The notes beneath the pieces were generated by a model. The model did no database searches, was not told where the DNA came from, and saw nothing but the letters and a program-made list of their open reading frames with translations. This document shows positions 1-51,842 of a DNA stretch of 51,842 bases, in pieces. Source of the DNA: Candidatus Goldiibacteriota bacterium (GTDB lineage: Bacteria; Oederibacteriota; JAAXVQ01); NCBI GenBank assembly GCA_020052235.1, contig JAGVPM010000067.1, positions 1 through 51,842 on the forward strand, written 5' to 3'. The position numbers and the translations under genes were made by a program. Position 1 is the first letter of the stretch; every line of letters begins with the position of its first letter.

Positions 1-119
1 CCGCCGGCGGAAGATGTGTTTAATACCGAATCGTAATTAAAAAACAGTAATAAACGATTTTGCGGGGTTAACCGGTGAATCATCTCGTCTAAAACCGCTT
101 TATTTAAAAGCCATTTCAT
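1..119 (-). CDS. 5' end of an unidentified protein, possibly HAD/trehalose-phosphatase-like (cut by window edge)
   Basis: An open frame begins with ATG at 119 on the minus strand and runs without a stop to the window edge, giving about 39 residues. AAGGA lies about nine bases upstream of the ATG and supports the start. The peptide starts MKWLLNKAVLDEMIHRL and then has a hydrophobic strand ending in LLLFFNYDSVL. That is reminiscent of the first motif of trehalose-phosphatase-type HAD enzymes (LLxFDYDGTL), but the nucleophile aspartate would be Asn and DGT would be DSV. If the resemblance is real, the protein may not be an active phosphatase. It lies downstream of the ATPase/exonuclease pair on the same strand. 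The CDS is moderately likely. The family is a guess from one short motif. Confidence 0.5.
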   Translation of the reverse strand, partial: MKWLLNKAVLDEMIHRLTPQNRLLLFFNYDSVLNTSSAG

Positions 120-205
120 AATTTCCCATCCTTTAGCCCAGGCTCATTCCAAACCACGGCTAGGGATACGATAGCATACTTAATCTAAAAAAAACAGAAT
201 TTTCC

Positions 206-691
206 CTAGGCGGATAGGGGATATTTTGCAAGCAGGCATTCAACTTCCCGCAGCAATTCCACATCTTCACGGTTGTAGTGCAGAAGTTTTTTCAATGCTG
301 CTTCATCGCCCTGTTCTTCCCAGAGCGCCCATAACTGCATGGCCATCATCCCATCCACACCGGCGGTTTCACGCTTCAGACCCAATTGCCGCTCCACGGA
401 TTTCAAACCGCCCTTTAATCCGAGCTTCCAACAGGCATACATTAAATCCTGATGGTTGAAAAGTCCGGTTAAATCCAGCCCCATGCGTTGCCTGATTACC
501 GGCAGGTCGAACCGGGAGCCATTGTACGTTTTGAGCGTTGCCACGCCATCCAAGGATGCCAATAGATTCGCCACCGTGATCCGCTCCCCCACCCATTGTA
601 CGGTCTCTTCCCCCGGGCGAAAAATTCCGATTACGGTAATGGCGCCGCGAAACGAGGTTTCAATGTCTAAATAAGCGCTTTCAGCTCCCAT
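206..691 (-). CDS. RNase H-like 3'-5' exonuclease-type protein (YprB/RNase_H_2 family)
   Basis: The 161-residue protein has the DEDD-type nuclease layout: Y-L-D-I-E-T near residue 9 (motif I, D and E), YNGSRFDLPV in the middle (motif II) and YNREDVELL near the end (motif III, Y and D). These match the YprB ribonuclease-H-like domain, which binds two metal ions and is predicted to cut nucleic acid. The true substrate is unknown. The frame is open to 763, but that would overlap the upstream ATPase by 62 bases. The ATG at 691, ten bases after the ATPase stop and just before the first strand, is the natural start. The gene is the second of a two-gene operon with the ATPase, so the two may act together. 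Confidence 0.8.
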   Translation of the reverse strand: MGAESAYLDIETSFRGAITVIGIFRPGEETVQWVGERITVANLLASLDGVATLKTYNGSRFDLPVIRQRMGLDLTGLFNHQDLMYACWKLGLKGGLKSVERQLGLKRETAGVDGMMAMQLWALWEEQGDEAALKKLLHYNREDVELLREVECLLAKYPLSA

Positions 692-701
692 GCCCCGCCG
701 C

Positions 702-1793
702 CTACAGCATCCGGCGTGTAAGCCATTGCTTAAAAAATAAATCCGCAATAACATACGCGTCAAGGGAGCGTTCCAAAACCTTGACTTCCAATAAGCGGTT
801 CAGCGACTTTTGAATGGTCGAAAACCCGCCCAAATGGTGACGCTGGACATATTCCCGGGAAAAGATTTTCCGGCCCCCGCTGACCGCGATCGCCAAAATA
901 AGATTCTTTTGATACGGCGAAAATTCACGCCATACGGCGGTATAAAAGCCGGTATGTGTTTCCAAAATGGAATCCAGGGCATGCGGCAAATTTTTCGTTG
1001 ATACCCATTTGCTGCTGTGTCCCAGATTCCACAATTCCCTGCATATCATTTGGACATAATGGGCATGTCCCTGAGCGGCTTTGATAACCTCTTCAATAAC
1101 CGCTTCTTCGATGCGAAATCCCGTATTTTCAAAACGTGTTTTAATAAACGCCTTCAAATACCTGTCTTCAATTTTTTCCAATGGAATGTGGACCAATCCC
1201 GCCTGAGTATCCGCCTCCAAATCAACCAGCAAATATCCGACCTGGGAGTGTTTCTTGGCCGCATCCAAAATACCTTCCCGAAAATTCCCGGGAATAAATC
1301 CCCGTGTGATCTCATCAAAACAAACAATACAAACCCGGTGCTTGTATTCGGCCGTCGACTGCGCCAAAGAAAGTAAGGCAATGGCAACTTGGGTGGGATT
1401 TTTTGACCGGCTCATGTCCACGGTCAATTCCCCGGCCTTCCCCAGCTTTAAAATCAGCATATTTTTTAAATCATTTGAAAGAGTTTCCATGAATTGTTGC
1501 AGCTCTTTGGCCTGCCGAAAAGCAGTGCGCAACAACTCCGCTAAAAAAATTTCAATGAATTGATTAATGGAATAAGCCCGTTCAAAATCAATGTAGACCG
1601 TCATAACCCCTTGGCGTTCAAATTCAGAAATAATTTTTCGAGCCAAGGATGACTTGCCCGTATGGCGCGGCGCGGTCAGGAGAACATTATGGCCCTGGGA
1701 CAACTCAGCCATAATGCCTTCTCTTTCACGATAGCGATCCGTAAAGAAATCACCGCTGACAGGTTCACCATAGCGAAATGGATTCCGGATCAA
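702..1793 (-). CDS. AAA-type P-loop ATPase with C-terminal winged helix (archaeal-ATPase-like)
   Basis: The 363-residue protein starts with an NPFRYGEPV segment typical of this ATPase family. It has a Walker A motif APRHTGKSS (residues 41-49) and a hydrophobic Walker B strand ending in CFDE (VCIVCFDEI, near residue 160). The last third looks like a winged helix: it has QKNLILAIA, then a recognition-helix-like stretch, then a basic end. Such STAND/AAA proteins are cytoplasmic ATP-driven switches, often next to nucleases or toxins, and no specific role can be assigned. The start is TTG, supported by GAGGAG eight bases upstream and a consensus promoter behind it. The next gene, an RNase H-like nuclease, follows after ten bases. 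Confidence 0.75.
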   Translation of the reverse strand: MIRNPFRYGEPVSGDFFTDRYREREGIMAELSQGHNVLLTAPRHTGKSSLARKIISEFERQGVMTVYIDFERAYSINQFIEIFLAELLRTAFRQAKELQQFMETLSNDLKNMLILKLGKAGELTVDMSRSKNPTQVAIALLSLAQSTAEYKHRVCIVCFDEITRGFIPGNFREGILDAAKKHSQVGYLLVDLEADTQAGLVHIPLEKIEDRYLKAFIKTRFENTGFRIEEAVIEEVIKAAQGHAHYVQMICRELWNLGHSSKWVSTKNLPHALDSILETHTGFYTAVWREFSPYQKNLILAIAVSGGRKIFSREYVQRHHLGGFSTIQKSLNRLLEVKVLERSLDAYVIADLFFKQWLTRRML

Positions 1794-1819
1794 AGCACAT
1801 ACTCCTCACGCTCTACGGT

Positions 1820-1848
1820 ATAATAAACAACAAACCGCGCCTAGTCAA
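1820..1848 (-). promoter_or_regulatory. sigma70-type promoter of the ATPase/exonuclease pair
   Basis: Read on the minus strand, a -35 box TTGACT (1848-1843) and a -10 box TATTAT (1825-1820) are separated by 17 bases. The expected transcript start is about 20 bases before the TTG start of the ATPase and upstream of its GAGGAG site. The promoter directly follows the HU terminator, so the ATPase pair is separated from HU transcription. Confidence 0.7.
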
Positions 1849-1860
1849 GTGTTTCGAAGT

Positions 1861-1901
1861 AAAAAAAAGGCTGCCTCCGAGTAAGTTACTCAGGGGCAGC
1901 C
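1861..1901 (-). terminator. Rho-independent terminator of the HU gene
   Basis: On the minus strand, GGCTGCC pairs with GGCAGCC and the inner arms TTACTC/GAGTAA extend the stem (1869-1901). The stem is followed at once by eight T (1868-1861). The hairpin lies 19 bases after the HU stop codon. On the plus strand there is no U-run after the stem, so it works in one direction. Confidence 0.9.
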
Positions 1902-1919
1902 TTTGATCAAAACTATAAA

Positions 1920-2201
1920 CTATTTACCCAAAACCTTGGTTTTAATATCTTTACTGACGCGGAAGCGGATGACGGTTTTGGCAGGAACTTTCACCAAGTC
2001 GCCAGTTTGCGGATTACGAGCCATCCGAGCTTTGCGATTTTTCACCGTAAAAATCCCCAAACCCTGCAATTTGTATTTTTTATCTTTTTTCAAGACCTTA
2101 GCGAGGAGGTCGTTTTGAGCATCGAGGACAGCCACGACATCCTTCTTTTTAAAGCCAGTCGCTTCTACCAATTTGTTCAACATTTCGCTTTTCGTGAGCA
2201 C
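1920..2201 (-). CDS. hup: HU family DNA-binding protein
   Basis: The 93-residue protein has the full HU/IHF fold: two N-terminal helices (LTKSEMLNKLVEATGF), the beta-arm region with LQGLGIFTVKNRKAR, the ARNPQTGD loop that carries the minor-groove intercalating proline, and a C-terminal helix rich in lysine. HU proteins bend and compact DNA as dimers. Length fits the family (about 90). The start is GTG with GGGAGGTGA five bases upstream. The gene stands alone between its own consensus promoter (2257-2285) and a strong terminator (1861-1901). It cannot be decided from sequence whether it is a general HU or a specialised paralogue. Confidence 0.95.
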   Translation of the reverse strand: MLTKSEMLNKLVEATGFKKKDVVAVLDAQNDLLAKVLKKDKKYKLQGLGIFTVKNRKARMARNPQTGDLVKVPAKTVIRFRVSKDIKTKVLGK

Positions 2202-2256
2202 TTATCTCACCTCCCATCCTATTTTTTTATAATCCAGAGTCTTTCTCTGTGACGGA

Positions 2257-2285
2257 ATTATAAAACACCCCTATATTTTGTGCAA
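2257..2285 (-). promoter_or_regulatory. sigma70-type promoter of the HU gene
   Basis: On the minus strand, TTGCAC (2285-2280) and a perfect TATAAT (2262-2257) are separated by 17 bases. They lie about 55 bases before the HU start, leaving room for a short leader with the GGGAGGTGA site. Confidence 0.8.
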
Positions 2286-2411
2286 GTTTTTTTTATCCAA
2301 AACAGCATATTGTACCATGCATTTTGTGGTTTTAACTTGAGGCATATACATCTGGTGCTACACCAGGTCAGGTAAAAATCAGCCGATTTATTCCTTAGTT
2401 TTCCGTTTTTT

Positions 2412-2765
2412 TTATCTTCCGGTTAAAGAAAATGCATTCCGTAATAATTCAGGCGGATTATTCGCGGAAATGGAAACAATATCAAACCGGCACGGCGGCA
2501 CGGCATGCGGGTGATTGCGCTGCAGATAAGCTTGGGCAGCGCGGATAATCCTAAATTGTTTTTTTCTATTCACCGCTTCATAGGGATATCCAAAAAATGA
2601 GGACTGGCGGCTTTTGACTTCAATGAAACACAGGTTTTCCTTATCCCAGGCTATTACGTCAATCTCACCGCCGTACGCCCGAAAATTTCTTGCAATGATT
2701 TTAAACTTGAGGTGTTCAAGAAACCTTACGGCAAGATCTTCAGCAATCCGGCCCTTGGCGTTCAT
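2412..2765 (-). CDS. yraN: YraN/UPF0102 family putative endonuclease
   Basis: The 117-residue protein has the UPF0102 signature: GRIAEDLAVRFLE at the N-terminus, RNFRAYGGEIDVIAWD in the middle and CFIEVKSR. The E-I-D...E-V-K pattern is the PD-(D/E)XK nuclease-like core seen in Holliday-junction resolvase-type folds. The cellular role is not settled. Its ATG overlaps the rnhB stop as ATGA, showing translational coupling, and rnhB-yraN is a common gene pair. It is the last gene of the rpsP operon. The gap after it contains only a weak inverted repeat at 2352-2366. Confidence 0.9.
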   Translation of the reverse strand: MNAKGRIAEDLAVRFLEHLKFKIIARNFRAYGGEIDVIAWDKENLCFIEVKSRQSSFFGYPYEAVNRKKQFRIIRAAQAYLQRNHPHAVPPCRFDIVSISANNPPELLRNAFSLTGR

Positions 2766-3415
2766 GCGGGTGAAAAAGAAAAACCCATTTGCGAAATGGG
2801 CATGAATGTCCGGCGATGAATTTCACAAATCCCGTGGGCGTGAATGGCGGACAAATGAAGCGCCGTTCCGTACCCCTTATGTTTCGCAAATTGCCATTGG
2901 GGATATTTCAGGCCATAGTCATCCATAATGCGGTCCCGCGTGACTTTGGCAATAATGGAAGCAGCCGCTACGGATAGTGAAAGCGAATCGCCTTTGATGA
3001 TGGTTTCGGCCGATTTGGCCCAACCGGGCTTGCGATTGCCGTCAATTAAGCAAAAATCCGGGGACAGCGGGCAATTTTCAATTGCCCGCTGCATGGCCAA
3101 AAAAGTGGCTTGAAGAATATTAATGCGGTCAATGGTAGGCGCGTCAACCATACCGATGCCAATGCCCAAAGCCTGTTCGTAAATGAGGGGGAAAAGTTCA
3201 ACTCGTTTTTTATGAGGGATCTTTTTTGAATCTGTGACATCGTGCAGCTTACTCGGAACTTCCGGCAGAATAACACAAGCGGCCACTACCGGACCAGCCA
3301 AGGGACCGCGTCCTGCTTCATCAATACCCGCAATTCTCAAAAAGCCTTGCGCCCTATACTTAGCTTCGAAAAAAAGGCTCGTTTGAAAATTCACAGGACG
3401 CGATGTCCCCGGCAT
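2762..3415 (-). CDS. rnhB: Ribonuclease HII
   Basis: RNase HII removes ribonucleotides and RNA primers from DNA-RNA hybrids using metal-bound acidic residues. The 217-residue protein shows RIAGIDEAGRGPLAGPV (catalytic D and E), then DSKKIPHKKR, CLIDGN, IIKGDSLSLSVAAASIIAKVTRDR and a helix with KHKGYGT, all hallmark RNase HII motifs. The frame is open upstream to 3571 inside rplS, but the ATG at 3415 has TGAGGTGA just before it and lies 31 bases after the rplS stop, so it is the start. Its stop overlaps the yraN ATG by ATGA. Confidence 0.96.
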   Translation of the reverse strand: MPGTSRPVNFQTSLFFEAKYRAQGFLRIAGIDEAGRGPLAGPVVAACVILPEVPSKLHDVTDSKKIPHKKRVELFPLIYEQALGIGIGMVDAPTIDRINILQATFLAMQRAIENCPLSPDFCLIDGNRKPGWAKSAETIIKGDSLSLSVAAASIIAKVTRDRIMDDYGLKYPQWQFAKHKGYGTALHLSAIHAHGICEIHRRTFMPISQMGFSFSPA

Positions 3416-3446
3416 AATCACCTCAGTGGAACAACCCAGCCGAAAC

Positions 3447-3920
3447 TTAGGCTTTGGCAGCTTCAGCTTTCGCTTCATGCGCGGCGGTTTGCGCAGCTTC
3501 CAAAGCGGATTGTGCCTGCTCAGCTTCCATGGCCTTGACTTCCGTGGCCTGCAGCTGGAGCAATTTATCACGGCCGAGCTCTTTGATTTTCGCCTGTTTT
3601 CCGGTTTTCTCGCGCAGATAGTACAGTTTCGCCCTGGCGACTTTGCCGTGCTTCACCACCTGGAGCTTATCAATCAGGGGGGAATGAATCATAAACGTCC
3701 TCTCCACACCCACACCCGAAGCAATACGGCGAACTTTGAAGGTTTCGCCGATTCCGACACCCCGGCGGGCGATGATCACACCCTCAAAAATCTGGATACG
3801 TTCTTTGTCACCCTCTTTAATTTTCAAATGAATCTTTACCACATCCCCCGGTGCAAACTGAGGAATACGTTTTTTCATCTGATCCGCGGTGACTGATTTA
3901 AGCAATTCCTTAATGTCCAT
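3447..3920 (-). CDS. rplS: 50S ribosomal protein L19 with long alanine-rich tail
   Basis: L19 sits at the 30S-50S interface. Residues 1-115 match the family: [38 protein letters not shown], a conserved [11 protein letters not shown] segment and the [19 protein letters not shown] end. Most L19 proteins stop at about 115-120 residues. This one continues for about 40 residues rich in Ala, Glu, Gln and Lys, probably a helix. The start ATG lies one base after the trmD stop, and its AGGAGG site is inside the last codons of trmD. The order rpsP-khpA-rimM-trmD-rplS-rnhB is a classic bacterial cluster. Confidence 0.97.
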
Positions 3921-3921
3921 T

Positions 3922-4704
3922 TTAAATCCTCCTACTTCTGCGTAACGGCTTTATTTGCCGAGATTGACTCAATTCGGCCAAAATGGCCCGATCGTGTTCA
4001 TTTAAAGGGGCGTTTTCCAGCAAATCCGAACGCCGTTCCAAGGTCCGGAGCAACTGTTGCTTTCGCCTCCATTGGGCGACTTTCTTATGATCGCCGCTTA
4101 TCAATTCATCGGGAATCCGCCAGCGCCGGAACACCGCCGGACGGGTAAAATGCGGATAATCCAATAACCCGTCGGAAAAAGAATCCAATTCCGCAGATTG
4201 ATCATCCCCTAAAACACCCGGGATAAGCCGGGTCACCGCATCGACAATCACTACGGCTGCCGGTTCCCCGCCTGAAAGCACAAAATCCCCGATGGAAATT
4301 TCATCGTCGCAAAGTTTCTCGTAAACCCGTTCATCCACGCCTTCATACCGGCCGCAAATCAAGGTAAAACAGCGGGTATCGGCGAATTCCCTGGCCATGG
4401 CTTGGTTAAACCGTTTTCCGCTGGGTGCCAACAAATAGGTTTTACCGATTTTCTTGGCCCGTTTTAATGGCGCCAAGGCCTTATAAATCGGTTCAACTTT
4501 CATGACCATACCGCTCCCGCCACCATAAGGCTTATCATCCACGGTATGGTGCCGGTCAACCGAATAATCCCGGATGTTGATCACTTGAGGTGAAAACAGC
4601 CGTTTCTCAATCGCACGTTTCAGAATTGATTGCGTGAAAGCCGCTTGAATCAATTCCGGAAAAATCGTCAACACGTTAACCCGTAAAGGCTGATTGGCTT
4701 TCAT
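3922..4704 (-). CDS. trmD: tRNA (guanine-37-N1)-methyltransferase TrmD
   Basis: TrmD methylates G37 next to the anticodon with S-adenosylmethionine and keeps the ribosome in frame. The 260-residue protein has the family motifs of the trefoil-knot SPOUT fold: [10 protein letters not shown] at the start, [37 protein letters not shown] and [15 protein letters not shown]. The C-terminal domain has [12 protein letters not shown]. Length fits. Its ATG overlaps the rimM stop as ATGA, and its stop lies one base before rplS. The C-terminal tail is basic (PLRRSRRI), and its coding sequence doubles as the ribosome binding site of rplS. Confidence 0.97.
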
Positions 4705-5246
4705 TCCCTCAAGCCCTCCGGGATTCTCACCCGAAGCCGCCGCGCTTCCAAATCAACCTTTAAAATTATATGTTTCAAGGCCGGCAGCAAAAAATCTCCG
4801 TCCCGGCTTTCTATTTCATATATATCATTGGCGCCGGTTTGGTAAATCCCTTTCACGGTTCCCAGCCCGGCACCATTTTCATCTTCCACCGTTAATCCCA
4901 CGATATCATCAATAAAAAAAGTTCCAACAGGCAACTTTCCCCGGCTGGTTTCAGGAACCGCAATATATCCCCGGGTTAACTCGGCTGCTTGCTCCGGCGT
5001 ATCAATGCCCTCGAAGCGAATGAAAAAAAAAGCCACCCCCGGCTTAACCTGCTTAACCAGCAGCGGCCGTTTCCGGCCATTTAACCCGAGCCATACGATT
5101 TCCTTCAAATGATCAAACCGGCCGGGTACGTCGCTCATGGGAAATAATTTCATTTCACCATGCACGCCATGAGGTGCGCCCAATTGTCCGATCCTGACCA
5201 ATTCTTCTCCGTTTTGGAAAGAATCGGTCTTTTCATTCATACCCAT
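4701..5246 (-). CDS. rimM: Ribosome maturation factor RimM
   Basis: RimM assists late 16S rRNA processing at the 30S head and binds S19. The 181-residue protein has the N-terminal RimM barrel ([19 protein letters not shown]) and the C-terminal PRC-barrel ([18 protein letters not shown], then [20 protein letters not shown]). The position between khpA and trmD is the usual one. The start at 5246 gives the normal length. A second ATG two codons later would also work. Confidence 0.95.
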
Positions 5247-5274
5247 TCGCCCAGCAATACCCTTCGGCTTGCCT

Positions 5275-5505
5275 TCATTCCTGAATCACAAGGGATATCT
5301 TATTTTTGGTTTTGGCCGCTGCGGCCGATAAAAGATTACGAATCGCTTTTATCGTTCGGCCTTCACGCCCAATCACCCGTCCCAAGTCATCTTTGGCTAC
5401 GGTTAATTCCAACACCAGGCCATGATCGCTCTTGCGTTCTTCAACCCGAACCGAGTCGGGATGTTGAACCAAGGACTTGGCCAAGTATTCAACCAAGGCT
5501 TTCAC
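5275..5505 (-). CDS. khpA: KH-domain RNA-binding protein KhpA (YlqC)
   Basis: The 76-residue protein is a single KH domain with the GRVIGREGRTIKAIRNLL loop that grips single-stranded RNA. KhpA proteins are small RNA chaperones. In some bacteria they pair with KhpB and affect cell division and small-RNA regulation. The gene starts with GTG, and this codon overlaps the rpsP stop as GTGA. It lies between rpsP and rimM, the standard place for this gene. Confidence 0.93.
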   Translation of the reverse strand: MKALVEYLAKSLVQHPDSVRVEERKSDHGLVLELTVAKDDLGRVIGREGRTIKAIRNLLSAAAAKTKNKISLVIQE

Positions 5506-5777
5506 GCTTTTGCTCCTGCCTTTTTAGCTTCAGCAACTTTTTTATATATGCCTTTGTCCACAAAGATCTTTTTTACGGTCTGCGTCGGGACTGCGCCTTT
5601 CACAATCCATTCGGCGATTTTCGTTTCATTCAAATTCACCAACGCCGGTTTGTGCTGATTGTCATAGGTCCCTACCAATTCGATGCAACCGCCCGGTTTG
5701 CGTGAATCGGTTACGGCAATGCGCCAAAAAGGTTTATGCGGCGCACCTTGACGTTGAAGTTTAATGATGGTCGACAT
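5502..5777 (-). CDS. rpsP: 30S ribosomal protein S16
   Basis: S16 is a 30S assembly protein. The 91-residue sequence begins STIIKLQRQGAPHKPFWRI and contains the conserved D-S-R-K-P-G-G and ELVGTYD segments. The frame is open nine codons further upstream, but AAGGAGAA lies seven bases before the ATG at 5777, so that is the start. It is the first protein gene of the operon and begins only 44 bases after the 3' end of tRNA-Thr, with no terminator between. The basic alanine/lysine-rich end (AEAKKAGAKA) is normal. Confidence 0.95.
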   Translation of the reverse strand: MSTIIKLQRQGAPHKPFWRIAVTDSRKPGGCIELVGTYDNQHKPALVNLNETKIAEWIVKGAVPTQTVKKIFVDKGIYKKVAEAKKAGAKA

Positions 5778-5821
5778 GATAGCTTTTCTCCTTAATTCGC
5801 TCATAGCGATTTCGCTCTATT

Positions 5822-5897
5822 TGGAGCCGATGACCAGATTTGAACTGGTGACCCACGGTTTACGAAACCGTTGCTCTACCAACTGAGCTACATCGGC
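5822..5897 (-). tRNA. tRNA-Thr (anticodon CGT)
   Basis: On the minus strand the acceptor GCCGATG (5897-5891) pairs with CATCGGC (5832-5826). It is followed by discriminator T and an encoded CCA (5824-5822). The D-loop has AGCTCAGTTGGTAGAGC. The anticodon stem ACGGT/ACCGT encloses TTCGTAA, so the anticodon is CGT. The T-arm has GTTCAAAT. Length is 76 with CCA. It lies between tRNA-Phe and rpsP. Confidence 0.95.
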
Positions 5898-5938
5898 CAA
5901 AAAATCAGAAAATCAACTTTCGATTCTCTGCCCATTTG

Positions 5939-6014
<76 letters not shown>

Positions 6015-6060
6015 AAAAAATGCATTTCATACGCTTTCGGGTAAAAAAAGAAAACGGTAA

Positions 6061-6089
6061 ATCATACAAAATCACAGTAATCTTGTCAA
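6061..6089 (-). promoter_or_regulatory. Consensus promoter of the tRNA-Phe/tRNA-Thr/rpsP operon
   Basis: On the minus strand a perfect TTGACA (6089-6084) and TATGAT (6066-6061) are 17 bases apart. The expected start is about 40 bases before tRNA-Phe. It lies in the 90-base gap after secA. No other promoter-like sequence or terminator is seen between it and rpsP, so the tRNAs and ribosomal-protein genes probably share one transcript. Confidence 0.85.
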
Positions 6090-6104
6090 GAAATAAGCTC
6101 AATA

Positions 6105-8735
6105 TCACTCATTTTTACCATGACATTTTTTGTATTTCTTGCCTGAACCGCAGGGACAGGGCTCATTTCGCCCTACTTTGGGGTGATCGCGCCTCACCGG
6201 TTCGCTGGCAGCCCCACTAGTTGGCACTGCCTGGCTCATATCCCGGGGGCCGCTCCCAAAAATATGTTCAGCCCCGGAATTAGGCACCGGCGTTGTCTCG
6301 ATTTCCGGCCGGTATTCCTTCCAACGCGAGGATTGATTCGGCTTGCGCTGCTGTTCAGCGGAAGGCGCATTGACAGCCTGAATACGAAGCAACAATTGGA
6401 CCACTTCACGTTTGATTTGCAAAATCATATTCGTGAACATTTCAAAACCTTCACGTTTGTATTCCAATAAAGGATCTTTCTGGCCGTACGCCCGCAAGCC
6501 GATGCCCTCTTTTAATTTATCCATATCGTATAATTGTTCTTTCCAGCGCTGATCCACGACCTGGAGCAAAAAAGCCCTTTCCAATTGGCGCATTAAATCG
6601 GAGCCCAATTGGTTTTCCTGCTGGGCAAAACCATTAAGCACCTTCTCACGGAATGTGTTGGATAAAATTTCCCGTGTCAGCATTGGGATTTCAGATTGGC
6701 TCCAATCCAATTCCGCCCGATACTGTCTTCCCCAGTTCCGGATGGCATCCCAATTCCACTCTTCGGGGTACCCTTTTTCCGGTATTAATTCATCCAATCC
6801 ATCCCCGGTCACATCATCAACCATACTTAAAATATGTTCGTGGAGATCCTCGCCTTCCAGCACCCGCGTCCGTTCCTCGTAAATCACGCTGCGCTGCTTG
6901 TTCATGACATCGTCATATTCCAAGAGATGTTTGCGGATATCGAAATTATGGCCTTCCACAGTGCGCTGGGCGCGTTCCAAAGCTTTGGTGATCCAGGGAT
7001 GTTCAATGACTTCTCCATCGCGCAACCCCAATTTTTCCAGCATGCCGCTGATCCGTTCCGAACCGAAAATCCGCATTAAATCATCCTGCAAAGACACATA
7101 AAAGCACGAGTCGCCCGGGTCGCCTTGGCGTCCGGATCTTCCCCGCAACTGATTGTCAATACGCCGGCTTTCATGGCGTTCCGTGCCGATGACATGCAGC
7201 CCGCCCAAGGCTTTAACCCCTTCGCCCAAAACAATGTCAGTGCCGCGGCCGGCCATGTTCGTGGCAATGGTTACGGCATTTTTTTGACCGGCTTTGGCGA
7301 CAATCTCCGCTTCCCGGGCATGCTGTTTGGCATTAAGCAGCTGGTGCGGCACACCCATACGTTTTAACAACCCGGATAACATTTCATTCTTTTCAATGGA
7401 GATTGTTCCCACCAAAACCGGCTGGCCTTTTTCAAAACATCCCTTAATGGCTTCGGCCACAGCCTGAAATTTCTCCCGCTCCGTACGGTAGATTTGATCG
7501 CCGCGGTCAACCCGGACCATGGGCCGATTCGTCGGAACCACCACGACATCCAGCTTATAAATATGCGCAAATTCCTCCGCTTCAGTATCCGCGGTACCGG
7601 TCATGCCGCCTAATTTTTCATATAAACGGAAATAATTCTGAAACGTAATCGAGGCCAACGTCTGATTTTCGCGCTGGATCTTCACATTTTCCTTGGCCTC
7701 CAAGGCTTGATGCAAGCCTTCGGAAAATCTCCGCCCCGGCATTAAGCGGCCGGTAAATTCGTCCACAATTATGACTTGATCCTCACTGACTACATAATCG
7801 CGGTCCAATTTGAACAAAACATGGGCCTTGAGCGCCTGATTGACATGGTGCAGTATTTCAACATTTTCGGGATCGTATAAATTTCCCACGGCCAAAAGCT
7901 TTTCCGCATGGGCCACACCCTCTTCGGTCAGGGCAACCGTGCGGGATTTTTCTTCCATGGTGAAATCCGCGGCGGCATTCAAATGCGGAATGATTTTATC
8001 AATGCGGTAATATTTATCCGTGGATTCTTCCGCCGGCCCCGAAATAATCAAGGGTGTCCTGGCTTCATCAATTAAAATCGAGTCCACTTCGTCCACAATG
8101 GCATAATGCAATTTACGCTGCACCCGTTCGTCCGGGTGAACCGCCATGTTGTCGCGAAGGTAATCAAAGCCGAATTCATTATTGGTTCCATACGTAATAT
8201 CGCTATTGTATCCAGCTTGGCGTTCCTGAGAATTTAACCCGTGTTTGACGCAACCCACCGTCAATCCCAGAAAGCGGTAAATTTCACCCATACCTTTAAA
8301 ATTTCCCGCACCCAGTGAATCGCGTTCAGCCAGGTAATCATTGACCGTAATTACATGCACGCCTTTCCCCGTTAACGCATTTAAGTAAACCGGCAAAGTT
8401 GCCACCAAGGTCTTGCCTTCACCGGTCTTCATTTCGGCGATTTTCCCCTGATGCAATACCATGCCGCCCATAAGCTGGGTGTCAAAATGCCTCATACCCA
8501 TGGTACGAATAGCCGCTTCCCTGACAACTGCAAACGCCTCGGGCAATAAATCATCCAAGGTTTCGCCTTGGGCCAGACGGGCTTTAAATTCCGCGGTCTT
8601 GGCTTGCAGCTGCTCATCGGACAAGGGATGAATTTTCACTTCAAACGAATTTATTGCTTCCACCAAAGGCAGCAACCGTTTGATGTCACGATCGGATTTG
8701 GTTCCAAAAACCTTAGTTAATACCGCGTTCAACAT
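6105..8735 (-). CDS. secA: Protein translocase subunit SecA
   Basis: SecA is the ATPase motor that pushes preproteins through SecYEG. The 876-residue protein has Walker A KTGEGKT (103-109), the [11 protein letters not shown] helicase motif, [21 protein letters not shown] (DEAD-like core), [26 protein letters not shown] and [10 protein letters not shown] in the second nucleotide-binding fold. The C-terminus ends in a zinc-binding [17 protein letters not shown] motif used with SecB or phospholipids. The frame opens with TTG at 8741, but AAAGGAG is seven bases before the ATG at 8735. The gene follows the aminotransferase after 44 bases on the same strand. Confidence 0.98.
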
Positions 8736-8779
8736 AAACAATCTCCTTTAAGGCAACCTCACGCATTACCCGCCAACTG

Positions 8780-9991
8780 CTATTTTTTCCCCTTAGGAAC
8801 AACGCCTTCGGCTAAGGCTGCAGCCATACGTTCCAGCCCTTTTTGTATATTCTCCATGGACGTGGCGTAGGAAATCCGGAGATAATTTTCAATGCCAAAC
8901 CCATCACCCGGAACTACCGCCACTTGTGCAACATCCAATAAATAATCCGCCAATTGCATGCAGGTAGAAATGGTCTTACCACGATAAACTTTCCCCAACG
9001 CGCCTTCAACATTTGGAAACACATAAAAGGCGCCTTCAGGTTTCCGGCAAGTAACACCGGGCATGGCATTCAATTTCTCAACCATATAATTACGCCGTTC
9101 CTCAAACGCTTTAACCATCTGAGGCAGCATTTGTTGCGGTTGCGTTAATGCGGCATATGCCGCCTTCATAGCAATGCTGGTGGGATTGGAGGTTGAATGG
9201 CTTTGCAGATTCGAAATCGCCGAAATAATTTCCGCCGGGCCGGCGGTATAACCGATACGCCAGCCGGTCATGGCATACGACTTGGAAACGCCGTTAACGA
9301 GCAAGGTCCATTTTTTGGCTTCAGGTATGACCGCTGCGGGCGAAACATGCTTAATGCCATCGTAAACCAAGTATTCATAAATTTCGTCAGAGAGCACGAA
9401 AATTTTCTTGGCTACTGCGACTTCCATGATATCGCGCAACTCACTTTCAGAATAAACCGCCCCGGTAGGATTGCTGGGTGAATTCAAAACCAAAATCTTG
9501 GTTTTGGGATTGATGCGCCGACGCAAGGTCGAAGCTGATAATTTAAACCCGGCTTTTTCGGCCGTTTTCAAAATCACGGGTTTCCCACCCGCTAATTTTA
9601 CTGCCTCGGGATAACTGACCCAATAAGGGGAGGGAATAATGACTTCATCCCCGGGATTAATCAGAACCTGAAAAATATTGTAAATGGAATGTTTGGCGCC
9701 GCAATTAATAATAACTTCCTTGGTTGCGTATTCCAAGCCGTTTTCCTTGCGCAATTTATCACACACGGCTTCTTTCAATTCCGGCGACCCTGAGGCTGGC
9801 GTATATTTGGTATACCCTTTTCGAATCGCCTCAATAGCTGCTTCTTTAATATAATCCGGAGTATCAAAATCAGGCTCCCCGGCGCCAAAATTAATGACAT
9901 CAACTCCCGTGCTTTTAAGTTGTTTTGCTTTTGCATCGATCGCCAACGTGGGCGAAGCGGAAACTTTTTGAATTCGTTTAGCCAATAACAT
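8780..9991 (-). CDS. aspB: PLP-dependent aspartate aminotransferase (class I)
   Basis: The enzyme transfers amino groups between aspartate and 2-oxoglutarate using pyridoxal phosphate. The 403-residue protein has the class I fold motifs: NFGAGEPDFDTPDYIKEAA, YTPASGSPELKEA, PSPYWVSYPEAV, LNSPSNPTGAVY, LSDEIYEYLVYDG and the cofactor lysine in VNGVSKSYAMTGWRIGY. GAGGAGGG five bases before the ATG supports the start. It would supply aspartate to the lysC/hom/thrC pathway encoded a little upstream. A broader substrate range (aromatic or prephenate aminotransferase) cannot be excluded. Confidence 0.92.
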   Translation of the reverse strand: MLLAKRIQKVSASPTLAIDAKAKQLKSTGVDVINFGAGEPDFDTPDYIKEAAIEAIRKGYTKYTPASGSPELKEAVCDKLRKENGLEYATKEVIINCGAKHSIYNIFQVLINPGDEVIIPSPYWVSYPEAVKLAGGKPVILKTAEKAGFKLSASTLRRRINPKTKILVLNSPSNPTGAVYSESELRDIMEVAVAKKIFVLSDEIYEYLVYDGIKHVSPAAVIPEAKKWTLLVNGVSKSYAMTGWRIGYTAGPAEIISAISNLQSHSTSNPTSIAMKAAYAALTQPQQMLPQMVKAFEERRNYMVEKLNAMPGVTCRKPEGAFYVFPNVEGALGKVYRGKTISTCMQLADYLLDVAQVAVVPGDGFGIENYLRISYATSMENIQKGLERMAAALAEGVVPKGKK

Positions 9992-10033
9992 ATTTCCCTC
10001 CTCAAGTTCATTACGCTTAAAAACAACCCTGGG

Positions 10034-10062
10034 ATATTACCACATCCAAAAATCCAAGTAAA
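10034..10062 (-). promoter_or_regulatory. Possible promoter of the aminotransferase-secA pair
   Basis: On the minus strand TTTACT (10062-10057) and TAATAT (10039-10034) are separated by 17 bases. Each box matches four of six consensus positions. It lies between the palindromic repeat at 10084-10183 and the aminotransferase start, where a promoter is expected. Weak support only. Confidence 0.35.
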
Positions 10063-10083
10063 GGCGCGTCAGCAAATAACTTT

Positions 10084-10183
10084 TTTTACCGCAGAGGCGC
10101 AGAGATCGCAGAGTATTTTATTCGCAGAAAAGATTTTCATTTCCCCATCATTTCTCTGCGTCCTCTGCGCCTCTGCGGTAAAA
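10084..10183. repeat. Dispersed palindromic repeat, CCGCAGAGGCGCAGAG type (copy 1)
   Basis: A 21-base arm at 10084-10104 (core ACCGCAGAGGCGCAGAG) is perfectly inverted at 10163-10183, with a 58-base middle that itself holds extra partial copies (TCGCAGAG, CTCTGCGTCC). The element lies between trxB and the aminotransferase. A second copy is at 34837-34882. No U-run follows either strand, so it is not a normal terminator. Confidence 0.85.
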
Positions 10184-10207
10184 TCCTGTTTCAGGCCGCA
10201 GTTATGT

Positions 10208-11185
10208 CTAGACGTGACTTTGATTTTGCAGGTAGCGATCCGCCATGATTGCCGCCACCGCGCCTTCGCCTGCCGCCACGATGATCTGTTTTGAATAATT
10301 AGCCCGGCAATCCCCGGCGGCAAACACGCCTGATACGGAGGTGGTCAAATCCGGTCCGGTAACAATATAACCGTCTTGATCCAAGGTGATGACTGATTTC
10401 AAGAAATCGGTCTGCGGGGTCAAACCCACAAATATAAAAACGCCTTTAACTTCCAACTCGCGGCAATTTTGATTGCCGCGTTCTTCCAGCAACAACCCTG
10501 TAACTTCCCGGCTGCCGCGAATTTCCTTGGGTATGTATGGGGTGACCACTTCAATTTTTGGGTGATTCAGCACCTGTTGCTGGATAATCTTGTCGGCGCG
10601 AAATTCATTCCGGCGGTGCACTAAATAAATTTTAGATGCAAACCGGGTTAAAAATTCCGCTTCCTCCAAGGCCGTATTGCCGCCTCCGATGACCGCCACA
10701 GGTTGATCCCGGAAAAAAGCACCGTCGCAGGTTGCACAATAGGAAACCCCGCGTCCACGAAATTCGCTTTCGCCGGGAATACTTAAGAGTTTGGGAATCG
10801 CACCGGTGGTTATAATCACGGTCCGGGCCCATAATGGCCCTGAGGACGTCATCACCTGGTGTGGCGCGCCGGTGGTTGCCGGTTCCAAAGCCGCGGCTTG
10901 GCTGCTGATGACCTCCACGCCAAAACCGCGCGCCTGCTCATCCATGCGCATCATTAAATCCATTCCATTCACTTGCGGGACGCCAGGATAATTGTCCACC
11001 CTCCAGGTCGTGGCCGCTTGGCCGCCGGGTGACAGCTGTTCCATCAGCAAAACCGAACGGCCTGCCCGGGCGGCATACAAACCGGCGGTCAGCCCTGCCG
11101 GGCCCGCTCCGATAATCAATACGTCGCATGGAGTTTGCCGGGAGTTTTGCTTTATTTCCGAATGAATTGAGGTTGAATTATCCAA
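10208..11185 (-). CDS. trxB: Thioredoxin-disulfide reductase
   Basis: This FAD enzyme passes electrons from NADPH to thioredoxin. The sequence shows DVLIIGAGPAGLTAGLYAARAG for FAD binding, the redox-active SYCATCDGAFF, a second nucleotide motif VAVIGGGNTALEEA, and TTSVSGVFAAGDCR near the end. About 325 residues is the family length. The frame is open to a TTG at 11209 inside trxA. The TTG at 11185, with AGAGGAAG just before it and an eight-base overlap with the trxA stop, fits better, though its spacing is short. It follows trxA, so enzyme and substrate are co-expressed. Confidence 0.93.
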   Translation of the reverse strand: MDNSTSIHSEIKQNSRQTPCDVLIIGAGPAGLTAGLYAARAGRSVLLMEQLSPGGQAATTWRVDNYPGVPQVNGMDLMMRMDEQARGFGVEVISSQAAALEPATTGAPHQVMTSSGPLWARTVIITTGAIPKLLSIPGESEFRGRGVSYCATCDGAFFRDQPVAVIGGGNTALEEAEFLTRFASKIYLVHRRNEFRADKIIQQQVLNHPKIEVVTPYIPKEIRGSREVTGLLLEERGNQNCRELEVKGVFIFVGLTPQTDFLKSVITLDQDGYIVTGPDLTTSVSGVFAAGDCRANYSKQIIVAAGEGAVAAIMADRYLQNQSHV

Positions 11186-11495
11186 GGACTTCCTCTGCCA
11201 CTTGAGCAATCTGGGATTTGGTGCAGGCGCCGATGATTTGATTCACCAACTGCCCATGTTTAAAAAACAACAAAGATGGAATGGACCGGATGGCAAACCG
11301 GCTGGCGGTATTATGGTTCGCATCCACATCCAATTTTACCACCTTGATGCGTCCGGCAAATTCCTTGGCAAATTCCTCAACCACCGGACTTAGCATACGG
11401 CAGGGCCCGCACCATTGAGCCCAAAAATCCACCAATACCGGAAGCGGTGATTTTAACACTTCGCTTTCAAACGTTTGATCATTAACACCCAACAT
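11178..11495 (-). CDS. trxA: Thioredoxin
   Basis: The 105-residue protein has the thioredoxin active site WCGPC (Cys29 and Cys32), LVDFWAQ before it, VVKLDVDANHNTASRF and the cis-proline region IRSIPSLLFFKHG. It reduces protein disulfides in the cytoplasm and is recycled by TrxB. AGGAG lies about six bases before the ATG. The gene begins nine bases after the lysC stop and overlaps trxB, so it is probably transcribed with the threonine operon. Confidence 0.96.
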   Translation of the reverse strand: MLGVNDQTFESEVLKSPLPVLVDFWAQWCGPCRMLSPVVEEFAKEFAGRIKVVKLDVDANHNTASRFAIRSIPSLLFFKHGQLVNQIIGACTKSQIAQVAEEVLG

Positions 11496-11504
11496 AGTGT
11501 GCTC

Positions 11505-12725
11505 CTAAGTCAAATTCGAAAGCTTAAATTTCTCATGAATGGCGCGCACGGCTTCTTCCACCCGTTCCTCGGACACAATGCAGGAAATTTTAATTTCCGA
11601 AGTTGAAATCATTTGAATATTAATGCCCTTTTCAGCCAAAGCTTCAAACATAGCCGCGGCCACGCCCGAATGCGTCCGCATGCCCACGCCGATCACGCTC
11701 ACTTTGCCCACATGCTCATCCGCTTGAAATCCTTTGGCGCCCAATTCCTGAACCAATTTCTCCACAATTCCCTTGGCCCGCGTCAAATCCTGTTTGGATA
11801 TGGTAAAGGAAATGTTGGTCGTCCCATCTTCCGAAACATCCTGGACAATCACATCAATATTTAAATCTTCCGACGCCAAACGTCCGAAAACTTTGGCTGC
11901 AATGCCCGGGCGGTCGGGAACCCACAGAATGGTCAACTTGGCCTCATTTTTGGTATACGTAACGCCGGAGACGACAACACCTTCCATTAGCTTTACCTCC
12001 TCAGTAATCATCGTGCCCGTATCGGGTTTGGTGCTGGAACGTACGTGCAGTGCAATTTTATTTTTCTTGGCAAATTCCACAGAACGGTTAAATAAAACTT
12101 GGGCGCCCAAGCTCGCCATCTCCAACATTTCATCATAAGAAATGTAGGATAATTTCGAAGCGCTTTTAACCACGCGGGGATCGGCCGTATAAACGCCGTC
12201 CACGTCTTTATAAAATTCGCAAATCTCAGCATTCAACGCCGTGGCCAAGGCTACTGCCGTTAAATCGGAACCGCCGCGGCCCAAGGTGGTTATTTCCTCT
12301 TCTTCGGTCTCACCTTGAAAACCTGCAACAATGACCACCTTGCCCAAATGCAGGGCTTTTTGGATCTTCTCGCCGCCCATTTTAACAATTCTGGCTTTGG
12401 TATGGGCATCGTCCGTAACAATGCCTACCTGAGGCCCGGTAAAGGAAATGGCGTCGCAATCGAGCGATTTCAAAGCAATGGCCATCAAGGCAATGGATTG
12501 TTGCTCCCCGGTGGCCAAGAGCATATCCAATTCCCGTTCATCCGGGGTTTCGGTAATGGCTTTGGCTTTGGCAATCAAATCATCTGTCATATCCCCGGGC
12601 GCGGAGACCACAACCACCACATCGTATCCCTGGGATTTTTTTTCAAAAATCCTATGCGCCACTTGTTTCATTGCTTCTGGGGTTGCCACCGTGGCGCCCC
12701 CGAATTTCATAACAATTAATTTCAC
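11505..12725 (-). CDS. lysC: Aspartate kinase
   Basis: Aspartokinase phosphorylates aspartate, the first step towards lysine, threonine and methionine. The 406-residue protein starts with VMKFGGATVATPEAMKQ (kinase loop), has FQGETEEEEITTLGRGGSDLTA and EFYKDVDGVYTADPR, and ends with two ACT domains (LTILWVPDRPGIAAKVF and VSVIGVGMRTHSGVAAAMF). The ACT domains imply feedback control by lysine or threonine. The start is GTG with AAGGAGG nine bases upstream. It lies 21 bases after the homoserine-kinase candidate and nine before trxA. Confidence 0.96.
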   Translation of the reverse strand: MKLIVMKFGGATVATPEAMKQVAHRIFEKKSQGYDVVVVVSAPGDMTDDLIAKAKAITETPDERELDMLLATGEQQSIALMAIALKSLDCDAISFTGPQVGIVTDDAHTKARIVKMGGEKIQKALHLGKVVIVAGFQGETEEEEITTLGRGGSDLTAVALATALNAEICEFYKDVDGVYTADPRVVKSASKLSYISYDEMLEMASLGAQVLFNRSVEFAKKNKIALHVRSSTKPDTGTMITEEVKLMEGVVVSGVTYTKNEAKLTILWVPDRPGIAAKVFGRLASEDLNIDVIVQDVSEDGTTNISFTISKQDLTRAKGIVEKLVQELGAKGFQADEHVGKVSVIGVGMRTHSGVAAAMFEALAEKGINIQMISTSEIKISCIVSEERVEEAVRAIHEKFKLSNLT

Positions 12726-12746
12726 GCCTTCAAGCCTCCTTCAAAC

Positions 12747-13949
12747 TCATAAATCTGCCGGCCACTTGCCTTGAATTAAATATTCCATTAAACGCCAGCC
12801 TTCTTCGAGATGTTTTCCCGAAGCCTTGGCCTGATCCTCATCGTAAGCCGTTGCCCCGTTTTTTTCACCGCCGGGTTGATACAAAACAAAAGGCACCGGT
12901 TCATCCACATGGGTACGGGCTTCCAGGGGTGTGGGATGGTCCGGCAGAACCAACATGCGAAAATCCTCGCGGCCTTCCAAGCCTTTTAACAGGGTACCGA
13001 TCACTTTGGCATCAAAATCCTCGATGGCCTGAATTTTACCGGCCACATCCCCATTATGCCCGGCCTCATCGGGGGCTTCAACATGGACAAAAACGAAATC
13101 ATGTTTTTTCAAAACTTTAAGCGCCGCTTCGGCTTTGCCCACATAGTTGGTATCCAAATAACCGGTCGCTCCCGGAACGGCAATCACCTGCAACCCGGCA
13201 TAAATTCCCAAGCCTTTGATCAAATCAACAGCGGAAATAACACCGCCGGTAATTTGAAACCGTTCGGTCATGGTCGGCATTTGCGGCTTTCTACCCTGGC
13301 CCCACAACCAAATCATATTCGCCGGCGGCTTACCCTCACGGCGGCGTTCCCGGTTGACTTCATGGCCTTCCAATAAAAACTGCGAATCCTCCATCAAGCG
13401 CACCACTTCGGCATGGCGCGCGCCTTTGGGCAAATGTTCGGAAATCGGCTTACCGGAAATATCGTGCGGCGGCGTGCAGCGTGCTTCCAACGGACCATTT
13501 TTCCAAACCAACAAATGCCGGTAACTGGTGCCCGGGTAAAAGGTTATTTTTTTATCCCCCAGTTTGTCACCCAACATTTTAATCAACGGTTTGGCATCAT
13601 CGGTTGGGATATGCCCGCAGGAATAATCATCCATGATTCCATTCTTAATGGTTACTAAATTCACGCGGAAAGCCACATCCGCCAATGCCAATTCAACGCC
13701 GATATTGGCCGCTTCCAAGGGAGCGCGGCCGGAATAATATTTGCGCGGATCGTATCCCATAACAATTAAATTGGCGACATCCGATCCCAGGGGAAAGCCC
13801 GGCATGAGGGTGTGGGCGGTTCCCACCACGCCGTTTTGGGCAAGAAAATCCATATGCGGGGTTTTAGCCGCTTGCAGCGGCGTCTTTTGGCCCAAGCCGG
13901 CCAAAGGACGATCCGACATTCCATCTCCAACTACCAATAGATACTTCAT
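12747..13949 (-). CDS. Phosphoglycerate-mutase-like protein, proposed homoserine kinase
   Basis: The 400-residue protein belongs to the cofactor-independent phosphoglycerate mutase (ApgM-type) branch of the alkaline phosphatase superfamily. It has KYLLVVGDGMSDRP (metal-binding Asp), FPLGSDVANL (nucleophile Ser), GYDPRKYYSGRAPLEAAN, VHVEAPDEAGHNGD and LVLPDHPTPLEARTH. A subgroup of this family is named a proposed homoserine kinase because it clusters with threonine genes in genomes without thrB. That is the case here: it sits between thrC and lysC in hom-thrC-X-lysC, and no GHMP-type ThrB is seen in the window. The alternative is a glycolytic mutase that happens to lie here. Confidence 0.85.
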   Translation of the reverse strand: MKYLLVVGDGMSDRPLAGLGQKTPLQAAKTPHMDFLAQNGVVGTAHTLMPGFPLGSDVANLIVMGYDPRKYYSGRAPLEAANIGVELALADVAFRVNLVTIKNGIMDDYSCGHIPTDDAKPLIKMLGDKLGDKKITFYPGTSYRHLLVWKNGPLEARCTPPHDISGKPISEHLPKGARHAEVVRLMEDSQFLLEGHEVNRERRREGKPPANMIWLWGQGRKPQMPTMTERFQITGGVISAVDLIKGLGIYAGLQVIAVPGATGYLDTNYVGKAEAALKVLKKHDFVFVHVEAPDEAGHNGDVAGKIQAIEDFDAKVIGTLLKGLEGREDFRMLVLPDHPTPLEARTHVDEPVPFVLYQPGGEKNGATAYDEDQAKASGKHLEEGWRLMEYLIQGKWPADL

Positions 13950-13955
13950 CGTAAA

Positions 13956-15050
13956 TTAACCTTTTTTCTTCAACCGGGCTTTAAGACCCATGACTTTGAG
14001 TACGGCATTCATTTCCGCTTTACAAGTTACAGGTTTCAAGGATACTGCCACTGCGCGATCCGGGTCTTTTAATCCATGACCAGTTAAAATACAAACTGCG
14101 GTCCCGCCTTTTGGGGCCGTTTTTTTAAAATACCCGGCTTTGGCCAATTTAATGAAACCGGCGACTGAAGCAGCAGAAGCAGGCTCGCAAAACACACCTT
14201 CAATTTTCCCCAAATGACAATAGGCGGAAACAATCTGATCATCGGTCACGGATCCGATCAGCCCAAAGGATTCATCCCGGGCAGCAACCGCCATTTTCCA
14301 GGAAGCGGGATTGCCGATTTTTATGGCCGTAGCCAAAGTCTTCGGATTCTCAATGGGATGCCCTTTCACAATGGGAGCTGACAGTGCCGCTTGCCATCCC
14401 ATCATTTTTGGCAACTTCGAAATGATCCCCAATTGTTTGTATTCTTTATACCCTTTCCAATAGGCCGTGATATTGCCTGCATTGCCCACGGGAATAAAAT
14501 GAAAATCCGGTGCTTGGTTGTTTAATTGTTCCACAATTTCAAACGCACCGGTTTTTTGCCCTTCGATCCGGTAAGGATTGATTGAATTCACGAGCGTGAT
14601 GTCGTATTTCCCGGAAATTTCCTTGACGATCTCCAAGGCGTGGTCAAAATTGCCGTCAATGGCAATGACTTTGGCGCCATGCATCATAGCCTGGGCCAAC
14701 TTACCGAGTGCAATGGCACCTTTAGGCAAGATCACATAGCACGCCATTCCGGCACGTGCAGCGTAAGCTGCGGCCGAGGCCGAAGTGTTGCCCGTGGAGG
14801 CGCAGATTACAGCTTTGGCTCCTGCCTCCTTGGCTTTGGTAATGGCCATGGTCATACCACGATCCTTGAACGATCCGGTGGGATTCGCGCCTTCAAATTT
14901 CAAATAGACTTTCAGAGGCACGCCTGCCAAACGGGTCAACGAAGGAGCATGCACCAAAGGCGTTTCGCCTTCATTTAAGGTGACTACGGGTGTTTTGGCT
15001 GAAACCGGCAAATACTTACGATATTTTTCTATCAAGCCGGGATTATTCAT
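13956..15050 (-). CDS. thrC: Threonine synthase
   Basis: Threonine synthase turns O-phosphohomoserine into threonine with pyridoxal phosphate. The 364-residue protein has LNEGETPLVHAPSL, the cofactor-lysine motif GANPTGSFKDRGM (Lys62), ICASTGNTSASAAAYAARAG, SINPYRIEGQKT and FIPVGNAGNITAYW. It is the short bacterial class. The start is the ATG at 15050, which overlaps the hom stop by eight bases and has GGAG seven bases upstream. It stands second in the operon, after hom. Confidence 0.96.
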   Translation of the reverse strand: MNNPGLIEKYRKYLPVSAKTPVVTLNEGETPLVHAPSLTRLAGVPLKVYLKFEGANPTGSFKDRGMTMAITKAKEAGAKAVICASTGNTSASAAAYAARAGMACYVILPKGAIALGKLAQAMMHGAKVIAIDGNFDHALEIVKEISGKYDITLVNSINPYRIEGQKTGAFEIVEQLNNQAPDFHFIPVGNAGNITAYWKGYKEYKQLGIISKLPKMMGWQAALSAPIVKGHPIENPKTLATAIKIGNPASWKMAVAARDESFGLIGSVTDDQIVSAYCHLGKIEGVFCEPASAASVAGFIKLAKAGYFKKTAPKGGTAVCILTGHGLKDPDRAVAVSLKPVTCKAEMNAVLKVMGLKARLKKKG

Positions 15051-16359
15051 CAAGATTCTCCACTCGGATCTTTAACGTCGGTTGCATGACAACCGGAAGT
15101 TTATCAATCTCGGCCAAAGCTTCGCGAATATCTTTTTCGCGCGCCTCATAGGTCATAATTACAATCGGCACCATGTCGCCTTCTTTGCGGGCTTTTTGGA
15201 TAACCGAAGCAATGGAAATCCCGCGTTCACCCAAAACTCCGGAAATTTTCGCAATCACTCCGGCCTCATCCCTCACATTGAAACGCAAATAGTATTCGGA
15301 AATTAATTCTTCCATGGGTGCCAGCACTAATTGTTTTTGTTCTTCCGGATGATAATACACACTCGGCACTTTTCCGGCGGCATTCATGTGGATGTTGCGC
15401 GAAATAAAAATAATATCCGAAACCACGGCCGAGGCCGTAGGCATTTCCCCGGCGCCTTTCCCATAGAACAAGGTAGGGCCGACTGCGTCGCCAATGATGA
15501 AAATCCCATTGTAAACCCCGTTCACGGAAGCCAAAAGATGCGACGATGGGACGAGGGTGGGATGAACCCGCACATGAATACGCCCATCGGGTGTTTGCTT
15601 GGCAATGCCCAACAGTTTTATGACACGGTCAAATTCTTCCCGGGCATAGGTAATATCCTGGGCTGAAATACGCGTAATTCCTTCGACATAAACATCTTCA
15701 GGCCTGACCCATTGGCCGAATGCCAAAGACGATAAGATCACCAATTTATGCATGGTGTCGCCGCCTTCAACATCCAAGGTGGGATTCGCTTCGGCATAAC
15801 CTTTCTGCTGAGCTTTGGCTAAAGTGGCTTGGTAATCTTCCCCTTTGGCCATTTCGCTTAGAATATAATTTGAAGTGCCGTTGATAATACCGTAAATACC
15901 CCGAACATGATTGGCGGCCAATCCGTCGTTCAATGCCTGAACCACGGGAATCCCCCCGCCGACCGAAGCTTCAAAATACAGCTCGGCAGAGGCCCGGTGG
16001 GCCGTGCTGTGAATTTCATCCCAACACTTGGCCAACAGGGCTTTGTTGGCCGTCACCACGTGTTTCCCGGCTTTCAAAGCTTGCAGAATAAAGGTCCGGG
16101 CCGGTTCTTGACCGCCGATTAATTCAACCACAATCTGGATTTCCGGATCATTGATCACATCCATGGCCTGGGTGGTCAAAACCCCTGGAGCTACCGTAAC
16201 GCCCCGGTCCCGTTTGATGTCCAAATCCGCAATCCGCTTAAGTTCCAACGGAACTCCGGCGCGTTGCGCCAATAATTCCGGGCTTTTTTGGAATATTTTG
16301 GTGACCCCGGTACCTACAGTGCCCCACCCCAACATTCCAATTTTTATGGATTTATCCAT
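15043..16359 (-). CDS. hom: Homoserine dehydrogenase
   Basis: The enzyme reduces aspartate semialdehyde to homoserine with NAD(P)H. The 438-residue protein has the nucleotide-binding IGMLGWGTVGTGV, VVELIGGQEPA, GKHVVTANKALLA, the catalytic region YFEASVGGGIPVVQAL, GIINGTSNYIL and LDVEGGDTMHKLVILSSLAFG. An ACT domain follows at the C-terminus (YYLRFNVRDEAGVIAKISGVLG), implying threonine feedback. AAAGGGG lies about nine bases before the ATG. It is the first gene of the operon, 33 bases after the -10 box of a strong promoter. Confidence 0.97.
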   Translation of the reverse strand: MDKSIKIGMLGWGTVGTGVTKIFQKSPELLAQRAGVPLELKRIADLDIKRDRGVTVAPGVLTTQAMDVINDPEIQIVVELIGGQEPARTFILQALKAGKHVVTANKALLAKCWDEIHSTAHRASAELYFEASVGGGIPVVQALNDGLAANHVRGIYGIINGTSNYILSEMAKGEDYQATLAKAQQKGYAEANPTLDVEGGDTMHKLVILSSLAFGQWVRPEDVYVEGITRISAQDITYAREEFDRVIKLLGIAKQTPDGRIHVRVHPTLVPSSHLLASVNGVYNGIFIIGDAVGPTLFYGKGAGEMPTASAVVSDIIFISRNIHMNAAGKVPSVYYHPEEQKQLVLAPMEELISEYYLRFNVRDEAGVIAKISGVLGERGISIASVIQKARKEGDMVPIVIMTYEAREKDIREALAEIDKLPVVMQPTLKIRVENLDE

Positions 16360-16392
16360 AAAAGAATACCCCTTTCAAATCAATATCGGATC

Positions 16393-16420
16393 ATTATACA
16401 AACTTCCAGGCAGGTGTCAA
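16393..16420 (-). promoter_or_regulatory. Consensus promoter of the hom-thrC-lysC-trxAB operon
   Basis: On the minus strand perfect TTGACA (16420-16415) and perfect TATAAT (16398-16393) boxes are 16 bases apart. The short leader before hom shows no room for an attenuator with leader peptide, so control by transcriptional attenuation is unlikely from this promoter. Confidence 0.85.
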
Positions 16421-16446
16421 GCATTGAGAAAAAAGGGTTGAAAATT

Positions 16447-16477
16447 TGTAGGGAACGGTTTAAAACCGTTCCCTACA
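16447..16477. repeat. Dispersed palindrome, GTAGGGAACGG type (copy 1)
   Basis: Fifteen-base arms, TGTAGGGAACGGTTT (16447-16461) and its exact inverse (16463-16477), flank one central base. The element lies between the tolC 3' end and the hom promoter. It could form a hairpin after tolC, but the bases following it on the minus strand (AATTTTC) are only weakly U-rich. Related copies are at 33555-33582 and 42059-42091. Confidence 0.9.
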
Positions 16478-16513
16478 CAGGACAATTTACCTTTCGGCTT
16501 ATTGCAAGGTATC

Positions 16514-18376
16514 TTATTTCGCCAACCCCATGGCTTTGAACAGCCCGGAGATGGCGATATAATAGTCCGCAAGCGCCTTAACATAATTAACGCGTTCTTC
16601 GCCCAATTGCAATTCCGAAGTCAATACCTGTGAAAGCGGGACTTCGTCCATCATCTGCTTGGCCCGGTTTACTTCCAAGTCCTTTTCCCTAAATTTAATT
16701 TTAGAGAGCGAGGCCGTGACCATGGTCATGGCCTTTTGATAATTAAAATAATTTTCTTCCACTTCATTGGCAACTTTTCCCCGCAGTTCAACCAAATCCG
16801 CCTCGGTGGTGGCTTGCTGAACCCGGGCTTTGGCCACGTTGGAAAAATTCTCCATTTTATCAAAAATGGCAAAACTTGCCGTATGGGTCAATGACGCTTT
16901 GGTATTATCCGTAGCGCCGATGGTTTTCGGCATGGTTTTCTTTTTATCATAGGTGTATTGTCCGGAATTGGCGCCGAGCATCCAAGCAGCTTGGAGTTTT
17001 GCTTCCCACTCATCGGTCAATTCAAACTTCTGGCCTTGTTGCACCTGGCCGTTTTTGCCTACGGTGCCGTTAAACGTAATCTTCGGCCAACCGTCGGCCA
17101 TCGCCACTTTGATCCCATAATAATCCGACAAGGTCGTCAATTCGTTGACTGCCAAATCCGGGCGATTTTTAAACGCCAATTCCAAACACTCATCCAGAGA
17201 ATAGTTAAAATTAAAGTCGGTAAAGGTCAATACCGCGTCAATTTGAATGCCGATGCTCGAATCAATGTTGCAGGCCTGCCGCAAGGCCAATTCATTTAAA
17301 GTGATGTCCTGCTGATACGACATCAATTGGTAATACGTTTGGTCGGTCTGGGACTGGACATTTAAAAATTCGTGGTAGGAATTCAGCCCTTGACGGTAGG
17401 CTTCGCGGGAAAATGCCAAAGCCGATTCCGCGGCTTTTGACAAATCGGTCTGAACTTCAAAAATCATCTGTGCTTTCACCAGGTTGTAATAGGCTTTTTC
17501 AACTTTTTGAATAATCTCCTGCCGTGCCTGATGATATTTTTTCTTGGCGACTTCCAAATTATTTTTATTTTGCTTCAGGGTATAGACCAGTTTGCCGCCT
17601 TGAAAAATAATCTGTTCGGTTTCAATTCCATATTTCAAGCTGTTAAACTGCGTATCCTGAGTCGTATTTTGTTGGTTGGCCGTGGTGCCTTCTCCGCGTT
17701 CCCACGTTCCTTTGGCCTGAGGCAAGAAACCGCGTTCAGCTTCCCGGACCTTGCACTGCTCATATTTCATTTGTTTTAAAGCAACCTGAACCCGCCGGTC
17801 ATTCAGCAAAGCCACGCGCTTGCATTCCTCCAAGGTCGTTAAAATACTCGGGATTTTTTCAGCCTCGGCCATGGCGGTTTCGACTTCCGTTATCTCCCTT
17901 TTATCTTCAAATTCACCTTCGCCTTCGGCAAAACCGCCTTCTTCACCCTCGGGGGTTAAAACCTCGTATTCTTCGCTCTTGATTTCTTTTTGTTTGGGTG
18001 CGGCGCGTTCTTCAGGTGCAATGCCCGCTTCTTCTTCTAAAAATTCTTCTTCAGCCGCATCCATTTTTTTCGATATTTTTTTAGGCGCTTCCGGTTCTTT
18101 TTCTTTCTTCAGTTCCACTTTTAAAGAAGGCGCCGGTGTTGGGGCCGGTGTAGGCTCCGGTTCAGCAGGTTTGGCGGCTGCGGCTTTCTTTTCCGGAGCC
18201 GGTGCGGGTGTGGGCGCCGGAGCAGCTTCTTCTTCATCGGCACTTTCTTCATCCAAATATACTTCGTCAATTTGATCATCCGCGGTTTCTTTTGCAGCTG
18301 AAACCGCCAATGGCCAGGATATTAATCCGGTAACAAAACAAATTGTTGCCAGCAATACAAGCAACCAGCGCCGCAT
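16514..18376 (-). CDS. TolC-family outer membrane efflux protein with acidic N-terminal extension
   Basis: The 620-residue protein is the outer-membrane channel expected for the RND pumps upstream. A signal peptide (MRRWLLVLLATICFV...AVSAA) is followed by about 150 residues rich in Glu, Ala, Pro and Lys with PAPTPAPAPE-like repeats, and only then by the TolC repeat domain (TLEECKRVALLNDRRVQVALKQMKYEQCKV, SLDECLELAFKNRPDLAV). Typical TolC proteins have about 450 residues, and the extra length is this low-complexity segment. AGAGGAGAA seven bases before the ATG at 18376 fixes the start. It is the last gene of the train and begins 17 bases after the second RND gene. Confidence 0.9.
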   Translation of the reverse strand: MRRWLLVLLATICFVTGLISWPLAVSAAKETADDQIDEVYLDEESADEEEAAPAPTPAPAPEKKAAAAKPAEPEPTPAPTPAPSLKVELKKEKEPEAPKKISKKMDAAEEEFLEEEAGIAPEERAAPKQKEIKSEEYEVLTPEGEEGGFAEGEGEFEDKREITEVETAMAEAEKIPSILTTLEECKRVALLNDRRVQVALKQMKYEQCKVREAERGFLPQAKGTWERGEGTTANQQNTTQDTQFNSLKYGIETEQIIFQGGKLVYTLKQNKNNLEVAKKKYHQARQEIIQKVEKAYYNLVKAQMIFEVQTDLSKAAESALAFSREAYRQGLNSYHEFLNVQSQTDQTYYQLMSYQQDITLNELALRQACNIDSSIGIQIDAVLTFTDFNFNYSLDECLELAFKNRPDLAVNELTTLSDYYGIKVAMADGWPKITFNGTVGKNGQVQQGQKFELTDEWEAKLQAAWMLGANSGQYTYDKKKTMPKTIGATDNTKASLTHTASFAIFDKMENFSNVAKARVQQATTEADLVELRGKVANEVEENYFNYQKAMTMVTASLSKIKFREKDLEVNRAKQMMDEVPLSQVLTSELQLGEERVNYVKALADYYIAISGLFKAMGLAK

Positions 18377-18393
18377 ACAATTTTCTCCTCTGC

Positions 18394-21300
18394 TCAATGA
18401 TTTTTCACTATTGCATCAGGTTCCGGGTTCGCAACTCCGGATATTTTTTCCATTTTAAAAACCCTGGTTCCAATCCACGTGAATACGGCTCTAAATAAGC
18501 GCCCAATATCGTTAAAAATCAAATAAATACTGGGGATAAACAACAAGGTTAAAATCGTGCTGGAAATAAGCCCACCGACGGTGGTAATGGCCAACGGCGA
18601 CCATAAATTGGACCCTTCACTTTTATCAAAGGCCGTGGGCAGCAATCCCAACAAAGTCGTGGCCGTGGTCATAAAAATCGGGCGCAAACGGCTTTGTGAA
18701 GCCGCCAAAATGGCTTTCTTTTGTTTAACCCCCTGCGAAATCAACAAATTAATCTGATCCACCAAAATAATCGCAGGACCAACCACCATGCCCGTCAGCA
18801 TGATCATCCCTATAAACACACCCACGCTTTTGGGTTTCCCGGTTAGATACAGGGCAATCACCACGCCAATGACCGCCATGGCCACGGATACCATAATAAT
18901 GATGGGTTGGGAATACGATTCAAAAAAAGCCGCCAAGACCATGTAAACCAATAAAACCGTCAAGATAACCGCCATGGTCAATTGTTTATTGCTCTCGGTC
19001 ATTTTCTCAAAATTCCCGCCGAAGCGATAGTAATAACCTTTGGGAAATTCCACTCCGGACAAGGCTTCGCGGACTTTTTTTACCGCCGATCCCAAGTCGG
19101 TCGCGACCGTGGCCGATACCTGAATCATGCGCGACTTATTTTTCCGCCAAATTTCCGACGGCCCCAACCCCGGCGAAAACGCACCTATTTGAGTAAGATA
19201 AATTTGATCCCCATTCTGGGAAGTCACGGTTAATTTATTAATATCATCCAGGGTCTTACGGTCCTTTTCCTGAATACGCACAATAGTTTCAATTTCCTCA
19301 CCTTCGGTGTGAAATTGAGTCCCGATCACGCCGCGCATCTGCGTATTGATTTCTTCGGCCAACTGCTGGACTTTCAGATCAAATTGCATGGCCTTGACTT
19401 TGTCCACCTGAAAACGCATTTCAGGCCGGCCTTCCTTCATACGAATACGGCAATCCGTAAATCCCGGCAAAGATTCCATTTTATTGGCGATTGAAACCGC
19501 CAACTGTTTCAACAGCACGTAATCATAACCGAACAAATCCAAAATTATGCCTTTACCCCCGGTTTGCTGTTGTTCTTCGAAATACACATAGGCGGGACGA
19601 AATTGCCCCAATTTAGGGCGCAATTCATCCAAAATTTCCTTGGTGGACCGTTTACGCTGTGCCATGGGTAAAAACTCAACATGGATTTCCGAACGGTTTT
19701 GCTCCACTAATGAAGAAATGCTTTTAATTTCCGGAACTTGGGCTAAAAATTTCTCAATGCGTTTGACCAAGCCATTGGAAATATCCAATTTTGTTCCGGA
19801 CGGGAGCGTCAAGTTGACATTCACTTTGTTTTCTTCCATGCTCCCCATGAATTCCGAGCCGATTTTCGTATTCAGATAAACCGCCAAGGCCAACAGCAGA
19901 ATAACAATGCCCAGGAAGTAATAACGAAAACGGATGGCCAAAGCCAAGGTGCGCCGGTAGGTGGTGAAAAATATCTTTTTTAGGCTGGGCCGGGCATTGT
20001 CATACCAATGCAAATCCGGCGCAGGCGGCGCGGTTAAAAATTTACTGGCCAGCATCGGCATCAGTGTCTGGGATACCACCATGGACATGATATGGGAATA
20101 AATCACGGTCATGGCCAAACCGGAATATAAAAGCCGGATTTCCTGATTAACAAAAATAATCGGCACGAACACGACAATGGAGGTAATGTACGAAGATACA
20201 ATGGCAAACCCGACCTCTTCACTCCCTACAATACAAGCCTCATGAATAGGGATCCCCTCGTCGCACTTTTTGAAAATACTGTCCAATACCACCACGCAAC
20301 CGTCCACCAAGCTTCCGCAAGCCAAAGCCAAGCCGGACAACGTCATGGTGTTAAGCGTGATGTGTTGGAAAAACATGGGAATAAACGTGCCGATAACCGC
20401 CAAGGGAATGCTCAAGGCAATTATAATCGGGCTCCGGAGGCTTCCCAAAGTGATAACCAAAATCAGAGTGGCAAGCATCGCGCCTTCCACCAAAGATTTT
20501 TTAACACTATTGATGGCTTTTTTAATGGAAACGGATTGATCCAAAACCATGACCGTCCGAATGCCTTTGGGTAAATTGTCTTTCAATTTTTCCATGGCGG
20601 CGTTAATGCCTTCACAGACTTGAATAGTGTTGGCTTGCCGCTCTTTATGTATGTACATGGATACTGTGGGAGCCGTGTCATAGCGGGCATACCCGGCTGC
20701 TTCCAAATAGGAATCACGCACGCTGGCCACATCACCCAGGGTCAGCACCTGACCGTCTTCATTGGAAACCAGCCCTATCTTCTTCAAGCCTTCCACGGTT
20801 TTAAACTGACCCACCGTGCGGACCAAATATTTAAAATTGCCTTTGTCCAGATTCCCGGCCATTAAATTGACGTTGTTGTCGTGCAATACTTTCACGATTT
20901 GTTCTATGGAAATGCCGTAGGATTGCAGGCGCGACTGATCGACTTCCACCAGAATTTTCCGTTCGCGTCCGCCGGAAACTTCCACGTTTGAAACTCCGGA
21001 AACGCGGCCCAGGGCTTCCTTCAAGGTCAAGTCCACCAAACGGCGCACTTCTTCGGTCTGGATGGTTTCGGACAAACACGCCATAATCATGACCGGGGCA
21101 TCCGCGACGTCGTATTTTCCCAAAATAGGCTTGCGAATGCCCTGGGGCAATTTATTCCGAACACGCGAAAATTTTTCCCGGACTTCCAAGGCGGCAAAAT
21201 TCATGTCCGTGCCGGGTTCAAATTGCAGAATGGTCTCAGATTTGCCGTCCTCCGAGGAGGATTCCACGCTTTTCAAGCGCGCGACGGTAGATACCGCATC

Positions 21301-21504
21301 CTCGACTTTCGTGGTTACCATGCTTTCCACTTCGGTCGGAGGAACTCCCGGATATTCCACATTGATGGTCACCACGGGATAACTGGTATTGGGCATCAGT
21401 TCCACGGGCAGGCGCGTGAAGCAAATAACACCCATGATGGTAATCCCAAGGAATACCATGGATACGGTAACCGGTCTTTTTATGGAAAACGTAGGTAATC
21501 CCAC
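18394..21504 (-). CDS. RND efflux transporter, permease subunit (second copy, altered relay site)
   Basis: The 1036-residue inner-membrane protein has the AcrB/HAE architecture: FSIKRPVTVSMVFLGITIMG as first membrane helix, two large periplasmic loops, and two sets of membrane helices. In the fourth helix, where proton-driven pumps carry two neighbouring aspartates (VDDAIV), it reads LVDGCVV: Asp401 is kept but the second is Gly402. The helix that usually carries Lys (TM10) reads VVGPAIILVD. So the proton pathway is altered compared with its neighbour. It lies nine bases after the other RND gene and just before tolC. It may work as partner in a mixed complex or use residues I cannot predict. 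Confidence 0.92.
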   Translation of the reverse strand: MGLPTFSIKRPVTVSMVFLGITIMGVICFTRLPVELMPNTSYPVVTINVEYPGVPPTEVESMVTTKVEDAVSTVARLKSVESSSEDGKSETILQFEPGTDMNFAALEVREKFSRVRNKLPQGIRKPILGKYDVADAPVMIMACLSETIQTEEVRRLVDLTLKEALGRVSGVSNVEVSGGRERKILVEVDQSRLQSYGISIEQIVKVLHDNNVNLMAGNLDKGNFKYLVRTVGQFKTVEGLKKIGLVSNEDGQVLTLGDVASVRDSYLEAAGYARYDTAPTVSMYIHKERQANTIQVCEGINAAMEKLKDNLPKGIRTVMVLDQSVSIKKAINSVKKSLVEGAMLATLILVITLGSLRSPIIIALSIPLAVIGTFIPMFFQHITLNTMTLSGLALACGSLVDGCVVVLDSIFKKCDEGIPIHEACIVGSEEVGFAIVSSYITSIVVFVPIIFVNQEIRLLYSGLAMTVIYSHIMSMVVSQTLMPMLASKFLTAPPAPDLHWYDNARPSLKKIFFTTYRRTLALAIRFRYYFLGIVILLLALAVYLNTKIGSEFMGSMEENKVNVNLTLPSGTKLDISNGLVKRIEKFLAQVPEIKSISSLVEQNRSEIHVEFLPMAQRKRSTKEILDELRPKLGQFRPAYVYFEEQQQTGGKGIILDLFGYDYVLLKQLAVSIANKMESLPGFTDCRIRMKEGRPEMRFQVDKVKAMQFDLKVQQLAEEINTQMRGVIGTQFHTEGEEIETIVRIQEKDRKTLDDINKLTVTSQNGDQIYLTQIGAFSPGLGPSEIWRKNKSRMIQVSATVATDLGSAVKKVREALSGVEFPKGYYYRFGGNFEKMTESNKQLTMAVILTVLLVYMVLAAFFESYSQPIIIMVSVAMAVIGVVIALYLTGKPKSVGVFIGMIMLTGMVVGPAIILVDQINLLISQGVKQKKAILAASQSRLRPIFMTTATTLLGLLPTAFDKSEGSNLWSPLAITTVGGLISSTILTLLFIPSIYLIFNDIGRLFRAVFTWIGTRVFKMEKISGVANPEPDAIVKNH

Positions 21505-21513
21505 GCGCGCCCC

Positions 21514-24500
21514 CTACACTTCCTGCTTTTTCATACGCTTTAATTTAACCATCATTTCATCCACAATCAGATAAATGGCCGGAATGACGATGACCGTTAA
21601 AAACGTTGATGACGTCAAGCCGCCGATAACCGTAATGGCCAACGGCGCCATCAAGGCCGCACCCTCGCCAATGGCCAAAGCCAATGGCACCAGCGCGATA
21701 ATGGTGGATAACGCTGTCATTAAAATCGGCCGTAAACGGGTCCGGCTGGCTTGAACAACCGCATCCAGGGCGGAAGCACCCCGTTCCCGCAAAATATTGG
21801 TGTAATCAATAAGAATGATACCGTTGGATACCACAATACCGATCAACATGATCATCCCAATGATGGCCACGATGGATAAAGGCGTATTCGACAAAAACAG
21901 GATGCTCATAACACCGATCAAAGATAACGGTACGGTAAACATGATAATGAACGGCTGGATCAAGGATTCAAACTGGGAAGCCATGATCATGTAGACCAGC
22001 AAAATAGCCAAGGAAAGCGCAAACGCCAAGCTGTTGAATGATTCCTGCATTTGCTCGCTTTCGCCGCCCAGCGCCACATAGTACCCCTCGGGCAAAGCCA
22101 GGGTTTTTAACCGTTCCTGCACCTCTTTGACCACCTCGGTTAAACCGCGCTTGTAAATATTGGCAGTCACCATGACGAAGCGCTGGCGGTCTTTGCGTTT
22201 GATCTCCGAGGGCCCCACGCCAATGCCAATATAGGCCAATTCGTTCAAAGGCACATCCACATCCAGCGGGGAGTGAATAAGCAATTGGCGCAAATCCCCG
22301 ACCGTTTTGCGGTCTTCCGAGCGCAAACGGACGCGAATATCCACTTCGTCCTGTCCCGGTTCCTTAAATTTGGTATCGGCCGTGCCTTTGATGGCAATTT
22401 TAGCCGTGCGGGAAATATCGTCCACGGAAAGATTGTACAGCGCCGCCTTGTCGCGTTGGACGTAAACTTTGGTCTCGGGCGCTTCTTCCACCATGCTGTT
22501 TTTCACGCCAAAAATGCCCGGAACATCATTAATAAGCGCCTCAACATCCTTGGTCAATTTCTTCATCAAAGCCAAATCCTTGCCCTTGATTTCAATGACC
22601 ACCGGCGCTCCGCCGCTGAAAGCCGACACTTGCAAAGCGCTGTCTTGGACCATGTATTCAAAACGCGCGGGGCCCGTATCCTGTTTATCCATTTTATTTT
22701 TAACTTCTTGCACCACATCGGCCGTGCTCCGTTCGCGTTCCTTGTTCAGATTCACCATAAATTGCGCCTGATGCGGGCCCATGGCATCGGCCGCCTGGGT
22801 GACATCGTCTTTGGACGAGCCGATCGTCAAAGAATAATCATGGATCTCCGGTATGGTTTTTAAAACCATCTCCAGTTTGCCCGCAGCTTCGTCGGTCACT
22901 CTCAACAGTGCTCCGGTCGGCAGGTTCAATTTAACGATAAATTGGCTTTGATCCACCTTGGGCATGAATTCCTTTTTTAAGGGGATGGCCAAAAGCAAGC
23001 TGCCTAAAAAAAGCAGGAAAATAATAAAAAGATTAAACAACTTTCTTTTCAAAAATTGCGCCAGAGCCACGGAAAAAAATACATCGACCGAGTGCAAAAT
23101 AGGCTCGCAAAACTTCAAAAACTTCACTTCCTTCAATTGGCCTTCCCCGCCTTGCGAAACCAACATGGGAATAAGCAACATGGCGCCGCCCAGGGAAGCC
23201 AACAAGGCAAAGGTTACGGTCAACGCCAATTGGGAGAACAATTGGCCGGCCACGCCCTGCACGAAAACCATGGGTAAAAATACCGTGACCGTAGTGAAGG
23301 TGGATGCAATAACCGCGGCGGAAACTTCATTGGCTCCCACCACCGACGCTTCCTTGGGTTTCAAACCCAATTCGCAATGGCGGTAAATATTTTCAATGCA
23401 CACAATCGCATCATCCACCAAACGGCCGACACCCAGGGCCAAACCGCCCAAGGACATCATGTTCAGCGTTATGCCCTGAAAATACATCAGCGAAAACGTG
23501 GCCAAGATCGATATCGGGATGGCGGTAACTACAATCACCGAGGCGGTCAAATTCCTTAAAAAAATCATAATCACGATGAAGGCTAAAATACCGCCGATGA
23601 CGGCATCTTCAATCACGCGGTTGATGGATTGGCGCACAAATACTGATTGGTCATAGACAGTGATTATTTTTATGCGCTGTCCCTTGGGCAAATCTCCCTG
23701 GATTTTCGCCAAGGCCTTTTTAATATTCTCAACCACTTCCAGGGTGTTGGCGCCGGCTTGCTTTTGAATGGTAATGGATATATTTTCCTTGCCATTATAG
23801 CGTGAAATGGAGGTTTTTTCCTTGAACGTATCTTCCACTTTGCCTATATCGGACAGAATAACCACCCGGTTGTCGGTTTGGCGCTTGGGATCATCCGCCG
23901 CTTCGGTCAGCGAGCTTTGGCTGATGGCCAATTCCTGCTGTTCATTGGCTTCATATTCCTGGCTTTTATCCAAACCCACCGGCGCGGCGGAAATCTCATC
24001 CAATTTGGTAAATTCACCCATGGTGCGGATTAGATAATCATAAAAATGGCCGTGAATGGTTCCGGCCGGATAGTTGATGTTCGAATTTTTTAAAGCATCC
24101 AAAACCGCCAGGGGTGAAAGCCGGGTTGCGGCCAAACGCCCCAAATCCAGGGTAATTAAAATCTCACGATCCAAACCGCCGTTGATCTGAACCGCCGCCA
24201 CGCCTTCGGCCTTTTCCATCTGATTTTTAATGACCTTTTTAGCAATTTCACGAATTTCATGGATCGGCATTTTGGCCGACACTGACAATGTCAATACCGG
24301 CAATTCAAAAGGATTGAACTTCATAACCACCGGGTCTTCAGCTTCACGCGGCAGCTTTTCCTTCACCAAATCGATCTTTTCGCGCACATTCAAGGCCGCA
24401 AAATCCATGGAAGTTCCCCAGCCGAATTCCAACATAACCAGGGAAACGCCTTCTTTGGAGGTCGATGAAATACGCTTTACATTGTTGACGGAACTGCAGG

Positions 24501-24711
24501 CTTCCTCAACCGGCTTGGTGATGAGCGTCTCGATTTCTTCCGGGGCCGCGTTTTCATAGTTGGTGACCACGGTCAATTGCGGATACGTAATGGGCGGAAA
24601 TAATTCCCGCGGCAAACGCATGTAGGAGATGATCCCCAGCAAAATAACCGCGATAAAAATCATCGCCACTGTAACCGGTTTTCGAACGGCAAAATCAGGT
24701 AGACCAGCCAA
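21514..24711 (-). CDS. RND efflux transporter, permease subunit (first copy, canonical)
   Basis: The 1065-residue protein has the full HAE-type RND layout. Helix 1 is FAVRKPVTVAMIFIAVILLG. Helix 4 carries the intact relay pair in GRLVDDAIVCIENI (Asp433 and Asp434). TM10 reads VVSNGIILIDYTN. A segment of about 35 residues near 249-285, rich in Gln, Glu, Ser and Asp (QEYEANEQQELAISQSS), interrupts the first periplasmic loop and makes it longer than the neighbour. It probably exports small molecules or lipids through the adaptor and TolC encoded beside it. The substrate cannot be read from sequence. Confidence 0.95.
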   Translation of the reverse strand: MAGLPDFAVRKPVTVAMIFIAVILLGIISYMRLPRELFPPITYPQLTVVTNYENAAPEEIETLITKPVEEACSSVNNVKRISSTSKEGVSLVMLEFGWGTSMDFAALNVREKIDLVKEKLPREAEDPVVMKFNPFELPVLTLSVSAKMPIHEIREIAKKVIKNQMEKAEGVAAVQINGGLDREILITLDLGRLAATRLSPLAVLDALKNSNINYPAGTIHGHFYDYLIRTMGEFTKLDEISAAPVGLDKSQEYEANEQQELAISQSSLTEAADDPKRQTDNRVVILSDIGKVEDTFKEKTSISRYNGKENISITIQKQAGANTLEVVENIKKALAKIQGDLPKGQRIKIITVYDQSVFVRQSINRVIEDAVIGGILAFIVIMIFLRNLTASVIVVTAIPISILATFSLMYFQGITLNMMSLGGLALGVGRLVDDAIVCIENIYRHCELGLKPKEASVVGANEVSAAVIASTFTTVTVFLPMVFVQGVAGQLFSQLALTVTFALLASLGGAMLLIPMLVSQGGEGQLKEVKFLKFCEPILHSVDVFFSVALAQFLKRKLFNLFIIFLLFLGSLLLAIPLKKEFMPKVDQSQFIVKLNLPTGALLRVTDEAAGKLEMVLKTIPEIHDYSLTIGSSKDDVTQAADAMGPHQAQFMVNLNKERERSTADVVQEVKNKMDKQDTGPARFEYMVQDSALQVSAFSGGAPVVIEIKGKDLALMKKLTKDVEALINDVPGIFGVKNSMVEEAPETKVYVQRDKAALYNLSVDDISRTAKIAIKGTADTKFKEPGQDEVDIRVRLRSEDRKTVGDLRQLLIHSPLDVDVPLNELAYIGIGVGPSEIKRKDRQRFVMVTANIYKRGLTEVVKEVQERLKTLALPEGYYVALGGESEQMQESFNSLAFALSLAILLVYMIMASQFESLIQPFIIMFTVPLSLIGVMSILFLSNTPLSIVAIIGMIMLIGIVVSNGIILIDYTNILRERGASALDAVVQASRTRLRPILMTALSTIIALVPLALAIGEGAALMAPLAITVIGGLTSSTFLTVIVIPAIYLIVDEMMVKLKRMKKQEV

Positions 24712-24741
24712 GTTATTTTATACCCCTTCGCTTATTAAAAA

Positions 24742-24759
24742 CCTGCCGCCTGCGGCGGG
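24742..24759. repeat. GC-rich inverted repeat between adaptor and RND genes
   Basis: CCTGCCGC and GCGGCGGG are separated by two bases, giving an eight-base-pair stem with one G-T pair. It lies about 30 bases before the RND start. Confidence 0.6.
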
Positions 24760-24794
24760 ATAAATAAAGGATGCTCGGGGCATGATATCCGATA

Positions 24795-24814
24795 CCCTGC
24801 GGCAAGCCGCAGGG
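24795..24814. repeat. Perfect GC-rich hairpin between adaptor and RND genes
   Basis: CCCTGCGGC and GCCGCAGGG, with AA between them, form a perfect nine-base-pair stem. No U-run follows on the minus strand, so it need not stop transcription. It could stabilise the adaptor mRNA end and set a higher level for adaptor than for pumps. Confidence 0.7.
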
Positions 24815-24835
24815 CGCTGCATTCCAAAGTTCCAT

Positions 24836-26197
24836 TTAAAACGACGTACTCTGGTATTCCATAACTTGGACTTTGGCGCCGTCTTTCAATTCTTCCATGC
24901 CTTCCACAACCACCAAATCGCCTTCATTCAGGCCTTCCGTAATTTGAACATTGTCGGTGGTTACATAGCCAAGTTTTACGGTTTTAAACTCCGCCTTATT
25001 ATTCTGGTTTACCGTAAATACGTGGTAAGCGCCTTTAACTTTCCTCAAAGCCGGCCTGGGAATGATAATGGCATTTTTAGCCTGGAAAATTTTAATTCTT
25101 ACGCGCACGAACATGCCCGGCAGCAAAAGCCGGTACGGGTTGGCGATCTGAACTTTCACACTCAGGGTCTTGCTTTTGCCTTTGACCATGGGCGCTATGT
25201 TGGTGACGGTCCCGCCGAAATCCAAATCCGGATAAGCATCGATATTTATCTTTACGTCCTGCCCTACGACCACTTTGTTGATTTCGCGTTCCATGATGCC
25301 CACTTCGGCAAATACGTCATTGATGTCCAAAAATGTGGCAACTTTCATGTTGGGGTTGGCGGCGCTTCCCACTTCCACTTCGCGGCTGCCCAAAATGCCG
25401 TCCGTGGGAGCCACAATGGCCGTTTTGGCCAAATCAGCCTGAGCCAAGTCCAATTTAATTTTCGCTTCCTGCAGCTTCAGGGGAATAACCGCCCCCAAAT
25501 CGTACAGTGCCTGCACGTTGTTGTAGTTGACTTTGGCTTCTTCATATTTCAGCATTTGTTCCTGAGGATCAAGCTGAAGAATAATTTGCCCGGCTTTAAT
25601 TTCATCCCCTTCGCGGAAATTAAACGCCGATACGGTGCCGGAAATTTGAAAACCCAGATTCACCTGGGCAAATCCCTTCACGGTACCCATGGCCAGAATG
25701 GAATCGGAAAAATCCGTTTTGGTGATCTTCAAAACCTTGACTTGGCTGCCGGCCTCCGAAACTTCAACCCCGGTGCCCTCGCCGGACTTGCTGTCTTTTT
25801 TCGCAAAGAGAAAATGCGACAAGGCCCAGACCAAAACTCCCGCCAAAACCACGGCCAATCCGATGCTGACGGCCTTGTGATTGCGGAACCACTCCAGAAT
25901 GCCCGTAACCCGCTGGCCCTGATCCTTGATCTGCTCAATTTGATCCTGCACGTCGACTTTTTTAAATTGCGACGTCAGGCGCGCAAACCGATTGGAGGGT
26001 TTCTTTTTAGCGGCCGCGTGACCGCCCTCCTCCGCCGTTTCCGCAGCCGGAGTTTCTTCGCCCATTTCCTGTTTTTTAATCTGATCATAGGTCAGATTAT
26101 AGGAACTAACGAGCTTGGATTCTTTACGTTCCTCTTCGGATGTTGAAGCTTCCTCGGATCCTTCGCCCTTCCCGAAGAGATTTTTAAATGGGCTCAT
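24836..26197 (-). CDS. RND periplasmic adaptor (membrane fusion protein) with long cytoplasmic N-terminus
   Basis: The 453-residue protein bridges the RND pump and TolC. Residues about 135-450 show the HlyD/AcrA fold: GFQISGTVSAFNFREGDEIKAGQIILQLD (lipoyl half), a short helical hairpin, a second lipoyl half with IVAPTDGILGSREVEVGSAAN, and the beta-barrel region. A single membrane helix (AVSIGLAVVLAGVLVWALSH, about residue 110) precedes it. Before the helix come about 108 residues, charged and rich in Glu, Lys and Ser, that should lie in the cytoplasm. Most adaptors have only a short signal or lipid anchor here. Confidence 0.92.
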   Translation of the reverse strand: MSPFKNLFGKGEGSEEASTSEEERKESKLVSSYNLTYDQIKKQEMGEETPAAETAEEGGHAAAKKKPSNRFARLTSQFKKVDVQDQIEQIKDQGQRVTGILEWFRNHKAVSIGLAVVLAGVLVWALSHFLFAKKDSKSGEGTGVEVSEAGSQVKVLKITKTDFSDSILAMGTVKGFAQVNLGFQISGTVSAFNFREGDEIKAGQIILQLDPQEQMLKYEEAKVNYNNVQALYDLGAVIPLKLQEAKIKLDLAQADLAKTAIVAPTDGILGSREVEVGSAANPNMKVATFLDINDVFAEVGIMEREINKVVVGQDVKINIDAYPDLDFGGTVTNIAPMVKGKSKTLSVKVQIANPYRLLLPGMFVRVRIKIFQAKNAIIIPRPALRKVKGAYHVFTVNQNNKAEFKTVKLGYVTTDNVQITEGLNEGDLVVVEGMEELKDGAKVQVMEYQSTSF

Positions 26198-26227
26198 AGA
26201 CTCCTCCCTCAGTAGTAAAAGTGTCGG

Positions 26228-28129
26228 TTAATTGCCCGAAGTAATTACTTGCACGCGAACGCGGCGGTTCATGGCCCGGCCTTTTTCGGAATCATTGCCC
26301 GCCGCCGGATCTTTATCGCCAAAACCTTTTAACGAAATCTTATTGCTGGGCATGCTCTTTATTTGCACAAAATAATCCTTAACGGCCTTGGCCCGTTTCA
26401 AGGACAAGGCATTGGCGTCCTTTTCATCACTGGAAGCATAGCCATGGACTAAAATGGTGCGCTGTTGATTCCGGTCAAAGGTAACCGAAATTTGATCCAA
26501 GGCAAACAGGTATTTGTCGTTCAAACTCTCGCTGTCTTTGGCAAAATACACCGTTGTCTTTGTGACCATTTTGGCGTCTTTGGACTTGGTTTGTTTCGTT
26601 TCTTCCAGAGCGGCCGCTTCCACATCATCAAACGCCGTATTCTTCACTTCAGCTTCCTGTTTGGCGGCGCGCACGACGTCATCCGAGGTGCGGCGCATAT
26701 ACTGGCTTTGCGTACGCGCACCGGCTCCGGATTTCGCACCCTTGGTAATTTGTGCAATCAGCGCAGAAGTGTCGGTTTTGGAACCCGTGCCCTGTAAAAC
26801 CGCTGATTTGGATATCGGGGAAACGTTGTTGCTGCCCTTTTGTACTGCAATATCCGCGCCGGACGACTGAGCTTCCTTGGCCACACCTTCGCCTTCCGGA
26901 CGTTTGGCTTCAACCTCGGTTAATTCGCGTTTATTGGACTGGGATTTCTTGACCACCACTTTGCCTTCCATACTCTTTTTGGTTTTCATCATTTCGTCGG
27001 CCGTTTCCTGCAAAGCTTGTTCGGAAGCGCTTAATTGTTTCTTCACCACATGCCTGCGTTTGGCAACTTTGTCTTTCAAGACCTCGCCCCAGGAGAATTT
27101 CAGTGAAACGCGGTGGGTTACACCCAAATCACCAAAGGGCATGAATACGTAATCCAATCCCAAGGATGAAAATATCAAACCGGCTCCGACGGAAAAACCC
27201 GGTGCCGATGAGGCATCAAAACCCGTGCGGTATCCTGCGCGCAAGGCAAGGTCAAAGGTTTCATCCGGACCGGTTTGCAGTCCCGTCCGGATCCAATATT
27301 CAGCACCAGCGCGGATCGTGCTCAAACTCTCGGAAACACGGTACTCTCCGTCCAGCGCAAAGGTCAAATCATCATCTAAAAACTGATATGCCACCCCAGC
27401 CTGGGCCATCATGGGCAAAGGATCGTTTTGATAGGTATATTTTACCGGCGTGCCCAAATTTTTGATTGAAACACCCACGGAACTGGGAATCAAACGCACA
27501 GTCCAACTTTCTTCCGCGGATTTTTTATACCAGCGCATTTTGGATAATAAAAGCTGATCCCCCACATCCAAGCCCACGCTGAATGACTGGCTGCTGTCGA
27601 TGGTTTCCTGGATGAGTTTTACGCCAACACCGATTTTATTTTCCCGCACAAACATATTCCCCGCCCAGGCCAAACTCGCCAACATGTCGGCGGCGCCGAA
27701 TGTACCGCTGCTGTTGGTATCATAATCGCCGGTAGGCGTCTCGAAAGTTTTGGGAATATCGCCCAGATAGAGGTACCCCAAACTTATGCCAATGGCGCCG
27801 ATATAGTCATACTTATCCGCATAGGTTAAATATTCATACCGGATGCCTTCAAACCACTCCAAATGAGTAAAACCAATGGTGCTTCGCTTCAATTGCGTCA
27901 ATCCCGCCGGATTCCAATAATTTGAATCCACGTCGTTGGCAACTGCCGTGAATGCACCCCCCATGGCTTCGGCACGGGATGAGGTTCCGATTTTCAGAAA
28001 AGGCGCAGCCGTAGTTCCTTCCCCGCCCGCATACCCGGGCGCGGCATTCAGGAACATGCACCAGGCAATAATTCCAATTCCCCGAAATACTTTATCCCAA
28101 CGTTTAGCCGCCATTTCGCCTTTTCTCAT
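26228..28129 (-). CDS. PorV/PorQ-type beta-barrel protein fused to an OmpA peptidoglycan-binding domain
   Basis: The 633-residue protein has a signal peptide, then the PorV/PorQ (UPF0164-like) start FLKIGTSSRAEAMGGAFTAVANDVDSNYWNPAGL and alternating strands up to about residue 365 (a FadL-like outer-membrane barrel). A linker of about 160 residues rich in Lys, Glu, Ser and Thr follows. The C-terminal 110 residues are an OmpA domain (TVYFAKDSESLNDKYLFAL, VHGYASSDEKDANALSLKRAKAV, GRAMNRRVRVQV). It should tie the outer membrane to the wall. The ATG at 28129 fits best with GGGAGGGA seven bases before it. It follows a smaller PorV-like gene. Confidence 0.88.
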   Translation of the reverse strand: MRKGEMAAKRWDKVFRGIGIIAWCMFLNAAPGYAGGEGTTAAPFLKIGTSSRAEAMGGAFTAVANDVDSNYWNPAGLTQLKRSTIGFTHLEWFEGIRYEYLTYADKYDYIGAIGISLGYLYLGDIPKTFETPTGDYDTNSSGTFGAADMLASLAWAGNMFVRENKIGVGVKLIQETIDSSQSFSVGLDVGDQLLLSKMRWYKKSAEESWTVRLIPSSVGVSIKNLGTPVKYTYQNDPLPMMAQAGVAYQFLDDDLTFALDGEYRVSESLSTIRAGAEYWIRTGLQTGPDETFDLALRAGYRTGFDASSAPGFSVGAGLIFSSLGLDYVFMPFGDLGVTHRVSLKFSWGEVLKDKVAKRRHVVKKQLSASEQALQETADEMMKTKKSMEGKVVVKKSQSNKRELTEVEAKRPEGEGVAKEAQSSGADIAVQKGSNNVSPISKSAVLQGTGSKTDTSALIAQITKGAKSGAGARTQSQYMRRTSDDVVRAAKQEAEVKNTAFDDVEAAALEETKQTKSKDAKMVTKTTVYFAKDSESLNDKYLFALDQISVTFDRNQQRTILVHGYASSDEKDANALSLKRAKAVKDYFVQIKSMPSNKISLKGFGDKDPAAGNDSEKGRAMNRRVRVQVITSGN

Positions 28130-28174
28130 GATCATTCCCTCCCATTCGGAGTGCTCACCCCAACGATTCACTCA

Positions 28175-29128
28175 TTATTTTTCAATTTCATCCTTCAAAG
28201 GCCCATAGTGTGCCGTTATCGCCAACCGGTGCGTTCCGCCCAGCGCCGCATACGGGACAAACGCATAATCCAGCTGCAGGTCAGACCAGCGCACGCTGGC
28301 GCCGAAATTCATGCGTTGGGCCGCATTATCCGTTTGGAGGTCATTGCCGCCCATTTGCTGGCGATAACCAAAACGGAGTCCGAACATTTGCCGGTACCAA
28401 TATTCCAAGCCGGCGCCCAGGGTCAATTTATTATCCAGCGGCTGATTCAATTCCAACCCTATGTTTAATCCGTGTTCCTTGTTTTCGCCAAATAAGTCCT
28501 TGTATCCGAAACCGCCGCGGATATTCAACGGCAAGGAATCGCTTTTCACATCCGGTCCCAAATTTTGGATTGAAACGCCCAGGGAAATTTTGCGTTCCAC
28601 AAAAAATACCAGAATCCCCAAGTCCGCCGCTTCGCCGTAAAGATCCTCGGTCCCCAAATGCGATTGAAAAAATTTTAAATTCAGGCCCACGGAAAAATTC
28701 GAAATCTGGAAACCATATCCCAAAATCCCGGCTAAATCAAAAACCTTCAACGGTTTCTCATCTTCCAGATCATTATCCACATCGGGCATGTGCCGGAATA
28801 AAATCTGCGCGGCGGCGCCGTAGGTTTCACCCAAATTCTGGCCCATGGTCAGCTCTTCGTATTCCACATCGCCAAACCAGAACAAATGTTCAAACGAAGT
28901 ATGGAACATATTGGGGGTAAGCAACGACAAACCGGCCGGATTCCACTCCACTGAATTTAAATCATCGGCCAAGGCGACAAAAGCACCGCCCATGCCCGTT
29001 GCCCGGGCGCTGCGCCCGGCTTTAAAAAAATTGGCCGTGGAAGTTCCCACACCGCGCGCTTCAGCATAGTAAACCAAGCTCCCCGCTGCCCAGAGCGCCA
29101 TCATAACCACGATGAAAACTTTACGCAT
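28175..29128 (-). CDS. PorV/PorQ family outer membrane protein
   Basis: The 317-residue protein has a signal peptide (MRKVFIVVMMALWAAGSLVYYAEA) and the family start FFKAGRSARATGMGGAFVALADDLNSVEWNPAGL. Strand-rich sequence runs to the end (GLRFGYRQQMGGNDL, LQLDYAFVPYAALGGTHRLAITAHYG). PorV proteins are outer-membrane barrels. In Bacteroidota PorV shuttles cargo of the type IX secretion system, and in other phyla the role is unknown. It lies between the kelch gene and the PorV-OmpA fusion in one gene train. Confidence 0.88.
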   Translation of the reverse strand: MRKVFIVVMMALWAAGSLVYYAEARGVGTSTANFFKAGRSARATGMGGAFVALADDLNSVEWNPAGLSLLTPNMFHTSFEHLFWFGDVEYEELTMGQNLGETYGAAAQILFRHMPDVDNDLEDEKPLKVFDLAGILGYGFQISNFSVGLNLKFFQSHLGTEDLYGEAADLGILVFFVERKISLGVSIQNLGPDVKSDSLPLNIRGGFGYKDLFGENKEHGLNIGLELNQPLDNKLTLGAGLEYWYRQMFGLRFGYRQQMGGNDLQTDNAAQRMNFGASVRWSDLQLDYAFVPYAALGGTHRLAITAHYGPLKDEIEK

Positions 29129-29163
29129 CTTAAGCTCCTTTGTATGGTTTAATCAACCGCAGG

Positions 29164-32100
29164 TTAACGTTTAAAAACAACCACCTTACGGGTCTTATGG
29201 GTATCTCCGCAATTGTATTGCACCAAATAGACGCCATTTGCGACATATTCGGTATTTTCATTGGTCCCGTCCCACTGCCAAAAACCGGTAGCCGGCAAAG
29301 GAGTATCAGGCGGCAACTCAATGTCCTGGCGGCGGATCATTTCGCCTTCCAGATTATAAATCCGGATAATCACGGTCGAAACGGATTCGGCCCGCGTTTT
29401 GAATGTAATCATGAGCGGTTCCACCTGGGGGTCAAACCGGTTGTGATTGACTTGAAACGAATCTTCCTCCATGCGTTTGGACCCAAAATAATTGACATCC
29501 ACTTCATTCACCAAAGGAGTCACGGCCGAACCCGGCGTATTGCGCGCGGTCTGAAGCGTCACCTTATAATGAAGGTAGCGAACCGCGCGTTGAATAAGGA
29601 TCGGACCAGCCGTCTGCTCCAAACTCCAATCAGACCAGGGCCCGCGTTCCATGCCGGTGCGGCATTTGAGCCTGAATATTTCCCCGTTGGGCATTGCCTG
29701 CCAATCCAGGGTATCCACAAATTGATCTTTATCCAAATCAATGAAGCGTTCGTACGTGCCTTCCCAGGCATAGGTTTGGAAATTTTGATAAGCTACGTCT
29801 GAAATACTGGTCATATAAGTATTGGAAGAATGCGGCTCGCCATAACGGCCGCCCAAAACATAAATATACCCATTGCTGGTCACGGCCGTATGTCCTGCCA
29901 CCGGGTGTTCCAGCGAGGTCGTGGTAAATTCCCAGGTGCCGTAAAATCCGGCATTGGGGATTTGGCCCGTGGAAGCATTGGGCATGCAATAAAACACCCT
30001 ATTCCGGAGCGTGCCTCCGGTGGCATCGCTGCTGCCGCCGATAATGTAAACCCGGCCGGAAGTAAATACCGCGGCATGTTCCGCCAAATTCAACAGCATG
30101 GGTGTGGTGGCAGTCCAGGTCCCCAAGGTCCCGTCGGTATTAATGGCGGCGTAATAAACGGAACTTAGCGGAGGTGTGGACGGTATAGGCGGTGTACCCG
30201 TGGGGTAATAAACATTCACCCCGCCGCCGATAGTCGCTCCCGACACCATGCCAGAATCGCGTCCGCCAAATACATAAATGCGTTTGTTCGCCACACACGC
30301 GGTCATATCGTACATGCGGACCGGCAATGGAGTGGTGGTTTTCCAGCCTCCGGGCCCGCCTTCGGGATTGATGGTTCCGTTGGCATTGGGAATGCAATAC
30401 CAGACCCGGTTTTGGACATCAGGATCGCTTGTTCCTGTCGCGGGAAACGAAACCACCGGCAAACGATTGACGCGCGAAATACCGCCCAAAACGTAAATAT
30501 AATCATTGTAGGAAACCGAAGCTGAGCGGATCAGCGGTTGATAGCAAACGATGGGACTTCCGACTGGATTATTATTGGCCGGAATCCAATTAGGGTCGCG
30601 GATTGGAATATAGCTGGTGGCTTCAAAATTTCCCGTTGTGGAACCGGCGCCGATGTTTTCATAAAATGCGTCGGCATGCGCTTGATACCAGCCCGTGGGC
30701 GTGGTGCCGTAAAAAGCCGTGTCGGAACGCGAAGCGGCTCCGGCAAAAATATACGCATTGGCCGAATTTACCCCGCCTATGACATAGACCTGATTATTGA
30801 CCGCCATGGTGGAAGTTTGCAATACCGAAGCCATGGGGATCACGCCATTGGTCGTGTCCGAAGCCCAATTCTGCAAAGAGCCGTTGCTGTCCACATTGGA
30901 ACGATACACGGTTGAATAAGCGGCCGCCGGATTGGTCGTATCCCCGGTTCCCGAAGCATAGGCCGAAAACGTGTTGGGGCCTCCGCCTATGACATATACC
31001 ACAGGCTTGTTTCCCGAGGTGCTGCTGGAATACGATTGATCCATCAAAGGAACCTTCAACACCGATGAGTGGCCGGTCCAGTTCGGGCGTTCTCCGCCGC
31101 CGTAGTTGGAAAGGAACATGGGGGTCGTGGGCAGCCATGATAAAATATTTTGTTTGTTGTCCACCAAATTGGCGGTCATAATTTGTTTTTGCACACCGGA
31201 ATTGTTGGTGCCGCCGACCACCAAAAGATGATTGTTGAAGGAAACAAAATTATGCCATTTTACCGGCGAGGGCAGATCCGTGGCCCGGGTCCAGGTATCG
31301 CGCTCACTGGACGTGGGAATCATGCCGTCGGCTTGATTGATGCCTGCAAAGTAAACTACATTCGTGGCCTTGGCGGTCGTGGAAGTCGCTCCCCCGCAAA
31401 CCCAAATTTTCCCCCCGGCGACCGTTGACGCAGCGTCAAACAGCGGCTCGGGCAGGGGCGTGGTCGCGGTCCAAGCCGGAATATCCCCGGTGCCGGGATT
31501 AATGGACCCGACAAAAATCTGATTTTGCGAGTCACCCGGCTGGCCGCTGGTCGACCCGCCGATGACATAAACGCGCCCGTTGGTGATCACCGCATTATGA
31601 CCCGACAAGGGGATGGGCAACGGGGCGGTGGTGGTTTGCCAAGCTCCGGGCAGAATCATACCGTCCGGCTCAACTGGTGCATAATAAATATTGCTCTGGG
31701 AAATATCCGTTGAATTCATGCCGCCGATGATATAAACCCAACGTTCAAACCGCACGGCCGCGGGCCGGAACAAAGGCATGGGCAACGAAGCCACGGCCGT
31801 CCAAGTGTTGGGTTGGTAATAGGCCTTGATTTGCCCGTCATGCCCGAGAATCTTACCCCAGTATACTGAATCCAGCGTATTTGAATTGGCGGTTCGGCCG
31901 CCGAAAATATACAGACGTCCATTGAACGCCAAGTTGGCATGCCCGTAGGTTGGCTGAGGCATGTTGACCAATTTTTCCGGATCCCATTTTTCAATTTCAC
32001 CGTCAGCTTGAATATTTCCGAAATGCATGGCTTCCAGTGCATTATCCACCGTCGTTCCCGTTCCACCCGTGGTGGAGTCCGCCGTGCCTTTTCCGCCGGT

Positions 32101-32400
32101 AATGTACAATTTACCGTTATAGACCAAAACGCCGGCAAGATACAAGGCGCTGGTGGGACCCGAGCTGGAGGTCCAATTACTGAGCATGGAATACGGGGCC
32201 AGTTGCAAACCGCCTTTAATGCTTTGATTGACTTGAACATTGTCCTCGGTTCCGCCATAAAAATCCGTAGATAACGTGTCGGTAGCCTGCTTTGCCTGGA
32301 CCGGCAGGCTCAAGCAAAACATGAATCCAAGCGCATACAACACCAATCCTAAAATCCAAAATTTATATTGCATACCACCTTGGTAACATTTTGCCGTCAT
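29164..32400 (-). CDS. Exported kelch-repeat protein with FlgD-like C-terminal module
   Basis: The 1078-residue protein has an N-terminal signal (QYKFWILGLVLYALGFMFC...PVQA). About twelve kelch-type repeats follow, each with a GG pair after a hydrophobic strand (LYITGGKGTAD, LYIFGGRTANS, VYIIGGMNSTD, IWVCGGATST, LLVVGGTNNSG, VYVIGGVNSAN, IYVFGGRDSG, IYVLGGRYGE and others), enough for two six-bladed propellers. The last 90 residues resemble the FlgD Ig-like or T9SS-tail module (VIIRIYNLEGEMIRR, GFWQWDGTN, VANGVYLVQY, KVVVFKR). It is probably secreted or surface-bound. GGAGG lies ten bases before the ATG at 32400. The ATG at 32373 is an alternative. Confidence 0.85.
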   Translation of the reverse strand: MTAKCYQGGMQYKFWILGLVLYALGFMFCLSLPVQAKQATDTLSTDFYGGTEDNVQVNQSIKGGLQLAPYSMLSNWTSSSGPTSALYLAGVLVYNGKLYITGGKGTADSTTGGTGTTVDNALEAMHFGNIQADGEIEKWDPEKLVNMPQPTYGHANLAFNGRLYIFGGRTANSNTLDSVYWGKILGHDGQIKAYYQPNTWTAVASLPMPLFRPAAVRFERWVYIIGGMNSTDISQSNIYYAPVEPDGMILPGAWQTTTAPLPIPLSGHNAVITNGRVYVIGGSTSGQPGDSQNQIFVGSINPGTGDIPAWTATTPLPEPLFDAASTVAGGKIWVCGGATSTTAKATNVVYFAGINQADGMIPTSSERDTWTRATDLPSPVKWHNFVSFNNHLLVVGGTNNSGVQKQIMTANLVDNKQNILSWLPTTPMFLSNYGGGERPNWTGHSSVLKVPLMDQSYSSSTSGNKPVVYVIGGGPNTFSAYASGTGDTTNPAAAYSTVYRSNVDSNGSLQNWASDTTNGVIPMASVLQTSTMAVNNQVYVIGGVNSANAYIFAGAASRSDTAFYGTTPTGWYQAHADAFYENIGAGSTTGNFEATSYIPIRDPNWIPANNNPVGSPIVCYQPLIRSASVSYNDYIYVLGGISRVNRLPVVSFPATGTSDPDVQNRVWYCIPNANGTINPEGGPGGWKTTTPLPVRMYDMTACVANKRIYVFGGRDSGMVSGATIGGGVNVYYPTGTPPIPSTPPLSSVYYAAINTDGTLGTWTATTPMLLNLAEHAAVFTSGRVYIIGGSSDATGGTLRNRVFYCMPNASTGQIPNAGFYGTWEFTTTSLEHPVAGHTAVTSNGYIYVLGGRYGEPHSSNTYMTSISDVAYQNFQTYAWEGTYERFIDLDKDQFVDTLDWQAMPNGEIFRLKCRTGMERGPWSDWSLEQTAGPILIQRAVRYLHYKVTLQTARNTPGSAVTPLVNEVDVNYFGSKRMEEDSFQVNHNRFDPQVEPLMITFKTRAESVSTVIIRIYNLEGEMIRRQDIELPPDTPLPATGFWQWDGTNENTEYVANGVYLVQYNCGDTHKTRKVVVFKR

Positions 32401-32435
32401 AGACGTGATGCCTCCGGTGCAGGAATGTTCAAGAA

Positions 32436-32714
32436 TTAACGAATTTCTTTTTTCACGGGCTGGATTGCGGTTTCGATTTTTTGCATGCGTTCCTGAATAT
32501 CCATTAATAACCTGATGATATCCGACGCTAAATAAAAAATCAGAAAATAAATCCCCCCCATGACAAGCACACCCAAACTGGCCAGTTTGCCGGTTCCCGA
32601 TGTCTTCCCAAATAGAATGATCAGGGCGGCAATAAAACTTAAACCCGCTACAACATACGAAAGAATCTTGGTAATTAATACCGACATACGCAAAAAGGAA
32701 TATTGAGTATCCAT
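32436..32714 (-). CDS. Small two-helix membrane protein, unknown
   Basis: The 92-residue protein has two membrane helices (ILSYVVAGLSFIAALIILFG and ASLGVLVMGGIYFLIFYLAS) and a charged C-terminal helix (MDIQERMQKIETAIQPVKKEI). I do not recognise the family. It is the first gene behind the consensus promoter at 32745-32773, and the kelch gene starts 35 bases after it. The frame opens with TTG at 32726, but the ATG at 32714 is preferred. The ribosome binding site is weak (GGGGG). Confidence 0.7.
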   Translation of the reverse strand: MDTQYSFLRMSVLITKILSYVVAGLSFIAALIILFGKTSGTGKLASLGVLVMGGIYFLIFYLASDIIRLLMDIQERMQKIETAIQPVKKEIR

Positions 32715-32744
32715 TTTTGCCCCCAATTCAATTATTTTATTTTA

Positions 32745-32773
32745 ACTATATCATTCTGGATTTATTTTGTCAA
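32745..32773 (-). promoter_or_regulatory. Consensus promoter of the kelch/PorV/RND gene train
   Basis: On the minus strand perfect TTGACA (32773-32768) and TATAGT (32750-32745) boxes are 17 bases apart in an AT-rich 160-base gap. The expected start lies about 25 bases before the small membrane protein. All genes from 32714 to 16514 lie in the same direction with short gaps, and I see no second promoter as good as this one. Confidence 0.8.
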
Positions 32774-32888
32774 ATTTTCTTATTTTACAATTTAATCAAT
32801 TATTTAACAGGATTTTTCATTTTTTAATTAATTAACCATTATTTTTGTCAACTCTTTGCGAACAAATCTTCTAAATTCCCCCTCGCGA

Positions 32889-33524
32889 TCAACTTTTTAT
32901 AAAAGCTATGATGCTCAAAATCAAAACAACCAATGAGCAAAAAAATACAATGGTTTTTAAAAAAATCTGATAGTGCGGCGTTTTGACCCATTGCATATTT
33001 AATAGAAACGGCAAGCTGCATAATGCGTTTCCAAAAAAAACATTGGTGAAAAAAACCATCCCAAGTACGAGTGTGGGTTGCAATAAAGATAAGAAGCAGG
33101 CAATTAAAAGCGGAGACACCAATGTAAAGCTGGATAACCATCCCAAGGAAAAGGTGGATAAATTCAAATGCGAAGGGTCGGTTAAACGCGCCCATGACAT
33201 TTCAGGAGATGTATGGACAGTTAAAAACAGAAACATAAATATTGCCAACAACATGGTGTTGGCATAGATCAAGCGAATCATCAAATTGGAATTCAGCCAA
33301 TGACCCGCATAGGAACAAATCAAACCCAGGAGCAAATATCCCAGCCAGCGGCCCAAAAAATAACCGGTGATGCGTCCCAGGGTTGGGCGAACAATCCATT
33401 CTCCTTGCAGGTTTGGGAAAGGAATTCCCAAACCTGCGGGCTGCAACCCTACATAGGCAAAAATCGCCGCACCTAATAATAAGGCTATCCAAAAAAGCAT
33501 GGATTCATATACCCTTTCGCCCAT
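32889..33524 (-). CDS. DsbD/CcdA-like polytopic membrane protein
   Basis: The 211-residue protein has about six membrane helices (MLFWIALLLGAAIFAYVGL, YLLLGLICSYAGHWL, LLAIFMFLFLTVH, LLIACFLSLLQPTLVLGMVFF, IFLKTIVFFCSLVVLILSIIAF). The layout is that of the DsbD_2/urease-accessory-like transmembrane family. Members move reducing power or metals across the membrane. No paired catalytic cysteines of a CcdA type are plain here. The frame is open upstream into the palindrome at 33555-33582, so its first ATG there is not trusted. ATG at 33524 or 33500 is more likely. It follows the polyferredoxin gene on the same strand. Confidence 0.7.
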   Translation of the reverse strand: MGERVYESMLFWIALLLGAAIFAYVGLQPAGLGIPFPNLQGEWIVRPTLGRITGYFLGRWLGYLLLGLICSYAGHWLNSNLMIRLIYANTMLLAIFMFLFLTVHTSPEMSWARLTDPSHLNLSTFSLGWLSSFTLVSPLLIACFLSLLQPTLVLGMVFFTNVFFGNALCSLPFLLNMQWVKTPHYQIFLKTIVFFCSLVVLILSIIAFIKS

Positions 33525-33530
33525 CAATGC

Positions 33531-33545
33531 CCTGCCTGTGGCAGG
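33531..33545. repeat. Short inverted repeat beside palindrome copy 2
   Basis: CCTGCC and GGCAGG are separated by TGT. It lies just before the larger palindrome and may be part of the same inserted element. Confidence 0.5.
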
Positions 33546-33554
33546 AATGAATTT

Positions 33555-33582
33555 GTAGGGAACAGGCATGCCTGTTCCCTAC
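33555..33582. repeat. Dispersed palindrome, GTAGGGAACAGG type (copy 2), overlapping a stop codon
   Basis: The 28-base element is a perfect palindrome with arms GTAGGGAACAGGCA. It shares the GTAGGGAAC outer part with copies 1 and 3, but the inner bases differ in a paired way (CAGGCA/TGCCTG against CGGTTT/AAACCG). Its TAG is the stop codon of the polyferredoxin gene. Confidence 0.9.
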
Positions 33583-34766
33583 CTAACGAACACCAACCAA
33601 AGGCACTGGCCGGTTTTTATCCATACGCTTGCCCCCACGGTTCCGGCAACCAGACCCAGGGTCATTACAAAAAACACACGCATCCAACGGCGCGGTTCAA
33701 TTCCGGAGCCTGGTTGAGGTTTGCCCCACTGTGTCCACACAGCTCCGTTCGGGCATTCATCCTCACACCGGCCGCAATGATTGCAGGCGCGTTCAAACAC
33801 AACTTTATCCGTCTGAAGTGTTATGGCTTGCATGGCACACACCGAACGGCAGTGGGCGCACTGCGAACACCGTGAAGCGTCGCACTGTTTTTGAAATGGA
33901 TTAATCTTCCCCACCAAACTTTGCCAAGCGCCGAATGGGCAAACATAGCGGCAAAATATGCGGCGCCCGGTCAGAAACGGCAATACCACGATCAAGCCGA
34001 TGCCCAGGACCGCCACATAAGCAATGTGCAACCCCTGGGTTAGGCCTGCGGTTCCGGCCACATTCTCCGTTACTTTGAACGGACAAACCCATTGGCAAAA
34101 AATCGCCTCACCCTGAAGCCAAGCCAACAACAGCACACTTAACCATACTCCAAAATTCAAATATTTCCAAATTCCTTTCGGTTCCGCAAACTCCCATCGC
34201 GGATGCCTGCGGCCCAGCCGTGAAATGCATTCATCCCAAGCTCCGTATCCGCAAGCCCATGAACACCAGGCTGTGCCCAGCAACAAAGTAAAGGCTAATA
34301 AACCAAAGGCCGCCAAATAAAATGAAATCCCGCTCAGCGGTTCTAGTCCAGTTAGGGCAATGCCTGCATTGGCCAACAGATTCAATAGCATGGCGGCAAG
34401 TGCAATATGACATTGTGAAGTATTTATTTCCCGCACTCCTGCCGCGGGCAAGGGTTGATCCAAAATCACAACCGGCTGAGCCAACAATACGGCCGCCAAA
34501 GTCCCCAGGGCCAAAAGACTGAAAAAACGCAATCGGTAAGGATTAAAGCGCCCTTTTTTTAAAATTTCAAAAACAGTCCAACCAGAAACCGCGCTCCAAA
34601 ATAATAATCCCAGCCAAGCACCCGGACTTTGTAACCGCAGCATCCACCCGAGGGCAAGCACCCCTATAAAAATCCCCACACCCAAACCCGCGGCCGCGCG
34701 GGGATGGATTTTAAACCTCAAGGGGGTGTTCGCTTCCGGCACCCGGAATTGCGGTGACAAGTTCAT
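33579..34766 (-). CDS. NapH/YccM-type membrane polyferredoxin
   Basis: The 395-residue inner-membrane iron-sulfur protein has about seven helices. It carries cytoplasmic-loop motifs of the NapH/NosR family, CGYGAWDEC, CQWVCPF and CRYVCPFGAW, then two ferredoxin-type clusters (CDASRCSQCAHCRSVC and CNHCGRCEDECPNG). Such proteins move electrons between quinol or ferredoxin and periplasmic redox enzymes. Its partner is not in view, but a DsbD-like membrane protein follows. The stop codon is supplied by a dispersed palindrome. The ATG is only a few bases after a -10 box, and no Shine-Dalgarno site is seen. Confidence 0.88.
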   Translation of the reverse strand: MNLSPQFRVPEANTPLRFKIHPRAAAGLGVGIFIGVLALGWMLRLQSPGAWLGLLFWSAVSGWTVFEILKKGRFNPYRLRFFSLLALGTLAAVLLAQPVVILDQPLPAAGVREINTSQCHIALAAMLLNLLANAGIALTGLEPLSGISFYLAAFGLLAFTLLLGTAWCSWACGYGAWDECISRLGRRHPRWEFAEPKGIWKYLNFGVWLSVLLLAWLQGEAIFCQWVCPFKVTENVAGTAGLTQGLHIAYVAVLGIGLIVVLPFLTGRRIFCRYVCPFGAWQSLVGKINPFQKQCDASRCSQCAHCRSVCAMQAITLQTDKVVFERACNHCGRCEDECPNGAVWTQWGKPQPGSGIEPRRWMRVFFVMTLGLVAGTVGASVWIKTGQCLWLVFVR

Positions 34767-34772
34767 AGGGGT

Positions 34773-34802
34773 ATTATATCAAGCGCCTCAAAGGCCAGGC
34801 AA
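34773..34802 (-). promoter_or_regulatory. Promoter placing the polyferredoxin start at +1 (leaderless candidate)
   Basis: On the minus strand TTGCCT (34802-34797) and a perfect TATAAT (34778-34773) are 18 bases apart. Six bases then separate the -10 box from the ATG at 34766, so the mRNA should begin at or next to the start codon. CCCCT before the ATG cannot act as a ribosome binding site. Confidence 0.6.
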
Positions 34803-34836
34803 AGAAATTCAATAAAAACTGCAACACACGTACGAC

Positions 34837-34882
34837 TTTACCGCAGAGGCGCTGAGAACGCACTCTGCGCCTCTGCGGTAAA
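34837..34882. repeat. Dispersed palindromic repeat, CCGCAGAGGCGCAGAG type (copy 2)
   Basis: TTTACCGCAGAGGCGCTGAG (34837-34856) is inverted at 34863-34882 with one mismatch and six bases between. It lies in the gap between two divergent genes and is a shorter version of the element at 10084-10183. Confidence 0.85.
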
Positions 34883-34939
34883 TATGATACAATCAACATT
34901 AGCATGCTTACCGGTTACGTTGCCGAAGGAGTTCAAACC

Positions 34940-37069
34940 ATGAAGCCGATTCAGGTTTTTTTTGCAGGGCTCTGTATTGGTTTTATCACCACCCTGTCGC
35001 AATTGACCTTGCTCCGGGAACTCAGCTTAATCTTCCGGGGGCATGAATTATTTTTAGGCTGGACCCTGGCACTGTGGGTCGGAGGAACCGCCTGGGGCTC
35101 GGGCTGGTGGCAGGCCGTTAAACCGAAAACCCATTTTAGTTTTGGCCTGCTTCATGTCCTGATTTTATCCGCAACACTTTTTTTAATCCGTTGGCTCCCG
35201 TTAAGCTCGCCTCTCATGCAAGGAGTAAATTACGGTTTATTGTCCTTGCTTCTGCTCACAGGATTATTCACCTTGCCGCTGGCCGGTTCCGGTGGGCTTT
35301 GGTATGCCTGTGCACTCCATTACCCAAAAACGCACCAGCACCAACTCAGCGCCCTGTTTTCTTGGGAGCTGCTTGGCGCCGGTTTGGCCGGATTGCTCTA
35401 TACCTTCTTTTGGGCCGGGTATTGGAATTCGTGGGGCATCTGCGCCCTGGTGCTGACAATCGTGCTGGTATTCCATTGGTTTGACACTGCCGCCCTCCGC
35501 CTTAAAGTAATCATAGCGGCCGCCTTGGGTTTAGTGGCGGGATTAACTTTTTTCCCGGGTTGGACGGCCATAGACCGCTCGCTGACATTTTTCCAGCCCT
35601 GCCCGGGAAAAAAAATATTTGCCCAACCTACGCAGCGCGGGCATGTTGCCCTGTATCAAAACCAAGAACTCTATTCCCTTTATCTGCAGAATCAATGGAT
35701 ATTCTCGTTTCCCTGGCCTGAACAAAATGAACCGGCCGCACTCATGCCCATGCTTTGGGCATCCCAACCTCAAACCATTGCGCTGCTCGATGGAAATCCG
35801 GAATGGATCCAAGTTCTCCTGCGCCAGCCCAGCATCCAAACCATCGTTATTATCTCCGAAGACCCGCAAGCGTATGCCGTATTGATCCGCCATCTGCCAA
35901 GTGCCTGGAAAGCTCTCTACTCCGATCCCAAGGTCCGGGTGATCCCGGAGGATGGGCGGCGATTTTTAGAAAAAAGCAATATCAAATTCGATATGATCTG
36001 CCTGGCGCTTCCGCTGCCTGAAACCTTGGCCGGCAATCGCTATTACACCTCCGATTTCATTCACACCTTACGCCAACACCTAAGCCGCCACGGGGTCCTG
36101 GAATATGTTTTGCCTTACTCCCCCAATTACCGCCTGGACGCTGAACGCCGGTTGCTCAAAAGCTTGCTGGGTAATTTAAAAACCGCATTCCCCAATACTC
36201 ATTTATTGGCCGGTGAACAACTTTTTTTCCTCGCCACCACTGATCCCACCCCTTCGTTTTTTTCCTCTTCGGATTGGGCTGAACGTTTTCGCAACCATCC
36301 TTTGCGCTCCCGGATTCTCACCCCAGCGCAATTTCCGGTTTTATTTGATCCCAGCCGGTCGCAAAATTTGCAAACTGAATTGAGTAAACCGCCATTCCCG
36401 GTCAATACCGATGCCCATCCGCAAGCTGCCGGAACCTATACGTTCTATTGGTTTTCACAACACTCCCTGCCGCTGCTGGTAATCCCCTGCTTGGGGTTGC
36501 TTGGTTTGGCGGCGTTTGGCATCCGGGCGCTGAAAAAGAATAATTTCCCTTTCTCATGCACTCTCATGGGAGCTGCCGGGGGTATGGGGCTTGCCACCGA
36601 GCTTCTGGTCATCACGGCATTCCAAAGCACCTGCGGAAACTTATGGAAGGAAATCGGATTGTTGTTGGCAGCCTTCATGCTCGGGATGGGCGCGGGTGGC
36701 TGGTGGGGGCGGATGCTTCCCAAACGATTATCCAATCCTTGGTTACATTTCGCCATGCTGGCAAGTCTTTGCATGAGCAGCGCTTTCGCGGTGCACGCCC
36801 TGCCTGGCACAGTTATGCTTTCGCTGATACTTTTGCTGCTCACCGGGGGAACTGTCGGAACAATCTATGCTTTGCTGCTGCAAACAGAAGATAACCAACG
36901 GGCACGCCGGCACTGGAGTGCCGATCTTTGGGGCAGCGCTGTAGGCGGTCTGCTCACCAACACAATCTTCGTACCGCTTTTCGGTTACTGGGCCGGCGGT
37001 ATTTTAGTGTTCCTCACCCTGATTTGGCTGTTCTTCATGGCGCGCTCTGCTCAAAAGCTTGCACCGTGA
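34940..37069 (+). CDS. Membrane protein with central spermidine-synthase-like domain
   Basis: The 709-residue protein has about six membrane helices, then a soluble middle (about 220-480), then about six more helices. It starts as FFAGLCIGFITTLSQLTLLRELSLIFRGHELFLGW, as in membrane-fused spermidine-synthase-like proteins. The soluble part has a Rossmann-type layout (TIALLDGNPEWIQVLL, IIVIISEDPQAYAVLI-like strand, DPKVRVIPEDGRRFLEKSN, FDMICLALPLP, RYYTSDFIHTL). The catalytic aspartates of true spermidine synthase are not obvious. AAGGAG eight bases before ATG 34940 sets the start. The frame converges with the Memo-AMMECR1 gene and overlaps it by 35 bases. No substrate is assigned. Confidence 0.8.
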   Translation: MKPIQVFFAGLCIGFITTLSQLTLLRELSLIFRGHELFLGWTLALWVGGTAWGSGWWQAVKPKTHFSFGLLHVLILSATLFLIRWLPLSSPLMQGVNYGLLSLLLLTGLFTLPLAGSGGLWYACALHYPKTHQHQLSALFSWELLGAGLAGLLYTFFWAGYWNSWGICALVLTIVLVFHWFDTAALRLKVIIAAALGLVAGLTFFPGWTAIDRSLTFFQPCPGKKIFAQPTQRGHVALYQNQELYSLYLQNQWIFSFPWPEQNEPAALMPMLWASQPQTIALLDGNPEWIQVLLRQPSIQTIVIISEDPQAYAVLIRHLPSAWKALYSDPKVRVIPEDGRRFLEKSNIKFDMICLALPLPETLAGNRYYTSDFIHTLRQHLSRHGVLEYVLPYSPNYRLDAERRLLKSLLGNLKTAFPNTHLLAGEQLFFLATTDPTPSFFSSSDWAERFRNHPLRSRILTPAQFPVLFDPSRSQNLQTELSKPPFPVNTDAHPQAAGTYTFYWFSQHSLPLLVIPCLGLLGLAAFGIRALKKNNFPFSCTLMGAAGGMGLATELLVITAFQSTCGNLWKEIGLLLAAFMLGMGAGGWWGRMLPKRLSNPWLHFAMLASLCMSSAFAVHALPGTVMLSLILLLLTGGTVGTIYALLLQTEDNQRARRHWSADLWGSAVGGLLTNTIFVPLFGYWAGGILVFLTLIWLFFMARSAQKLAP

Positions 37070-38576
37070 AGACATACAATTCCGTGGCCGGATCCTGCCA
37101 AGCGCGGGCAGGCAAATGCGCTTTCTGAGCGCAAAGTTCATCTAAAAAGTTTTCCCTGGTCCACCCGGTTTCTTGGGCCACTTGCGGTAAAAACAAACCC
37201 GTGCGGCTTCCGGAACGAACCACCACGCCATGGCGCCCCATGATGATGTCTTCCGTTTTTTTAATTTTCTGCAAGGGAGATAAAAGCGATATTTCAATCG
37301 AGGTCCGGTTGAACTCATTGGCAGTCAGGGGTGAAAAACGCGTATCTTCAAATGCCGCCGCGCATGCCATGCGTTGAATGGCTTCGGATATTGGCAAATA
37401 AGGTTCCGTCATCCCAATGCAGCCGCGAAGTTCGTGTTGTTGCCGCAGCGTAACAAAAACACCGCGTTTTATTTGCATCCACGCCGGAGTGGTGTCTACC
37501 TGGCCGGATGGTTCCAGCCGCAGCTCGTGGGCAATGGCATTGCGGGCCAAGGTCAATAGTGCCTGACGTTGCTCCGGAGATAAAGTTTCGCGGTCTTCCG
37601 CAATGGCGGACACCGCCGTTTGCGGTTTGACTTTTTCGTAAAAAGTCACAGCCGCATATCCCACCACCCGTCCGGAATCGCCCGAGACTTTGCCGGAATG
37701 CAAATATTGCAGAAGCCGGGATTGATCGGCGCCATTGGCCTTGGCGGCAACCATCACTGTTTCCAAAGCTTCCAATCCGCACACCGTGCATTCCAACTGC
37801 GCGATTCCCCGTGTCATCCAAACCCGGTCGGATTGGCGCACCTGTTCCGGGTCCAAACTCAGCACGCTTTGCACCATGGCGGCATCCACACGTTCAGCAT
37901 CCGCAGCGTTGGGAAAATGCGACAAATCAGTTGAGGCAATAAAAACCGCTTGCCGTTGGGCCGCTTGACGGCTCAAGGCTGCACCTATGGCTTGGACTTG
38001 TTCCGGGGTCGCCCGTCCCATAACCAGCGGCACCACTTTGGCGTCAGGCGCCACGCGTTGTAAAAAAGGAATTTGAACTTCCACTGAATGTTCCCGGGCC
38101 CAAGCCAAAGGTTCGGTTTTTATTTCCGGGCATTGCGCCAACAATTCTTTCACTGCCTCAACATCCACCGGATAATCCCCCAAAGGTGTGCGCAAAGCTT
38201 TTCCCGCCCAAATTAAAGCTCCGGCTGCTCCGGAATAATGCGACGTTCCCACGACATAAACCGTGTCCACCTTTTGCCCGGTTAACAATGCCATGCCAAC
38301 TGCCGTGATTTTCCCGGAATAAATATAACCGGCATGCGGCACCAGTAAAGCCTTAACCGGACTTTGTATTTTTATATGCGGCGCGGCTTTCAATGCCTCA
38401 TCAATCCAGGCTTTCAGCTCTTTGGGATCCGCCGGATAGAATGCGCCCGCCACGGCGGGTTCCTTCACGGTTTGCCAAACCGGGGTTTCAGCCCTACAGC
38501 CCATAACACCCGTCACTATAACCAGCCACCCCAAGACGCAACTTAGGTGCATTATTTTTTTACTTAAATTTTTCAT
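37035..38576 (-). CDS. amrB-amrA: Memo-AMMECR1 fusion protein of the AmmeMemoRadiSam system, probably exported
   Basis: The 513-residue protein joins two parts of the AmmeMemoRadiSam trio. The first is the Memo-like domain (AVAGAFYPADPKELKAWID, LLVPHAGYIYSGK, YVVGTSHYSG, HSVEVQIPFLQ, FIASTDLSHFP). The second is an AMMECR1 domain (LTLARNAIAHEL, FVTLRQQHELRGCIGMTEP, FEDTRFSPLT, GVVVRSGSRTGLFLPQV). Both halves are of unknown chemistry. The N-terminus is MKNLSKKIMHLSCVLGWLVIV followed by TGVMGC, a signal with a lipobox-like end (Cys27), so it may be a lipoprotein. AAGGA before ATG 38576 fixes the start. The radical SAM gene lies just upstream. Confidence 0.93.
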   Translation of the reverse strand: MKNLSKKIMHLSCVLGWLVIVTGVMGCRAETPVWQTVKEPAVAGAFYPADPKELKAWIDEALKAAPHIKIQSPVKALLVPHAGYIYSGKITAVGMALLTGQKVDTVYVVGTSHYSGAAGALIWAGKALRTPLGDYPVDVEAVKELLAQCPEIKTEPLAWAREHSVEVQIPFLQRVAPDAKVVPLVMGRATPEQVQAIGAALSRQAAQRQAVFIASTDLSHFPNAADAERVDAAMVQSVLSLDPEQVRQSDRVWMTRGIAQLECTVCGLEALETVMVAAKANGADQSRLLQYLHSGKVSGDSGRVVGYAAVTFYEKVKPQTAVSAIAEDRETLSPEQRQALLTLARNAIAHELRLEPSGQVDTTPAWMQIKRGVFVTLRQQHELRGCIGMTEPYLPISEAIQRMACAAAFEDTRFSPLTANEFNRTSIEISLLSPLQKIKKTEDIIMGRHGVVVRSGSRTGLFLPQVAQETGWTRENFLDELCAQKAHLPARAWQDPATELYVFTVQAFEQSAP

Positions 38577-38606
38577 GGTTAATTTCCTTCTTTTCAGAAA
38601 AATAGT

Positions 38607-38672
38607 TGTCATTTCGAGCGCAGCGAGAAATCTCTTTTAGATTTCTCGTCGCTAAAGCTCCTCGAAATGACA
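38607..38672. repeat. Dispersed inverted repeat, GTCATTTCGAG type
   Basis: TGTCATTTCGAG (38607-38618) is inverted exactly at 38661-38672, and inside it AGCGAGAAATCT (38622-38633) pairs with AGATTTCTCG-CGCT. The element sits between the radical SAM and Memo-AMMECR1 genes. Elements with this core are common short repeats in many bacterial genomes. No U-run follows it. Confidence 0.85.
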
Positions 38673-38679
38673 TTATGCT

Positions 38680-39837
38680 TTACTTCCAAATGCCGGGTAT
38701 CTTGGCATCACAATGCGGACAATGCCCGGCGCGCAAGTGATTTTCCAAAACCACAAAGCCTTCACGATGGATCAGCAATTGCCCGCATTGCGGGCAATTG
38801 GTATTTTCGCCCTCATCACCCGTGACATTTCCCACATAAACAAACCGCAGCCCTTCAGCCAGCGCCAAACGCCGGGCCTGGCGTAAGGTTTCCGCGGGTG
38901 TGGCAGGCAGATTAAGCATACGGAATCCCGGTGAGAAGCGGGAAAAAAACAAGGGTGTTTCCGGTCCCAATTCGTCCCGCACCCATTGCGCCAAAGCACG
39001 CACTTGAGGGGCGGAATCGTTCCATGAAGGAACCATCAAATTCACGACCTCCAATTGAACATGCGAATTGGCAATAATTTTCAAGGTGCGCAATACCGGG
39101 GACAATTCCCCTCCCACCACGGTCCGGTAATAGCGGGGATCAAACCCTTTCAAATCAATTTTAATTACATCCAAATAAGGCAACAACCGTTTTAATGGCT
39201 CGGGTTGAATATACCCTGCGGAAATCATGATGTTGTACAGCCCGGCTTGATGCGCCAAACGCGCGGTTTCCAGCATATACTCATAAAATACCACGGGTTC
39301 CGAATAGGTGTAGGCTATGGACCGGCTGCGGCTTTGCAGCGCGGCTTGAACCGCAGCCTCAGGCGCAAGATAATCCGCGGGCAATTGCTCGGGATTGGCT
39401 TGGGAGAGCGTCCAATTTTGACAAAAATCGCAGTTTAAATTACACCCGGCCGTGGCAATTGAAAATGCCTTTGAACCCGGCAGGAGATGGAAAATAGGCT
39501 TTTTTTCAATGGGGTCCACGTGAACTGCGGCCGCTCGGCCATAGACCAACGTATGCAAATACCCGCCGGAATTAATCCGGACCCGGCATTGTCCTTTGGC
39601 ACCCTCGGGCAAAAAACATTGTTTGGGGCATAATTGGCATAAAACCCCGCGGCAACGCCGGGTCCAAAATAAGGCATCATGCACAAATGAAGATGACGTC
39701 GTATTGATCGAGAGCAGGAAACGGCTTGCGTATCCGCCGCCCCAAAACAAACACAGCGCGGCAGTCAAAGCCAGCCAAAAACCGGGGAAAAACAGCGCGG
39801 CCCTGCGAGAAACCGGATGTTTTCCCGTTGGGATCAT
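38680..39837 (-). CDS. amrS: AmmeMemoRadiSam system radical SAM enzyme with N-terminal membrane or Tat-like signal
   Basis: The 385-residue protein binds a [4Fe-4S] cluster through C-N-L-N-C-D-F-C (Cys132, Cys136, Cys139), the CxxxCxxC radical SAM motif. It is preceded by the CxLCPxxCxLPEGAKGQC segment (Cys67-Cys84) typical of this family, and followed by SYTYSEP-like, VIKIDLKGFD and VNLMVPSWND. The C-terminus has a rubredoxin-like CPQCG...CPHC pair. The first 35 residues contain SRRAALFF and a hydrophobic helix (FWLALTAALCLFWGG), like a Tat or anchor signal. The gene begins two bases before the preceding winged-helix stop clears, with no clear ribosome binding site. Confidence 0.93.
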   Translation of the reverse strand: MIPTGKHPVSRRAALFFPGFWLALTAALCLFWGGGYASRFLLSINTTSSSFVHDALFWTRRCRGVLCQLCPKQCFLPEGAKGQCRVRINSGGYLHTLVYGRAAAVHVDPIEKKPIFHLLPGSKAFSIATAGCNLNCDFCQNWTLSQANPEQLPADYLAPEAAVQAALQSRSRSIAYTYSEPVVFYEYMLETARLAHQAGLYNIMISAGYIQPEPLKRLLPYLDVIKIDLKGFDPRYYRTVVGGELSPVLRTLKIIANSHVQLEVVNLMVPSWNDSAPQVRALAQWVRDELGPETPLFFSRFSPGFRMLNLPATPAETLRQARRLALAEGLRFVYVGNVTGDEGENTNCPQCGQLLIHREGFVVLENHLRAGHCPHCDAKIPGIWK

Positions 39838-39839
39838 GA

Positions 39840-40241
39840 CTATGAACTGATGGATTTACCGTTTTTTAAAATCTTATAAATAACGCGCAACCGCCCTTCG
39901 CGTGTCCGGCACAGGTGGACAAATTGATTAACCAAATCATGCAAGCGGCGCTCTTTGGCATTGTCGGGCGACAGGTCATAATTATACTCAAACTTTTTCC
40001 CGTTCTTAATTTCACGGAGCATGCCTTCTGCGCTTAATTCCTGGAGTTCATTTTTAATTTGATCTGCCGGACGGTTCAGCGCTTTGGACAATTCGCTTAT
40101 TTTATAAGGTGTATGCGGATGTTCGTGAAAATAATTAACCAGTTCCCATTTGATGAAGGAATTCACAAAACGATACATAAACTGCTCCATGGGTTCATCC
40201 AAACCCATGAGGCTGTGTAATCCATCATCATCCAAAAACAT
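39840..40241 (-). CDS. Winged-helix DNA-binding protein, first gene of the AmmeMemoRadiSam cluster
   Basis: The 133-residue protein has a winged-helix core: IKWELVNYFHEHPHTPYKISELSKALNRPADQIKNELQELSAEGMLREI, that is helix, HTH and recognition helix, followed by a beta wing (GKKFEYNYDL). A C-terminal helix (RRLHDLVNQFVHLCRTREGRLRVIYKIL) may serve for dimers. It is probably a transcription regulator. Only two bases separate its stop from the radical SAM start. It lies back to back with a histidine kinase on the other strand. The specific family is not known to me. Confidence 0.78.
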   Translation of the reverse strand: MFLDDDGLHSLMGLDEPMEQFMYRFVNSFIKWELVNYFHEHPHTPYKISELSKALNRPADQIKNELQELSAEGMLREIKNGKKFEYNYDLSPDNAKERRLHDLVNQFVHLCRTREGRLRVIYKILKNGKSISS

Positions 40242-40447
40242 AAATGCGGCCCCCTCGTGCCCTGTCGCGTTATAACACTATCCGCGTATCTTATCATCCC
40301 GGCGGTTCTTGTCAAGGATTTCGCCGATTTTTTCAAACTTTTTCATGTACTTTTACCTGCGTTTTCACTATACTATTTTTTCCTTACACGCCAAGTTCCA
40401 ACGCAATTCCACACCCTCATTTCCCTAGCGGCAGGAGCTCAGAAGTG

Positions 40448-41773
40448 ATGCAAGCCGGATTCGATCAATTCAACGAAGCCATTCTGCCCATTCACGGTTC
40501 TTTGACCCGTTCCAAAATACTTTTAAACACCCTGCAAAGCTGCCAAAAACTTTTTCAAGCCGAGGAAAGCGCCGTATTAATGCCGATCCCGCATGCGCAC
40601 GAATTGGAAGTGCTTTGCCTGCGTGAACAAAAGCCCAAGCGGATTAAACGCTTCCGCATTGCCAGGAACCACGGCATTGAATGGTGGCTTTACTCATTGG
40701 GCAAACCCTTGGTGGGGCCGGGCGCCATTATCCGGCTTCCCGCTTCGCCGGCCTTGAATGATGCTCCGCCTCATTTCCAGCCCCAACATATCCGCAGTTT
40801 TATGGCCATCCCCCTCAAAATCGGTTCCCGCCATAAAGGAACCCTGTTGGTCATCAATCCGCCCGCGGAGAATAATTTCCACCAACACGATCTTAACCAA
40901 CTGCGCCTGCTGGCGCAGCATACGGTTTTGGCGCTCGAGAATGCCGCGGATTACGAATCCCTGCGGTCCCTCAACCTTGAGCTCGGCCGGCAGGTCAAAG
41001 TCACGACCGCGCAGTTATTGAATGCCAATGAAACCCTGCGGCATGCGAATGTGGCAAAATCCGAATTAATTTCCATGGTTTCTCATGAGCTCCGCACTCC
41101 GATTACCGCCATTTCCGGTTTTGCCAAGCTGTTGTTAAAAGCCAAAACCAATGCATTAACCGATGAACAGGCGCAATTTTTCCATATCATCCAAAAACAT
41201 TCGGAAAACCTCGAACGCATGATCACCGACTTGCTCGAAATTACAAAAATTGAACAAGGACGTTTGGATATACACCACGACCGCCTTTCGTTGAATTCCC
41301 TTTTAAACGAAGCCATACTTTCCCTGCACGCTTGCCTTCCTGATCAGGAAAAACGCATCCGGGTCTCGCCTTCGGAAGAACCCGCCATTCTTTACGGCGA
41401 CCGCATGCGCCTGCTGCAAGTCATTAATAATTTTTTAACCAACGCCCTCAAATATTCCCCGGCCGACACTCCGGTGGACGCCACGGTTACGGCCCAAGCC
41501 GACCAGGTTTGCCTTGCCGTGGAAAATTCCGGCCAGCCTTTGACTCCCGATCAATTGGAAAAAGTATTTGAAAAATTCTTCCGGATTAAAATCAATGCCA
41601 CCCAGAACATTCCCGGCAGCGGCTTGGGTTTGGCCATTTCAAAAAAACTCATTCAAATGCACGAAGGGCGCATCTGGGCGGAAAACCGCGCCAACTCGAG
41701 GCTCGCCTTCTGTTTCTGCCTGCCGCGGCATCAGGAAACAACCGATGGTCTTAATGGAACAACGGCCAAGTAA
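40448..41773 (+). CDS. Soluble GAF-domain histidine kinase
   Basis: The 441-residue protein has an N-terminal GAF-like sensor (to about residue 190, MAIPLKIGSRHKGTLLVINPP), a short coiled coil, a HisKA domain (LISMVSHELRTPITAISGFAKLLL, phospho-His in SHELRTP), and HATPase boxes N (NNFLTNALKYSPAD), G1-like (FEKFFRIK) and G2 (GSGLGLAISKKLI). No membrane helix is seen, so the signal is intracellular. The frame is open from 40244, but AGGAG lies about ten bases before ATG 40448 and the earlier part looks like leader. No receiver gene lies next to it, so it is an orphan kinase in this window. It overlaps the convergent small membrane gene by 23 bases. Confidence 0.88.
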   Translation: MQAGFDQFNEAILPIHGSLTRSKILLNTLQSCQKLFQAEESAVLMPIPHAHELEVLCLREQKPKRIKRFRIARNHGIEWWLYSLGKPLVGPGAIIRLPASPALNDAPPHFQPQHIRSFMAIPLKIGSRHKGTLLVINPPAENNFHQHDLNQLRLLAQHTVLALENAADYESLRSLNLELGRQVKVTTAQLLNANETLRHANVAKSELISMVSHELRTPITAISGFAKLLLKAKTNALTDEQAQFFHIIQKHSENLERMITDLLEITKIEQGRLDIHHDRLSLNSLLNEAILSLHACLPDQEKRIRVSPSEEPAILYGDRMRLLQVINNFLTNALKYSPADTPVDATVTAQADQVCLAVENSGQPLTPDQLEKVFEKFFRIKINATQNIPGSGLGLAISKKLIQMHEGRIWAENRANSRLAFCFCLPRHQETTDGLNGTTAK

Positions 41774-42026
41774 AAGCGAACAACACCACGAATAAAATCG
41801 ATGCCAGACTGCCGCCCAAGCCCACCAGTGAATGCCGGGTAAAAATCAATACAATGGAAGTTCCAACCCCAACGCCGAAACAAATCAAGGCATACAATCC
41901 GGCGGCCGTGGAGGGAATGGGTGTAATCCACAACACCCAGATATAGGATGCCAAAAAAACACCTAAAAAACTAATAAATCCGATCAAGAACCGTTTCCGT
42001 TCAACCTTCGCATCTGATTTAGCCAT
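41751..42026 (-). CDS. Small three-helix membrane protein, unknown
   Basis: The 91-residue protein starts with a charged cytoplasmic stretch (MAKSDAKVERKR). Three hydrophobic segments follow (FLIGFISFLGVFLASYIWVLW, AAGLYALICFGVGVGTSIVLIF, LGGSLASILFVVLFAFTWPLF). AAGGAGG ten bases before the ATG gives good support for a real gene. It is the last gene of a minus-strand row starting at hisG, separated from rarA by the palindrome at 42059-42091. I do not recognise the family. Confidence 0.75.
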   Translation of the reverse strand: MAKSDAKVERKRFLIGFISFLGVFLASYIWVLWITPIPSTAAGLYALICFGVGVGTSIVLIFTRHSLVGLGGSLASILFVVLFAFTWPLFH

Positions 42027-42058
42027 GAAACCGATACCTCCTTCAAATGATAATCGTA

Positions 42059-42091
42059 TTGTAGGGAACGGTTTTAAACCGTTCCCTACAA
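42059..42091. repeat. Dispersed palindrome, GTAGGGAACGG type (copy 3), overlapping the rarA stop
   Basis: Sixteen-base arms TTGTAGGGAACGGTTT are exactly inverted around one base. It is nearly identical to copy 1. Its TAG on the minus strand is the rarA stop codon (42088-42086), as in copy 2. Confidence 0.9.
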
Positions 42092-43435
42092 ATTTTTATT
42101 CTCTGGTTTCTTCCGTTCTTCCGCCTTACGCTGCTGCCGCGCCGCGATCTCTACGCCCCAATCCTTTTCACGCCCTAATGTTCCGGGTTGATAAAACCGT
42201 TCGCTCACCAAGGCATCGGGCAGATAGTCATCGGCAACCCAATGTCCCGCATAATCGTGCGCATACTGGTACCCCTTGCCATAGCCCAACCCTTTCATTA
42301 AATTTGTCGGCGCATTGCGGATGTGCAGAGGCACGGGCAAATCGCCTTGCGCGCGAATGGCATCCTGCACCTTTTGATACCCCGCATACAACGCATTGCT
42401 TTTAGGCGCCAGGGCCAGGTAAACCGCCAATTGCCCCAGGACCAATTTCCCCTCGGGCAAGCCAATGAATTCAAATGCCTGCTGAGCGGCCACGGCTTGG
42501 GAGAGCGCTTCTGGATCCGCCAACCCAATGTCTTCCACGGCCATGCGCGCCATGCGCCGGAGTAAAAAACGCGGGTCCTCGCCGGATTCCAGCATGCGGC
42601 CCAGCCAATACAAGGCAGCGTCGGGATCTGACCCTCTTACGCTTTTGTGCAGGGCTGAAATTATATTATAATGTTCTTCCCCGGCCCGGTCATAACGCAA
42701 AGCCTTCTGCTGCGAAGCCTCTTCAGCCATTTCGAGGGTGATCTTTTCGACTTTTCTTTCCCGCGCAACCTGTGCGGCCAACTCCAGGGTATTCAACGCA
42801 GCCCGGGCATCACCATAGGACCGTTCGGCCAAAAAACGCAAGGCGTCATCGGTTGCGCTTAATTTAAACGAACCCAACCCGCGTTCCATGTCTTGCAGGG
42901 CACGGCGTAAAATAATTTCCAAATGATCCGGGGTTAACGATTGCAGCACAAATACGCGGCTGCGTGAAAGCAAGGCGGAGTTTAATTCAAACGAAGGGTT
43001 TTCCGTGGTCGCGCCGATCAGGATAATGGTGCCATGTTCGACAAACGGCAAAAAGGCATCTTGTTGCGCTTTGTTAAAACGGTGAATTTCATCCAGAAAA
43101 AGAATCGTGCGGCGCTGTTGAAACTTACGCACTTCCTGGGCTTCAGCCATCACTTCCCGCAATTCCTTTAAACCCGACGTGACGGCGGAATATGATTTAA
43201 ACTCCGCCCCCGTATGCCGGGCAATCAGCCAAGCAAGCGTGGTCTTACCCACCCCAGGGGGACCCCAAAAAATCATGGAAGGAACCCGGTCGCTTTCGAT
43301 TGCCTGCCGCAGGCTTTTTCCCGGAGTTAAGAGATGTTCTTGCCCCACCACCTCGTCCAAGTTTTGCGGACGCATGCGGTCGGCCAAAGGCGCGGTGGAA
43401 GGTCCCTGGCTGGCGGCGAGATCAAACAGATCCAT
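42086..43435 (-). CDS. rarA: Replication-associated recombination protein A (RarA/MgsA)
   Basis: RarA is an AAA+ ATPase related to clamp loaders and acts at stalled replication forks. The 449-residue protein has [20 protein letters not shown], Walker [13 protein letters not shown], Walker [21 protein letters not shown], sensor 1 [23 protein letters not shown] (with arginine finger) and the C-terminal domain with [21 protein letters not shown] and [14 protein letters not shown]. The length fits. The ATG at 43435 lies five bases after the DUF1015 stop. The last codon and stop fall inside a dispersed palindrome, so the C-terminus (PENKNL) may have been set by that element. Confidence 0.96.
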
Positions 43436-43439
43436 GATT

Positions 43440-44762
43440 TTACTTACGCGCGGGTTGAGCAAGACGAATCGGGTTCATGACCAATCCGGTGATTAACTTG
43501 GGTAAAAAGTAAGTGGACTTTTGGGGCATGGTTTCCTTATTTTTAGCCACATTCCAAATTTGCTGCAACTTGGGAGGCCCGGGTAAAAACGCCGCTTGCA
43601 TTTCCCCTTTGGCCACCAACGCCGCCGCTTCCTTGGGGTCTTTGGTGTAACGCACACGTTCCGCGTCTTCCCCGATAATAACTTTCAACATACCTTTAAG
43701 AATCAAACGATCTAAAATAACAACATCCAATCCCCGATAGGCCTCTGAAGTGCCCGGCAATTCCTTGGCCGTCAACTCGTGGGGATGCGCGTGTTTTAAT
43801 TTTAAAAGATATGCACCGTCTCCAATACCGCCCACGCAGCCCAATACGGGCCGTCCGGTTTGCGCTTCGGCAGCCTGACGCTTGAGCGTCAGTTGCGGCG
43901 GATTGGCTAATTTTTCAATGTCAAAAAAAGTTTCCAATGCCCCGCGCAAAGCACGCCACTGGGCGGGCGGTACATTTCTAACCAACCGGTATACGGGCAA
44001 AACCGTTAACCCTGGATCCGCTGTATCCGCCAAACACATCATGACATAATCCGCATCCGGTGTTGCCGCCGTCCGGTTCCGGTCGCGGTAATTCAAGGCC
44101 GTGGAATAACGGTGATGGCCGTCGGCAATCATTAATTTTTTAGCCCGGAAAAAATTCCGTAAAAATTTTACTTCATCCGGTTGGTTAACCACCCATAAAG
44201 CCTGGCGGGTTCCGGACCAATCCTTAAAGTTCACCCAAGGTTTACGGCGGGTTATTTTCTTCAGCCAGGCCGCTCCCACTGCCTGCGGGTCCTGATACAA
44301 AGAAAACACGGGTGAAAAACTGACCCCGGTGCTTTCCAATAAATTTAAACGATCGGCTTTAGGTCCGGAAAAAGTCCGCTCGTGCGGCAAAATACTGCCC
44401 TCGCCCAAAGGCTCTAATTTCACACGGCCTAAAACACCCGTGAACAAACGCGGCACTCCCAGGGGATCGGCAAACTCCGTTTGGAGCACGTAAAAAGCGG
44501 GCATGTCATCCACGCGCAATACGTCCTGCTCCAACCAAGTATGCAAAGTTTGCCCGGCGCGGGTATAACGATTATCCGCGTCCGAGTCGGCCGGATTGAT
44601 CCGTCCGTATTCCAAGCGGATGATGTTTTGGGGATGCGTGCGGTAGAAACGGTTTTGGTCGCGCTCGGAAATAATATCGTACGGAGGCGTCACCAATTCG
44701 GCCATGTGGGAACTCAATTTTGAACTGTAGCGCAAGCCCTGAAAAGGTACAACGTTAGCCAT
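43440..44762 (-). CDS. DUF1015 family protein
   Basis: The 440-residue protein begins with VVPFQGLRYS and has VTPPYDIISERDQNRFYRTHPQNIIRLEYGR, then ILPHERTFSGPKADRLNLLESTGVSFSPVFSLYQD and LMIADGHHRYSTALNYRD, the marked blocks of DUF1015. The family is widespread in bacteria and archaea but has no established activity. The ADGHHRYSTAL block resembles a metal or phosphate site. Its ATG overlaps the stop of the cyclic-nucleotide-binding gene (TAATG), so the two are translated together. Confidence 0.88.
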   Translation of the reverse strand: MANVVPFQGLRYSSKLSSHMAELVTPPYDIISERDQNRFYRTHPQNIIRLEYGRINPADSDADNRYTRAGQTLHTWLEQDVLRVDDMPAFYVLQTEFADPLGVPRLFTGVLGRVKLEPLGEGSILPHERTFSGPKADRLNLLESTGVSFSPVFSLYQDPQAVGAAWLKKITRRKPWVNFKDWSGTRQALWVVNQPDEVKFLRNFFRAKKLMIADGHHRYSTALNYRDRNRTAATPDADYVMMCLADTADPGLTVLPVYRLVRNVPPAQWRALRGALETFFDIEKLANPPQLTLKRQAAEAQTGRPVLGCVGGIGDGAYLLKLKHAHPHELTAKELPGTSEAYRGLDVVILDRLILKGMLKVIIGEDAERVRYTKDPKEAAALVAKGEMQAAFLPGPPKLQQIWNVAKNKETMPQKSTYFLPKLITGLVMNPIRLAQPARK

Positions 44763-45253
44763 TAATTTTCTTTCTTCATTTCCTTTTGGATTCGGTCTTT
44801 CCAAGCCGTCAGTGCCACCAATTCCTCATTGGTGTTGCGCAACCGCTGGGATAGCACCGTAATAATTTGTGTCAGCAATTTATGCGACAAACGCAGGTCC
44901 TTAAGCAGTAAATCGTCCAGACCGGCTTTGGGGATCATCATGCAGCGCGTTTCTTCAATGGCCGTCACATTGGCCGAATAGGGCAAGTTGTCAAACAGGG
45001 ACATTTCGCCAAAAATGGACTGCGGACCCAAGGAGGTAATGGCCTTATCCTTTTTACCCTCCATTTTTTTGGTCACACGCACCCGGCCCTTGACAATCAC
45101 ATGCAGGGCACCGCCGCGCTTGCCTTCTTCCAAAATCAATGTGCCCGCGGGATACAGCTTGGTCTTGGCCAGTTTAAAAATTTTCTCGAGTTCTTCGTCG
45201 TTGAGTTCCTCGAAAATATTGATTGTCCGAAGCAATCCGATATCCATATGCAT
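44762..45253 (-). CDS. Stand-alone cyclic-nucleotide-binding-domain protein (Crp-like, no HTH)
   Basis: The 163-residue protein is a single cNMP-binding fold: IFEELNDEELEKIFKLAKTKLYPAGTLILEEGKRGGALHVIVKGRVRV, IFGEMSLFDNLPYSANVTAIEETRCMMI, then two helices and a basic C-terminal helix. The DNA-binding helix-turn-helix of Crp/Fnr is absent. The phosphate loop has PYSANV, where Crp has Arg-Ser-Ala, so cAMP binding is doubtful. It likely acts by protein contact. The ATG at 45253 with AGGAA before it is the likely start. It overlaps DUF1015. Confidence 0.88.
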   Translation of the reverse strand: MHMDIGLLRTINIFEELNDEELEKIFKLAKTKLYPAGTLILEEGKRGGALHVIVKGRVRVTKKMEGKKDKAITSLGPQSIFGEMSLFDNLPYSANVTAIEETRCMMIPKAGLDDLLLKDLRLSHKLLTQIITVLSQRLRNTNEELVALTAWKDRIQKEMKKEN

Positions 45254-45323
45254 CACCGTTCCTAATTGTAGGTTAACCACTGGTTCGGCCGTTCTGCCTT
45301 TTCAAGTTCTCTGGAATCCGGTT

Positions 45324-45824
45324 TTAATAATCAATCCGGATCAATGCCAGCCGCCATAAGGGAACCTCCGCCGTCATCTCATCCGGGACATCCTGTTGTT
45401 CAGCCATCCTGGGCACCGATTGATCCGGAACCCGGTTTATACTGCCCAAAGCCACGGCCATGGAGCTTCCCAGCGCCAAACCGGCCACAACCCACATGTC
45501 GGCCAAGCGGAAGGCAGTCGGGTATTTCCCCTGCACCAAACCATCCAAAGTTGTGACTGCCATATAACTGTACAATGCCGTGAACGGAAGCGATACTAAA
45601 AAATGCACTTCAAAATCTTCAAACCAGCTGTTTTCCTCATACTGTTCATCGGCTTTCGCGCTTACACTGTTGCCTTTTTCGGAAATTGCCGCGGATTGAA
45701 CCGCAACCGCGGAATTGCCTGCCGGAGCGGCAGTTTTAACCTCGGTTTCGCTCCCCCAGACTGTCTGAGCCAAGGCGCAAAAAATTCCCGCAATCAGCAA
45801 AACCAGCCGGCCGTAAGCCTTCAC
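45324..45824 (-). CDS. Exported or membrane protein of unknown family
   Basis: The 166-residue protein has a signal peptide (MKAYGRLVLLIAGIFCALAQTVWG), an Ala/Ser/Val-rich stretch, FEVHFLVSLPFTALYSYMAVTTLDGL, then DMWVVAGLALGSSMAVALG, and an end with WRLALIRIDY. The two hydrophobic stretches could be membrane helices. It starts with GTG six bases after the hisG stop, with a weak binding site. No domain is recognised. Its place suggests co-expression with hisG and the cNMP-binding gene. Confidence 0.65.
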   Translation of the reverse strand: MKAYGRLVLLIAGIFCALAQTVWGSETEVKTAAPAGNSAVAVQSAAISEKGNSVSAKADEQYEENSWFEDFEVHFLVSLPFTALYSYMAVTTLDGLVQGKYPTAFRLADMWVVAGLALGSSMAVALGSINRVPDQSVPRMAEQQDVPDEMTAEVPLWRLALIRIDY

Positions 45825-45829
45825 GGTGA

Positions 45830-46696
45830 TCAGGGCACCACTTTATTTAAAGGATATTCAATAATGCCTTGCGCCCCGGCTTGTTTCAATTTTGGAATTA
45901 AATTGCGCACAATTTTTTCATCTACGATGGTTTCAACATCCAGCCATTTATCGTCGGTTAACTGTGCAATGGTGGGGTTCTTCAAAGCCGGTAAAAGCGA
46001 GAGGATTTTTTTCAAATCCTGCTTTTGCACGTTCATTTTCAAACCAACTTTTACCTCGGCCAATAAAGCTCCCTGCAACAGTATGCTGAGATTCTCAATT
46101 TTTTGCCGTTTGGCCTGGTCTTTCCAGGAATTGCGGTTGGCAATCAGCAGCGTGGTGGAGGTCAAGACCGTGTCCACGATCCGCAAATTGTTGGCGCGCA
46201 GGGAACTCCCGGTTTCCGTAAGCTCGACGATGGCATCCGCCAACAGGGGAGGTTTGGCTTCGGTGGCTCCCCAGGAAAATTCCACTTCGGCTTTGACCTG
46301 ATGTTTCTTCAGGTATGCTTTGACGACATTCACCAACTCGGTGGCAATGCGCTTGCCCTTGAGATCCTTCACGGATTTAATGGACGAGGTTTCCGGGACG
46401 GCCAATACCCAGCGCACGGAACCCGAGCCTTGTTTGGCATAGGTCAATTCCGCAACCGTATGAATATGCGCCTGGTTTTCGGCGGTCCAATCGGCTCCGG
46501 TCAAACCGACATCCAGGGCGCCCGATTCTACATACCTGGGAATTTCCTGGGCCCGAACCAGCATAACTTGAATTTCCGGATCATCGATCCGGGGATAATA
46601 GCTGCGCGAACTGGATGAAATGGTATACCCGGCCTTTTTCATTAATGCAAACGTCGATTCCTTCAAACTCCCCGCAGGTAACGCTAATTTAATCAC
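45830..46696 (-). CDS. hisG: ATP phosphoribosyltransferase, long form (HisG)
   Basis: HisG joins ATP and phosphoribosyl pyrophosphate in the first step of histidine synthesis. The 288-residue protein has the start [46 protein letters not shown], the PRPP loop [23 protein letters not shown] and a C-terminal regulatory domain ([30 protein letters not shown]) for feedback by histidine. It is the self-contained long form that needs no HisZ. The frame opens with ATG at 46708 without a binding site. The GTG at 46696 has TGAGGTG upstream and gives the normal start, so I prefer it. No other his gene is in the window. Confidence 0.94.
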
Positions 46697-46751
46697 TGCC
46701 CACCTCATGCTTTAAAAATGATGACACTGTTTTTTGAATTTCAATTTTATA

Positions 46752-46781
46752 TTTATATCATCGCCTCAAGGCCTGACGCAA
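46752..46781 (-). promoter_or_regulatory. Possible hisG promoter
   Basis: On the minus strand TTGCGT (46781-46776) and TATAAA (46757-46752) are 18 bases apart, about 45 bases before the hisG ATG. The boxes match four and five of six positions. It is back to back with the rlmN promoter. Confidence 0.4.
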
Positions 46782-46790
46782 GATTTTTAT

Positions 46791-46818
46791 TTGATTTTTC
46801 AAAAGGCCACGGTATACT
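46791..46818 (+). promoter_or_regulatory. Promoter of the rlmN-PASTA-rpe operon
   Basis: TTGATT (46791-46796) and TATACT (46813-46818) are 16 bases apart on the plus strand, with the expected start about 40 bases before the rlmN GTG. It lies in the 156-base gap between divergent hisG and rlmN. Confidence 0.65.
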
Positions 46819-46864
46819 TTGTGGCACGCTTGTCCGTTCTTGGCAAAAGGAGCCTTAACGTTTC

Positions 46865-47914
46865 GTGTCCGCAAACCCTGTTCAGGATATTTTTAATTAT
46901 TCCCCACGGCAATTGACCGGGCTTATGCAATCCTGGGGTGAAACGCCCTTCCGGGCCAAGCAAATCATGGCTGCGGCTTGGACGCCGGGAACCTCACTTT
47001 TTTCGCAAGTGAGCATGTTGCCCTTGGCTTTGCGAAAGAAGTTGGATGATTTTTTCTTAATTTCCAAGCCTTTTATGCCAAAAAACCTGGTTACTTCAAC
47101 CGACGGGACTTCCAAAGCGCTTTTCGAATTATCCGATAAACTGCAAATTGAAAGTGTCGCCATCCCTTTTCGCAACCGTTTGACCTTTTGCTTGTCCTCG
47201 CAGGTTGGTTGCTCCTTGGGGTGCCGTTTTTGCGCCACGGCCCGGATGGGATTTATCCGGAATTTAACCACCGCTGAATTGGTGGGACAACTTCGCGGAT
47301 TGATCGCCTTGGTTAAACGCCTGCCGACCAGCATTGTCTTGATGGGCATGGGTGAACCCCTGCAAAATTTGGACTCGGTCCGCAGTTTCGTCGAACTGAT
47401 CCATCATCCTCAGGCTCTAAACTGGTCGGCGAATAAAACCACCATTTCCACCAGCGGTTGGCTGCCCGGCCTGGAAGCCATTACGCAAAATCCGCTCCCG
47501 GCCAAACTGGCTTTTTCACTCAATGCAGTCACCGACGGCATGCGCAGTCAAATCATGCCCGTCAACCGCCGTTACCCCTTGGCTGATATTTTGGCTGCTT
47601 TGAAAAAATATGCCCAGGCCAAACAAGAATCCATCACTGTGGAATATGTTTTACTCAAAGGCGTCAACGACCGTCCGGAAGATGCCCGGATTTTGGCACG
47701 GTTGCTTAAATCCTTGCCCTCGAAAATTAATTTGATTCCCTGGAATGAAGTGGCGGGCATCCCCTTTCACTCCCCCTCGGCCGAAATTGTCCAACAATTT
47801 AAAACCGAACTCCTTAAACAAGGGGCCTTGGCTACACTCCGCCTTTCCCGGGGCGCGGCCATTGGGGCCGCCTGCGGGCAATTGGCCCGCCAACATCATC
47901 GGAGGGCCGCATGA
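46865..47914 (+). CDS. rlmN: 23S rRNA (adenine-2503-C2)/tRNA (adenine-37-C2) methyltransferase RlmN
   Basis: RlmN is a radical SAM methylase of A2503 in 23S rRNA. The 349-residue protein shows KQIMAAAWTPG in the N-terminal domain, SSQVGCSLGCRFCATARMGFIRNLT with the CxxxCxxC cluster motif, VLMGMGEPLQN, STSGWLPGLEAI, KLAFSLNA, MPVNRRYPL and VEYVLLKGVNDRPEDA, and ends with a conserved Cys region (AIGAACGQLA). The start is GTG because an in-frame TAA lies three codons before it, and AAGGAG stands 12 bases upstream. It shares an ATGA overlap with the PASTA gene. Confidence 0.96.
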   Translation: MSANPVQDIFNYSPRQLTGLMQSWGETPFRAKQIMAAAWTPGTSLFSQVSMLPLALRKKLDDFFLISKPFMPKNLVTSTDGTSKALFELSDKLQIESVAIPFRNRLTFCLSSQVGCSLGCRFCATARMGFIRNLTTAELVGQLRGLIALVKRLPTSIVLMGMGEPLQNLDSVRSFVELIHHPQALNWSANKTTISTSGWLPGLEAITQNPLPAKLAFSLNAVTDGMRSQIMPVNRRYPLADILAALKKYAQAKQESITVEYVLLKGVNDRPEDARILARLLKSLPSKINLIPWNEVAGIPFHSPSAEIVQQFKTELLKQGALATLRLSRGAAIGAACGQLARQHHRRAA

Positions 47915-48882
47915 AACGCAAGCCCCGCGCACGCGCACCCCATTTGGGCCGTTATTTACTCTTGGTATTCAGCATCTCATTGCTGGCCTTTATTTTCAGC
48001 ACCCTGATCACCTCGCGCATCTTAAACCGCGTTATGGTCGCCGAAGTCCCGGAAATTACGGGTAAAAGCGTGGAAGCCGCCCGCGGTGCCTTGCGTTTAA
48101 AACATCTCAGCATGGACATCGCCGAATTCCGTTTTGACGCCCATGTGCCCTTGAATCAAATCATTGCCCAGGATCCCAAACCCGGTCAAACCGTAAAAAG
48201 CGGACGCATGGTCAAAGTCATCGTATCCCGCGGGTCGCAAACCGTTAAATTGCCGGCTGTCATCGGCCTGCCTGTCCATGAAGCCGGCCAGCAGCTTTCC
48301 AAAAAGGGTATTCTAACCGGACGAGTCTCGCAATGGTACACGGACGACGCCCCTAAAAACATTATCTTGGATCAATGGCCCGCCGCCGATCAGTACATTG
48401 CCCAAAATTCCCGGGTTGATCTCCTGGTTTCCGCCGGACCACTGCCGGTACGCTGGGTTATGCCCAATTTAAAAGGTATGACGTTCAATGAAGTTACCCG
48501 TTTATTTAAATTCACAGGATTAAACTTGCAAACCCTAAAGCGCCAAACCAACGACCGCTATGCGGCCAATACGGTATTGGAACAAAAACCCGCTCCCGGC
48601 GAACGGGTCGAACCCGACCAAGCCGCCTCTGTGTTGATCACACAAAAATCCGGCAATGCGGAAAATCCGGGACGTTACGTGACGATCCGCTACAAACTCC
48701 CGGCTGCGAAATCAGCAGCGCGTTTAAAGCTCATGTTGAAAGATGACTTGGGGGTGCGGGAAATCCACAATGCCATGGAACGGCCCAATGCCGAAATCAA
48801 CATTCCGGCAACCGTGCATGGAGATAAAGCGGGCGTGACCATCATGTTGAACGGCCTTGTGGTCGAGGAGCGTGCGCTATGA
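47911..48882 (+). CDS. Membrane-anchored PASTA-domain protein without kinase domain
   Basis: The 323-residue protein has a basic start, one membrane helix (YLLLVFSISLLAFIFSTLI, about 14-33), then three PASTA domains: VPEITGKSVEAARGAL... (about 43-112), LPAVIGLPVHEAGQQLSKKG... (about 113-180) and MPNLKGMTFNEVTRLFKFTG... (about 184-250). A C-terminal part of about 70 residues holds an unrecognised beta-rich region. PASTA domains bind muropeptides or beta-lactams in Ser/Thr kinases and PBPs. Here neither kinase nor penicillin-binding domain is present, so it is probably a wall-binding protein or regulator. It starts with ATGA over the rlmN stop and ends with ATGA over the rpe start. Confidence 0.9.
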   Translation: MKRKPRARAPHLGRYLLLVFSISLLAFIFSTLITSRILNRVMVAEVPEITGKSVEAARGALRLKHLSMDIAEFRFDAHVPLNQIIAQDPKPGQTVKSGRMVKVIVSRGSQTVKLPAVIGLPVHEAGQQLSKKGILTGRVSQWYTDDAPKNIILDQWPAADQYIAQNSRVDLLVSAGPLPVRWVMPNLKGMTFNEVTRLFKFTGLNLQTLKRQTNDRYAANTVLEQKPAPGERVEPDQAASVLITQKSGNAENPGRYVTIRYKLPAAKSAARLKLMLKDDLGVREIHNAMERPNAEINIPATVHGDKAGVTIMLNGLVVEERAL

Positions 48883-49541
48883 CCGTGCTGATCTCGCCTT
48901 CTCTTTTAGCCGCCGACTTTACCCAGCTCGGAGCCGAAATCCAACGCATGGAACAAGCCGGAGCGGATTGGCTGCATCTGGATGTGATGGACGGGCATTT
49001 CGTGCCCAACATCACTTTCGGCCCGCCTTTGGTAAACTCGGTGCGAAAAGTAACCAACCTCTGTTTGGATACGCACTTGATGATTTCCGAACCTGAAAAA
49101 TATATCGAAGCTTTTGTTAAAGCCGGTTCGGATTTAATTACCGTGCATGTGGAAGCGGTTTCGGATCTCAAAGGACTATTGCAAACCATCCGCGGCTTCG
49201 GCATCAAGGCCGGCGTTTCCCTTAAACCGCAAACTCCGTTGGAAACAATTTTGCCTTTTTTAGAATGGTGTGATTTGGTTTTATTCATGACCGTTGAACC
49301 GGGCTTTGGAGGACAAGCGTTTATGCCTGAGGTTCTGCCAAAAATCAGCCGCCTGGCAGCCCGGCTGCAAAACTCCCCCCGCGCCGTGGATATCCAAGTG
49401 GACGGAGGCATTACTCTGGCCACGGCGCCGCAAGCGATTAACGCCGGCGCCAATGTTCTGGTGGCCGGAACCGCTGTTTTCGGCCAACCTGATCCGCAGG
49501 CCATTATCCGGCGTTTGAAGGCACTCACCCCGGCCGTTTGA
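48879..49541 (+). CDS. rpe: Ribulose-phosphate 3-epimerase
   Basis: Rpe interconverts ribulose-5-phosphate and xylulose-5-phosphate in the pentose phosphate path. The 220-residue TIM barrel has SPSLLAADFTQLGAEI, LHLDVMDGHFVPNITFGPP (metal-binding D, H), TVHVEA, KAGVSLKPQTP, VLFMTVEPGFGGQAF and IQVDGGIT with VAGTAVF (phosphate site). Length fits. It starts with an ATGA overlap on the PASTA gene and GAGGAG nine bases before the ATG. It is the last gene of the operon and faces the HD-GYP gene. Confidence 0.97.
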   Translation: MTVLISPSLLAADFTQLGAEIQRMEQAGADWLHLDVMDGHFVPNITFGPPLVNSVRKVTNLCLDTHLMISEPEKYIEAFVKAGSDLITVHVEAVSDLKGLLQTIRGFGIKAGVSLKPQTPLETILPFLEWCDLVLFMTVEPGFGGQAFMPEVLPKISRLAARLQNSPRAVDIQVDGGITLATAPQAINAGANVLVAGTAVFGQPDPQAIIRRLKALTPAV

Positions 49542-49561
49542 CCTTAATACCCTTGCTTAAA

Positions 49562-50692
49562 TCATTGGACGATGGCACCCTGTTGATGCGCCAGGACGAA
49601 TGCGTCCACCATTTGGGGATCAAATTGCGTTCCCCGATTGCTGTTCAATTCTTTAAACGCCTGATCGGGCTTCAACCCCTTGCGGTAAGGACGATCGGAA
49701 GTCATGGCATCGTAAGCATCGGCCACTGCAATCAAGCGTCCAAACAGGGGGATATTTTCCCCCTCCAAGCCGCGGGGATATCCTTGTCCGTCAAACCGTT
49801 CATGGTGAAATAAAATTCCTGACAACGTGGCTTTCAACTGGGGAATTTCACCCACGATTTTTGCACCGATCTCCGGATGCCGCTTTATTTGAAAAAACTC
49901 ATCCGTAGTTAGGGCCGAAGGTTTGGATAAAATCAATTCAGGCACGCCTATTTTACCGACATCATGCAAAATCGCGGACATGCGCAGAGCTTCAAGCATT
50001 TCCGCGCCCCAGCCTAAAATCCGCCCCATCTTCAAGGCATAGTCCGTAACCCGTTCGGAATGCCCGTGCGTATAGGGATCCTTGGCATCAATCGCGGAAA
50101 CAAATGCGTGCACGGAATGAATAAACAACCCTTTCAATTCTTTGTATAACCGGATGCGTTCCAATTCCCCGCTGGTAACCGGGGCCAGCTGCTCCAGGTG
50201 CTTTAAATCCCGCTGTGAAAAATCAACCACGGTTTGACGATTGCCCAGCAACGCACCCCCGATAATTTTATGGTCAACGATCAAAGGTTGAAAACAAAAT
50301 GATTGAAACCCAAGCCGCCTTTCGAAATCAAACAACGGCTGTTGCTGGAATGCATGCCGGTTGAAAACCGTCGGTTGTTGCCGATTGACAAAATCATCCC
50401 GGAATTTTCCTACATGCGCCCAGATTAAATTACAAATGGCGGATTCAGAACAGGTCAGCCCAAAAGCTGCACGAAATAAATACCGCTGGCGTCCCGGTTC
50501 AAACACCACCAAAGCGCCCACCGTGGCTTGGGCCGCAATGCGAAGCTGTTCCAAAATTTTCCGGCATTGTTGTTGTTCATCCCAGGGCGGCAAGAGCTCA
50601 AATTCCGGTGATTCATCCCACATACTCATGGACTTCAGATCGTGTTCCAGGGAATCCGGGTGAGCATCTAGAAATTCGTTTAAACCATTCAT
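49562..50692 (-). CDS. GAF-HD-GYP domain protein (predicted c-di-GMP phosphodiesterase)
   Basis: The 376-residue protein has an N-terminal GAF-like domain (about 45-175; QLRIAAQATVGALVVFEPG, FQPLIVDHKIIGGALLGN) and a full HD-GYP domain (about 195-370). Metal-binding and signature residues are intact: GHSERVTDYAL, ILHDVGKIGVPE, KRHPEIGAKI, GILFHHERFDGQGYP, IAVADAYDAMTSDRPYRK. HD-GYP enzymes usually break down c-di-GMP. AAAGGGG about eight bases before the ATG at 50692 fixes the start (the frame opens at 50716). A receiver-histidine kinase gene ends 66 bases upstream on the same strand. Confidence 0.92.
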   Translation of the reverse strand: MNGLNEFLDAHPDSLEHDLKSMSMWDESPEFELLPPWDEQQQCRKILEQLRIAAQATVGALVVFEPGRQRYLFRAAFGLTCSESAICNLIWAHVGKFRDDFVNRQQPTVFNRHAFQQQPLFDFERRLGFQSFCFQPLIVDHKIIGGALLGNRQTVVDFSQRDLKHLEQLAPVTSGELERIRLYKELKGLFIHSVHAFVSAIDAKDPYTHGHSERVTDYALKMGRILGWGAEMLEALRMSAILHDVGKIGVPELILSKPSALTTDEFFQIKRHPEIGAKIVGEIPQLKATLSGILFHHERFDGQGYPRGLEGENIPLFGRLIAVADAYDAMTSDRPYRKGLKPDQAFKELNSNRGTQFDPQMVDAFVLAHQQGAIVQ

Positions 50693-50758
50693 ACATGCAA
50701 CCCCTTTCGTACCCACCCCCCGGATTGGGTGATACGCAAATCGTCTTCACACAAACCA

Positions 50759-51842
50759 TTAATGGTACGTGACGGGAGTCCTTATAAAGGAATTCTCGCT
50801 CACTGTTTTACTTTCATTTTCCGCTCCATGAACCCAAGGAATGATGAAACAAAATTTGCTTCCCTTGCCCACGTGGCTTTTAACCCAAATTTTCCCGCCC
50901 ATAATTTCAACGATGCGCTTGCACAAGGTCAGCCCCAATCCCATACCGCCCACTTGCCGCACATAGAGTTCTTCCACCTGATAAAACTTTTTAAAGACAT
51001 CCGAGAGCATTTCCTTGGGAATACCAGGCCCTTCATCCTCCACGGACACTTCCAAATAATCCCCCGGTTTTAAATCTAAAAAATCGACATAGGAACACGG
51101 CTGTTCGTCTTTATAAAATGAATCCATGCCGGTCCAAGGTTTCACGGTGATCCAAATCCGGCGGTGCGGCTGGCTGAAAGCCGCTGCATTTTCCAACAAA
51201 GCCACCACCACTTGTTTAAACCGCCGGCCGTCGATCAACACCGGGCTTACCGCAGCGTCAAAATTCACTTCCAGCTTGATGTCCTTTTCCTCGATCGTCT
51301 GCTGAACGGCGGCAATGGCTTTCCCAATCAGGGAAAACAAATTGGACGCAACGTTGTTCAAATGAAATTCACTTTTATCCATTTGCGCAATATCCAGAAC
51401 CTCTTCAACAATCCGCTGCAATTTTTCACCGTTCAAATTTACGATATGCAAATATTTTTTCTGCAATTCCTGCAAGGGACCGGCGTTTTCCGTCAGCACC
51501 AAGGACAAATATCCTTTAATGGCCGTCAAGGGCGTCCGTAATTCATGCGCAATCATGGCAATAAATTCATTTTTCAATTTTTCCAGCTCATGAAGTTTCT
51601 GATTTTCTTCGGATAATTCGCGCATTTCCAAAACACGTTTAACCGTCATCTTAAGCAAATCATTGGAAAAGGGTTTTAATAAAAAATCCCGCGCGCCTTT
51701 TTTCATGGCTTGGATGGCGGTTTCCACGGAACCGAACGCGGTCATCAGGATAATCTCCGGGGCGCTGGGAATTTTGCGCACTTCTTCCAAAAATTGCAAG
51801 CCCGACATTCCAGGCATCCGAATATCCGACACCACCAAATCA
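50759..51842 (-). CDS. Receiver-histidine kinase hybrid, 5' end beyond window
   Basis: The visible part, about 361 codons, begins inside a CheY-like receiver at LVVSDIRMPGMSGLQFL (phospho-Asp in SDIRMPG), followed by the receiver end (ILMTAFGSVETAIQAMKKGARDFLLKPF). Then comes a coiled coil, a HisKA domain (FIAMIAHELRTPLTAIKGYLSLVL) and HATPase boxes (ALLENAAAFS, VEDEGPGIPKEML, GMGLGLTLCKRIVEIMGG). The gene runs out of the window, so its true start is not seen. The GTG there is an internal valine. It precedes the HD-GYP gene, suggesting one signalling operon. Confidence 0.9.
   Translation of the reverse strand, partial: DLVVSDIRMPGMSGLQFLEEVRKIPSAPEIILMTAFGSVETAIQAMKKGARDFLLKPFSNDLLKMTVKRVLEMRELSEENQKLHELEKLKNEFIAMIAHELRTPLTAIKGYLSLVLTENAGPLQELQKKYLHIVNLNGEKLQRIVEEVLDIAQMDKSEFHLNNVASNLFSLIGKAIAAVQQTIEEKDIKLEVNFDAAVSPVLIDGRRFKQVVVALLENAAAFSQPHRRIWITVKPWTGMDSFYKDEQPCSYVDFLDLKPGDYLEVSVEDEGPGIPKEMLSDVFKKFYQVEELYVRQVGGMGLGLTLCKRIVEIMGGKIWVKSHVGKGSKFCFIIPWVHGAENESKTVSENSFIRTPVTYH

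Follow-up and report, generated by a model that had tools for sequence, protein, structure and literature searches.

A Candidatus Goldiibacteriota bacterium appears to encode the AmmeMemoRadiSam system twice. In our reading, which we regard as fairly probable, one version acts outside the cytoplasm and a complete cytoplasmic version accompanies it in the same cell; this estimate includes the roles proposed below for partner proteins. The recurrence of such an envelope-facing set in many bacterial phyla is surprising, since the reducing, SAM-rich cytoplasm is regarded as a requirement of radical SAM enzymes. The genes of interest lie in a window of 51,842 nucleotides, by which we mean the whole stretch of DNA that was analyzed. 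The genome to which it belongs is called G000 in the following.

Results

Gene content of the locus

Three consecutive genes on the minus strand (37035-40241) encode a wHTH DNA-binding protein, a radical SAM enzyme (AmrS) and a Memo-AMMECR1 fusion. This row had been described in an earlier note on the same DNA, and profile searches bear it out. AmrS (385 aa, 38680..39837) matches TIGR04337 with 354 bits (cut-off 220). The fusion (513 aa, 37035..38576), a predicted lipoprotein, matches TIGR04336 (Memo) with 252 bits (cut-off 26) and TIGR04335 (AMMECR1) with 169 bits (cut-off 99), in addition to PF01875 and PF01871. Gene neighbourhood is the basis on which the two proteins would belong to one AmmeMemoRadiSam pathway. 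The wHTH protein (133 aa, 39840..40241), encoded directly upstream of amrS, gives weak matches to PF25212, PF03965 and TIGR02698. Divergent from its gene is that of a GAF-HisKA-HATPase histidine kinase (40244-41773), and genome G006 has this wHTH/kinase pair next to AmrS as well. The earlier idea of a dedicated regulatory switch is a weak one; G006 is the only other genome in which the arrangement was found.

On the other side of the cluster, the gene for a 14-TM protein with a central spermidine-synthase-like (SAM-fold) domain (34940..37069, plus strand; PF01564, PRK03612) is convergent with the fusion gene, and the 3' ends of the two overlap. Beyond it, on the minus strand, are the genes for a NapH/NosR-type membrane polyferredoxin (33579..34766; Fer4_5 and two 4Fe-4S motifs), which is a candidate electron donor, and for an adjoining small polytopic membrane protein (32889..33569). 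The latter gave no match in a Pfam search; it sits where DsbD_2-type proteins follow NapH in loci L052 and L054.

Signals, start sites and motifs of AmrS and the fusion

The AF2 model of AmrS (pLDDT 93) has a helix at residues 11-33 ahead of the catalytic domain. Together with hydropathy and the extension found in G006, it points to a single TM anchor at residues 13-33 (39739..39801, minus strand) with a K/H/R-rich N side. Three K+R precede the helix and one follows it, a bias that favours N-in/C-out insertion. The other motifs are likewise on the minus strand. The radical SAM triad CxxxCxxC is kept (Cys132/136/139; 39421..39444). An N-terminal CxxCPxxC...C motif (Cys67/70/74/84; 39586..39639), which may hold an auxiliary cluster, is shared by every aligned homologue that extends this far and is invariant in A3. 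The C-terminus has zinc-ribbon-like Cys pairs (Cys348/351/373/376; 38710..38796). Both the best fold match of the AF2 model (target-normalised TM up to 0.83) and the closest PDB sequence match are PFL-activating enzyme.

AmrS starts at 39837, two bases past the wHTH stop, and the extended AmrS of G006 likewise starts directly after a wHTH gene; the two proteins align through the helix (WLALTAALCLFWGGG / WLLLVAAFTIFWAGG). A start at an internal GTG (AmrS codon 52) would drop the helix, and no SD site was found for this codon. The likely start of the fusion is the ATG at 38576, which is preceded by the SD site GAAGGAAA and gives the N-terminus MKNLSKKIMHLSCVLGWLVIVTGVMGC... The ATG of the longest open reading frame, at 38612 and 36 bp longer, was rejected; it has no SD site and adjoins a genome-wide repeat. 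This repeat is an imperfect, REP-like palindrome (TCATTTCGAGGAGCTTTAGCGACGAGAAAT..., 38607-38679) between amrS and the fusion gene. When up to 3 mismatches are allowed, its 30-mer is found at 20 genomic sites, and a reversed control gave none.

The signal peptide of the fusion (MKNLSKKIMHLSCVLGWLVIVTGVMG followed by C; 38496..38576, minus strand) ends in a VMGC lipobox with the cysteine at position 27. Sequence and pattern agree with a lipoprotein (MKNLSKK...VTGVMG with Cys at the end), and the lipoprotein signal peptidase LspA is present in the genome. The Memo domain (37647..38462) and the AMMECR1 domain with its LRGCIG motif (37053..37553), both on the minus strand, align to the MEMO1 structures 7kq8 and 3bcz and to the AMMECR1 structures 1vaj, 1zq7 and 1wsc, respectively. 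The metal ligands of MEMO1 are His49, His81 and Cys244 (PMC11081632). The window Memo has the same kind of His/His/Cys ligands (the His of PHAGY, the His of TSHYSG and the Cys of TVCG); of the exported Memo proteins, 44 of 45 retain the triad, as do all lone Memo proteins whose sequences cover these alignment columns.

Conservation of the signals among homologues

AmrS was found in 49 of 59 genomes, with N-termini of two kinds. Short N-termini begin about 15-20 residues ahead of the first CxxC, and extended ones include a hydrophobic stretch. In a small AmrS tree all extended sequences are in one 17-row clade (support 100/99), together with three short rows. In a tree of 138 rows the envelope lineage is the 96-row side (SH-aLRT 87), with Tat-type, plain-anchor and split forms; these signal classes were assigned by hydropathy and regular expressions, and the Tat labels of the tree are loose. 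As judged from these trees, envelope AmrS forms a lineage of its own, apart from most cytoplasmic AmrS. In many of its members, one polypeptide carries both a clear RRxFLK Tat signal and the catalytic domain.

The envelope lineage occurs in about 18 phyla, with phylum names taken from genome titles and most genomes being MAGs. The contigs sampled were the best 80 of 564 matches to an envelope-type query and are therefore no census. They came from bins of Omnitrophota, Goldiibacteriota, Lentisphaerae/Verrucomicrobia, Zixibacteria, Acidobacteria, Aminicenantes, Calditrichota, KSB1, Elusimicrobia, Chloroflexi, Deltaproteobacteria, Bacteroidota and others, and one was archaeal. The archaeal contig (L108, an Aenigmatarchaeota bin) encodes a Tat-like AmrS, and the N-terminus of its Memo ORF is lipobox-like; it may be contamination.

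The signal of the fusion is conserved as well, and the hydrophobic VMGC signal reported earlier can be taken as real: 44 of 45 AMMECR1-fused Memo proteins in the sample have a hydrophobic export signal, and in the sole exception (L092) a hydrophobic run precedes the assigned start. The 42 lone Memo proteins comprise 31 without a signal, most of which start about four residues before the domain, 6 that are ambiguous, 1 that is truncated and 4 that score as having a signal. Two of these four are cut-off fusions (L025, L082). With cut-off and truncated rows left out and ambiguous rows counted as having no signal, fusion and export signal are strongly associated (44/1 vs 2/37, Fisher p 3e-20). When extended AmrS and exported fusion were compared by genome, 13 had both, 2 and 3 had one only and 41 had neither (p 1.3e-8). 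Three genomes (G004, G050 and G058) encode an exported fusion, and no clear extended AmrS was found in them; the AmrS of G058 is of the split type.

Aligning the N-termini of homologues, a check that the earlier note had itself proposed, indicated that the extensions are real, conserved and common, well beyond what chance would produce. Homologues that begin past the hydrophobic segment do exist, but as a separate cytoplasmic paralogue, and one of these is encoded in G000. This genome has a second, signal-less set with a short AmrS on contig C68, a lone Memo of 287 aa on C82 and a lone AMMECR1 of 182 aa on C106. Such a complete second set suggests two sets for two compartments; judging by the presence or absence of signals, G000 apparently has one full set for each side of the membrane. 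Since homologues share these N-terminal signals and conserve them, we take the signals as real and, in line with the earlier note, regard a set facing the membrane or the periplasm as the best reading, with secretion itself predicted from sequence.

Export route

The stretch SRRAALFF ahead of the AmrS helix had been read as Tat-like. It is a poor Tat motif, and RR is absent from the AmrS of G006, which is the closest homologue whose N-terminus is intact, as well as from those of G026, G037, G039 and G040. Searches for TatC and TatA found neither in G000, which is 99.3% complete, but detected the two proteins in G002 and G006. Tat export of AmrS was accordingly rejected for this organism, and a Sec-inserted N-in/C-out anchor is likelier on the sequence features. 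In RR-less AmrS anchors the K+R bias is weaker, with more charges on the N side in 18, equal numbers in 14 and fewer in 11. Since no Tat system was found in G000, AmrS would need to cross in an unfolded state by way of Sec/YidC and gain its [4Fe-4S] clusters outside. To our knowledge there is no established precedent for such loading, and we know of no transporter that brings SAM to the periplasm. In the Tat-type relatives, export of the folded enzyme can solve the problem of cluster loading.

Neighbours of envelope AmrS

Clustering of neighbouring genes identified the spermidine-synthase-like polytopic protein, absent from the earlier note, as the one encoded most often beside envelope AmrS (53 loci). 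It is present in 46 of 89 longer envelope loci vs 0 of 9 cytoplasmic loci, the latter being the few that were long enough. In the AF2 model of the window protein seven helices lie on each side of the central domain (35552..36409, plus strand), which matches PAT structures, including 1uir, and thus has the spermidine-synthase fold. This domain is predicted to be outside in 33 of 33 homologues by the positive-inside rule (loop K+R 531 vs 150). The catalytic acids of PAT enzymes (the Asp of GGGDG and D[ST]xDP) were not found; the family mostly has A/V/I/L and lPxP...NRFYT at these places, and the glycine motif of the window protein is degenerate (LLDGNP). A true spermidine synthase/PAT at 34940-37069 was rejected on account of the replaced acids. 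One locus has a single ORF of 1149 aa (L130:11617-15063) in which the spermidine-synthase-like membrane protein is joined to FMN_bind and Fer4_5; this fusion is a direct hint of a functional link.

NapH/NosR-type carriers recur beside envelope AmrS in a minority of loci, and a NapH-like homologue has the same arrangement in G002. FMN_bind, DsbD_2 and DUF362 proteins and exported nitroreductases are less frequent neighbours than the spermidine-synthase-like protein. A DUF362-type protein is encoded directly upstream of envelope AmrS in 15 loci (L113:7770-8786, L075:7901-8851 and 13 more), several with Tat-like N-termini. The neighbours of cytoplasmic AmrS recognised by eye (for example shikimate dehydrogenase-like, Maf-like and CBS-domain proteins) suggested no link.

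In a split sub-clade (support 97) AmrS has no signal and Memo has one; there, AmrS may therefore act in the cytoplasm. The anchor and a GLxPxEAxYW linker form a separate small upstream ORF in L081, L085, L115 and L120, and the C-terminal tail of a NosR-like FMN_bind/Fer4_5 protein in L066 and L099. Hydropathy places this tail outside, past the final TM and opposite the cytoplasmic iron-sulphur part, so the AmrS core would either be exported by another route or stay inside. A programmed frameshift joining the two parts was also considered. The ORFs are separated by gaps in L081 and L085 and overlap by a few bases in L066, L115 and L120; separate genes are thus likelier, although this is not proven.

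Discussion

The sequences show conserved signals, two sets in parallel, an association of fusion with signal, and partner genes; from these we infer a model of export, topology, electron and SAM supply and substrate. A single N-terminal helix in N-in/C-out orientation would anchor AmrS in the inner membrane, so that the radical SAM domain of the enzyme would face the periplasm. Memo-AMMECR1 would be a lipoprotein on the same face, carrying the Fe/Cu ligand triad of MEMO1. The NapH/NosR-type polyferredoxin may carry electrons across the membrane to the clusters of AmrS, while the 14-TM protein may supply, bind or use SAM on the outer side, where it might methylate exported targets. AmrS itself, being similar to PFL activase, may abstract hydrogen from a protein or small molecule that is handled by Memo-AMMECR1; we know of no glycyl-radical partner for it. 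The broader proposal, that a radical SAM system operates outside the cytoplasm in many phyla, with SAM coming via the 14-TM protein and electrons via NapH/NosR/FMN_bind carriers, is more tentative, and we consider it somewhat less likely than not.

The main competitor is a topology in which AmrS is tethered with its catalytic domain on the cytoplasmic side (N-out/C-in) and only Memo-AMMECR1 is exported; cross-talk would then occur via polytopic proteins or by modification of the lipoprotein or of a membrane substrate before export. This would leave the enzyme where SAM and reductant are, would agree with the failure to find Tat in G000, and fits the finding that RR-less anchors are not uniformly N-in. 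However, the charges around the window anchor favour the opposite orientation, the true Tat signals of many relatives would export the catalytic domain, and the linker tail in L066 and L099 is predicted to lie across the membrane from the cytoplasmic iron-sulphur part. We consider this topology unlikely, and the main reason for giving it as much weight as we do is the split sub-clade, which pairs signal-less AmrS with exported Memo.

Two further explanations concern the N-terminus of AmrS. If the assembly had missed a Tat system, AmrS might be exported folded and loaded with clusters, as SRRAALFF and the strong Tat motifs of relatives would suggest. Given the completeness of G000, the detection of TatC and TatA in G002 and G006 by the same searches, and the lack of RR in G006, we regard this as quite improbable. 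That the N-termini are miscalled starts of ordinary cytoplasmic enzymes is harder still to believe. The internal GTG does exist and cytoplasmic homologues begin near it, but it has no SD site, the extension is kept in G006 and across about 18 phyla, and a real short paralogue is present in the same genome; we rejected miscalling on these grounds.

The envelope set is apparently an undescribed, widespread variant of the known but uncharacterised AmmeMemoRadiSam system; in the open full-text literature we found no account of AmmeMemoRadiSam biology and none of a radical SAM enzyme that is exported. The conservation of Memo and AMMECR1 reaches from archaea to humans, with no primary function known to us. 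A compartment-specific duplicate narrows the chemistry, which must make sense outside the cell, and the recurrent neighbours (SAM-fold membrane protein, electron carriers and DUF362) provide concrete candidate partners. If the enzyme is truly periplasmic, the periplasm must provide SAM and low-potential electrons, a supply that is outside the accepted picture.

Comparison with known systems

The nearest solved fold to the AmrS core is PFL activating enzyme (3cb8, 3c8f), from which AmrS differs by its N-terminal CxxCPxxC...C motif, its C-terminal zinc-ribbon-like domain and its membrane anchor. Human MEMO1 (7kq8, 3bcz) shares the Memo fold and the His/His/Cys ligands with the window fusion; it is, however, a separate protein, studied as an intracellular iron- and copper-binding protein, whereas the window Memo follows an export signal and forms one protein with AMMECR1. 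For the 14-TM protein, the fungal 7TM histidine methyltransferase NHMT offers a parallel, in which the missing GxG(D/E)G acid identifies an enzyme that is not a spermidine synthase and acts on secreted proteins (PMC10349129). Like the bacterial protein, it combines TM helices with a spermidine-synthase-like SAM domain that lacks this acid. It has seven helices, whereas the bacterial protein has 7+7 around the domain, and the likeness is one of architecture. With NapH/NosR-type carriers the locus has Fer4_5 and ferredoxin motifs in common, and FMN_bind in several related loci; here these carriers are encoded near AmrS, to which they may transfer electrons. Finally, all three families of the known AmmeMemoRadiSam system (TIGR04335, TIGR04336 and TIGR04337) score above cut-off in the window, and its radical SAM, auxiliary-Cys and metal-site residues are also conserved. 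In contrast to the known system, the window set has a Memo-AMMECR1 fusion that is a predicted lipoprotein, an AmrS with a predicted anchor, and membrane and electron-transfer neighbours, and it coexists with a cytoplasmic set.
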